From the NCBI GenBank assembly GCA_947090545.1, contig CAMUPC010000007.1, positions 1 to 42,274 on the forward strand: a DNA stretch of 42,274 nt, read 5' to 3'. Shown here one piece after another: positions 1 through 42,274 of the stretch. This DNA is from an uncultured Eubacterium sp. (lineage in GTDB: Bacteria > Bacillota > Clostridia > Lachnospirales > Lachnospiraceae). The translations under genes and the position numbers were made by a program. Numbering within the stretch: the stretch's first letter is position 1; every line of letters begins with the position of its first letter. The notes beneath the pieces were generated by a model that was given only the letters and a program-made list of their open reading frames with translations, made no database searches and was not told the DNA's origin.

Positions 1-70
1 TGCTTAGGGCTCCTTACATTCTGGAATCGGAACAGGAAGCCAGCCCCGCTCCCCTATCTGCGGCGTCCCC
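1..70. repeat. Right arm of a long palindromic repeat (copy A, truncated by the window start)
   Basis: This stretch matches, as reverse complement, the left arm of copy D at 42115-42182 and resembles the outer arms of copy B (5556-5785). The shared parts are the GGGCTCCTTACAT stem segment and the GC-rich outer arm. Only the right half is inside the window; the apex and left half lie upstream. From about 70 to 170 there is only C-rich sequence with no gene I can support. Confidence 0.75.
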
Positions 71-180
71 CCTTCCCACACCACCCCAAACACTACAATC
101 CCCCAACTTCTCGAACATCTCCCCCCCATATAACAACCATACACCCCAAAACGATTTTACACATTCTATTTTGAAACTGC

Positions 181-208
181 TTGCGAATTATAAATTATGT
201 GGTATGAT
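181..208 (+). promoter_or_regulatory. Candidate sigma-A promoter of the ABC exporter gene
   Basis: TTGCGA at 181-186 and TATGAT at 203-208 are separated by 16 bases. They lie about 45 bases upstream of the exporter start, in an otherwise empty leader. The -35 match is moderate. Confidence 0.45.
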
Positions 209-251
209 ACTAAGGAATTGAAACAAAAAACAAGAAAGGAGATTTTACATA

Positions 252-2006
252 ATGACCCAAAATTCTACAGCAGCTTCCAAAACAAGCGTCCTTCGCAGGC
301 TTGCCTCATACTACAAGCCATACCGCCGGGTATTTTGGACCGACATGTTTTTTGCATTTGTCTCCGCAGCAGTAGCACTCGTCATCCCTCTAGTCGTGCG
401 GTATGTAACATCTGCGGTCAGCACAATGCCGATGCAGGAAGCACAAGGGATGCTGCTAAAGCTCGGCGTGATGCTTGCAGCGCTTGTGTTTGTGCAGTGG
501 TTCAGCAATTATTATATAACAACGTATGGGCATGTGATGGGCGCAAAGATCGAGTATGATATGCGTGCTGAGATCTTTGACCATTATCAGAGGATGTCTT
601 TTTCTTTTTATGATGAGCAAAAGGTTGGACAGCTTATGTCCCGGGTGACGAACGACCTGTTTGATATTACGGAGCTTCTGCACCATGGGCCGGAAAATAT
701 CGCAATATCGCTGATTAAGATTGTCGGCGCGTTTGTGATTTTGCTGTCGATCAATCCTTATCTTGTACTTGCCGCGTTTGCGCTCGTGCCTGTAATGCTG
801 GTATTTGCGTACGTTTGCAGCAGGCGGATGAAGCGTGCCTATCGCAAAAACCGGGAGAAGATCGCGGAGATCAACAGCCGGATCGAGGATAACCTCTCTG
901 GCATCCGTGTCGTAAAATCGTTTGCAAACGAGGATATGGAAAATCAAAAGTTTAAAACGGGAAACGACGGGTTTCTTGCCGCGAAGAAAAACAGTTATTT
1001 TTATATGGGGCAGTATCATTCTGGGCTGACTGCGTTTACGACGATGATTCAGGTGCTGGTCATTATTTTTGGCGGGCTGCTGGTTTCAAGAGGTGTGGTC
1101 AGCGTGGCGGACCTGGTGACGTTTTTGCTCTATATTAATGTATTTACAGATCCGGTCAGGACGTTAATTGACTTTACCGAGCAGTTTCAAAATGGGTACT
1201 CCGGGTATGAGCGGTTTATCCAGATGCTGGATGTCCTGCCGGAGATCGAGGATGCGCCGGATGCGGTAAAGCTGGAGCATGTGCGCGGGGATATCAGCTT
1301 TGAGGATGTGTCGTTTTGCTATTCTGGGGAGAACGACGCGGTGCTGAAAAATATTAACTTAACGGTGCCCGCCGGAGAGTATGTGGCGCTGGTAGGGCCC
1401 TCTGGCATTGGAAAAAGTACGCTGTGCAGCCTGATTCCCAGGTTTTATGAAGCAACCGCAGGGCGGATTACGGTAGACGGGAAGGATATCAGGAGCTTGC
1501 AGATCAAAAGCCTGCGTGACAACATCGGCATGGTGCAGCAGGATGTATATTTGTTTGCCGGGACTGTCTATGACAATATTGTATACGGCAAGCCGGGTGC
1601 CGGCATGGAGGAAGTGATAGAAGCTGCCAAAAACGCGAATGCGCATGATTTTATTATGGAGCTGCCAAAAGGGTACGAGACAGATATCGGGCAAAGAGGC
1701 GTCAAGCTGTCCGGCGGGCAGAAGCAGAGGCTGTCGATAGCGAGAGTGTTTTTGAAAAATCCGCCGATTCTGATTTTTGACGAGGCGACCTCGGCGTTGG
1801 ATAACGAGAGTGAAAAGGTCGTGCAGGAATCTTTGGAAAAACTGGCGGCGAACCGCACGACGTTTGTGATCGCGCACAGGATGACGACGATACGCAATGC
1901 AAAGCAGATCCTGGTGCTGACCGAACAGGGAATTGAGGAACAGGGGACGCACGAAGAGCTGATGGAGCAAAACGGAATCTATGCAGGGCTGTATCAGATG
2001 AGGTAA
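252..2006 (+). CDS. ABC exporter, fused membrane and ATPase domains (MsbA/LmrA type half-transporter)
   Basis: A 584-aa half-transporter that should dimerise in the cytoplasmic membrane and export a lipophilic compound, drug or peptide; the substrate cannot be read from sequence. The N-terminal 330 residues carry about six membrane segments (type 1 exporter fold). The ATPase domain follows, with Walker A GPSGIGKST near residue 382, signature LSGGQKQR near 486, Walker B ILIFDEATSALD near 506 and the switch histidine in IAHR near 541. The start is supported by AAAGGAG ten bases upstream. A response regulator follows 59 bases downstream and may be cotranscribed. An overlapping plus-strand frame at 197-559 is a shadow. 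Family assignment is secure; specificity is not. Confidence 0.93.
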   Translation: MTQNSTAASKTSVLRRLASYYKPYRRVFWTDMFFAFVSAAVALVIPLVVRYVTSAVSTMPMQEAQGMLLKLGVMLAALVFVQWFSNYYITTYGHVMGAKIEYDMRAEIFDHYQRMSFSFYDEQKVGQLMSRVTNDLFDITELLHHGPENIAISLIKIVGAFVILLSINPYLVLAAFALVPVMLVFAYVCSRRMKRAYRKNREKIAEINSRIEDNLSGIRVVKSFANEDMENQKFKTGNDGFLAAKKNSYFYMGQYHSGLTAFTTMIQVLVIIFGGLLVSRGVVSVADLVTFLLYINVFTDPVRTLIDFTEQFQNGYSGYERFIQMLDVLPEIEDAPDAVKLEHVRGDISFEDVSFCYSGENDAVLKNINLTVPAGEYVALVGPSGIGKSTLCSLIPRFYEATAGRITVDGKDIRSLQIKSLRDNIGMVQQDVYLFAGTVYDNIVYGKPGAGMEEVIEAAKNANAHDFIMELPKGYETDIGQRGVKLSGGQKQRLSIARVFLKNPPILIFDEATSALDNESEKVVQESLEKLAANRTTFVIAHRMTTIRNAKQILVLTEQGIEEQGTHEELMEQNGIYAGLYQMR

Positions 2007-2065
2007 ACGGGATCGATACGAAATCAGAGCATTCGGGGACGCACTGCAAGGAGGAGAGGGCGGAT

Positions 2066-2767
2066 ATGGGAAAAATAGGCATTCTGGAAGATGAGGACAG
2101 CGTGAACAGAGGGATTTCTTTTTCTCTGGAGAAGGCAGGGCATCAGGTCTGCTCGTGCAGGACGCTGGAAGAAGCGCGCAGGCGGATACTTCTGTTTGAA
2201 CCGGATTTTATGATCTGCGATATTCGACTGCCCGACGGCAGCGGGCTGGATTTTATCAGGTGGCTGAAAGGGCACGGGGATATCTATACGGTCTGTCTGA
2301 CCGCGTTTGATCAGGAGATGGACCAGGTACTGGGATATGAGGCTGGTGCGGATGATTATATTACAAAGCCGTTCAGCCTGTCTGTGCTGCTTTTGAAAAT
2401 CGAAGCGTATTTTAAGCGGAGTACTAGGGATGCGCAGTCAGATACGGCAATTTCCGGCAGCCTTTGTGTCAATCGCAAAGAGATGAAGCTGCAAGTCAAC
2501 GGTAAGGACGTGTCGCTTTCCAAAAATGAATGGAAGCTGCTGGGGCTGTTTTTGGAGCATCCAAAGCAGATCCTGTCCAAACGGCAGATCCTGGAACGCG
2601 TATTTGATACAGAAGGAGAGTTTGTGGATGAGAATACGCTTGCGGTAAATATCCGCAGGCTGCGGGAAAAGATTGAAGCGCAGCCTGCGAAGCCTGTATA
2701 TATTAAAAATATACGCGGGCTTGGCTATGTATGGGACGCTAAGGTCAGCACGGGCTTTCGACCCTGA
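2066..2767 (+). CDS. OmpR/PhoB-type response regulator without an adjacent kinase
   Basis: A 233-aa regulator with an N-terminal receiver domain: acidic pair EDED near residues 7-10, phosphoacceptor Asp in CDIRLPDG, and Lys in TKPF. A C-terminal winged helix ([11 protein letters not shown] ... NIRRLREKI ... IRGLGYVW) should bind DNA. It follows the ABC exporter by 59 bases with an AGGAGGAG ribosome site. In this family a histidine kinase gene usually follows directly. Here the next gene is a chemotaxis receptor on the other strand, and the two 3' ends overlap by 23 bases. The last residues after GYVWDAKV are therefore encoded in the overlap and may have been acquired when the downstream kinase was lost. 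The partner kinase is unknown. Confidence 0.92.
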
Positions 2768-4460
2768 AAAGCCCGATGCTGCGTTTCATCTCGGAGGACA
2801 GCCCGCCCAGCTCCTTGGTCTTTTCTGTAATCAGCGAAAGCTCTTCGTATACGCTTGCAACGGAAGCCATCATTTCCTGAATGCTGGCTGCGTTTTCCTG
2901 TGCGGCAGCCGCGGAGTTTTGCACCGAAGCAGCCATATTGGTACGAACGGCGTCCAACTCATCCGAATGATCGATAATGACATGAATATGGTTTGTAGAC
3001 TGGCGGATATTGTCTTTGACGGTTTCAAACACTTCTCCGGTTTTCTGAATATTTTCTTCCTGGCTGGCGATGACTGTGCGCACCTCTGTCATACGCTGCA
3101 TTGCTTTTGTGGAGTTTTCAGTCAGGCTGTCTACCATAACGCGGATATCGTCTACCGCTTTGTTTGCCTGGATCGATAATTTTTGTATTTCAGAGGCTAC
3201 GACGCTAAAGCCTTTTCCCAATTCCCCGGCTCTTGCCGACTCAATCGAAGCATTCAGCGAAAGCAGGCTGGTCTGGGAAGCGATCGCAGCGATTAAGTCG
3301 GTAGCGCTGCTGATCTGGTCTACAGACTCTTTGGTCAGGTTTGTCTGCTGTTCCAGGTAATGGATCGAGCTGCGTACATTGTGCATTTTTTGTGTCAGGT
3401 CATCTAGCTCATCGGCAGTCTGGTTCGATACATGACGGATCGTATGCGAAATCTGCTGCATCTGCTGTACTTGCAGATTGTTGCTGTCAATCATTTCGCC
3501 CATTGTGGAAACGTCGCTGTTGGCAGTGTTGGCATTTTCCGCCTGCGAATTGCAGCTTGCGGACATATCCTGCGCAGCGTGCTCTAAGTCATGCATCGCA
3601 AGCAGGATTGCTTCGGAGCGCTGGTTTAATGCTTCGGATTCCTGGTCGATCAGCAGGCTTTTCTGGCGGAGCATATCGACAATGGCAAACAGGCGGTCGC
3701 GCATCAGGAGGATTTCCTTTCCAAGCAGCCCGATCTCGTCTTTGCGGTTTAACAGCGCGGCATCCGCCTGGGCGGTCAGGTCGCCTTCAGCAATTTTCTG
3801 CAAAAGCCCCATGCCCGCATTCAGCGCGTTCACAATCCGCTTGACCAGCCCGGTAATCAGGATGACGGTCAGAATAAGTACGACAACAATAACGATCATC
3901 ATTTGCAGGCGGATCTCATTGATAATCGCGGACACGTTTTTACGCGGGAGCCCTAAAAAAACCATCCCTACCGGATCGGTCGTATTTTCCTGATAAAAGG
4001 GCGCGTAACATGCGACATAGGTTGTCCCTAAGATCTCGATGTCCCTGGCAAAATAAAATTCCCCCTGTTTTAGCACCTTTTGGGTCACGTCATCGGTTGC
4101 ATGAGACTGAACCTGGCGTTCTCCCTGCGGGTTCTGAATCGAGGTCAGGATACGGGTATCGCCCCAGAAAATCGACACATCCATGCCGGTATTTTCCTTG
4201 ATGTGGTCGACAATACCAGTAGACTGCGAGATATTCAGGCTGCCGCCCTTCCACAGCTCCCCGTTTTCATCAATATGGTATGCACCCTCATTGCCGATCT
4301 CAAAAATATCCCTGACGGCAAGCGACGCCGCCTGCATTCCCGCGTAAGCCTGGTCATAAATACCGTTGGCTGTACGGTCCGCTGCTAAGATAAAGATACC
4401 AATGCCAAGCGCAATCACAGGCAAAAGAGCGATCAGCAGGATTTTTGTACGTAATTTCAT
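2745..4460 (-). CDS. Methyl-accepting chemotaxis protein (Cache-type sensor, HAMP, signalling domain)
   Basis: A 571-aa membrane receptor that would control CheA, and so flagellar rotation or another output. A membrane segment at about residues 6-28 is followed by a roughly 150-residue extracytoplasmic region resembling a single Cache domain, a second membrane segment near 185-210, a HAMP-like linker ([19 protein letters not shown]) and a long coiled-coil signalling domain. The hairpin motif reads [19 protein letters not shown], a variant of the usual E-x-G-x-GFAVVA core. The start MKLRTKILL is chosen because GGGGAAG lies just upstream; the frame is open further but lacks a ribosome site. No other chemotaxis gene lies in the window. 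Its 3' end overlaps the convergent response regulator. Confidence 0.92.
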
Positions 4461-4607
4461 GATTTCTTCCCCCATCATTATATAGTCTGTACGATAAAAA
4501 ATGCAGTTTTTATTATAGCAGATTCGATATGGCAGGGTTTTCCTGTTTTTCGCGTAACATGCCCGTTTTTTCACATTTGCCCAAGTCAATCAATCGCTCA
4601 GCATAGT

Positions 4608-5459
4608 TCAACTCTCAGTTTGCAGCAACGCCCTTAACGTGGCATAATCTTGCCCAGGATGTTTCTTTTCCGCAATCTGGATCAGCCTGCTGCCAAGCAC
4701 CTGGTACATACGCCGTGTCTCCGCATCCAGACAGTCCAGATGCTTTTTCACAGTCGCACCGTCTCCGCGCTCAACCGGCCCAGTCAGAGCCTGAATACAG
4801 TCATGCGCCAGTACATTTTCTATATTTTGCCGCACCAGCTCCCTGGTAGCATCTATCGCAGCTTCCCTGGAAAAACCGCATTCCTCCAGCAGCCGGTATC
4901 CCGTATCCAGTACGGCGATCACCTGGTTGCTTAAGATGCTTGCAGCCGCATGGTATTTTGGCTTGCACGCACCCTGAATACGGCAGACCGTATTGCCCAG
5001 CCCGGCAAACATATCCGTCAGCCTCTGGACAGCCTCATCATCCCCTTCGATCGTAAAGAAGGCATGATGCAACTGCTGATAAGAAGAAAAGCGGTCGTGA
5101 AACGGCAGCATCGGGTGAAGCGAGCAGCAGCAAGCCCCCGTATCCCCGATACCCTCAAAAACATCTGAAGGCATAGCCCCGCTGCAATGGCAGACCAGCT
5201 TGCCGCTGATTGGAAGCAGTCGCACCTCTTCCCAGGTACGCTCAATGATACCATCCGGCGTTGTGAGGAATAAAATATCACTCGCCGCAGTAAGCTCTTT
5301 GATGTCTGCAAAGCAGTTGGAAGCGGTAAATGCCGCTGCGTCATGGGAAGCCTTTTGTGTGCTGTCATAATATCCGGCAAGTGGGATGCCTGATTCCGAT
5401 AAATATTTTCCGATGGAACATCCGACACGGCCGGCGCCGATAAATCCTGTACGATTCAT
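4608..5459 (-). CDS. Rossmann-fold NAD(P)-binding protein with DUF2520 domain
   Basis: A 283-aa cytoplasmic protein. The N-terminus FIGAGRVGCSIGKYL is a GxGxxG-type dinucleotide-binding turn. The C-terminal half (KPKYHAAASILSNQ through LTGPVERGD) matches the DUF2520 helical domain typical of this family, which is related to ketopantoate reductase and pyrroline-5-carboxylate reductase folds. The reaction is not established for the family. The start is chosen at MNRTGF, preceded by AAAGGA; the upstream extension has no ribosome site. It sits alone upstream of the chemotaxis receptor on the same strand and is divergent from the palindromic repeat cluster. Confidence 0.88.
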   Translation of the reverse strand: MNRTGFIGAGRVGCSIGKYLSESGIPLAGYYDSTQKASHDAAAFTASNCFADIKELTAASDILFLTTPDGIIERTWEEVRLLPISGKLVCHCSGAMPSDVFEGIGDTGACCCSLHPMLPFHDRFSSYQQLHHAFFTIEGDDEAVQRLTDMFAGLGNTVCRIQGACKPKYHAAASILSNQVIAVLDTGYRLLEECGFSREAAIDATRELVRQNIENVLAHDCIQALTGPVERGDGATVKKHLDCLDAETRRMYQVLGSRLIQIAEKKHPGQDYATLRALLQTES

Positions 5460-5555
5460 AGTGTTATCCTTTCTTTTTGTGCCTATTATAACGGGATTTG
5501 TGCGAAATAGCAATGTTAAGGGGGCAATTTGTTTGGTTTTGCGTATGGGGACGCT

Positions 5556-5785
5556 GGCGGAAGGAGAGCGGGGCTTCCTTCCTGTTCCGATTCCAAAATG
5601 TAAGGAGCCCTAGGCATCCTGCGGGGCGCTGTGGCACCGTCCGGGCGCGGCACCTAGTTCGCCCTGGCGTTCCGCCAGCAGCTAAAGGTGCCGCTTGGCT
5701 TCGCCCCTGCGTTATCGAGCAGGATGCCAAGGGCTCCTAACATTTTTCCATAGTCACAGGAAGAAAGCCCCGCTCTCCTTCCGCC
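5556..5785. repeat. 230-bp near-perfect palindromic element, copy B
   Basis: Concentric inverted repeats share one centre near 5670. The outer arms 5556-5585 and 5756-5785 pair at 29 of 30 positions. The middle arms 5598-5622 and 5719-5743 pair at 23 of 25. The inner arms GCGGCACCT (5647-5655) and AGGTGCCGC (5686-5694) are perfect, and the apex is CTGGCG/CGCCAG (5664-5669, 5673-5678). A single strand could fold into one long hairpin with a few bulges. Open frames crossing it are by-products of the GC-rich arms, not genes. It lies between a DUF2520 gene and a hybrid kinase gene. Confidence 0.9.
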
Positions 5786-5922
5786 ACCTGGTTTTCGCAG
5801 GCTCTAAATAAATTACGGTATACAGACGCAGGTGTGCCGCCATCAAGCCAGCGATGAACGCCCTTTACAGCATGAGCTGCACAGCAAGGAAGCAAGAGGC
5901 TGTCATAAAATGCCGTATCTAC

Positions 5923-6020
5923 GATGCACTTATGCTGTGCGATGCACTTATGCTGCTTGATGTGCTTATACTGTACGATGTACTTATGCTGTATGATGCA
6001 CTTATACTGTACGATGCACC
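5923..6020. repeat. 18-bp tandem repeat between the two palindromes
   Basis: Five full units and one partial unit, each beginning GATG and close to GATGCACTTATACTGTAC, start at 5923, 5941, 5959, 5977, 5995 and 6013. Units differ at one to four positions. Because 18 is a multiple of three, all frames stay open, which explains the overlapping frames here. I see no ribosome site or conserved protein. The rest of 5786-6052 holds nothing I can identify. Confidence 0.85.
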
Positions 6021-6052
6021 GCATTTTTTCGTAAAACCATGGAAAACCAGCC

Positions 6053-6283
6053 GGGAGAGGGGAGTGGCACGCCCTGGCTGCGCCTTTGGAAGAAGGTTTA
6101 GAAGCTCTTAGCATCCTGCTGAACCAAAGCAGGGGCGAAGCCAAGCGGCACCTTTAGCTGCTGGCGGAACGCCAGGGCGAACTAGGTGCCGCGCCCGGAC
6201 GGTGCCACAGCGCTCCGCAGGATGCTTAGAGCTTCTTAACCTTCTGGAACGGACGCAGCCAGGGCGTGCCACTCCCCTCTCCC
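6053..6283. repeat. 231-bp near-perfect palindromic element, copy C (core inverted relative to copy B)
   Basis: The outer arms 6053-6082 and 6254-6283 are perfectly complementary over 30 bases. The middle arms 6093-6119 and 6217-6243 pair at 25 of 27, and the apex is CTGGCG/CGCCAG around 6168. The central roughly 80 bases are the reverse complement of the core of copy B. The outer arms differ in sequence from those of copy B yet still pair with each other. Downstream, 6284-6516 is an empty leader for the hybrid kinase gene. Confidence 0.9.
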
Positions 6284-6516
6284 AGCGTCCTTCCATGACC
6301 CCCCCCCACACACAAAAAAAACCGTGAAAAAAACACACAAAAATGCGAAAAAATAAGACTTGCATTTTCAAATATCTTCAGTTAAAGTACGCAAGGAAAT
6401 TATCCTTCTCTTTTTTCATTTTCATATTGTCACAACACCACGAAAAGGATAAAATAGAATGGGATTGCTCAATTTTGGCGTAGAATGCGGTTTTAAGAAG
6501 AAACAGGGGGATTAGT

Positions 6517-9069
6517 ATGAGGCGCAAAACAACACACTTTTTAGCGGCTGGCCTTATCCTGGCATCCATTTTCTGTATGATTGTATTTAATTGCCAGACA
6601 ATGTGGATGAATCGGATGGGCGCTGACGCCATTAAGGAAATCGGGGTTATTTATATGTCAGGTATGAGCAGGCAGATTGCCGCTCATTTTGGAACAGCGA
6701 TAGAGCTGCGTTTATCACAGGTAGGAGCACTTGTTGACGCGGTCTCTCCTGCGCGCAGCCAAAGAGACGTGTCAATGCGGGTGGAGCTGGCGCACTGCGC
6801 CCGTTCCAGGGGATTTGAATACCTGGCTTTTTATACAGAAAACGGAGAATTTCAGATGATCTATGGGCCAGACGTAGAAGTGGAGGTACCTAAGGCGCTG
6901 AATGAGTCGGTAATGGGCGGCAGAGACCATGTCAGCGCCGGGCGGGACAAACACGGCGAACGGGTGGTCTTGTTTGGGGTGCCGGCTGCCTATGAGATCG
7001 GGAGCGGCAAAAAGAGCGCGGCGCTTGTGGCAGGGCTTCCAGCCAGTTATCTGAACGATACGCTGTCTGTCGACATTGACAGCAATATGGTAGAGTTTTC
7101 GATTATCCGCAGGGACGGGACGTTTATTATGCAGAATGCGGATGTAGAAAGCGGCAATTATTTTGATAAAACGAACTGGGAAGAGCATTATATCAAGCAG
7201 ATCCGGGAATCTATGGAAAGCGGCAGGGATTATTCCGGTGAGATCGAAGCGGTCGGAAGGCGCTGGAACCTGTATGGTACGGCGTTGCCTGCGTCTGAAT
7301 GGTACCTGCTGCTGCATATGCCCTACAGTACGCTGAATCAGACGGTCGAGCAGCTGGCAGACAAATGGTCGTTTTGTTCGCTTGCAAGCTGTTCCCTGAT
7401 CCTTTGCGCGCTTCTGATGGTCTTTGCAGGGTATTACCGGCTGGTCAGGAGGCAGATGCGGGAGTTGAACAGGGCATACCAGTCCGCGGAGACGGAACGG
7501 CATACAGCGGAGCTTGCAAACAGGGCAAAAAGCGAGTTCCTGTCCAATATGAGCCATGATATCCGTACGCCGATGAACGGTATTATGGGGATGACGATGG
7601 TTGCGATGAACAGCCTGAATGATACGGTGCGGATTCGGACGTGCCTAAAGCGCATCAGCGTATCCAGCCGCCATCTGCTTGGGCTGATTAATGATATGCT
7701 GGATATGGCGAAGATGGAAGGCGGCAGCTTTACCCTGAATATGGAGCCGCTTTCGCTGCGCGAGGTCATGCAGAACATTATTACGGTAATTCAGCCGCAG
7801 ATCCAGGAAAAAGAGCAGAATTTTAATATTTATGTGAAGGACATCCAATATGAGAATGTATTTACAGACAGGGTGCGGTTAAGCCAGATTTTATTGAATA
7901 TTATCGGAAACTGTGTCAAATTTACGCCGAAACATGGCAGAATCCAGGCGTTCCTTTCAGAAAAGCCGTCGCCAAAGGGAAGCACCTATATCCGTTCCTG
8001 CCTGCATATCCGGGATAACGGGATTGGGATGACACAGGAATTTCAGGAGAAGATCTTCGACGCATTTGCAAGGGAGGACAATGCCCGTGTACAAAAGAGC
8101 GAGGGCGCCGGCATGGGCATGGCGATTACAAAATACATTGTGGATGCGATGGGCGGCAGCATTCACGTAGAAAGCGAGCCGGGCAGGGGCAGCGACTTTT
8201 ATATCGACCTTGATATGGAAATCATATTGCAGCAGGATCAGGAGCTGCATCTGCCGCAGCGGGACGTCCTGGTCATTGACGATGATGAGATATGCTGTGA
8301 AATGGCAAAAAGTACGCTGGAATCGATCGGCATGTGCGCAGAATATGCGATGGATCTGGAACAAGCCATCCAGCGGCTGGAACAATACCGCGGGGAAGGA
8401 AAAGACCCGATTGTGCTGCTTGACTGGGATATCCAGAATACGGACGGCATCCTTGCCGTACAAAAGCTGCGCAGCCAGTTTGGTGAGCGGATCACGCTGC
8501 TGATGCTTTCGGACGGGGAGTGGGATGAGCTGGAGGAACGTGCCGTACATGCCGGAGTAAACGGATTTGCGGCAAAACCGCTGTTTCGTTCTACGCTCTA
8601 TTACAGCCTGCGTCCGTTTATGGAAGAAAAACAGCAGGTATCAGAATCGGCAGAGGAGACAGAAGCGGGCGAAGTGGATCTTACCGGAAAACGGATCTTG
8701 TTTGCGGAGGACAATGAGCTGAACTGGGAGATCGGCGAGGCGATGCTTTCGGAGCTGGGCATGGAGCTGGATCATGCGGAAAACGGAAAAATCTGCCTGG
8801 AAAAATTTGAGCGCTCACAAATCGGGTGGTATGATTTGATCCTGATGGATCTTAGGATGCCGGTGATGACAGGGTATGAGGCGGCGTCGGCGATCCGCAG
8901 CCTGGCGAGGGACGATGCGGGGCGGATTCCGATTATCGCGGTCAGCGCGGATGCGTTTGAGGATGACGTGCAAAAATGCTATGACTGCGGAATGAATGCG
9001 CATACAGCAAAGCCTTATAATATCGTAGAGCTGATCGGGCTGATCAGCCAGCATCTGCAAAAAGCTTAA
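6517..9069 (+). CDS. Hybrid sensor histidine kinase with two receiver domains
   Basis: An 850-aa membrane kinase. A membrane segment at about residues 8-28 and another at about 285-307 flank a roughly 250-residue extracytoplasmic sensor region, probably of the Cache type. Then follow a dimerisation domain with phosphoacceptor His near 347 (NMSHDIRTPMNGI), a catalytic domain (NIIGNCVKF, DNGIGM, GAGMGMAI) and two receivers. The first receiver carries Asp near 636 in LLDWDIQ; the second has Asp near 778 in LILMDLRMP. No histidine phosphotransfer domain and no DNA-binding domain are present, so the signal must pass to another protein. A GGGGG stretch precedes the ATG. The solute-binding lipoprotein gene begins 28 bases after its stop, which suggests cotranscription and a shared signal. 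Confidence 0.93.
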   Translation: MRRKTTHFLAAGLILASIFCMIVFNCQTMWMNRMGADAIKEIGVIYMSGMSRQIAAHFGTAIELRLSQVGALVDAVSPARSQRDVSMRVELAHCARSRGFEYLAFYTENGEFQMIYGPDVEVEVPKALNESVMGGRDHVSAGRDKHGERVVLFGVPAAYEIGSGKKSAALVAGLPASYLNDTLSVDIDSNMVEFSIIRRDGTFIMQNADVESGNYFDKTNWEEHYIKQIRESMESGRDYSGEIEAVGRRWNLYGTALPASEWYLLLHMPYSTLNQTVEQLADKWSFCSLASCSLILCALLMVFAGYYRLVRRQMRELNRAYQSAETERHTAELANRAKSEFLSNMSHDIRTPMNGIMGMTMVAMNSLNDTVRIRTCLKRISVSSRHLLGLINDMLDMAKMEGGSFTLNMEPLSLREVMQNIITVIQPQIQEKEQNFNIYVKDIQYENVFTDRVRLSQILLNIIGNCVKFTPKHGRIQAFLSEKPSPKGSTYIRSCLHIRDNGIGMTQEFQEKIFDAFAREDNARVQKSEGAGMGMAITKYIVDAMGGSIHVESEPGRGSDFYIDLDMEIILQQDQELHLPQRDVLVIDDDEICCEMAKSTLESIGMCAEYAMDLEQAIQRLEQYRGEGKDPIVLLDWDIQNTDGILAVQKLRSQFGERITLLMLSDGEWDELEERAVHAGVNGFAAKPLFRSTLYYSLRPFMEEKQQVSESAEETEAGEVDLTGKRILFAEDNELNWEIGEAMLSELGMELDHAENGKICLEKFERSQIGWYDLILMDLRMPVMTGYEAASAIRSLARDDAGRIPIIAVSADAFEDDVQKCYDCGMNAHTAKPYNIVELIGLISQHLQKA

Positions 9070-9097
9070 AAAAGCAAATGGATAGGAGGTTTAGAGA

Positions 9098-10438
9098 TTG
9101 AAAAAGAGCATTTTTATAGGTATGGCGTTTTTGATGCTTGCTTTGCCTGCCTGCTTGTGCGCCTGCGGCAGCGGCGGCGATCCAGAACAGATGCAGACGC
9201 TGGAGGAGGAAATGCCGGAAACAGAAATTTCTCTTTGGACATTCCCGGTCGGGAATTGGGGAAATATGACAGCGGTTTCCGAGCTGCTTACGAGCTTTCA
9301 CAGGGAATATCCGCAGATCCGTGTCAATGTGGAATGTGTCGATTATGACAGCGGCGACCAGAAAATACGGGAAGCAGTTGCCGCCGGGAATGCACCGGAC
9401 GTCGTATTTGAAGGCCCGGAGCGGCTCGTAGCGGACTGGGGCGACCAGGGGCTTTTGGCGGATTTATCTGACCTGTGGGCTTCTGAGACAGCCGGAGACA
9501 TCTATGAAAATGTCCGTAAGGCATGTCAGCACAGCAGCGGCGCATATTATGAATTTCCTGTTTGTATGACCGCGCACTGCATGGCGATTAACTATGATCT
9601 CTTTCGGGAAGCCGGAGCGCTTGCCTATATCGATGAAGAAACGCATACGTGGACGACGCACGATTTTATAAAGGCGGTGCAGGCGCTGGAAGCATACGGC
9701 AAGAAACAAGCCGGAGTGGTCTACTGCAAAAACCAAAGCGGCGACCAGGGAACGCGCGCGCTTGTCAATAACCTGTACGGAGGGACATTTACGGACGAAG
9801 AACACAGTGCCTATACCGTAGACAGTGTGGAAAATAAAAAGGCGCTCAAGCTTTTGAAAAAGCTTAAGGGCATTCGGTTTGAAGAAAATACGGCAAGCGA
9901 GGCGATTGCCCGGTTTTGCAGCGGAGAGCTTGCGATGGTGTTTTGCTGGAATGCTTCGATTGAGGTTACCCAGATTGTAAATAATCCCGATATGGATTTT
10001 GAAATCTTTCCAATGGCATTTCCGGCAGACGACGGAGTGCCGAACCTCCAGGGCGGGATCTGGGGCTTTGGCGCGTTTGACAACGGCGACCAGGAGCGGT
10101 TGGAAGCCGCCAAGACGTTTATCCGGTATATGACGGAAAATGAAGGCAGCTATAAAAGAGCGGTGCTCGCTTCAACGTTCTGGCCGGTGCGTGAGATGGA
10201 CGAGATCTATGAAAATGACCAGGTAATGACCGAGTACAGTATTTTTATGCAGTATATGGGGGACTATTACCAGGTGACGCCCGGATGGGCAACGGCGCGT
10301 GAGGAATGGTGGAAGCTGCTCCAAAAGATCGGGAACGGGGCAGATATCGATGCAGCCGTGCACGAATTTTCACAGCGGGTAAGCACAGCAGCATCGGGCA
10401 GGCAGGAAAATCCGCGGCAGGCAGACGGCCATACATAA
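9098..10438 (+). CDS. Extracellular solute-binding lipoprotein without a transporter (candidate sensor partner)
   Basis: A 446-aa family 1 type solute-binding protein. The signal peptide ends in a lipobox-like LCAC, so it should be anchored on the outer face of the membrane. The mature part shows the ordinary pattern for sugar-type binding proteins (ISLWTFP near the start, NAPDVVFEGPE, then a long alternating fold). It starts with TTG, supported by AGGAGG eight bases upstream; no ATG fits. No permease or ATPase gene is nearby. The gene is directly downstream of a hybrid histidine kinase, so a role in presenting ligand to that kinase is plausible but inferred. A terminator hairpin follows. Confidence 0.88.
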   Translation: MKKSIFIGMAFLMLALPACLCACGSGGDPEQMQTLEEEMPETEISLWTFPVGNWGNMTAVSELLTSFHREYPQIRVNVECVDYDSGDQKIREAVAAGNAPDVVFEGPERLVADWGDQGLLADLSDLWASETAGDIYENVRKACQHSSGAYYEFPVCMTAHCMAINYDLFREAGALAYIDEETHTWTTHDFIKAVQALEAYGKKQAGVVYCKNQSGDQGTRALVNNLYGGTFTDEEHSAYTVDSVENKKALKLLKKLKGIRFEENTASEAIARFCSGELAMVFCWNASIEVTQIVNNPDMDFEIFPMAFPADDGVPNLQGGIWGFGAFDNGDQERLEAAKTFIRYMTENEGSYKRAVLASTFWPVREMDEIYENDQVMTEYSIFMQYMGDYYQVTPGWATAREEWWKLLQKIGNGADIDAAVHEFSQRVSTAASGRQENPRQADGHT

Positions 10439-10460
10439 TACAGGCGTGCGGAAATTTTAG

Positions 10461-10497
10461 AAGCTGCCGGGACATGGGCTGTTCCGGCAGCTTTTGT
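10461..10497 (+). terminator. Rho-independent terminator after the solute-binding protein gene
   Basis: AAGCTGCCGG at 10461-10470 pairs perfectly with CCGGCAGCTT at 10484-10493 across a 13-base loop, followed by a short T-rich tail. It lies between the convergent solute-binding protein and nadA genes and may serve both. Confidence 0.8.
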
Positions 10498-10520
10498 TAT
10501 CATTTGGCATGTTATGGCTA

Positions 10521-11441
10521 TCACGCGCCAAGCGCCAGCATCGTATCAATACACCGTCTGGCATGTTCCATTACGTCAGCCGGCAGCACAATCTCCTCTC
10601 CGCCGCTGCCCTGTACACAGTGCCAGACATCGATAAGTGTCGTCAGCTTCATATTGCTGCATATGCAGTCCGGCGACAGCGGGTAAAACTGTTTGTCAGG
10701 GCAGGCAAACTGCAAATGCTCGATAATGCTGTTTTCCGTACCGATAATAAATGCGGAATCTGTGCTGTTTTTCGCATAGTCGATAATACCTGTCGTGCTT
10801 CCAGCATAATCGGCAAGGCTGGATACTTCCGGCAGGCATTCCGGGTGAACAAGCAGCTTTGCGTCAGGATGAAGCAGCTTAGCCTGCTTAGCCTGGCTGA
10901 CGCTGATCGAAGCGTGTGCCGGACAGCCGCCTTTGACCAGTTGGATATTTTTTTCCGGCACCTGTTTTGCCACCCATGCGCCCAGATTGCAGTCCGGGAT
11001 AAACAGGATATTTTTATTATCCAGCTTCTGAATAATCTTGACAGCGGATGAGGAAGTGACGCATACATCGCAGAGCGTTTTCAGCTCGGAGGTGGTGTTG
11101 ATATATGCGGCTACGGTATAGCCGGGATAGGTTTGCTTAAGCGCCGCAAGCTCCTGGATCGAGATCTGCTCCGCCATCGGGCAGCCTGCCTGCGGGTGGC
11201 TTAACAGCACTTTTTTGTGCGGGGACAGTATTTTGACGGTTTCCGCCATAAAGCGGACGCCGCACATCAGGATCGTTTTTTGGGATGCTGACTGCGCTTT
11301 TAAGCTTAGCCCGTAGGAGTCTCCGGTGTAATCGGCGACTTCCAGGATGTCCTGGCTTTGGTATGCGTGGGCAAGGATTAGGATATCGTGTTCTTTTTTT
11401 AGCTTCAGGATTTCGTCCTGGATGGTTCTGGTTGTATTCAT
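10521..11441 (-). CDS. nadA: Quinolinate synthase NadA
   Basis: A 306-aa iron-sulfur enzyme that condenses iminoaspartate with dihydroxyacetone phosphate to make quinolinate for NAD synthesis. The three cysteines expected to hold the [4Fe-4S] cluster are visible in MCGVRFMAE, PDCNLGAWV and VHPECLPEV. AHAYQ near the N-terminus and HPQAGCPMAEQ match the family. The start MNTTRTIQ is chosen because AAAGG lies eight bases upstream; an alternative GTG three codons earlier overlaps that site. Its usual partners nadB and nadC are 15 kb away on the other strand rather than adjacent. A sigma-A promoter lies upstream. Confidence 0.97.
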   Translation of the reverse strand: MNTTRTIQDEILKLKKEHDILILAHAYQSQDILEVADYTGDSYGLSLKAQSASQKTILMCGVRFMAETVKILSPHKKVLLSHPQAGCPMAEQISIQELAALKQTYPGYTVAAYINTTSELKTLCDVCVTSSSAVKIIQKLDNKNILFIPDCNLGAWVAKQVPEKNIQLVKGGCPAHASISVSQAKQAKLLHPDAKLLVHPECLPEVSSLADYAGSTTGIIDYAKNSTDSAFIIGTENSIIEHLQFACPDKQFYPLSPDCICSNMKLTTLIDVWHCVQGSGGEEIVLPADVMEHARRCIDTMLALGA

Positions 11442-11467
11442 GGGAGACACCTTTCTGTACTTTTTCT

Positions 11468-11493
11468 ATCAATGTTTTTTATCAATGTTTTTT
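11468..11493. repeat. Two perfect 13-bp tandem repeats in the nadA leader
   Basis: ATCAATGTTTTTT occurs twice head to tail at 11468-11480 and 11481-11493, between the nadA promoter and its ribosome site. It may be a slippage product or a regulatory leader element; nothing more can be said from sequence. Confidence 0.7.
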
Positions 11494-11543
11494 CTGTTCC
11501 AATCCATACGAACCTAAGAGAGATAGGCTCTGTTCTCACTGCT

Positions 11544-11572
11544 ATCTTATAGCTAAAAAATGGTGAAGTCAA
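11544..11572 (-). promoter_or_regulatory. Candidate sigma-A promoter of nadA
   Basis: Read on the minus strand, TTGACT (11572-11567) and TAAGAT (11549-11544) are spaced by exactly 17 bases and point toward nadA. The leader between the promoter and the gene is about 100 bases long. Confidence 0.6.
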
Positions 11573-11595
11573 GAAAAATAAAAAAATATGCAAAA

Positions 11596-14259
11596 TCAAA
11601 CAGGCCATTCTTTCCTGATTTCAGCAATAATGCTGTTTTTGAGCATTTGTCTTGCCGGCAAAAGAACCGCGACAACAGATATGGCGACGTTCAATGCCAA
11701 AATCAGAATTACGAAGTACAAAGGCACAGATGCTGAAATATGCAGAAACTGAATCACATGCTGCATATAATAAATCATCATCCTTTGCAGAACGGTTCCA
11801 AATAACAGTAGAAGCAGTATATTAGCCAGCATACCGTACCAAAAGCCTTCTTTTGCAATGATTTTATACAGCTTGCTGTCAGTGGTTCCCATCGCTCTTA
11901 ACAGTCCGAATTCATAGCGTCTTGACAGGATGGAATAGCTCATGCTGTTCATCATGTGAAACAGGCTCATTATCAGCACAATCGCGGCAATTGCCGTAAA
12001 AAACATCTGCTGCCGCTGTAAATAGTTTTTCTGGGAATCGATGGCTTTTGTGTAATCGTGTAAAACCGCTTTTGGAATATGGCGTATCTCAGTAAGCAGT
12101 TGTCTTGTGATGGAATCATTGTCAGCATCGTTCCTGCCGGACGCGCTTATAATTTTATATTGACGGATCTGAAAATTCGTCTGCATCTGGTCGTTTGTCA
12201 TAATGATGGAAGGCGCGGTTTTCCATACGCCCCGGATAAGAAAATATTGTTCTGTAACAAGGGCACGGCTGACAATAGCTGCAATTTCCAGTTCTGTTTC
12301 TGTATATTCGTCTGGCGATGATTCAAATGTTAATAAATCGTCACTGTTTTTCTGGCTTTTCGGTACTTTTACTTTCACAAAATCTCCCGGGTGCCTGCCG
12401 TAAAAATCATAGTTGCCCTGTGCGTCTACGTTGGCAACGGCTATGATTTTATTGGAACGCCGCATATCCGCAAGGTCGATTTCCCCCTCCAGCACATATT
12501 CATCCAAAGAGCGGATCATGCCGTCATCATATCCGTAAATGTCGTATTTGATTCCCAAAGTGCCCTGCTTCCTCTTTGCATACAATCCGCCGTAGTCCTG
12601 CTGGATGCCTGCGTCCTGATGATGTTCGTCAAAATAATGTTTCCATGTTAATTCTTCCTGATGGATGGCAAGTTCTCCTAATGTGTACTTTGTAGCATAC
12701 ACCTGGTCCAGCTCTGGCAGATTCTTGATTTTGTGCACAGCGGCTTCGGGAATTTCGTCAGCAAGAGAGTTTGTTTTTAAAGAGATCTTATATTCGGAGT
12801 TTAACCCATCATCCGATTGCAATGACATCTGCGCATGTATTTTCAAGTTTTCAACCATATATGAGGTACATAAAAAAATGCAGCCGCCTAAGGAAAGTGA
12901 AAATAAGATGCCGAAAAACGTTCGTTTTTTCTCAAACATAAATTTGCGGATTATCACGCCCGATAAGTCCACGTGTGTATCGCTGTAGATCCTGCGGCTT
13001 CTATTTGCGCCAGAGGCTTGTTCTGCTATGGTTTCGCGTAGCGGCTGTTTTTGAATCCGCTTTACGGTAAGGCAGGCGATGCCGGCAAGGGCGGCAAACA
13101 GAACGGCAAATCCAATCAAGGCGGCATTCCAGGATATAAAAAAGTGCTGGCTTGCTCCGCTGTCGGCGAGTGTCATTTCAGATGAGGCAAGCAGTGTTTC
13201 GCTTCCGATACGGGCTGTTTTGCCGAATAAAGAGCCGATCTGTTGATAGCTTAACGCAAGGATTCTATTACTGATGAGCGCACCCAGCGGATAAGCGAGA
13301 CAAAATAAGATCCACAGCTCTGCCGCCAGAGTTTGCAGGAGATGTTTCCCGCTGATCCCAACTGTCTGCATAACGCCATACTGTGACATTCGCTTTGATA
13401 CTGAGATCTGAAAAATACTGTAAATTACAAATAAACTGAAGAAACACAGGAACAGAAGCATTCCATAAAAGCTCAGATTGTATTCGCTTTGCAGCTTTAG
13501 AATGATATAGGTAAAGTTCCCCTGCTTATTTGTGAGCCCGAATGTTAGGATTTCATAAATAGAATCCGGTTCTTCTCCGTGTAAATAACGGGTGACGGGA
13601 TCATTTCCCTCTACCTTGTCGCCAGCGATCTGAAAGCGCGTAAGAAAATGGTTCAGCTGCTGATATAATGGCGTTTTTTCATCAAATTTTACGTAAAGAA
13701 AGTGTTCGGTTCCTCTTCCCTGGAACTGGCTGCCGACGAACACTTCCATACGGTCCACGTTTGCAGACCATTCGCTTTGCATAATGCCGGACAGCACATA
13801 CTGGTTTCCCGCAATCTCGATACGGTCGCCGATGCCGCCGCGAAATCCCAGACTGCCAAGCGTAAAAGGATCTGCCGCGACTTCGTTGGCACGCTTTGGA
13901 TAGCTCCCTTCTGTTAGCTGCCGGTGCGTCATTTGACGGTAATGGGCATCTGTCTCAACAAAAAAGATCTGGAAGGGCTGTTCGGCGGCGTCTTTTACAA
14001 TTTTTCGTCCAGTCAGGACGGCATGATAGCCTTTGCCCTGCTGATTGTGCAGTATTTCTTCGCAAAGCCCGGCGTCTACATGGATATTGTAATGCCAATC
14101 GCCGTAGATCAGCCTGTCGTGCTCCAGGTCATTCCTCTGGCTGCTGTACAGCAAAGAGCTGATACCAGTTAATAAGCCTGCCGTCAAAAAAATGCTCATA
14201 AAGATCGCACATGTCTGGCTTTTATAATATTTCATTGATTGGTATGCAAATTTTAACAT
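11596..14259 (-). CDS. FtsX-family ABC transporter permease
   Basis: An 887-aa membrane protein. One membrane segment at about residues 15-40 precedes a large extracytoplasmic domain of about 230 residues. A cluster of three segments follows (FYGMLLFLCFFSLFVIYS onward), then a second repeat of the same plan with a single segment near 460 and a terminal three-segment cluster. This is the FtsX/MacB-like topology seen in transporters that extract antimicrobial peptides or lipoproteins from the membrane. The start MLKFAYQS has AAAGGAG just upstream and overlaps the ATPase gene by seven bases, so the pair is translationally coupled. No BceRS-type regulator is adjacent. Confidence 0.92.
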   Translation of the reverse strand: MLKFAYQSMKYYKSQTCAIFMSIFLTAGLLTGISSLLYSSQRNDLEHDRLIYGDWHYNIHVDAGLCEEILHNQQGKGYHAVLTGRKIVKDAAEQPFQIFFVETDAHYRQMTHRQLTEGSYPKRANEVAADPFTLGSLGFRGGIGDRIEIAGNQYVLSGIMQSEWSANVDRMEVFVGSQFQGRGTEHFLYVKFDEKTPLYQQLNHFLTRFQIAGDKVEGNDPVTRYLHGEEPDSIYEILTFGLTNKQGNFTYIILKLQSEYNLSFYGMLLFLCFFSLFVIYSIFQISVSKRMSQYGVMQTVGISGKHLLQTLAAELWILFCLAYPLGALISNRILALSYQQIGSLFGKTARIGSETLLASSEMTLADSGASQHFFISWNAALIGFAVLFAALAGIACLTVKRIQKQPLRETIAEQASGANRSRRIYSDTHVDLSGVIIRKFMFEKKRTFFGILFSLSLGGCIFLCTSYMVENLKIHAQMSLQSDDGLNSEYKISLKTNSLADEIPEAAVHKIKNLPELDQVYATKYTLGELAIHQEELTWKHYFDEHHQDAGIQQDYGGLYAKRKQGTLGIKYDIYGYDDGMIRSLDEYVLEGEIDLADMRRSNKIIAVANVDAQGNYDFYGRHPGDFVKVKVPKSQKNSDDLLTFESSPDEYTETELEIAAIVSRALVTEQYFLIRGVWKTAPSIIMTNDQMQTNFQIRQYKIISASGRNDADNDSITRQLLTEIRHIPKAVLHDYTKAIDSQKNYLQRQQMFFTAIAAIVLIMSLFHMMNSMSYSILSRRYEFGLLRAMGTTDSKLYKIIAKEGFWYGMLANILLLLLFGTVLQRMMIYYMQHVIQFLHISASVPLYFVILILALNVAISVVAVLLPARQMLKNSIIAEIRKEWPV

Positions 14260-14954
14260 AAGCGCTCCTTTCGGATCAGGATTTGCGCAATTTTTCCATC
14301 CTCGATCCTGATGATTCTGTCGCACTGGCTGGCAAGCAGATCGTTATGAGTCACCATTAATACGGTCTGCCGATATTTTTGGGCAGTGCTTTTTAACAGT
14401 GCGAGTACTTCCTTCGCCGTATTGGAATCCAGGTTTCCCGTCGGTTCATCGGCAAGCAGTATCGCCGGGCGGGTTGCCAGTGCCCTTGCGATCGCAACTC
14501 TTTGCTGCTGCCCTCCCGACAGCTCGTTTGGGTATTTTTTGCGTTTTTCCCAAAGTCCCAGCTCATGCAGCAGCATTTCTATTGTGTTTTTGTTTTTCTT
14601 TTTGTTTTTCTTTTTCTCAAACATCATGGGCAGGGCGACATTGTCATATACATTCAGCACGGGCATCAGGCTGTAATTTTGAAAAACAAATCCGATATTT
14701 CTTCTTCTGAAAAGCGTCATCTCTTTGCGGCTGAGGTGATGGATTTGCCTGCCTTTTACGATGATTTTTCCACTGGTCGGCTGGTCGAGCCCGCCGATTA
14801 GGTTCAGCAGCGTGGATTTTCCAGAACCAGAGGTTCCGACAATGGCGGTAAACTCCCCTTCCTGGATCTGAAAGCTGACGTCTCTGACCGCTTTTACGGC
14901 ATGATCGTTCGTTTTGTAGGTCTTTTCTACCTGTTCTAATGTTAATACTTCCAT
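14253..14954 (-). CDS. ABC transporter ATPase (MacB/LolD type)
   Basis: A 233-aa ATP-binding subunit for the FtsX-type permease encoded immediately downstream. Walker A is GTSGSGKST, the signature is LSGGQQQR, Walker B is ILLADEPTGNLD and the switch histidine is in VTHN. The ADEPTGNLD form is typical of the MacB/LolD/FtsE branch. A lysine-rich insert (KKKNKKKNKN) at about residues 118-127 is an oddity, encoded by a low-complexity A/T-rich run. The start MEVLTLEQ has GAAGGAG upstream. The stop overlaps the permease start by seven bases. Confidence 0.96.
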   Translation of the reverse strand: MEVLTLEQVEKTYKTNDHAVKAVRDVSFQIQEGEFTAIVGTSGSGKSTLLNLIGGLDQPTSGKIIVKGRQIHHLSRKEMTLFRRRNIGFVFQNYSLMPVLNVYDNVALPMMFEKKKNKKKNKNTIEMLLHELGLWEKRKKYPNELSGGQQQRVAIARALATRPAILLADEPTGNLDSNTAKEVLALLKSTAQKYRQTVLMVTHNDLLASQCDRIIRIEDGKIAQILIRKERLC

Positions 14955-15153
14955 AGTTGCTCCTTCTTTCATGCGAATCCGCAGATGGCGTGTAATCGGT
15001 TTCTTTTCTGTCAGTATATCAGAAAAATGATGAATAAGGGCAGAAGCAGTGATTAAGAATTGCGAAAGGAATGATTAAGAATGTAACCGTATTCTAATTT
15101 GCAAAGCAAAAGCAAAGATAAACGTGAAAAAATGGAATCCATAGGCCTGTTTG

Positions 15154-15208
15154 TAAAAAAATCAGGTTAGAAAACAGTCTGAATGGCAGGGCTGTTTTCA
15201 TAACCTGA
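15154..15208 (-). terminator. Rho-independent terminator after the zinc-ribbon gene
   Basis: Read on the minus strand, TTCAGGTTA and GAAAACAG at 15208-15192 pair with CTGTTTT and TAACCTGA at 15176-15162. A run of seven T residues follows (15160-15154). It is well placed 30 bases after the zinc-ribbon stop. The rest of 14955-15238 is the empty leader of the ABC operon. Confidence 0.75.
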
Positions 15209-15238
15209 ATAAAAATACCTTTTTTAAAAGGCAGTTTG

Positions 15239-15496
15239 TTAAATTAAATAGGTTCCGCAATGCGGGCAATAGTGATGACGATAGGGTGTTCTGAGAAAAC
15301 CTCCGCAATGCGGGCATCGATAATAAAGAACCATGAAAATAATATTTCCAACAATCAGAAGCAATGCGGTGATTAAAAAAATGACAGCAGCGATGTTAGG
15401 AGCAATCCACTTGCTGAGCACCAGAAGAAGAATACTCAAAATAGCAAGTGTGTTCGATACCTTTGTTACGATGGAAAGTGGGATCGGCTTTCTCAT
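15239..15496 (-). CDS. Small membrane protein with C-terminal zinc ribbon
   Basis: An 85-aa protein. Two hydrophobic segments (about residues 15-30 and 33-56) form a likely membrane hairpin. The C-terminus has paired motifs CPHCGG and CPHCGT separated by about 13 residues with extra histidines, the layout of a zinc ribbon. Function is unknown. GGAGGGA lies upstream of the ATG, and a terminator follows, so it is probably a single-gene transcript. Confidence 0.8.
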   Translation of the reverse strand: MRKPIPLSIVTKVSNTLAILSILLLVLSKWIAPNIAAVIFLITALLLIVGNIIFMVLYYRCPHCGGFLRTPYRHHYCPHCGTYLI

Positions 15497-15601
15497 ATTT
15501 GATAGTCCCTCCTCTCATTTGTCTGACAATTCAGAATACTTATATTATATATTTCTTTGAAGGGAAAATCAATGATATTTTAAAAGTTTCCGGCAAAATG
15601 A

Positions 15602-16330
15602 TCAGTAAGCCTGAGCCAGTGCCTGATACACAGCAAGATTATGCGCATTCCATTCCACGCCTTTTCCCTGTTCACCCTCCTGATCGGAGAAGATGACAGA
15701 AACCATTCTGGCATGGTCTTTAAAAAAATCCCAGTTTTCCTCATTCAGCCCTCTCCGGCAGTTTTTCCAGTACGTCTGACAGGCTTCCAGATCATTTTCT
15801 GAAAGGGCGTCACTTAAAATACTGCTGCCCCAGTACTGTAGGGATTCAGATGGTTTGACAGGCTTTAAGTTCATCGTATCTTGAGGTACCGCAGGCTCCG
15901 TTGCGCTGAAAGGATAGTATTCCGAAACGGTTGTGCCATAAGCCTGTTCCAGATGTTTTTTCACAGGAGTTAAATCTGCCTCTTGCGGATAATACGCCTG
16001 AATCCGGCACAGACGTTGTTTTCCTGCGTTCTGCCCGGGCATTTTGCTTAAGGAGGCGAAATCGATGAATGAAAAGAACACGCGCTCTGCCTGTTGGCCG
16101 AATACGTCGATATCCGTAATGCCAAAGCTGGTTGTTAAATTGTTTTCATCATAGAGCACGGTATGTTCTTTTGCAGTCTGAAATGCCTTCATAACATCTT
16201 CCGGCGTCATATCCCATGCCAGTTTTGGGAATTCCAGATTTTCTGTCTGTGTTTTTTCTTCTGACTTGCCGCAGGCGCATAAGAAAACCGTACATAACAG
16301 CAGTATTGCTAAAAATCGTTTCTTGGCCAT
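15602..16330 (-). CDS. Lipoprotein of unknown function, paralog 1 (flanks the agr-type locus)
   Basis: A 242-aa secreted lipoprotein. The signal peptide FLAILLLCTVFLCACGK has a lipobox-like FLCAC, so it should be tethered to the outer membrane face. I do not recognise the mature domain. It shares most of its length with the 242-aa protein at 20039-20767; the C-terminal block from CQTYWKNCRRGLNEENW through VSVIFSDQE is nearly identical. The phrase LAWDMTPEDVMKAF resembles short calcium- or ligand-binding repeats of envelope proteins, but that is a guess. An upstream box (TTTCCACAATGGAA near 16438-16451) recurs before the paralog. The two copies bracket the signalling genes and may be duplicates made when the locus was acquired. 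Confidence 0.85.
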   Translation of the reverse strand: MAKKRFLAILLLCTVFLCACGKSEEKTQTENLEFPKLAWDMTPEDVMKAFQTAKEHTVLYDENNLTTSFGITDIDVFGQQAERVFFSFIDFASLSKMPGQNAGKQRLCRIQAYYPQEADLTPVKKHLEQAYGTTVSEYYPFSATEPAVPQDTMNLKPVKPSESLQYWGSSILSDALSENDLEACQTYWKNCRRGLNEENWDFFKDHARMVSVIFSDQEGEQGKGVEWNAHNLAVYQALAQAY

Positions 16331-16424
16331 AACATCTCTCCTTATTCTTCTTATTGGATAAAAATATCATAATAATTCGCAGCGTGTACGCAAATTTTTT
16401 TAGCTGCTTATTGCGGTCATAAGT

Positions 16425-16474
16425 ACGCTTCCTTTAGTTTCCACAATGGAACCACCCGCCTTCCTTTTTTGTAG
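16425..16474 (-). promoter_or_regulatory. Upstream box shared by the two lipoprotein genes (copy 1)
   Basis: The segment with TTTCCACAATGGAA then CACCCGC and TTCC recurs, with few changes, at about 20890-20932 upstream of paralog 2. It contains a short dyad (TTCC...GGAA). It may be an operator or simply duplicated leader. The rest of 16331-16682 holds no gene I can support. Confidence 0.45.
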
Positions 16475-16682
16475 CTTCTGAATATTTAGGCTGACGTTTC
16501 AGAAAGCCTTAAACTTAGACTAAATGATTCTTACTGATCTGATGAGGATAGTTTATCATACCATTTAATTGCTTAGTTTGTTTTATCCTAAAAGGTAGAG
16601 TTTTTTCATAGGCGTTTTTTAGAAACGGAACGATTTGCGCTTAGGCAGAATTACATATCGCAAACGTATATTTTTATACAGA

Positions 16683-17633
16683 TCAGGAATCTTCGTATAT
16701 TTCTATCAGTTGTGTAAAATACTGATCCTCATATTCTGTATCCATGGTGATATGATCATATTTGTTGAGGATAGATCTGACATTGTACAGACCAATCCCT
16801 CGCCGAGTTCCTTTTGAGGAAATGCCTGGAGTACCCAATTTGCTGTAATCAAGCTCTTTTTTTACATATGTATTTCGTACAATAAATGTAACGCCTTGAT
16901 TGGTTTTGATCATGCTTAGATCAATACAGGAGGGAGTACACTCCTGGCAGGCTTCGATGGCATTGTCCAGCAATATGCCCGTAATCCTTACCAGATCAAG
17001 AGTGTCCATAGGTATGGTTTCGATTCTTTCTGTTATTTCCAGGTTGACAGAAATATTCAGTTCCAGTGCATAGTTTATTTTCACAGAGACGAGTCCTTTA
17101 AGTTCGAGGATATTCAGATTATTTAGTTTGCTTATTACATCATTTTCTTTGTTTAATAGATGATTCAGCGGAAAAATATGCTTTTCGTAATATGCCTTTA
17201 GCCCTTCTATATCGTTATTTTTAAGATAGATGAACATACTTGCCATAATATTGGCATAATCATGCCGAAAAACGCGGATATTTTGATATAATTCTTCGAT
17301 CTGTGACATATATTCTTGCAGATTATCATAAGAATCCTGCTTCATCGTAATTCTGGCGTTTACCTCATATTCTTTGATAATCAATACAATCATAATAAAC
17401 GTCAGCACAAAATATGCGATGTAAAGTCCTACACTGCATAATAAAAGTATTGGAGGCGAATCTGCTTCATTTGTTATGGTTATATGAATGGTAAAGATAA
17501 GTATACATAGTAGTAAATCTGCTCCCACTACCGCAATGATTTTCGGTGACAGACCCAGAAATTCCTGGTTTTTTATTTCTTTCGCTTTTTTAGAAAAAAA
17601 ATCCGCATAGCATATAAAATATGGGGAGCTCAA
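16683..17633 (-). CDS. AgrC-type histidine kinase, C-terminal kinase part (split by frameshift)
   Basis: The 3' portion of an AgrC/ComD-type GHKL kinase, about 303 residues after the frameshift. It shows two more membrane segments, the histidine box FRHDYANIMAS, the asparagine box LLDNAIEACQEC and the glycine box GTRRGIGLYNVRS. The first 13 residues of the open frame, read from a TTG at 17633, are an out-of-frame translation of the membrane segment encoded by the upstream part. Removing one base from the eight-T run (plus-strand A run 17594-17601) fuses the two frames into one protein of about 431 residues, the usual AgrC length. As written the kinase lacks most of its peptide-sensing membrane domain. 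Whether it is a pseudogene, a phase-off allele or a read error cannot be decided here. Confidence 0.88.
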   Translation of the reverse strand: MSSPYFICYADFFSKKAKEIKNQEFLGLSPKIIAVVGADLLLCILIFTIHITITNEADSPPILLLCSVGLYIAYFVLTFIMIVLIIKEYEVNARITMKQDSYDNLQEYMSQIEELYQNIRVFRHDYANIMASMFIYLKNNDIEGLKAYYEKHIFPLNHLLNKENDVISKLNNLNILELKGLVSVKINYALELNISVNLEITERIETIPMDTLDLVRITGILLDNAIEACQECTPSCIDLSMIKTNQGVTFIVRNTYVKKELDYSKLGTPGISSKGTRRGIGLYNVRSILNKYDHITMDTEYEDQYFTQLIEIYEDS

Positions 17634-17982
17634 TTATCAAGCAAATAGTATACGTTAAATAGTTTTTGATTGGTTCTATGCCTGCTATTTTCCAAATAAA
17701 ATGTGATATATTATCCACAATTACAACAGACATATAGGATAACACAACTAGAAAAATATTCCATAATACATCTTCTTTTTTTAGCCAGTAAATATACAAT
17801 AGTAGTATTGCAAACATAGGCAGTACAAACAGGGCGCTCTTTCTAAGTTCTGTCCTTAATATGAAAAATCCTAATATTACTGTAATAATAATATTATTTA
17901 AAATTGTCAGTCGAAATGTCAAACTCCTGTTGAGAATTATTAAATATATTAGCATACTAAAAGCTGCAATTAGTATATTCAT
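17590..17982 (-). CDS. AgrC-type histidine kinase, N-terminal membrane sensor part (split by frameshift)
   Basis: A 130-codon frame with four strongly hydrophobic segments, as expected for the N-terminal peptide-sensing domain of AgrC. It starts at MNILIAAF with AAAAGGAAA upstream. It ends GFFF-stop directly after eight T residues; with seven T residues it would continue as GFFSKKAKEIKN into the kinase domain. The gene lies 184 bases downstream of the AgrD-like gene on the same strand. It is too short to be a known stand-alone family and is best read as half of the broken kinase. Confidence 0.85.
   Translation of the reverse strand: MNILIAAFSMLIYLIILNRSLTFRLTILNNIIITVILGFFILRTELRKSALFVLPMFAILLLYIYWLKKEDVLWNIFLVVLSYMSVVIVDNISHFIWKIAGIEPIKNYLTYTICLIIELPIFYMLCGFFF
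17594..17601. repeat. Eight-base homopolymer at the kinase frameshift
   Basis: An A8 run on the plus strand (T8 in the coding strand) sits exactly at the junction of the two kinase frames. A change of one base restores a full-length AgrC-type protein. Homopolymers of this length are classic slippage sites. Confidence 0.85.
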
Positions 17983-18057
17983 TTAATTAATGTTTCCTTT
18001 TACACATAATTACATTTTTGATCTACTAAGCTAATGCCTAAATACGTTATATAACAC

Positions 18058-18143
18058 TAAATCTTCGATCGTTCATAAAAATTAACAAAAATATAACATA
18101 AAGAAATTTTTGTTAAATTTTGTCACTCACGATCGAAGATTTA
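18058..18143. other. Long hairpin between the AgrD-like and AgrC-type genes
   Basis: TAAATCTTCGATCGT at 18058-18072 is perfectly complementary to 18129-18143. Inside it, 18082-18092 pairs with 18106-18116. The structure spans 86 bases, with nine and twelve unpaired bases between the two stems. It lies after the AgrD-like stop and before the kinase start. It could attenuate or process the transcript, or be a tiny mobile inverted repeat; no T run follows, so it is not a standard terminator. Confidence 0.7.
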
Positions 18144-18166
18144 ATTTGAAGAAATGAGATGATTTT

Positions 18167-18322
18167 TTATCGGTTACTAAGAATTGAGTTATTCATTTGT
18201 CTTTCTTTTTTTAATTCCATCGGGACTTTAATTTCGTATATTCCCCATGAAATTGATTTTCCAACTCCGTTTTTCCCAACCTCACATAAAATATTGATGA
18301 TCTGTTTTTTTAATTTTTTCAT
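18167..18322 (-). CDS. AgrD-like cyclic autoinducer peptide precursor
   Basis: A 51-aa frame, unnoticed at ordinary length cut-offs. AGGAGA lies nine to ten bases before the ATG. The layout fits AgrD: a basic, amphipathic N-terminus (MKKLKKQIINILCEVG), a short central segment (GKSISWGI) and an acidic-proline tail (YEIKVPMELKKE) resembling the YxPKxPxxL tail that AgrB recognises. There is no cysteine in the ring region; Ser23 or Ser25 is the only likely nucleophile, so the product may be a serine lactone. By comparison with clostridial peptides, cleavage could fall before Tyr29, or after it to give a five-residue SWGIY ring. It lies between the LytTR regulator and AgrC-type kinase genes. Assignment rests on context and pattern, not on a search. 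Confidence 0.72.
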   Translation of the reverse strand: MKKLKKQIINILCEVGKNGVGKSISWGIYEIKVPMELKKERQMNNSILSNR

Positions 18323-18350
18323 TCTATATCTCTCCTAAAACAATTGATTT

Positions 18351-18384
18351 ATATGATACAATTATATCATATAAGCTTATTATA
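18351..18384 (-). promoter_or_regulatory. Candidate promoter and palindromic operator of the AgrD-like gene
   Basis: On the minus strand a TATAAT lies at 18384-18379. There is no good -35 element 17 bases before it, as expected for an activator-dependent promoter. Just downstream, ATATGATA (18351-18358) and TATCATAT (18365-18372) form a perfect dyad with a six-base spacer. LytTR-type regulators usually bind paired direct repeats near such promoters; I cannot define those repeats here. Confidence 0.4.
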
Positions 18385-18514
18385 TACACACTTTTTCCTA
18401 AAAGCTGACTTTTATTTCATAAGCGTATTTGCCAGAAAATATTTCTGTACATTTGTTCAAATCCATCCTAACCTGGATCAATCAGAATATCAACTGGTTC
18501 GATCAAGTACTGTA

Positions 18515-19246
18515 TTAGATCATCTTCTTTATTTTCCCAAGCATCCGATGCGCAATCGGACAGCAAGCTCCTGTACTCAAAACAATACATTTATCTTCGC
18601 AATTTACTTCTTTAATCTTCTTTTTCTTGACCAGATATGCTCTATGGCATCGTATAAATTCCTCTCGTACCTCATCTTCGATTTCCTTCATTTTTCCAAA
18701 AAATTCAATACTTTTATTTTTTGTATGTACAATAATCTTATGTTCATTTACAGAAGTCTCAAAAAACAGAATTTCCTGATACTCCAGAGTAATCCTGCGT
18801 CGGCTCCTTATGATCGTAATTGTTTTCCCGTTTCCGCGTGTAATTTTACTGTATTTTTGCATAACATGCGCCATACATTCACAGATCTGCTGCTGTAATT
18901 GCTGCGGATGGTCTTTTAATAGAAAATCAAGCGCTTCCACTTTATATTGAAAGGTCAAAAAAGACATCTCCGAATGTGAAGTGATAAATATAATAAACCC
19001 TCTTGGATCATATTCCCGGATTTTGCTTGCAAGTATCAGCCCGTTCATATCAGCCCGCAATTCAATATCCAGAAAATAGAGCCCCATATTTTCAGACTCT
19101 TTCACTGCGTCCAGAATCTTTTCAGGATCTCCTGACTCTATCTGAAGCTCCATATCATATTCCTCAATCAGAATCGCTGAGCGGACATATTGTGCAATGA
19201 CCCTTCGTTGTTCCAGATTATCTTCACAGATATACACATCTATCAT
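18515..19246 (-). CDS. LytTR-family response regulator (AgrA/ComE type)
   Basis: A 243-aa regulator. The receiver domain has an acidic start (YICEDN), phosphoacceptor Asp in YFLDIEL and a lysine in LLKDHP. The C-terminal LytTR DNA-binding domain runs from about residue 140 (KTITIIRSRRRITLEYQEILFFETS ... CHRAYLVKKKKIKEV). AAGGAG lies upstream of the ATG. It is divergent from agrB and upstream of the AgrD-like and kinase genes on its own strand, so it is the likely output regulator of this peptide signalling locus. In typical agr operons the regulator gene is last; here it is first and is separated from the kinase by the peptide gene and a long hairpin. Confidence 0.93.
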   Translation of the reverse strand: MIDVYICEDNLEQRRVIAQYVRSAILIEEYDMELQIESGDPEKILDAVKESENMGLYFLDIELRADMNGLILASKIREYDPRGFIIFITSHSEMSFLTFQYKVEALDFLLKDHPQQLQQQICECMAHVMQKYSKITRGNGKTITIIRSRRRITLEYQEILFFETSVNEHKIIVHTKNKSIEFFGKMKEIEDEVREEFIRCHRAYLVKKKKIKEVNCEDKCIVLSTGACCPIAHRMLGKIKKMI

Positions 19247-19297
19247 TTGATTACTCCTTGCGCTAACGTATAGTTTTGCTGCGTTTAAGAAATTTTT

Positions 19298-19325
19298 TTG
19301 ATTTTTTTTCGTTTTGCCTTATACT
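19298..19325 (+). promoter_or_regulatory. Candidate agrB promoter in the divergent control region
   Basis: TTGATT at 19298-19303 and TATACT at 19320-19325 are separated by 16 bases and lie 34 bases before agrB. The 112-base interval between agrB and the LytTR regulator gene must hold both divergent promoters and any regulator sites. Confidence 0.5.
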
Positions 19326-19358
19326 GATGACAGAGCAAACAGGCAGGTGGTATGTATA

Positions 19359-19919
19359 ATGGAATTCTTTTTAAAAAAGTTAAGTGAAAAAATTATCCAT
19401 TTTCTTGATCCAGAACAGCAGTGCGGTAAAATAGAAAGATTGCAGATGCATTTTGCTCTGGAAACAATCTTCTACAATCTGTTGACAGCATTTCTTATTT
19501 TATGGACCTCTTATTTGCTTGGCTCTTTTCGGCAAACGTTACTTTTATTCTGCGTTTTTGGATTGCTTCGCGTCATTGCCGGCGGCTTCCATTTTGATCA
19601 TATGTTAAAATGTATCTTAACAAGCACATTTCTTATGGTTGGCGGAGGAAAGGCAGCGCAAATGTGGCAAATCAATCTGACGGTATGCCTGATGATCTGT
19701 TTCTTCACAAACCTTTTGTTTTTTATACATATACCAAGGGGAACCGCAAATAATCCGTATTCAGAAGCATACAGTCAGCTACAGAAAAAACGGCTGCGCA
19801 TACTTTCCGTTTTACTGACGCTTTGTGCCATATATTTCGTGCGTGTAAGAGCAATCCTGTTATTTGCGATGTTTGCTGCTGCGGTTCTGTTAATACCTGA
19901 TCTTTATCAGAGGTCTTGA
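19359..19919 (+). CDS. agrB: AgrB-type cysteine peptidase and peptide exporter
   Basis: A 186-aa integral membrane protein that cleaves an AgrD precursor and forms its (thio)lactone. The catalytic pair His78 and Cys85 stands in GGFHFDHMLKC with the usual seven-residue spacing. About five hydrophobic segments follow the amphipathic N-terminus, and length matches the family. The start MEFFLKK has AGGTGG eight bases upstream; the frame is open further back but without a ribosome site. No AgrD-like frame lies directly after it; the only candidate is on the opposite strand at 18167-18322, an unusual arrangement. A hairpin follows the stop. Confidence 0.93.
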   Translation: MEFFLKKLSEKIIHFLDPEQQCGKIERLQMHFALETIFYNLLTAFLILWTSYLLGSFRQTLLLFCVFGLLRVIAGGFHFDHMLKCILTSTFLMVGGGKAAQMWQINLTVCLMICFFTNLLFFIHIPRGTANNPYSEAYSQLQKKRLRILSVLLTLCAIYFVRVRAILLFAMFAAAVLLIPDLYQRS

Positions 19920-19984
19920 TTAGCAGAAGCGGATATTATGAATCAAATATAATCTACATTTGCAGCCATACGGTGGGCATTACC

Positions 19985-20015
19985 AGAAAGGGGGAGTTTT
20001 TAACTCCTCCTTTCT
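19985..20015. terminator. Hairpin between agrB and the convergent lipoprotein gene
   Basis: AGAAAGGGGGAG (19985-19996) pairs with CTCCTCCTTTCT (20004-20015) at 11 of 12 positions with a seven-base loop. There is no clear T tail on either side, so it may be a weak bidirectional terminator. Confidence 0.5.
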
Positions 20016-20038
20016 CAGCGTCTGTTCAATTGAAACTA

Positions 20039-20767
20039 TTAATCGTCTGTTTGTCCGGTCAGAATCTGATGCACCACAAAATTATGTGCATCCCATTCCA
20101 CACCTTTTCCCAGTTCACTCTCCTGATCAGAAAAGATCACGGAAACCATTCTGGCATGGTCTTTAAAAAAATCCCAGTTTTCCTCATTCAGCCCTCTCCT
20201 GCAATTTTTCCAGTACGTCTGACAGGTTTCCAGATCATTTTCTGAAAGGACGTCCCCCAGGACACTGCCGCCCCAGTACTGCACCGAATCAGATTCCGGC
20301 AAAGGCTTGAGGTTCATTGCATCGGCTAAAAGCGCTGTTGTGCTGAAAGGGTAATATTCCGAAACCGTTGAGCCATAAGCCTGCTGCAATTTCTCTTTTA
20401 CAGGCGTTAACTCTGCATCCTGTGGATAATACACCCCGATCTGGCACAGGCGGTGTTCTCCTTCCTCCTGTCCAGGCATTTTGCTTAAGGAAGCGTAATC
20501 GATAAAAGAGAACAAGACACGTTCTGCCTGCTGTCCGAACACCTCGATATCTGATATCCCAAAACTGGTTGTTAGCTTGTTTTCATCATAGAGCACGGTA
20601 TGTTCTTTTGCAGTTTGAAATGCGTTTAAAACTTCTTCTGGCGTCATACCCCATGCCAATGGTGGAAATTCCAGATTGTCTGCCGGAGCTTTTTTCTCTG
20701 CCTTGCCGCAGGCGCATAAAAAAACGGTACAAAGCAGCAGTACGGCAAAACGTCTTTTCTTTGTCAT
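20039..20767 (-). CDS. Lipoprotein of unknown function, paralog 2 (flanks the agr-type locus)
   Basis: A 242-aa lipoprotein with signal peptide FAVLLLCTVFLCACGK. It is clearly homologous over its full length to the protein at 15602-16330, with the strongest match in YGSTVSEYYPFS and the C-terminal CQTYWKNCRRGLNEENW block. The start MTKKRRF is chosen because GAGGAGGG lies just upstream; the longer open frame has no ribosome site. The mature domain is not recognised. It lies downstream of a PadR-type regulator gene on the same strand, about 170 bases away, with a box similar to that of paralog 1 in between. Confidence 0.85.
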   Translation of the reverse strand: MTKKRRFAVLLLCTVFLCACGKAEKKAPADNLEFPPLAWGMTPEEVLNAFQTAKEHTVLYDENKLTTSFGISDIEVFGQQAERVLFSFIDYASLSKMPGQEEGEHRLCQIGVYYPQDAELTPVKEKLQQAYGSTVSEYYPFSTTALLADAMNLKPLPESDSVQYWGGSVLGDVLSENDLETCQTYWKNCRRGLNEENWDFFKDHARMVSVIFSDQESELGKGVEWDAHNFVVHQILTGQTDD

Positions 20768-20889
20768 AAGATCCCTCCTCGTTGAACAGAAACGATTTCT
20801 GTCCCAAATGATTGATTTCATCAGTCGCTGTATCATATCAAATATGCAAAATTCTTTAGCCGCCAAAAGCTAACATAAGTATTTTGATT

Positions 20890-20932
20890 TTCTTTCCACA
20901 AGGGAATCACCCGCTTCCTCTTTTGCCAATCC
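20890..20932 (-). promoter_or_regulatory. Upstream box shared by the two lipoprotein genes (copy 2)
   Basis: TTTCCACAAGGGAA, CACCCGC and TTCC occur in the same order and spacing as upstream of paralog 1 near 16438. It lies between the PadR stop and the lipoprotein start. Confidence 0.45.
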
Positions 20933-20937
20933 GTTTT

Positions 20938-21264
20938 TTATTTTTGACATTCTTTCACAATACCTAATCCAGACAATATTTTTTTGATTTCATAGATGGA
21001 GTCTATATATTCGGTGAAAACCTGCCTTCCGATTTCTGTTATTTTATAATATTTTCTCTTTGGGCCATTTGATACATTACTGTAATACATATCTGTCAGA
21101 TGCTCCTTGTTCAGTCTCCGCAGAATTGCATAAAACGTACTTTCATCCGTGTCAGGAAAATATTCCAGAAGTATTTTGATCATGTCGTATCCATACATAT
21201 CGTCTTGTTTTAAAAGCTGTAAAATACATATATTTAACAGTCCTCTCTTTAATTGCGCATCCAT
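20938..21264 (-). CDS. PadR-family transcriptional regulator
   Basis: A 108-aa winged-helix repressor of the small PadR type. Recognisable features are the N-terminal QLKRGLLNICILQLL, MYGYDMIKIL, STFYAILRRLNKEHL in the recognition helix region, and GPKRKYYKITEIGRQVF in the wing, followed by a dimerising helix. The ATG at 21264 is chosen; a GTG five codons earlier overlaps the GGGAGG ribosome site, although the spacing to this ATG is long. PadR proteins often control a neighbouring membrane or efflux gene; the nearest downstream gene is the lipoprotein paralog 2. Confidence 0.9.
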   Translation of the reverse strand: MDAQLKRGLLNICILQLLKQDDMYGYDMIKILLEYFPDTDESTFYAILRRLNKEHLTDMYYSNVSNGPKRKYYKITEIGRQVFTEYIDSIYEIKKILSGLGIVKECQK

Positions 21265-21754
21265 CCGCTTCTCGCACACCTCCCTGATAATTTTATTTCT
21301 CGATAGTAATCTACTGATTGTTGCTCAGTAATTATAATATAGAGGTTCCTTCCTTTGTTGTCAAGACATTTTCCATGATTCATTCTGCCATCCTGTTTTG
21401 AGGAGAGTTGCAAAATGGGTAAAAGTTTTGACCGACAGTTATACAATGCGGTGCCAATGAATGGAGAAAGAGGAAGATGGAAATGGCAAATGAAAAAAGA
21501 TGGACTGTGTGATTTCAGGGTTTCAAATAGAGTAATCGTTGATTTATTAAAAAAGAGAATTTATAAAGCCTGCTGCTTTGGGTGTTATACGTTTCTTAAA
21601 AAAACGGCGTTTTATTACATCACAAAAAAGCAGAGAACCGACTGCTGATGGAGATGGCATGTTCCCTGCTTTTATTTGCAGCTATGCTGATAAATTGGCT
21701 TCTATCCGTCTTTATCGTCGAAAAACGAAGGGATTGCAGTATACTGGCATTTGA
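21265..21754. other. Gene-poor stretch between PadR and the Rpn genes
   Basis: About 490 bases with no supported gene. A plus-strand frame at 21415-21648 (77 codons) has no recognisable domain or convincing ribosome site. A 36-codon frame at 21650-21760 (start MEMACSLLLFAAM) would encode one membrane segment, but it too lacks a ribosome site and is not annotated as a gene. Confidence 0.5.
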
Positions 21755-22738
21755 TTAGATGCCATATTCATGAAATAATAACTCACGGTATGCTTCATCC
21801 TTGGAAGAACGTGCAAGGTCATCATAGCGCCCGTTTTGGATCAATAAATCTTGTAACCGGCATATCCGTTCCATGCCGCGTTTTTCCCCGATTTGGATGC
21901 CGCGTTTTTCCCCGATTTGGATGCCGCGTTTTTCTCCGATTTGGATGCCGCGTTTTTCCCCGATTTGGATGCCGCGTTTTTCTCCGATTTGGATACCGCG
22001 TTTTTCCCCGATTTGGATGCCGCGCTGTTCGCCGCGGGCATCGGCTTCTTTCAAAAATTGGTTATGGTCGCGGATCGCTTTTTCCCTTGCCTCATATTCC
22101 AGCCGTTTGTCTTTATCCTGGCTGATGATTTGCAGCTTATGGTATGCGCTTTCAATATAGGGGTCTTTTTCAGCTAACATGTCAAAATCCTCCTTGCGCT
22201 CGGCGTTGATAAACTTAGCCCACAACAGGATAGCGCTTGCATCGTCTTTAAGCCCGCCAGGGAGCTTTGGCAGCTCGATGATATGGAACTCCATTTTGTC
22301 GGTCAGCAAAAGGCTTCTGGAGTCCTCCCTGATGTGGAAGCAGGAATAAAATTCCGGCTCGCCTTTAAACAGCTCAAAATCTAAAATGCTGATGCTGACA
22401 CATTTTTTAAATACATCGTAATCCTGCCCCTGCTCAATCTGTTCCGTATACATCTTGGCGATATAGAACAGGCACCTGTTTGACCAGACTTTTAATTCGG
22501 AGAGCTGGATCTCAGTGTCAATTTCCGTATCGTCATTCAGGGAAACGCGGATATCCAGGATGCCGAGCTTATCGTCTGCGTGCACTTTGCGTAGGTTTGT
22601 GTTTAGAAGCTCGGTCTTTTTAATGTCAGCCGGGTTTAAATTCAGCACGGCGGACAAGAAGCCGGTACGTGCTTTTTCATCGGCCATGATCTCTTTAAAA
22701 GCGAAATCAATTTTAGGTTTCATTAAGAAGTGTGCCAT
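21755..22738 (-). CDS. Rpn-family PD-(D/E)XK nuclease, copy 1 (six 24-bp repeat units)
   Basis: A 327-aa member of the recombination-promoting nuclease / transposase-like family (PF12784 type). The start FLMKPKIDFAFKEIMADE is diagnostic, and the nuclease core lies in LGILDIRVSLNDDTEIDTEIQLSE, where D and E-x-Q would bind metal. Family members in E. coli promote recombination and have been linked to phage defence. Near the C-terminus an eight-residue unit (IQIGEKRG) is repeated six times before a 41-residue tail. AGGAGA lies before the ATG. The gene is 24 bases downstream of a second, almost identical copy. The 5' 711 bases are identical between copies while the 3' ends differ. Confidence 0.93.
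   Translation of the reverse strand: MAHFLMKPKIDFAFKEIMADEKARTGFLSAVLNLNPADIKKTELLNTNLRKVHADDKLGILDIRVSLNDDTEIDTEIQLSELKVWSNRCLFYIAKMYTEQIEQGQDYDVFKKCVSISILDFELFKGEPEFYSCFHIREDSRSLLLTDKMEFHIIELPKLPGGLKDDASAILLWAKFINAERKEDFDMLAEKDPYIESAYHKLQIISQDKDKRLEYEAREKAIRDHNQFLKEADARGEQRGIQIGEKRGIQIGEKRGIQIGEKRGIQIGEKRGIQIGEKRGIQIGEKRGMERICRLQDLLIQNGRYDDLARSSKDEAYRELLFHEYGI
21875..22018. repeat. 24-bp coding tandem repeat in Rpn copy 1
   Basis: Six contiguous 24-base units run without interruption, each starting GCCGCGTTTTTC. Units differ mainly at one C/T position and, in one unit, a G/A change. The length is a multiple of three, so unit gain or loss adds or removes eight residues without breaking the frame. 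Confidence 0.95.
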
Positions 22739-22762
22739 AAAAACATCTCCTGTATCGTGTTA

Positions 22763-23662
22763 TCAGATGCCATATTCACGAAATAGTAACTCACGGTATG
22801 CTTCATCCTTGGAAGAACGCGCAAGGTCATCATAGCGCCCGTTTTGGATCAATAAATCCTGTAACCTGCATATCCGTTCCATGCCGCGTTTTTCTCCGAT
22901 TTGGATGCCGCGTTCCATGCCGCGTTTTTCCCCGATTTGGATGCCGCGCTGTTCGCCGCGGGCATCGGCTTCTTTCAAAAATTGGTTATGGTCGCGGATC
23001 GCTTTTTCCCTTGCCTCATATTCCAGCCGTTTGTCTTTATCCTGGCTGATGATTTGCAGCTTATGGTATGCGCTTTCAATATAGGGGTCTTTTTCAGCTA
23101 ACATGTCAAAATCCTCCTTGCGCTCGGCGTTGATAAACTTAGCCCACAACAGGATAGCGCTTGCATCGTCTTTAAGCCCGCCAGGGAGCTTTGGCAGCTC
23201 GATGATATGGAACTCCATTTTGTCGGTCAGCAAAAGGCTTCTGGAGTCCTCCCTGATGTGGAAGCAGGAATAAAATTCCGGCTCGCCTTTAAACAGCTCA
23301 AAATCTAAAATGCTGATGCTGACACATTTTTTAAATACATCGTAATCCTGCCCCTGCTCAATCTGTTCCGTATACATCTTGGCGATATAGAACAGGCACC
23401 TGTTTGACCAGACTTTTAATTCGGAGAGCTGGATCTCAGTGTCAATTTCCGTATCGTCATTCAGGGAAACGCGGATATCCAGGATGCCGAGCTTATCGTC
23501 TGCGTGCACTTTGCGTAGGTTTGTGTTTAGAAGCTCGGTCTTTTTAATGTCAGCCGGGTTTAAATTCAGCACGGCGGACAAGAAGCCGGTACGTGCTTTT
23601 TCATCGGCCATGATCTCTTTAAAAGCGAAATCAATTTTAGGTTTCATTAAGAATGGATTCAT
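22763..23662 (-). CDS. Rpn-family PD-(D/E)XK nuclease, copy 2 (two repeat units)
   Basis: A 299-aa near-duplicate of the neighbouring gene. It differs at the second and third residues (MNPF versus MAHF), in the repeat region, and at one C-terminal residue (FREYGI versus FHEYGI). Here only two IQIGEKRG units remain, interleaved with the variant GMERG. The nuclease residues are unchanged. AGGAGA lies upstream of the ATG. Upstream, the sequence runs straight into the tail of a degraded large serine recombinase. Confidence 0.93.
   Translation of the reverse strand: MNPFLMKPKIDFAFKEIMADEKARTGFLSAVLNLNPADIKKTELLNTNLRKVHADDKLGILDIRVSLNDDTEIDTEIQLSELKVWSNRCLFYIAKMYTEQIEQGQDYDVFKKCVSISILDFELFKGEPEFYSCFHIREDSRSLLLTDKMEFHIIELPKLPGGLKDDASAILLWAKFINAERKEDFDMLAEKDPYIESAYHKLQIISQDKDKRLEYEAREKAIRDHNQFLKEADARGEQRGIQIGEKRGMERGIQIGEKRGMERICRLQDLLIQNGRYDDLARSSKDEAYRELLFREYGI
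22883..22942. repeat. Repeat region in Rpn copy 2 (24 + 12 + 24 bp)
   Basis: Two full 24-base units at 22883-22906 and 22919-22942 flank a 12-base half unit (GCCGCGTTCCAT). This is the contracted or rearranged counterpart of the six-unit array in copy 1. Confidence 0.9.
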
Positions 23663-23739
23663 ATACGTATCTCCTGCATAGCCTGGTTTTATCTGATGGC
23701 GGATGTCTTTATGTGCATTATAGCATAGTAAAGCACAGT

Positions 23740-24102
23740 TTACAAGGGACTACACAGGGCAACGGTGGTAATTATCAAATCCATCACCCGCCGCTTGTCG
23801 TCAAAGGATACGCTGTACCATGTGTCGAGGCAGCCGGAAATCTGGCTGACCTGTTCCGGGCTGATGGCTTCTACTGTCAACGCCGCTATCTTTGCCAGAA
23901 GTTCCTGCTTGCGTCCGTCCCGTTCGGCTATCTTCACATACACATAAGAGACCAGCACATTGTTTGCGACCGTCAGACTGTCCACCAGCTTTTCAATCTC
24001 GCGTTGGTGCGTTCGCCTGCTCTGGTCATGGTGTCCAGAAGCGGGGTCACGGCGCACTTCCCCAACCGGGGTATTCCTTTTCAGACGGTCATTCGGTTTC
24101 AA
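23740..24102 (-). pseudogene. C-terminal remnant of a large serine recombinase (conjugative transposon type)
   Basis: The recognisable core is IEKLVDSLTVANNVLVSYV through AALTVEAISPEQVSQISG to SFDDKRRVMDLIITTV. This matches the C-terminal coiled-coil and DUF4368-like tail of TndX-type large serine recombinases of clostridial conjugative transposons, as I remember that family. The catalytic N-terminal domain is absent, and after ITTV the frame runs into unrelated sequence. It is a scrap of an element that once integrated here. The flanks at 23663-23739 and 24103-24215 hold nothing further that I recognise. Confidence 0.75.
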
Positions 24103-24215
24103 GTCTATGTATATCCATAAAGTAGGAAATCAGCCCGAAAAACTCGCTATTTTCACGTTCTCGGATTTGTGGTAGAATGGGAAAGTGATAAACTACAATA
24201 TAGGAAAAGGAACAA

Positions 24216-25112
24216 ATGGCTATGTCTAAAGCAGGAAATAATGCTTATCGTGTTAAAACAGATGGGTTTCATGGTGAACTATTCCTTCCAGTGGAGGACA
24301 AATATCCGGGGAAAGCACTAATTTGTTTCAGCGGCAGCGATGGGAAATTTGAACTGTCCTGTATGCTGGCAAGTGTTTTTCGATCTCATGGGCTGACAAC
24401 TCTGGCGCTGGCCTATGTGATGGAGGAGGGACTGCCCAGACAATTCTCTTGTATTCCTGTTGATTTATTGGAAGCAGCAGCAAAACGGCTGCACGATATG
24501 GGATATAAAAAGATAGGGTTGTGGGGGATCTCAAAAGGAGCAGAACTGGCGCTGACGGCGGGAAGCCTTTTGCCGGGACTTGTCAATGCGGTGATTGCGG
24601 TTGCTCCCATGAATACCGTATGTCAAGGATTTACCATGGAAAAAGGTATCTCTATTGCGCCGGGAAGTAGTTGGAGTTTCCATGGGAAAGAAGTGCCTTA
24701 TACTGCTTACGGGCTGGAGAAATTTCCTCTCAGTCATGTGGTGCGTAAAAGCGTCCGGGCGAGGGAATTAACCATGTATGACCTTTACCTGCCTCTTGTG
24801 CAGCATCCCAACCCTGCCGCAGTTATCCAAGTTGAGAAAATTACCGGCCCTGTCCTGCTGATTTCCTCTAAAATGGATACCATGTGGCCATCAGAACTTG
24901 CGGCAAAACAGGTTATGAAGCGATTGCAGGATTATGATTTTCCATACTTTTACCAGCATTTGAGTTATGATTACGGTGGGCATTTGTTTGTTCCAATGGA
25001 ATTGCGGCTGACAAAGCTTTTCAAAGGTGACCGATGGAAAAATAAAGAGCAAGGACGGAAAGCCCGAATGGATTCACTTATGAAAACACTGGAATTTGTT
25101 TCCCGGTGGTGA
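24216..25112 (+). CDS. Alpha/beta hydrolase of the BAAT / acyl-CoA thioester hydrolase type
   Basis: A 298-aa cytoplasmic hydrolase. The nucleophile elbow GISKGAEL supplies the Ser. The acid is probably the Asp in SSKMDTMWPSE and the base the His in YGGHLFVP, the order seen in the BAAT C-terminal domain and dienelactone-hydrolase-like proteins. Bacterial members are annotated as acyl-CoA thioester hydrolases, but the natural substrate is unknown. AAAAGGAAC precedes the ATG. It lies among broken mobile-element genes and may be cargo. Confidence 0.85.
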   Translation: MAMSKAGNNAYRVKTDGFHGELFLPVEDKYPGKALICFSGSDGKFELSCMLASVFRSHGLTTLALAYVMEEGLPRQFSCIPVDLLEAAAKRLHDMGYKKIGLWGISKGAELALTAGSLLPGLVNAVIAVAPMNTVCQGFTMEKGISIAPGSSWSFHGKEVPYTAYGLEKFPLSHVVRKSVRARELTMYDLYLPLVQHPNPAAVIQVEKITGPVLLISSKMDTMWPSELAAKQVMKRLQDYDFPYFYQHLSYDYGGHLFVPMELRLTKLFKGDRWKNKEQGRKARMDSLMKTLEFVSRW

Positions 25113-25133
25113 ACAATAGATAGGGGGAAAACA

Positions 25134-25259
25134 GCATGGTATTACCTCTCCAAGTCTGCGCTGAGAAGTTATGAAGCGGACGATTTCAAAGGCATCAGCC
25201 ACTGTGCCCTTATCAAACTGGCAAAGTTTTACGGCGTGACGCGGGGAAGAAAACAGTAA
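25134..25259 (+). pseudogene. Fragment of an XRE-type helix-turn-helix regulator
   Basis: A 41-codon stretch without a start codon reads YLSKSALRSYEADDF then ISHCALIKLAKFYGVT. That resembles the second half of an XRE DNA-binding domain, where ISxxxLIKLAKFYGVS is typical of small regulators on conjugative elements. A stop codon lies just upstream in frame. It is a remnant. Confidence 0.55.
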
Positions 25260-25291
25260 AAGCATATTTGCAGGTTATGGAGGAAAAGCAA

Positions 25292-25879
25292 ATGAACACA
25301 CCTACATTAAAAACAGAGCGTTTGATTTTAAGAAAATTCACAGAACAGGATATGGAAGCGCTGCTCCTTATACTGCAAGACGAGGAAGTCAATCAGTTTT
25401 TGCCCTGGTATCCGGTAAAAAGCATGGAAGAAACTATAAAATTCTACGAGGAAAGGTATGCTTCAAAATATGCCCAGCCACAGGCATACTCATATGCGAT
25501 TTGTCTCAAAAAAGATAATTTTCCTATCGGCTATGTAAAGGTGGATATGGAGGAACATCACGATTTCGGATATGGACTTCGTAAGGAAATTTGGCATCAA
25601 GGAATTGTTACAGAAGCAGCGAAAGCGGTTATAGAACAAGTGAAAAAAGATGGCCTGCCTTATATTACAGCAACGCATGACAGGAACAATCCCAGAAGCG
25701 GCGGCGTAATGCAAAATGTAGGAATGAAATACCAATATTCTTATGAAGAACTATGGCAGCCAAAAAATATTTTGGTTACATTTCGGGCTTACCAGCTTAA
25801 TCTTGATGGGAATGAAAGCCGGGTTTATAAAAAATATTGGGATAACTCGGCTGTGCATTTTATAGAACCGAACTTATAA
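25292..25879 (+). CDS. GNAT-family N-acetyltransferase (RimJ/RimL-like)
   Basis: A 195-aa protein with the opening LKTERLILRKFTEQDMEAL typical of RimJ/RimL-like acetyltransferases, followed by PIGYVKVDMEE and DFGYGLRKEIWHQGIVTEAAKAVIE, where the acetyl-CoA-binding turn appears as an atypical WHQGIVTEA. The tail has the usual N-x-x-S motif (RNNPRSGGVMQNVGM). The start MNTPTLKT is chosen for GGAGG eight bases upstream. Substrate unknown. A broken methyltransferase gene follows after 21 bases. Confidence 0.9.
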   Translation: MNTPTLKTERLILRKFTEQDMEALLLILQDEEVNQFLPWYPVKSMEETIKFYEERYASKYAQPQAYSYAICLKKDNFPIGYVKVDMEEHHDFGYGLRKEIWHQGIVTEAAKAVIEQVKKDGLPYITATHDRNNPRSGGVMQNVGMKYQYSYEELWQPKNILVTFRAYQLNLDGNESRVYKKYWDNSAVHFIEPNL

Positions 25880-25900
25880 ACAGATTAAGGAAGTGAGAAA

Positions 25901-26379
25901 ATGGATGAATTAAAGCAAAACTATTACGGCAGTTTGTGTACGGAAATGTACGAGATTTTGCACGAGCAAGCGCCGCAGGATGAATTGCAGTTTTATCTTT
26001 CTTATGCTGAAAAGGGCATGAGGATTTTAGAGCCGCTATGTGGAAGCGGACGATTTCTTGTGCCTTTCTTAGAGCGTGGATTTGATATTAGCGGAATGGA
26101 CTTATCAGAAGAAATGCTGGCAAAGCTAAACAAAAGAAGGCTTTGACTTAATCTTAAAAGGGAAAAAACCACTACGACGGAAATAGTCAGACGCAGTTTT
26201 CGCCAGCCATTTATGAACTCTACAATGGCGAAGAATTATTGCAAAGTGAAAATAAGTGCGGTTTTGAGAATATATTGACCTACTCGGCCTATCAAAAAGA
26301 AATTGCGGTTGATGATAAGTGCGAAATGCTCATATACGAATGCAGCAAGTTCCTTGTAAACGGAGATAAAATGAAATAA
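25901..26379 (+). pseudogene. Broken class I SAM-dependent methyltransferase
   Basis: The first 81 codons (start at 25901, AAGTGAG upstream) carry the SAM-binding motif ILEPLCGSGRFLVPFLERGFDISGMDLS. They then hit a stop at 26144-26146. A second frame, from about 26155 to the stop at 26379, reads HYDGNSQTQFSPAIYELYNG through CEMLIYECSKFLVNG, the usual C-terminal strand of the same family. An internal piece of roughly 300 bases appears to be missing between the two. The gene is inactive unless the fragments work separately. Confidence 0.75.
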
Positions 26380-26406
26380 CAAGAACAACTTAACTTTTCA
26401 TTTGTC

Positions 26407-26447
26407 CAGATATCTGTCTTGTCAGATGTACAGCAGTGTGCTATAAT
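26407..26447 (+). promoter_or_regulatory. nadB promoter with overlapping palindrome (candidate NiaR operator)
   Basis: TTGTCA (26419-26424) and TATAAT (26442-26447) are spaced by exactly 17 bases, a near-consensus sigma-A promoter. Immediately upstream is the palindrome CAGATATCTG (26407-26416), followed by a related half CAGATGTAC. Because niaR is the third gene of this operon, a nicotinate-responsive repressor site here is likely; the exact motif is not confirmed. Confidence 0.65.
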
Positions 26448-26534
26448 GAAGGCTATCATTTGCACAAGTACTCCATCCAGATAAAACTGGGAGCGCTCGT
26501 TGCAGACAGTCCAAGGAAAGAGAAAGGTATCTCT

Positions 26535-27851
26535 ATGAAAACAGATATATTAATAGTAGGAAGCGGATGCAGCGGCTTATACTGCGCACTCCATCTGCCG
26601 CAGCAAATGCGGGTGACAGTGATTACAAAATCAGACCTGGAAAGCAGCGATTCGTTTCTTGCGCAGGGCGGCATTTGTATGCTCCGGGATGAGGATGATT
26701 ATGAGGGGTATTTTGAAGATACGATGCGTGCCGGGCATTATGAGAACAACAGTGCTTCTGTGGAGATTATGATTCGCTCTTCCAGGCAGGTTATCCAGGA
26801 GCTTGTGGGGTACGGCGTGGAGTTTCAGCGGGAAGCGGACGGAAGCTTTGCCTATACGAGAGAAGGCGCGCATTCTAAAAAGCGCATTTTGTTTCATAAA
26901 GATATCACAGGCAAAGAGATTACGAGAAAACTGCTTGGGCAGGCAAAAAGCCGCAGGAATATCGAGCTGTTGGAGTATACGCAGATGCTTGACCTGATCA
27001 GCAGCGATAACCGCTGCTATGGGGCGGTTGTAAAAAAAGCGGACGGTACTACAGCGCTGCTTCGGGCTTCCTATACGGTGCTTGCCTGCGGCGGGATCGG
27101 CGGATTGTATACGCATTCCACCAATTACAGGCACCTGACAGGGGACGCGATTGCAGCCGCGCTCCGGCATCAGGTTGCGCTGAAAAATATCAATTATATC
27201 CAGATCCACCCGACGACGTTTTACACTGAGGGAAAACAGGAACGCAGCTTTTTAATTTCCGAATCCGTGCGCGGGGAAGGCGCTAAGCTGTATGATAAGC
27301 ATATGCGGCGTTTTGTCAACGAGCTGCTGCCGCGGGACGAGCTGACAGCGGCGATTTTGGAGCAGATGAAAAAAGACGGCACGCCGTATGTCTGGGAGGA
27401 CCTGCGCCCGATCCCGAAGGCAGAGCTGGAAGCACATTTTCCGAATATCGTGGCATACTGTGCGAAAATGGGCTTTGATGTGACAAAAGAATGCATCCCG
27501 GTCGTGCCTGCACAGCATTATTTTATGGGCGGCATCCAGGTTGATACGGACAGCCGCACATCGATGGAACAGCTATATGCGGTCGGTGAAACGGCATGTA
27601 ACGGCGTGCATGGCAGAAACCGCCTGGCGAGCAATTCACTGCTGGAGAGCCTTGTGTTTGCACAAAGGGCGGCAGAAGATATCGGAAATAAGGCGGCAAA
27701 GGAAAAGAGAGAGGACGCATTGCCGGCAGGTGTGGGCATGGAGCAGTATGAGGATTATGAGGCGTACATCGCAGACAGCCAGGCTGCGGTGCTTGAGGAG
27801 ATCCGGCGTACAGAAGCAGGCGGGCAAAATAAGCCAGGCTTGCAGGACTGA
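26535..27851 (+). CDS. nadB: L-aspartate oxidase NadB
   Basis: A 438-aa FAD enzyme that oxidises L-aspartate to iminoaspartate, the substrate of NadA. The N-terminal dinucleotide-binding turn ILIVGSGCSGLYCAL, SDSFLAQGGI, the active-site region IQIHPTTF, SVRGEGAKL, and HYFMGGIQVD are all present. It is shorter than the E. coli enzyme because it lacks most of the C-terminal helical domain, as is common in clostridia. The start MKTDILIVG follows AAAGG; 33 upstream codons of the open frame have no start signal. It begins the nadB-nadC-niaR operon. nadA is absent from this operon and lies 15 kb away. Confidence 0.96.
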   Translation: MKTDILIVGSGCSGLYCALHLPQQMRVTVITKSDLESSDSFLAQGGICMLRDEDDYEGYFEDTMRAGHYENNSASVEIMIRSSRQVIQELVGYGVEFQREADGSFAYTREGAHSKKRILFHKDITGKEITRKLLGQAKSRRNIELLEYTQMLDLISSDNRCYGAVVKKADGTTALLRASYTVLACGGIGGLYTHSTNYRHLTGDAIAAALRHQVALKNINYIQIHPTTFYTEGKQERSFLISESVRGEGAKLYDKHMRRFVNELLPRDELTAAILEQMKKDGTPYVWEDLRPIPKAELEAHFPNIVAYCAKMGFDVTKECIPVVPAQHYFMGGIQVDTDSRTSMEQLYAVGETACNGVHGRNRLASNSLLESLVFAQRAAEDIGNKAAKEKREDALPAGVGMEQYEDYEAYIADSQAAVLEEIRRTEAGGQNKPGLQD

Positions 27852-27902
27852 TCTGCCAGTGAACCATGCCGTAAGCCAAAAATTAGAAGGGAAGAAAGAA
27901 TC

Positions 27903-28757
27903 ATGTTTGATCCGGTAACAATGAAATTAAATGTAGAGCCGCTTATCGTAAGCGCGCTCAAAGAGGATATTACAAGCGACGACGTATCGACGAACAGCGT
28001 CATGCCCCATGCGCAGGCAGGGGAAGCGGACTTAATCTGCAAGCAGGACGGGATCATCTGCGGCTTGCAGGTATTTGAACGGGTATTTACACTGCTGGAT
28101 GAGCAGGCAAAAGCAGAGTTTTTTGTAAAAGACGGCGACGCTGTCCAAAACGGGCAGCGAATTGGAATCATCCGCGGAGATATCCGCGCGCTGCTTTGTG
28201 GGGAACGTACAGCGCTGAATTATTTGCAGCGGATGAGCGGGATTGCGACCTATACGCATGAGACAGCAAGCCTTTTGGCTGGCACAGGGATCAAGCTGTT
28301 AGATACGAGAAAGACATCGCCGAATAACCGTATTTTTGAAAAATATGCAGTCCGTACAGGAGGGGGCAATAACCACAGGTACAACCTGACAGACGGGGTG
28401 CTGCTTAAAGATAACCATATCGGAGCCGCCGGCGGCGTGAAAAAAGCCATTGAGATGGCAAAGGAATACGCGCCGTTTGTACGCAAGATTGAAGTCGAGG
28501 TAGAATCGCTTGAGATGGTGAAGGAAGCGGTGCTTGCCGGGGCAGATATTATTATGCTGGACAATATGGATTATGAACAGATGAAGGAAGCGGTTGCCTA
28601 TATTGCAGGCAGGGCAGAAGTGGAGATCTCCGGCAATGTTACAAAAGAACGCATAGGAGGGCTTGCCAGCCTGGGCGTGGATTATATTTCCAGCGGGGCG
28701 CTGACGCATTCGGCGCCGATTTTGGATCTTTCCATGAAAAATTTACATGCGGTATAA
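27903..28757 (+). CDS. nadC: Quinolinate phosphoribosyltransferase NadC
   Basis: A 284-aa enzyme that converts quinolinate and phosphoribosyl pyrophosphate to nicotinate mononucleotide with release of CO2. Recognisable motifs are LCGERTALNYLQRMSGIAT, LLDTRKTSPNNR, RTGGGNNHRYNLTDGVLLKDNHI, VEVES, IMLDNM and YISSGALTHSAP. Length is normal. GAAGGGAAG lies before the ATG. The gap to nadB is 51 bases and to niaR about 60 bases. Confidence 0.97.
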   Translation: MFDPVTMKLNVEPLIVSALKEDITSDDVSTNSVMPHAQAGEADLICKQDGIICGLQVFERVFTLLDEQAKAEFFVKDGDAVQNGQRIGIIRGDIRALLCGERTALNYLQRMSGIATYTHETASLLAGTGIKLLDTRKTSPNNRIFEKYAVRTGGGNNHRYNLTDGVLLKDNHIGAAGGVKKAIEMAKEYAPFVRKIEVEVESLEMVKEAVLAGADIIMLDNMDYEQMKEAVAYIAGRAEVEISGNVTKERIGGLASLGVDYISSGALTHSAPILDLSMKNLHAV

Positions 28758-28821
28758 GAGCCGGATAAGCCGGGAGGATGCAGATGCACAAACGCTATGA
28801 TACAAAAAGGAGGCGATGCAG

Positions 28822-29376
28822 ATGAACGGCGAACAGCGCAGAAAACAACTGATAGCCTTACTGTCAGACAGTAAAACGCCGATTGCCGGCTCTGTGCTGG
28901 CGCAGAAGCTCCAGGTCAGCCGCCAGGTGATCGTACAGGATATCGCACTGCTTCGCGCGAACGGGGCAGATATTTTATCGGCAAGCCGCGGCTATTTGTT
29001 GATGCAGCCCAGGCAGGAAGCCAGTCGGGTATTTAAAGTCGTGCATTCGGATGCGCAGACAGAAGAGGAGCTGACGCTGATCGTGGATATGGGCGGGACG
29101 GTGCGGGATGTATTTGTCTATCACAGGGCATATGGGATTGTCTGTGGAGAAATGAAGATACGTTCCCGGCGGGATATCCAGGATTTTATGGAAAAAATAA
29201 GAACCGGAAAGTCCAGCCTGTTAAAAAATGTGACGGCAGGCTATCATTACCATACGATCGCGGCGGAGGATACGCAGACGCTGGATGCCATTCAGGAAAA
29301 GCTGGCGGAAAAAGGGATGCTGGCAAAGCTGCAAGAGGATGAGCCGGTAGATTTTTGGAGCAGGATGCAGGGGTGA
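28822..29376 (+). CDS. niaR: NiaR-type transcriptional regulator (HTH_11 and 3H domains)
   Basis: A 184-aa nicotinate-responsive repressor of NAD-synthesis genes. The N-terminal winged helix reads RRKQLIALLSDSKTPIAGSVLAQKL then VSRQVIVQDIALLRANG. The C-terminal 3H domain keeps the histidines that bind metal in this family (VVHSD and GYHYHTI). The start MNGEQRRK is chosen because AGGAGG lies eight bases upstream; an earlier ATG two codons back is too close to it. It is the last gene of the nad operon and probably regulates nadB and possibly nadA. Confidence 0.92.
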   Translation: MNGEQRRKQLIALLSDSKTPIAGSVLAQKLQVSRQVIVQDIALLRANGADILSASRGYLLMQPRQEASRVFKVVHSDAQTEEELTLIVDMGGTVRDVFVYHRAYGIVCGEMKIRSRRDIQDFMEKIRTGKSSLLKNVTAGYHYHTIAAEDTQTLDAIQEKLAEKGMLAKLQEDEPVDFWSRMQG

Positions 29377-29471
29377 AAACAGGTTCACTGACAAGGCGCA
29401 GCCGCATACAATAATAAAAACCATAAAAGGCATTCCCATCATCAGACCGATACGGAATGTAAGGCGCCTGT

Positions 29472-30305
29472 ATGAGCTTTTTGTCACGTATGTCCAAAGC
29501 CTATGAACACGCTCTCATACTGCCTCTGGCGGCAGAGTCAAAATATATTTTATTCAGCGACTGTCACCGCGGCGACGGCAGGGCGGATGATAATTTTTTA
29601 AAAAATGAATTTCTGTATCTGGCGGCGCTGCGTTATTACGACAAATACACGTTTACGTATCTGGAATTGGGTGACGGCGATGATCTGTGGGAAAACCGTT
29701 CGATCGAACGGATCAGGCAGATGCATCCGCACAGCTTTGAAATGCTGGAAAAATTCAGGGATGAGCGGCGCCTGTATCTGATTTACGGCAATCATGATAT
29801 GGTGAAAAAAGACGCGGGCTTTCGTAAAAAATATCTGGATGTGCCGAGCTATCCGGGCATTTTGTTGGAAGATACGATGCATAAAAGGAACATTTTCCTG
29901 ACACACGGGCATCAGGCGCAGGTGATGAACAGTACTTATTGGAAGGTAAACCGTTTTTTGGTGCGCTATCTGTGGAAAAACCTGGAGCTGTTTGGCGTGC
30001 CCGACCCCACGAGCGCGGCAAAGAACCATACAAGAAAAGATGCTGTAGAACAGCGCTTGTCACAGTGGGCAGCGCAGCAGCAGGTGATCCTCATAGCCGG
30101 ACACACACACCGTCCGTTTGCCGGGACGAAGCAGTCGCCGTACTTTAATACAGGAAGCTGTGTGCATCCGGCTGGGATTACCGGCATTGAGATAGAAAAC
30201 CGCTGCATGACACTGGTGAAATGGTCGCTGGAAACACGTCCTGACCAGGTGGTTTATGTAAAGCGGGAAGTACTGGGAGATACAGTTTGTGTGGATCAGT
30301 ACTAA
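29472..30305 (+). CDS. Calcineurin-like metallophosphoesterase
   Basis: A 277-aa cytoplasmic phosphoesterase with all metal-binding motifs: SDCHRGDG, ELGDGDDLW, YGNHDMV, LTHGHQ and IAGHTHRP. This two-metal fold hydrolyses phosphomonoesters or diesters; its substrate is unknown. The first motif has Cys in place of the usual Leu/Ile between the Asp and His (D-x-H retained). The ATG follows AAGG. It comes 95 bases after niaR on the same strand, and its 3' end overlaps the convergent alpha-galactosidase gene by four bases. Confidence 0.92.
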   Translation: MSFLSRMSKAYEHALILPLAAESKYILFSDCHRGDGRADDNFLKNEFLYLAALRYYDKYTFTYLELGDGDDLWENRSIERIRQMHPHSFEMLEKFRDERRLYLIYGNHDMVKKDAGFRKKYLDVPSYPGILLEDTMHKRNIFLTHGHQAQVMNSTYWKVNRFLVRYLWKNLELFGVPDPTSAAKNHTRKDAVEQRLSQWAAQQQVILIAGHTHRPFAGTKQSPYFNTGSCVHPAGITGIEIENRCMTLVKWSLETRPDQVVYVKREVLGDTVCVDQY

Positions 30306-32437
30306 ATCTCTTCAAAATATACGGCAACCGCTTTTCTATGCTCAGTCGGGCAGTATTTCAGCGTGCGTCCTGTAAGAGTAACCGTTTCCGGGATATCACT
30401 GTATATTTCCTTTATGATGTAGGATTCCTTGAGGCTGCATGGTGTTTTTGCAGCGTCCGTCTCAGGGGCAGGCAGCGGCAGCTCAATCGCATCCGGCAGA
30501 TCCCCGTCAAAGAGATGGATAACAGCGTAGCCTTTTTTGTCTTTTCCCATGCGCACTACGCCCTGCCAGCCTTTAGGATGGCGGATACAAGGGATATCCG
30601 GCCCATAGCGGAAGCTGATGCCGTCTTTTATGACAGGGGCTATTTTTTTATAAAATGCGATTCCTGCGTCGATTACGTCCCACTGTTCTTTGGTAAGGCT
30701 TGTTACATCACCGGACAGGCACATTCTGCCTAAAAATGTATTGCTTATGGAGTAAGCGATCCGTTTGAGGGAATCGGACTTGCGTATGACTGCCCAGATC
30801 TGGCTTTGGCGCGGTAGGATAGCGCGGTGCAGGTTGGCGGCGATGATCGGGATTTCTTCGCATTCATGGGCGTCTGAAAACGAAGCCATACTGGAAAGCC
30901 CCATAAATCCTGGTTCCAGGCGGTGCCCGCCGGAGGCGCAGTTTTCAATCACGATGCCTGGGATTTCGCGCGCGATTTTCTGAAAGTAAGACTGTGTGGC
31001 AGCAATCTGCCTGCGCAGCCCTTCTCCCTGGGATTCACAGCCGTCGCAGCCGATGCCGATGGTGTCATTATAGTCTACCTTTAAATATTCAAATCCGTAC
31101 TGCTTAAGCATTCCAATCAAACGTTCGTCCAGGTATTGGATCACCCAGGGATCATTCATGTCAAAGAAGCGCCGCCGGCTCGTAGTCAGCGGAAAGCCGT
31201 CCCGTTTCAGCAGATGCTCTGTGCTTTGGTACGCTTCTGAGGCTGGCCCGGCGTTTTCAAACTCAAACCAGATACCAGGCTTACATCCAGCGGCTTTGAT
31301 TGCCGCGGTTGTTTGCTCCATGCCGTCTGGAAACAGGGATTTAGACACCTGGTAATCGCCCATGCTCATATCCCAGGGAACGCCGTCTTTTTTGTACCAT
31401 CCGCAGTCAATGACAAAATAAGTAAATCCTTTTCCTTTGATCGCATTCAGGATCTGCTGTATATTTTCATGCGAAGGGCAGCCCCAGGTTGTACAGTATT
31501 CGTTAAAAATAAGCGGAAGCTCCTGCTCGCATTCCGGCAGGCTTTGCAGAGCTTCGTTCTGAAACTGCACGAGACGGCCTGCGGCGATATCTATAGAATC
31601 TGTTTCACATACGGTCAGAATTGCTTTGGGAGAAAGAAAGGACTCTCCCGGCAGCACCGTTTTGATCCAGTGGCCAAATTCGCGGTCTGCAATGCCGCCG
31701 CTGACCGCAAAATTGTCGTCCTTGCGAAACAGCTCCATCTGCCAGGAAGAGCCGTGAGATAACTGTGCGCCCCAGAATACGCCGCTTGCCGTGTCCTCTA
31801 CCAGCAGCCATGGGAAGAAATTGTTGACCGGAAGAGAGCCGACCTCGCCAAACCGTTCACATTTGACAGAATCTTTGCCCCAGCTCGTATCTAGCTGCAA
31901 GGCTTCCGCCGGAACAGATTCCAGGCATCCTTCCTGGCTCCAGCGGCTCCTAAGACGGTGAATCCGCAGCCTTTCATGGCAGTCGCCGTCCAGGTAAGGG
32001 GAGATCCGTTCGATGGAAAAGCTGGAAAGCAGCTCAAGGCTTGCCGGTTCCTGCCCGTGATTTTGAAATTCTGTCCACACAGTCAGATAAGGAGCGCCCA
32101 TTTTCCAGCACAGGTGATGGTGTACGAAAAATCCGCGTTCATCACCGATCACGGTAAGGATCTCCTGGCTGTCTTTTTGTGTGGTTACATGCTGGCTTAC
32201 GAGCTTCATTCTGCGTACAGTCTCGCTGCCGCGCATCGTATTGCCGGGAGCGTAGCAGCCTTCTGCCGCGTCGCAGGTAACTTTGATCTGTACAAGGCTG
32301 TCAAGCGCCTCCTGTTTTTGGACGTGTGGCAATGGTTTCTTGCTTGGATACAGTGTAAGCCCGACATGCTTTTCTTCGTCGGTTTCATAACGTGCAGTCA
32401 TGTCGCCAAGCGGATATTCCTGTAATAGTTGTCTCAT
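30302..32437 (-). CDS. GH36-family alpha-galactosidase
   Basis: A 711-aa cytoplasmic glycoside hydrolase without signal peptide. The N-terminal half is the beta-supersandwich domain; the (beta/alpha)8 barrel begins near residue 325 (TTWGCPSHENIQQILNA). The nucleophile Asp lies in YLKVDYND near residue 455, and the GH36 signature CASGGHRLEPGFMGL is followed by FSDAHE, which holds the acid/base region. This variant (LEPG and SDAHE instead of the common DPG and SDxTD) could shift specificity, for example toward N-acetylgalactosaminides. It ends an operon with sugar permeases, so its substrate is probably an imported oligosaccharide. AAAGGAAAA precedes the ATG. Confidence 0.9.
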   Translation of the reverse strand: MRQLLQEYPLGDMTARYETDEEKHVGLTLYPSKKPLPHVQKQEALDSLVQIKVTCDAAEGCYAPGNTMRGSETVRRMKLVSQHVTTQKDSQEILTVIGDERGFFVHHHLCWKMGAPYLTVWTEFQNHGQEPASLELLSSFSIERISPYLDGDCHERLRIHRLRSRWSQEGCLESVPAEALQLDTSWGKDSVKCERFGEVGSLPVNNFFPWLLVEDTASGVFWGAQLSHGSSWQMELFRKDDNFAVSGGIADREFGHWIKTVLPGESFLSPKAILTVCETDSIDIAAGRLVQFQNEALQSLPECEQELPLIFNEYCTTWGCPSHENIQQILNAIKGKGFTYFVIDCGWYKKDGVPWDMSMGDYQVSKSLFPDGMEQTTAAIKAAGCKPGIWFEFENAGPASEAYQSTEHLLKRDGFPLTTSRRRFFDMNDPWVIQYLDERLIGMLKQYGFEYLKVDYNDTIGIGCDGCESQGEGLRRQIAATQSYFQKIAREIPGIVIENCASGGHRLEPGFMGLSSMASFSDAHECEEIPIIAANLHRAILPRQSQIWAVIRKSDSLKRIAYSISNTFLGRMCLSGDVTSLTKEQWDVIDAGIAFYKKIAPVIKDGISFRYGPDIPCIRHPKGWQGVVRMGKDKKGYAVIHLFDGDLPDAIELPLPAPETDAAKTPCSLKESYIIKEIYSDIPETVTLTGRTLKYCPTEHRKAVAVYFEEI

Positions 32438-32465
32438 ACGTTTTCCTTTCTGTCATTTTGTTATT

Positions 32466-33341
32466 TTAACCTTTTACTGCGCCGACGGTCATACCTTTGA
32501 TAAAATATTTCTGTAAAAACAGGAAAAGCACGGCAATTGGAAGTACAGAAATAACAATTGCTGCCATTGCTGTTGTATAGTCGCTGCTCTGTGCGGAGAA
32601 CAGGGATTGTATGGCAACGGTCAGTGTCTTTAACTGCTTTTTGCTGACGTAGAGGCTTGCCAGCAAGTAATCGTTCCAGATCTGAAATGACTGCATTACG
32701 ATTAGGGTTGCCATAGCGGGTTTCAGCAGCGGCAGTACGACGACGAAATAGGTCTTAAACACGGAGCAGCCGTCGATGCGCGCTGATTCCTCCAGCTCCA
32801 GCGGAACCGTGTTCATAAAGCTGTTCATTAAAAATACGCCAAAGGAAATTCCGGTCGCCACATACATAAAAATGATTCCATACCGTGTGTTGGTCAGATG
32901 CATTTTATAGCCAATTGTATAAATTGGAAGGAACAGTGCCTGGTAAGGAATCAATATACCTATAATAAAATAAATATAGGCAAATTGAAAGAACTTTTTT
33001 TTGCAGCGGGCAATTGCCCATGCTGTTGTCCCGCACAGCAGAGCGAGAATCAGCACACTGCACGCTGTATAAAAAAACGTATTGATAAAAGTGAATTTCA
33101 TGTTCAGCTTGTCATAGGCTTTTACATAATTATCCAGGTTCAACGACTGCGGCAGGGATAGCGGATTGCCCAGGTACAGCTCTTTTTTGCTCTTAAAGGA
33201 GTAATTCAGGATAATTATGATGGGTGCAATAAATAAGAATGCAAATAGGGTCATCACAATTTGCGTAAGCATTGTCTCTTTTGTATAAGGTGTGCTGTCC
33301 GGCAGATCTTCCTTTTGTTTTTTGCGAAATAGGGCTGTCAT
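32466..33341 (-). CDS. Sugar ABC transporter permease (MalG type)
   Basis: A 291-aa inner-membrane subunit with six membrane segments and the EAA loop ELEESARIDGCSVFKTYFVVVLPLLKP, which docks the ATPase. It overlaps the partner permease gene by one base (TAATG), so translation is coupled. The GH36 gene follows 28 bases later. No ATPase gene is in the operon, as usual for this family in Firmicutes, where a shared MsmK-type ATPase elsewhere is used. Confidence 0.95.
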   Translation of the reverse strand: MTALFRKKQKEDLPDSTPYTKETMLTQIVMTLFAFLFIAPIIIILNYSFKSKKELYLGNPLSLPQSLNLDNYVKAYDKLNMKFTFINTFFYTACSVLILALLCGTTAWAIARCKKKFFQFAYIYFIIGILIPYQALFLPIYTIGYKMHLTNTRYGIIFMYVATGISFGVFLMNSFMNTVPLELEESARIDGCSVFKTYFVVVLPLLKPAMATLIVMQSFQIWNDYLLASLYVSKKQLKTLTVAIQSLFSAQSSDYTTAMAAIVISVLPIAVLFLFLQKYFIKGMTVGAVKG

Positions 33342-34228
33342 TATGCCTGTACCTCCTTGCTCTTTAGGCTCTTGACCTGGATCAATGCAACAAGCAGCAA
33401 TGCCGCGATCAGTGTTACCGTCATCGCAGAACCGTACCCATACTGCCGTCCGTTAATAGCGGTAGTATAGGTCTTATAGATCACGGAAGTAGACGACCTG
33501 CCCGGCCCGCCCTTGGTTGAGGAGACGAGCAGGTCATATACTTTTAGGGAACCTGTTGTAATGCCTACGACACAGATTGTAATTGCCGGTGCAAGCATTG
33601 GGATGGTTACATGGAAAAACCGTTTGACGCCTCCGGCGCCGTCTACCTTGGCAGCTTCGTATAATTCAGCCGGAACACTTTGCAGGCCGGCAAGATAAAT
33701 GAGCATCCAGTATCCGATCCACTGCCAGTTGTTTGCGATTAAAAGTCCGCCAAGCACTGTTTTGGAATCTCCAAACAGCAGGAAATTAAAGTTGGTTCCT
33801 AAGAAATCATTGACTGCTGGCAGTACATTGGAAAACATTTTCAGCCAGACGAATCCGACGATTACAGCACTGATCAGACAAGGGATAAAAAATGCTGTAC
33901 GGTACAGCTTTTGAGCTTTTATACCGCTGTCCAGCGCTACTGCAAACAGCAGCGCCGCGATATTTTGGATCAGTGTGTTTCCAATGGTAAACTTTAAGGT
34001 GAACCACCAACTGTCTAAAAATTCTTTGTCGTGAAACAGGTCAATATAATTTTGAAATCCTACGAATGGTTTTTCCGCAGTCATTCCATTCCAGCTTGTT
34101 AACGAATAGCGGAATGCGAGAAGAAGCGGAATTATGAGCCCGATTGTAAAGATGATAAGCCCTGGCAGTACCAATGCGAAATACTGTACAGACAGGCGGT
34201 CTTCCATGCTTTTTTTTGAGTTTTTCAT
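33341..34228 (-). CDS. Sugar ABC transporter permease (MalF type)
   Basis: A 295-aa permease with six membrane segments and an EAA loop (ELYEAAKVDGAGGVKRFFHVTIPMLAP). It pairs with the downstream MalG-type protein to form the channel. GAGGAG precedes the ATG, and the gene begins 21 bases after the solute-binding protein stop. Confidence 0.95.
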   Translation of the reverse strand: MKNSKKSMEDRLSVQYFALVLPGLIIFTIGLIIPLLLAFRYSLTSWNGMTAEKPFVGFQNYIDLFHDKEFLDSWWFTLKFTIGNTLIQNIAALLFAVALDSGIKAQKLYRTAFFIPCLISAVIVGFVWLKMFSNVLPAVNDFLGTNFNFLLFGDSKTVLGGLLIANNWQWIGYWMLIYLAGLQSVPAELYEAAKVDGAGGVKRFFHVTIPMLAPAITICVVGITTGSLKVYDLLVSSTKGGPGRSSTSVIYKTYTTAINGRQYGYGSAMTVTLIAALLLVALIQVKSLKSKEVQA

Positions 34229-34249
34229 TGTGCTCCTCTCTGTCAGCCG

Positions 34250-35584
34250 TTAGTTTGCGCTGCTGGCTTCTTTTCTGCCGTCAGATGCTTTGAGTGCATC
34301 TTCAAAGCTTTCCTGTCCCTGTAGCCATGCAGCGACATCCTTAGCGTTTTCTTCCTGGAATCCGCCCCATACAAGCTGGTTGTTGCCCAGCGTTACGTCG
34401 GCGATGTTTCCTTCTGACGCATATTGGTCGATATCTGTCTGGCTTGGATTTTCAAAAGTTGGAGAGATATCTTTTAACATCGAAGCTGTTTTTGTATAGT
34501 TATAGATCTCAATCGCAAGGTCTTTGTCTGATGTGAGCAGGTCCAGCACGCTATTTACGGCATCCTGGTGCTCCGTCTGGGCACTTGTCATAATCGTAAT
34601 GTTTGGCTCGAAGATCAGCTTGGAATCTCCGGTTTGATTTGGGAACGGGAAAATGCCGAAGTTAAAATTCTCGTCGATATCCAGGAAATTCTGAATCGAC
34701 CAGGAGCCGGAAACTTTCATTGCGGCTTCGCCCATAACCATTTTTGCATCACAATCCGTTTGTTCCGTGGAAAAGGTATTGTCAAATGTATTTTCGTAGA
34801 TCAGTTGGTTGTATTTGTAAGCAGTCTGCATTTCTTCGCTGTCTGCAAAGCTTGCCTTGCCGTCACGGAACTGGTCGCCCCAGTCTGGGATTTTGTTGAA
34901 TACATCGTTCATCATAAACTGCATCGTCACATTTCCAATCGACCATGTATCAACCATATGGCTGGCAAACGGGGTAATGCCTTTTGCGTTGCAGTCGTCA
35001 ATGATTTTTTGAAGATCATCGATTGTCTGAGGGACTTGCCAGTTGTTTTCCTCAAACAGGTCTTTGTTATAATAAACACCCTGGTAAAGCGCGTTGTATA
35101 CCATGCCGTATGTCTTGCCGTCGATCGTTACATTTTCTCTCGCAGCATCCAGGCCGCGGTCCAGATAGGTACTGTCAATCTCTGCCAGTACGCCCTGCGG
35201 TGCATAGGTGGCAACATCCTGTGCTTTGCCGATCATAATGTCAGGAAGCCCGGACTGTAAATACTGCTGCATTTTTGGCTGGAAATCATTGCCCCAGTCT
35301 ACACATTCCCATTCCAGCGTAATATTAGGGTATTTTTCAGCAAGTGCTTCATCGATCATGTCCTCAATGCCAGCGTCTGTAGTTGACTGCCCGGCTAATA
35401 CAGTGAGCGTGACCGCTTCATCATTGGATGAGCCAGTGTCTTTTTGAGCCTCGCTGTCCGTTTCCGTGCCGCTGTTTTGCTCTGTCTGATCGTCTGCATC
35501 ACTGCTTCCTGAAGCGCCGCAGCCAGATAATATGCCGGAAAACATGGCGGATGCAAGTAAGATCCCTGCAAATTTTCTTTTCAT
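34250..35584 (-). CDS. Sugar ABC transporter solute-binding lipoprotein
   Basis: A 444-aa family 1 extracellular binding protein. The signal peptide ends ILSGCGAS (lipobox LSGC), then an acidic linker rich in Asp, Glu and Ser precedes the binding domain (TLTVLAGQ onward). It delivers the sugar to the two permeases encoded next. The ATG at 35584 is chosen over a TTG two codons earlier because AGGAGG sits nine bases before it. Confidence 0.94.
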   Translation of the reverse strand: MKRKFAGILLASAMFSGILSGCGASGSSDADDQTEQNSGTETDSEAQKDTGSSNDEAVTLTVLAGQSTTDAGIEDMIDEALAEKYPNITLEWECVDWGNDFQPKMQQYLQSGLPDIMIGKAQDVATYAPQGVLAEIDSTYLDRGLDAARENVTIDGKTYGMVYNALYQGVYYNKDLFEENNWQVPQTIDDLQKIIDDCNAKGITPFASHMVDTWSIGNVTMQFMMNDVFNKIPDWGDQFRDGKASFADSEEMQTAYKYNQLIYENTFDNTFSTEQTDCDAKMVMGEAAMKVSGSWSIQNFLDIDENFNFGIFPFPNQTGDSKLIFEPNITIMTSAQTEHQDAVNSVLDLLTSDKDLAIEIYNYTKTASMLKDISPTFENPSQTDIDQYASEGNIADVTLGNNQLVWGGFQEENAKDVAAWLQGQESFEDALKASDGRKEASSAN

Positions 35585-35623
35585 TTTCAAAATCCTCCTT
35601 TAATCTGTTTGATTTGTGTGTCT

Positions 35624-35629
35624 ATTATA
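35624..35629 (-). promoter_or_regulatory. Candidate promoter of the sugar-uptake operon
   Basis: Minus-strand TATAAT at 35629-35624 lies about 40 bases before the solute-binding protein gene. There is no good -35 hexamer at 17 bases, as expected for a promoter that needs the AraC-type regulator encoded immediately upstream. Confidence 0.5.
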
Positions 35630-35690
35630 GTCTAAACATGCTGGCTGCTGATAGGAAAATATTGAAAAAATAAGCTGTTTTTTTTAGAAA

Positions 35691-37295
35691 TCATCCCAGG
35701 TTCTTTTTATAATCCCGTGGGCTTATGCCTGTCAGCTTGCGGAATACTTTATTAAAATAAGTATAATCGTCATATCCGACCATAAATGCGATCTCTGTCA
35801 GGGTGCCAGCGTTTTCTTTTATGTATTGCTTTGCTTTTTGGATACGCAGCCCAGCAATATACATCATCAGTGTTTCTCCGGTTTCCTTTTTGAACATTTT
35901 GGAAAAATAGGAATGCTCTACATGAAACTGTTCCGAGAGCCCTGACAATGTAAGCGGCTCAAAATAATGCTCCTGAATATAGGCTGCCGCCTGGCGAACG
36001 GTTTCCTGCATAGTATCGGCTGTTTCGTCTGTTCCTGCGGTTAGTATGCTGTCAATGGTGTCCTCGATCATTTCACACAGATAGGTTTCATCCAGCAGTT
36101 CAACGGCTTTATCCGCCATCTCGACCATGCTTTCCGCCTGAAGCAGTTCTTCCGGGTGAAGCCTTTTTTCGGCATCTGCCAGCAGGATATTTAAGATCCG
36201 CTTTACTGCCTGGCGTACTTCCAGATAGGTCCAGGAGGTTTCCTTACAATGCCTGATACCTGCTTTTTCAAATACAAGCTCGTAGATGCCTTTACGGTTG
36301 CCCGATTTTAACAGGGCCTGCAATTCTTTAGCCAGAACATCCGAAAACCGGTTTTTTACTTCCCGTCCATTCGCAGAGGAATCCCGGCAGGCCTGGATAA
36401 AGCAACTGTCAGTTGTAAACGTCCTTGTCATCAGCAGAGAGACAACCTGTACATAAGCCTGATAAATGCTGTCGATCGAGTAGGCAGGATCACTTGCCAC
36501 AATGGTTAGCGGAGAGCTTACCCAGCCGCACAGCTCATCGAGCAGATGTTTTAAAAGAGGGAGATAGGAATCCTGCTCTATATCAGAAATAATGATAAAT
36601 TCATTTGACCGGTAAATATAGTTAAATGCCATAAGCGCTCCTGCCCCAATCGTACTGCGGATTCGGTTTTTGATACTTACTGAGATCAGGTTCATGTCAT
36701 AGCCGCACTGCTTCATCAGGCCTGCCATATTGTGAATTTTAATCAGCGTTAAGCAGATACCAGCAGGATCGGCGCAGCTCATTGTGATATGTGTACCGGG
36801 AAGCAGTTGTTTTGGCTCCAGAAGCTGGGAAAATTCACGATCCTGCATGAGTGAGGCAGCTTTGGAAAGCTCCAGTTTTTTCTGCGCTTCCTGCGCTTTT
36901 TGCGAACGCCTTTCCTGAATCAGATCCAAAGCCTTGACAATGGCATTTACCAGGTCGAGCTTGCTGACAGGTTTCACAAGATAATTGATTGAGCCGGCTA
37001 AAAATGCGCCTTTTACATAGTCAAAATCGTTATAACCGCTGATCACAAACGTAATGACGTCCCGATAGGATTCCTGGATTTTTTTCAGCAGGTCGACGCC
37101 GTTTAAAAATGGCATATTAATGTCAGTAATTAAAATATCTGGACATTGCTGTTCCATGCGCATCAGCACCTCTTCCCCGTCGCTTGCCGCAGGCAGCAGT
37201 TCCAGTCCGTATTCTTCCCATTCGATCATTTTGCGCAGCTTCTCTCTAGTCCAGTATTCATCGTCTGCAATCAGCACTTTAAATCTTTCGCCCAT
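35691..37295 (-). CDS. YesN-type response regulator with AraC DNA-binding domain
   Basis: A 534-aa regulator. The N-terminal receiver has DDEYWTREKL, phosphoacceptor Asp in LITDINMPFLNG and Lys in LVKPVS. A middle region of about 270 residues has no named motif. The C-terminal AraC-type double helix-turn-helix reads LTLSGLSEQFHVEHSYFSKMF and EIAFMVGYDDYTYFNKVFRKL. The start MGERFKVLIA is chosen over a longer frame without ribosome site. It overlaps the kinase gene by 25 bases and lies just upstream of the sugar transporter genes, which it probably activates. Confidence 0.94.
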   Translation of the reverse strand: MGERFKVLIADDEYWTREKLRKMIEWEEYGLELLPAASDGEEVLMRMEQQCPDILITDINMPFLNGVDLLKKIQESYRDVITFVISGYNDFDYVKGAFLAGSINYLVKPVSKLDLVNAIVKALDLIQERRSQKAQEAQKKLELSKAASLMQDREFSQLLEPKQLLPGTHITMSCADPAGICLTLIKIHNMAGLMKQCGYDMNLISVSIKNRIRSTIGAGALMAFNYIYRSNEFIIISDIEQDSYLPLLKHLLDELCGWVSSPLTIVASDPAYSIDSIYQAYVQVVSLLMTRTFTTDSCFIQACRDSSANGREVKNRFSDVLAKELQALLKSGNRKGIYELVFEKAGIRHCKETSWTYLEVRQAVKRILNILLADAEKRLHPEELLQAESMVEMADKAVELLDETYLCEMIEDTIDSILTAGTDETADTMQETVRQAAAYIQEHYFEPLTLSGLSEQFHVEHSYFSKMFKKETGETLMMYIAGLRIQKAKQYIKENAGTLTEIAFMVGYDDYTYFNKVFRKLTGISPRDYKKNLG

Positions 37296-39091
37296 AACTG
37301 TTCCATCTCCTCTACTGTTGTTTTTGGCAAATGCAGCGTCACTTTTGTTCCGCACTGCGGCTGGCTGCTAATTGTAATTCCGTAAGGCTTTCCATACAGC
37401 ATTTTCATCCGCATATGAATATTGCTCAAGCCGATGGAGTCTCTTTTGGCTGCTTCGCTTTCACTGGTATGTTGCAGCAGAGCTTCTATTTTTTCTGTAG
37501 TCATTCCCGTTCCGTTGTCTTGTACGGTAATTTCCAGATGATTGTCCTTTATTTTGGCACAGATGATCACTTTTTTTTCGCCCCGGATATTGCGCAGTCC
37601 GTGATTTAATGCATTCTCTACGACTGGCTGGATGGACAGCCTTGGGATAGAAGATTTTAAGGCTTCATCAGCGATATCGAACTCATATTGAATGTGATTG
37701 TGCATCCGCACATCCATGACATAAATATAATTTTTCAAGTGTGCAATTTCTTTTGCGATACTCGAAAACGGATGCTTAAAATCCAGGCTGTATCTGAAAA
37801 TATTTGACAGAGACTGGCATAGAGCATTGACCTGAGGGCATCCCTGAATATCTGCGATACTGCTCATAGTGTCCAGTGTATTGTATAAAAAATGCGGATT
37901 AATCTGCGCCTGAAGTGCATTGTATTCCGCACGGTTTAACATGAGCCTTGTCTCATAGCTGCTGCTGATTAAGCTTTCGATCTGGTCGAGCATTTCATTG
38001 AAATTTCTTGCCAGTTCTCCAACCTCATCATCCTTCATGCCCGTAATCCGCAGCTTCGTATTTCCGTCCCGGATTTTCTTTGCAGTCTGAGCCATACGTT
38101 CCAGAGGGCCAGTCAGTGATTTGGACAGCATACCTGTTGCGAAACTGGCAAGAAACAACATCAGCACAGCGATACATACAAAGTTGGCGGCAAGGATACG
38201 CTGGTTTTTCCTTAACAGAGACTGCGGCATCAGGGCATACGCTCCCAGGTTATATTTGCTCTGGCCTACTTGAAAAAATACGCTTGTATTGGAGACGGCG
38301 GAGGTTTCCAGAAGGTTTTCTTTGGCTGCAATTTTTTCCTGGAGATTCTCACAAGCCTCTTTGTTTGCAGGATCAAGCTGTCCCATTTGCAGCATGGGCC
38401 TGTCTCCGTCAGGCTGAATCCAAATGCCGGCTTCTTCATTGCCAGCGTATTTTTCCATAATGGAACGGATGGCGTTATTGTTGACATCACAGACCACGTA
38501 GCCGATTTTTTTGCCGATATTGCTTGTCTCATATATTTTCAGTGCAAACCGGATGATGTCCCGTTCCCTGGATGTGTTATAATAGCTGGAGATCAGCATT
38601 TTTGCATTGTCTGAGCTTACATAATCCAGGACAGCCTGTACATTGTTGGAATCCGGGCTATCGTAAATATCTTTTGGAAAATGGTATTTGGGCGTTACCG
38701 CGCGCCTGTAAAAGCTGATCAGCTCGTGGCGTGCATTATAGAGGTAAATAGCGGCGACACCGTCTGAGGCATCAAAACGGCTGTCAGCAAGATGGTATGC
38801 TTCCCGAAAATATACATCACGTAGCTGTTTGGCGCTTTTGTTGCTTTTTAAATCGTTCAGGTAATCCTTTTCGTTATATATGCCGACCAGACTGTTTTCA
38901 ATCTTTTTGATATAGGTATAAATATCATCCTGCATATTTTTCAGGGAATTTATGTTTTCTTCTTTTGTCTGCTGATAAATGATCTCAGACGAGCTGCGCC
39001 AAAATAAAACGGTCTGGACCAGTAATGCGAATAAGATGATGCTACCAAATGTCAGCAGTATTTTTGTATGCATGTTCCATGTGTGCTTCAT
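37271..39091 (-). CDS. YesM-type sensor histidine kinase
   Basis: A 606-aa membrane kinase. A membrane segment (about residues 8-30) and a second near 285-310 flank a sensor domain. A HAMP domain follows, then the His_kinase domain with phosphoacceptor in QINPHFLYNTLDTM and the catalytic domain (VENALNHGL, DNGTGMT, IGLSNIHMRM). The start MKHTWNMHTKI is chosen for AGGAGG six bases upstream; a much longer open frame lacks one. It forms a pair with the overlapping YesN-type regulator and probably senses a sugar or the loaded binding protein. Confidence 0.94.
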   Translation of the reverse strand: MKHTWNMHTKILLTFGSIILFALLVQTVLFWRSSSEIIYQQTKEENINSLKNMQDDIYTYIKKIENSLVGIYNEKDYLNDLKSNKSAKQLRDVYFREAYHLADSRFDASDGVAAIYLYNARHELISFYRRAVTPKYHFPKDIYDSPDSNNVQAVLDYVSSDNAKMLISSYYNTSRERDIIRFALKIYETSNIGKKIGYVVCDVNNNAIRSIMEKYAGNEEAGIWIQPDGDRPMLQMGQLDPANKEACENLQEKIAAKENLLETSAVSNTSVFFQVGQSKYNLGAYALMPQSLLRKNQRILAANFVCIAVLMLFLASFATGMLSKSLTGPLERMAQTAKKIRDGNTKLRITGMKDDEVGELARNFNEMLDQIESLISSSYETRLMLNRAEYNALQAQINPHFLYNTLDTMSSIADIQGCPQVNALCQSLSNIFRYSLDFKHPFSSIAKEIAHLKNYIYVMDVRMHNHIQYEFDIADEALKSSIPRLSIQPVVENALNHGLRNIRGEKKVIICAKIKDNHLEITVQDNGTGMTTEKIEALLQHTSESEAAKRDSIGLSNIHMRMKMLYGKPYGITISSQPQCGTKVTLHLPKTTVEEMEQLWAKDLKC

Positions 39092-39306
39092 AAAGAGCCT
39101 CCTTTGGAAAGCGGATGTTATCATCATTATAGCGTTACTTATGGGATTTGTATATTGGACTTTTTTGTTAACAAAGTTGTATTCAATAGAAATGCATATC
39201 TTCATACGAAATTCATACCTATGTGCTATTATATATAACAACAGAAAAAGGAACTCACAATCGTCATTGACTGGATCGCTGATGCAGAAAGGATTAGATA
39301 AGAAGG
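39092..39306. promoter_or_regulatory. Divergent control region between two two-component systems
   Basis: About 215 bases between the YesM-type kinase (minus) and the OmpR-type regulator (plus). It is AT-rich and must hold both promoters. A TATTATATATAAC stretch near 39228-39240 suits a plus-strand -10 region. No clear operator is visible. Confidence 0.4.
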
Positions 39307-39990
39307 ATGCAGACATCGTACAAAATATTGTTTTTAGAAGATGAACCGACCATACGCGAAGTATTAAAGGAATATATGACCATCACAGGCTACGAGGTAA
39401 CGATAGCCGAACGCGGCGACGAGGCGCTTAAGCTGCTCGCCAAGCAACCCTTTGACGGCGCGGTGCTGGATATTATGGTGCCGGGAGCCGACGGCTTTGA
39501 GGTGCTCACCTATATCCGCAGGCATATGCCGGATATGGCTGTGATTATGCTGACCGCGTTAGACGATGAAAAAACGCAGGTGCAGGCATTTAACCTGTAT
39601 GCGGATGATTATATTATCAAGCCCGTATCACCGATTATCCTGTTAAAGCGGATGGAAACGGTACTGCGCCGGACAGCCGCAGGCGTGCACAAGGAACCGG
39701 AAAAGCGCAAAGGGCTTTCCTTGCAGCAGGAAGCGTATTGCGCCTATTATGGAGGGACAAAGCTGCCGCTGACGTTAAGCGAATACCTGCTGTTGCAGGC
39801 ATTGTACGAAGAGCCGAACCGGGTGTTTACGAGGGAGCAGTTGATCCTGCGCATTTTTAATGAGGATTACATTGGCAATGACCGCATTATCGACGCCCAT
39901 GTGAAAAATCTGAGAAAAAAGCTGCCGACAGCGTGCATCAAAACGGTGATTGGCGTCGGCTACCAGTTTGACAAGGAGGCGGATGTATGA
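39307..39990 (+). CDS. OmpR/PhoB-type response regulator
   Basis: A 227-aa regulator with receiver (FLEDEP, phosphoacceptor Asp in VLDIMVPGADG, Lys in IIKPVS) and winged helix (LTLSEYLLLQALYEEP ... DAHVKNLRKKL ... VIGVGYQFD). Its stop overlaps the start of the kinase gene by four bases (ATGA), so the pair is coupled. The ribosome site is unclear: AAGG touches the ATG and AAAGGA is 13 bases away. Confidence 0.94.
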   Translation: MQTSYKILFLEDEPTIREVLKEYMTITGYEVTIAERGDEALKLLAKQPFDGAVLDIMVPGADGFEVLTYIRRHMPDMAVIMLTALDDEKTQVQAFNLYADDYIIKPVSPIILLKRMETVLRRTAAGVHKEPEKRKGLSLQQEAYCAYYGGTKLPLTLSEYLLLQALYEEPNRVFTREQLILRIFNEDYIGNDRIIDAHVKNLRKKLPTACIKTVIGVGYQFDKEADV

Positions 39991-41435
39991 AAAAGCTCGG
40001 ACAGAAGAACCTGTTTTACAGCCTGCTGCTTGCCGTAGTGCTGCTGTTTCTTTTGCTCGGTTATTTTATCTGGATGCTGCCGTCTTTGTATGTTTCTTAT
40101 ACAGAAGAGCAAAACCTGGAAGCGATCAAAAAGCAGCACCAGGCATTTTTGGAAACCGGAACCTACAACGACATCCGCGTAAAAAATCCGACAGCTTGCG
40201 TTTCGATTAAAATTCCATTTGAGAAAGAGGAATGGGAATTGACGTCTAAAATCGTGTCTGTCAAAATGACGGCGTCCAACCCTAGGATGAAAAAACTGGC
40301 GGGCGAGGTGCAGGCATTTTTAAAAGAAATCAGTGCAAGCGGCATCCTGGATTTGGAACAGAACCGGAAGATTAAAGATCGCGTGAACCGATGGCGCCAG
40401 GAACTGGAAGCAGTACTCAGGGACGAAGTCCGGCTACCAGTTCAGATCAAAGTGCTGCGCGAAGGCAAAGACCTGGGGCTTTATTATGCAGAAGCGTTTC
40501 GTATCCATGCCGGAGCAGGCGATGAGATGATTTTGGAATCCTCGGTATTTGACAGGGACAACCAGTATACCAATTATCTGGCAGTACAGGCGGTCGCGGA
40601 CGGCATCGTATTTTCTGTCCTTCCGGTCGTTACGCCCCAGATGGAAGAAATACGCCCGATTGTCATGCAGAGTGTCCCGATGCTGTGCGCAGTGATTTTG
40701 ATGCTGGTGCTGGCCTTTTCGCAGATCTATTCTAACGGCATCGTGCAGCCTGTTTACCAGAGCCTGCAAGACAGCAACCAAAGGCTGTTGGAAGAAAACG
40801 AGCGTCAGGAAATGTTTCTGCGCGCCACCTCCCATCAGCTAAAAACACCGATTACAGCATCCCTGCTGCTGCTGGACGGCATGATCGGACAGATCGGCAA
40901 ATACAGCGACAGGGAGGCGTATCTGCCAAAGGTAAAAGAACAGCTTTTGTCTATGCGAACCATGGTAGAAGAGATCCTGTCCCTGAATCAAAGCCGCAGA
41001 AAAGCCGACTTCCATAAGCTGCGGCTGTACGAGCTGGTACAGGCGCAGGCAGACGCCTACCGGGTAGCCGCAGCAGATAAACAGCTTACAATCTCCATAA
41101 AAGGGGATCGGGACGCCGTTGTCTGCGCCGACGCCGAAAGCCTGTCCAGGATTATTGATAACCTGCTGTCAAATGCCGTGGCATATACGCCGTGCCACAG
41201 CCAGATTGTTGCGCATGTTTCGCCTCAAAAGCTCATAATCCGAAACGAGGGCACATCAATCCCACCAGAACTTCTGGCGCATATTTTTGAGCCGTTCGTT
41301 CATGGAGAACAGCAAAAAGGCACACATGGGCTCGGGCTGTATATCGCCGCGTATTATGCCAAAATGATGCAGATGCAGCTTAGCATCCGCAATTACGAAA
41401 ACGGAGTAGAGGCAGTCTTGCAGACGATTTTGTGA
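39987..41435 (+). CDS. Sensor histidine kinase (partner of the OmpR-type regulator)
   Basis: A 482-aa membrane kinase. A membrane segment at about residues 10-32 and another near 230-250 flank an extracytoplasmic domain of about 195 residues with no recognised fold. The phosphoacceptor is in ATSHQLKTPITASLL; the catalytic domain shows NLLSNAVAYTP and GTHGLGLYIAA. The HQLKTPI form resembles kinases paired with antimicrobial-peptide or cell-wall regulators, but no target transporter is adjacent. AAGGAGG precedes the ATG. The 3' end overlaps the convergent GNAT gene by 43 bases. Confidence 0.93.
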   Translation: MKKLGQKNLFYSLLLAVVLLFLLLGYFIWMLPSLYVSYTEEQNLEAIKKQHQAFLETGTYNDIRVKNPTACVSIKIPFEKEEWELTSKIVSVKMTASNPRMKKLAGEVQAFLKEISASGILDLEQNRKIKDRVNRWRQELEAVLRDEVRLPVQIKVLREGKDLGLYYAEAFRIHAGAGDEMILESSVFDRDNQYTNYLAVQAVADGIVFSVLPVVTPQMEEIRPIVMQSVPMLCAVILMLVLAFSQIYSNGIVQPVYQSLQDSNQRLLEENERQEMFLRATSHQLKTPITASLLLLDGMIGQIGKYSDREAYLPKVKEQLLSMRTMVEEILSLNQSRRKADFHKLRLYELVQAQADAYRVAAADKQLTISIKGDRDAVVCADAESLSRIIDNLLSNAVAYTPCHSQIVAHVSPQKLIIRNEGTSIPPELLAHIFEPFVHGEQQKGTHGLGLYIAAYYAKMMQMQLSIRNYENGVEAVLQTIL

Positions 41436-41905
41436 TATGCGATTCTGGGGCTGCCGTCCGCTACGTAAATACGCCCGCATTTATGAAATCCATTCGTTTC
41501 AAGCAGGTGCTGCATGGCATGGTTGCAGGCATGGGTATCCGCCCGTATATTTGCAGCCTTTGCTTCACAAAAAGACAGGCACAAGCGGAACAATCCCCGT
41601 TTCCTGCCGCCGGAGGCGAGGCGGTGGATCGTACCGTAGGGAGCGTTATTTAACCAGCTTCCGTCCTCGATCTGCGCGTAAGTAGGGTCGTTGCCAAGAA
41701 TAAATGTAAATACGGCAAGGACTTCTCCGTTTTCAACGATCACATAGCTGCTGCCGTTCTGGATATCCTTCCTGATCAGGCTGGCAGGCGGATAGCTGTC
41801 CTTCCACTGGGTTGGATTATTGGCTGTGCGCATTTGCTCACGTGCATATGCGTAGATTGCAAGAATCTGGGGCAGGTCGTTTAGGGATGTGTTTCGTATG
41901 GTCAT
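41393..41905 (-). CDS. GNAT-family N-acetyltransferase
   Basis: A 170-aa acetyltransferase. MTIRNTSLNDLPQILAIYAYAREQM is a typical GNAT opening. VIVENGEVLAVFTFILGND forms the central strands and ADTHACNHAMQHLLETNGFHKCG the C-terminal helix and strand with the usual N-x-x-M-x-x-x-L-x-x-x-GF pattern. Substrate unknown. GAGGAT lies upstream of the ATG. The last 43 bases are shared with the convergent kinase gene. Confidence 0.88.
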   Translation of the reverse strand: MTIRNTSLNDLPQILAIYAYAREQMRTANNPTQWKDSYPPASLIRKDIQNGSSYVIVENGEVLAVFTFILGNDPTYAQIEDGSWLNNAPYGTIHRLASGGRKRGLFRLCLSFCEAKAANIRADTHACNHAMQHLLETNGFHKCGRIYVADGSPRIAYHKIVCKTASTPFS

Positions 41906-42114
41906 ATTTTTATCCTCGTTTTCTGCTTTATGTTGTTGACTTTAAGATGCCTGTTCGGGTTTCTATGGAAACGGAGGGGGAACTGCCATTCCATCCTGTC
42001 AGTACTACGGGCATTCTAACATAGCGGATTATATTTTTCAACATAATTGATTACACAGGAAGATTGTGCAGAAGTGGGACTGTTTTGGGCAAGTGTTATA
42101 TTTTTTTGCGGGAG

Positions 42115-42274
42115 GGACGCCGGAGGAAGGGGAGCGGGGCTGGCTTCCTGTTCCAAAATGTAAGGAGCCCTAAGCATCCTGCGTTTACGTTGTGGCACCG
42201 TCCGGGCGCGGCACTTGGGACAGCGTTGCGGGATGAACGGTAAATACAGCACCTGCCTTTTGCGCCATCGCCGC
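42115..42274. repeat. Left half of a long palindromic repeat (copy D, truncated by the window end)
   Basis: The outer arm from 42115 and the middle arm ending at GCATCCTGC (42174-42182) match copies A and B. The inner segment GTGGCACCGTCCGGGCGCGG (42192-42211) is shared with the core of copies B and C. After about 42215 the sequence no longer follows that core and runs into unrelated DNA, so this copy has a different or larger apex. The stretch 41906-42114 before it holds no gene I can support. Confidence 0.8.

Follow-up and report, generated by a model that had tools for sequence, protein, structure and literature searches.

A 51-codon open reading frame in the window (the whole 42,274-nucleotide stretch of DNA analysed, one contig of a 4.42-Mb genome in 380 contigs) very probably encodes AgrD, the signal precursor of a Lachnospiraceae agr-type quorum-sensing system, with a predicted serine lactone at Ser23 (Table 1). 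The frame runs from an ATG start through 51 amino acids without inner stops, and its product is MKKLKKQIINILCEVGKNGVGKSISWGIYEIKVPMELKKERQMNNSILSNR. When aligned with 26 other precursors (alignment A3, 27 rows), this product has the layout of an AgrD precursor, in which a basic amphipathic leader is followed by a core and an acidic-proline tail; in the tail, Glu or Asp occupies position 30 in 27/27 rows and Pro34 is kept in 25/27. These results agree with the original prediction, which described a minus-strand frame with a good ribosome site, a leader, a short core and an AgrD-like tail, and which proposed that conservation of the tail and the serine be sought in relatives.

Table 1 Features of the agr-type locus in the window. 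Positions are those of the window.
Feature	Position	Strand	Basis or remark
agrB, membrane peptidase/cyclase	19359..19919	plus	PF04647; His78, Cys85; divergent from regulator gene
AgrA-like response regulator with LytTR domain	18515..19246	minus	Response_reg and LytTR above cut-offs
Candidate LytTR-type direct repeat TACGCTTAT / AGCTTTTAG, period 21	18398..18427	minus	Score 15/18
Ribosome-binding site AGGAGAG	18330..18336	minus	7 nt before agrD-like ATG
agrD-like gene	18167..18322	minus	51-aa precursor; ORF and translation, family profile, codon comparison, alignment
Precursor parts			Leader 1-22; core from Ser23; tail from about Tyr29 (YEIKVP, Pro34)
Ser23 codon (Ser/Cys column)	18254..18256	minus	Position counted from ATG at 18322
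Long two-part RNA hairpin between agrD and kinase gene	18058..18143	minus	z -6.1
AgrC-like kinase, N-terminal part	17590..17982	minus	Own frame
AgrC-like kinase, C-terminal part with GHKL ATPase	16683..17633	minus	Frame differs from N-terminal part

The frame is under selection at the protein level. Its counterpart in a genome of the same genus (G004, locus L039) encodes a precursor that is 67-69% identical, and over 41 codons dN is 0.16 and dS is 2.6, the latter value being saturated. In the first 38 codons, the differences fall 6, 5 and 18 times on the first, second and third codon positions. Nine amino-acid changes are observed, compared with 19.3 expected under random placement of as many base changes, and 0 of 2000 random draws were as low. 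Absence of a coding signal from such a comparison had been named in advance as grounds for rejecting the gene; the signal relative to G004 is strong. Across the genus, 3 of 13 genomes match at E<=0.1, the window's own genome included, and the third of these (G008) carries a stop within the agrD core. A chance open frame that is no gene would fit the finding that the window frame itself matches none of the Pfam and NCBIfam models, TIGR04223 (quorum_AgrD) included. Selection, homologs in a like context and the shuffle control, in which the best of 39,886 frames from 120 dinucleotide-shuffled loci reached only E 1.1, all speak against it, and the probability left to chance is negligible. The original proposal of an AgrD-like gene between regulator and kinase genes is upheld.

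Since the window frame lacks a match to a curated model, its membership in AgrD rests on homology via its relatives, and on this basis the frame is almost certainly an AgrD homolog. A family profile was built from 13 precursors in the relatives' loci, the window frame being among the seeds, and was searched against 32,043 small frames, which came from 121 stretches (the window together with L039-L158, several being mutual duplicates). Within the window this profile yields one strong match, the 18167-18322 frame (E 5e-21, also a seed), and no second AgrD-like frame, the next best reaching only E 3.7; in the window's own genome, alignment A3 likewise has one match at E<=0.001. A better AgrD candidate, which the original prediction named as a possible refutation, was thus found in neither. 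At E<0.3 the profile recovers 41 distinct frames (weakest 0.23), with matches in Lachnospiraceae, Clostridium, Ruminiclostridium, Pseudobacteroides and Listeria. The relatives adjoin AgrB, LytTR and AgrC-type genes in Lachnospiraceae, Clostridium, Ruminiclostridium and Listeria, which answers the other named refutation, a lack of homologs beside AgrB and LytTR genes in related genomes. At the same threshold, 38 of 46 distinct AgrB-holding loci contain an AgrD-like frame (13 of the 38 are the profile's own seeds, and the non-seed tally is 25/33), and the family profile recognises no agrD in the other 8. In comparison, such a frame is present in 3 of 62 distinct regulator loci without AgrB.

Curated models reach part of this family. 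TIGR04223 matches 9 of the 27 aligned members at E<=1; when 10 members were scanned one at a time, the model matched 5, of which two attained its cut-off, namely the serine-type L057 (20.7 bits, cut-off 19) and the cysteine-type L097. In Pfam, none of 13 family members has an AgrD match. In the profile search suggested for the 51-residue product, the window frame is unmatched, and a serine-type relative passes. As a sole query, the 51 residues found 5 of 397 genomes of the bacterial family, its own included, and with alignment A3 as the query 21 of the 397 were recovered at E<=0.001. Inspected by eye, these 21 comprise 15 of the window type (13 genomes already in the alignment, G117 and G261), 2 that look more classical (G142, G185), 1 fragment (G262) and 3 false matches. 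The false matches are G040, G358 and G334, the first two being long frames with a P-loop-like VGKS stretch. Cyclic lactone autoinducer genes are reported for one Lachnospiraceae genome in the accessible portion of PMC11352710.

To close a ring, the precursor offers two core serines. Position 23 is Ser in 19 and Cys in 8 of the 27 aligned precursors and holds no other residue; among columns 14 to 39, no other column is restricted to these two residues. The 27 rows were chosen by hand from the 41 distinct frames, and the 14 left out are six Listeria frames and L053 with Cys at P-10 (counted back from the tail proline), L055 and L117 with Ser at P-10, the near-copies L145 and L154, the broken frames L058 and L103 with Ser in place, and the fragment L062; for L061, placement of the residue at P-11 hinges on an alignment gap. 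In 12 of the 19 Ser members, the core holds no further Ser, Thr or Cys, the window not being among them because of Ser25. With the P-10 and P-11 types pooled, the ring residue changes between Ser and Cys at least four times on both the AgrB tree (34 rows, the truncated L095 dropped) and the kinase tree (34 rows, L117 having no kinase match); starred branches force the four changes, the kinase tree was built by a quick method and long branches are flagged. A 35-row AgrB tree also requires four changes, and Cys at P-11 alone needs three. Close relatives can differ in this residue, as do Schaedlerella arabinosiphila (Ser) and Claveliimonas monacensis (Cys), and G261 is a further Ser member. In G117 (L173) and Listeria L122 and L131, Ser stands at P-11 but Cys at P-10, so a Ser at P-11 may not always be the residue that closes the ring.

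The original prediction had left the lactone to either Ser23 or Ser25, and its first option is retained. A four-residue ring closed on Ser25 draws on the presence of that serine in the window precursor; the nearest relative (G004, 67% identical) has Ala in its place, only 2/27 rows have Ser, the column varies among I/P/V/F/L/S/A/T across the set, and the rings tabulated in the accessible part of PMC12312760 have 5, 6 or 9 residues, all of which makes this ring very improbable. Because the position 23 column is confined to Ser and Cys, because Ser25 is replaced by Ala in G004 and because Ser and Cys exchange repeatedly on the trees, the window ring is likely a Ser23 lactone. The far end of this ring is predicted from tail spacing. 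In six Listeria precursors, the Cys lies five residues before YEP, at P-10, and the L. monocytogenes ring is given as the five-residue CFMFV (PMC4916163, as accessible). The window Ser is at P-11, one residue beyond the Listeria Cys, so a cut at the Listeria distance from Pro34 would yield six residues, and the ring Ser-Ile-Ser-Trp-Gly-Ile is accordingly the modestly favoured prediction. A Ser23 lactone with another end, of five residues (Ser-Ile-Ser-Trp-Gly) or of seven (through Tyr29), is a serious contender that falls somewhat short of an even chance: Gly27 is the best conserved among core positions 24-28 (19/27) and 23/27 rows have Tyr or Phe at position 29, and either could mark the ring end. 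Against this, the count back from Pro34 puts the cut at Ile28|Tyr29, just as the Tyr of YEP follows the ring in Listeria, and rings ending in Gly are absent from the table as accessible in PMC12312760. Five residues is the usual size among known rings; that of Clostridium acetobutylicum has six and that of Enterococcus faecalis nine (PMC4916163, PMC12312760). No report that combines a serine lactone with a six-residue ring was found in the openly accessible literature; each is in print singly.

The partner genes are those expected of an agr locus. The window AgrB scores 89.6 bits with PF04647 (cut-off 23), and its two catalytic residues, counted from the ATG at 19359, are those of the original prediction; both the His and the Cys are present in 35/35 aligned AgrBs. 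The genome has one AgrB at E<=0.001. The regulator scores 213.9 bits with the NCBIfam AgrA model, under the cut-off of 400, and its nearest named relatives are uncultured Eubacterium sp. and Lachnospiraceae records, which would place the host in Lachnospiraceae. In the C-terminal part of the kinase, GHKL is above its cut-off and NCBIfam AgrC reaches 180.7 bits, under the cut-off of 500. The regulator and kinase genes named in the original prediction are both present; as a correction to it, the kinase gene is split over two overlapping frames that meet in a T8 run at 17590-17633, and sensing may therefore be lost. The locus could accordingly be decaying in the window strain, the peptide perhaps still being made and the response gone. 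Such decay would be in keeping with same-genus G008, where the agrD core has its stop and only a stop-bearing agrB fragment is found at the agr locus (a second AgrB match elsewhere in G008 is above the cut-off and has one stop). Decay is nonetheless rather unlikely: the agrD, agrB and regulator frames of the window are intact, a homopolymer in an assembly of 380 contigs may reflect faulty sequencing or assembly, and all four genes are open in G004, the kinase gene being a single frame there and in G008. As a separate observation, the agrD frame with the core stop in G008 (L058 6288-6392) and a run-on agrD frame at L103 3550-3930 both have an agrB fragment or short agrB frame nearby, and agrD and agrB may decay together.

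The absence of an AgrD beside agrB, remarked on in the original prediction, is borne out by the single strong profile match. The minus strand carries, in order, the regulator gene, the agrD-like frame and the kinase gene (17982 down to 16683), so that the regulator gene lies between agrD and agrB and these two are on opposite strands. Among the 38 distinct loci with both genes, agrD and agrB are same-strand neighbours in 19, opposite-strand neighbours in 4 (L053, L055, L081, L117) and separated by another gene in 15; a missing neighbour agrD is therefore common to the window and its relatives. In 12 of the 15 separated loci the kinase gene lies between and agrB and agrD share a strand, and in 3 (the window, G004 and L080) the regulator gene lies between and the strands are opposite. 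The order agrB-agrD-agrC-agrA is found in Clostridium (with the exception of Clostridium sp. L140), Ruminiclostridium, Pseudobacteroides and Listeria, and this order links the family with classical AgrD. For clostridia, PMC12312760 describes agrBD and agrCA as able to form separate operons.

Upstream of agrD, a TATAAT (18384-18379, minus strand) lies near the candidate LytTR-type repeat. In a scan with a LytTR consensus, this repeat only equals the window's best pair elsewhere in score, which is not significant (p 0.215); the corresponding values are 0.02 in G004 and 0.01 in G008. The window and G004 share the block TACG(C/T)TTATGAAATAA...GCTTTTAGGAAAAA upstream of agrD, with two half-site-like stretches 21 bases apart. 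At p<=0.05, the scan detects sites in 7/41 agrD, 5/38 agrB and 1/33 kinase upstream stretches (5% expected by chance), with full-score pairs in L043 and L065. Given the value in the window, these sites are only suggestive. Direct repeats ACGTTCATGA with period 21 were also seen at about 4929-4960 in L043 (upstream of agrD) and about 3425-3456 in L065 (upstream of agrB). Promoter and terminator scans gave 19 compared with 17.8 and 1 compared with 1.9 in shuffles, respectively. The RNA hairpin has a counterpart at the same place in G004 (L039 about 6388-6475, z -8.7); the outer arms are common to both, and the inner arms differ yet still pair. Its exact arms occur once in the genome. Rfam gave two matches, which fall far short of the respective cut-offs and were taken as chance; the one on the hairpin is to the microRNA model MIR1444. 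As a guess, the hairpin sets the ratio of agrD to kinase message.

Other genes in the window were also noted. Paralogous lipoprotein-like genes at 15602-16330 and 20039-20866 flank the agr locus and are 76% identical in amino acids and 82% over 724 nt; in G008, some 1 kb downstream of the broken agrD, there is a relative at 29% (L058 4525-5202). The pair is possibly an output gene, or a duplication around the agr locus. Downstream of the kinase gene, an ABC transporter ATPase-like frame and a large permease-like frame (11596-14972, by eye) could, at a guess, be an agr target. Two very similar tandem minus-strand frames at 21755-22738 and 22763-23662, with RGIQIGEK-type repeats near the C-terminal end, presumably resemble Rpn/PD-(D/E)XK transposase-type proteins. 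A near-match search of a plasmid collection found no near copy of 16600-20000.

The proposed pathway would begin with the amphipathic leader placing the precursor on the membrane. AgrB would cut ahead of the acidic tail, at or beside Ile28|Tyr29, and close the peptide on the Ser23 hydroxyl to a lactone, most likely the six-residue ring named above, and a second protease would remove the leader. In S. aureus, as described in the accessible part of PMC10885120, AgrB both cuts the tail and closes the ring, and MroQ cuts the leader. The exported ring would be sensed by the AgrC-like kinase, which would phosphorylate the LytTR regulator, and the regulator would in turn activate agrD and perhaps agrB.

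Serine-lactone signals are listed for few species in the parts of PMC12312760 and PMC3673130 available, and each known system shares some of the predicted features. The C. acetobutylicum AIP [CVLVTL] is a clostridial agr signal with a six-residue ring, and its agrBD and agrCA are listed apart; in contrast to the window, the ring residue is cysteine, and the notation agrBD is read as placing agrB next to agrD (PMC12312760, in part). The Staphylococcus pseudintermedius AIP RIPT[STGFF] is a lactone with serine for cysteine, whereas its ring has five residues and its locus is agrBDCA; E. faecalis GBAP QN[SPNIFGQWM] (FsrD) is a serine lactone processed by FsrB, but its ring has nine residues and fsrD lies inside fsrB in another frame (PMC12312760 and PMC3673130, in part). 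Clostridioides difficile Agr2 NSA[SSWVA] is a clostridial system listed with a serine ring residue, yet with a ring of five residues and the locus agrB2D2C2A2 (PMC12312760, in part). The Listeria agr precursors (L119, L122, L125, L127, L131, L133) fall under the same family profile and have the YEP tail; they differ from the window in Cys at P-10 and in the order B-D-C-A, with A[CFMFV] given for L. monocytogenes (PMC4916163, in part).

There is about an even chance that the window represents a widespread Lachnospiraceae family of six-residue serine lactones, with many precursors missed by standard models, agr genes interleaved on both strands, and AgrB relatives that have switched repeatedly between oxygen and sulfur closure. 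Owing to the split gene order, a search for small genes beside agrB would miss such precursors, and the family suggests that gut Lachnospiraceae have signals that lack annotation. The natural occurrence of Ser and Cys precursors on related AgrBs would offer a direct test of the acceptance of oxygen versus sulfur nucleophiles by AgrB.
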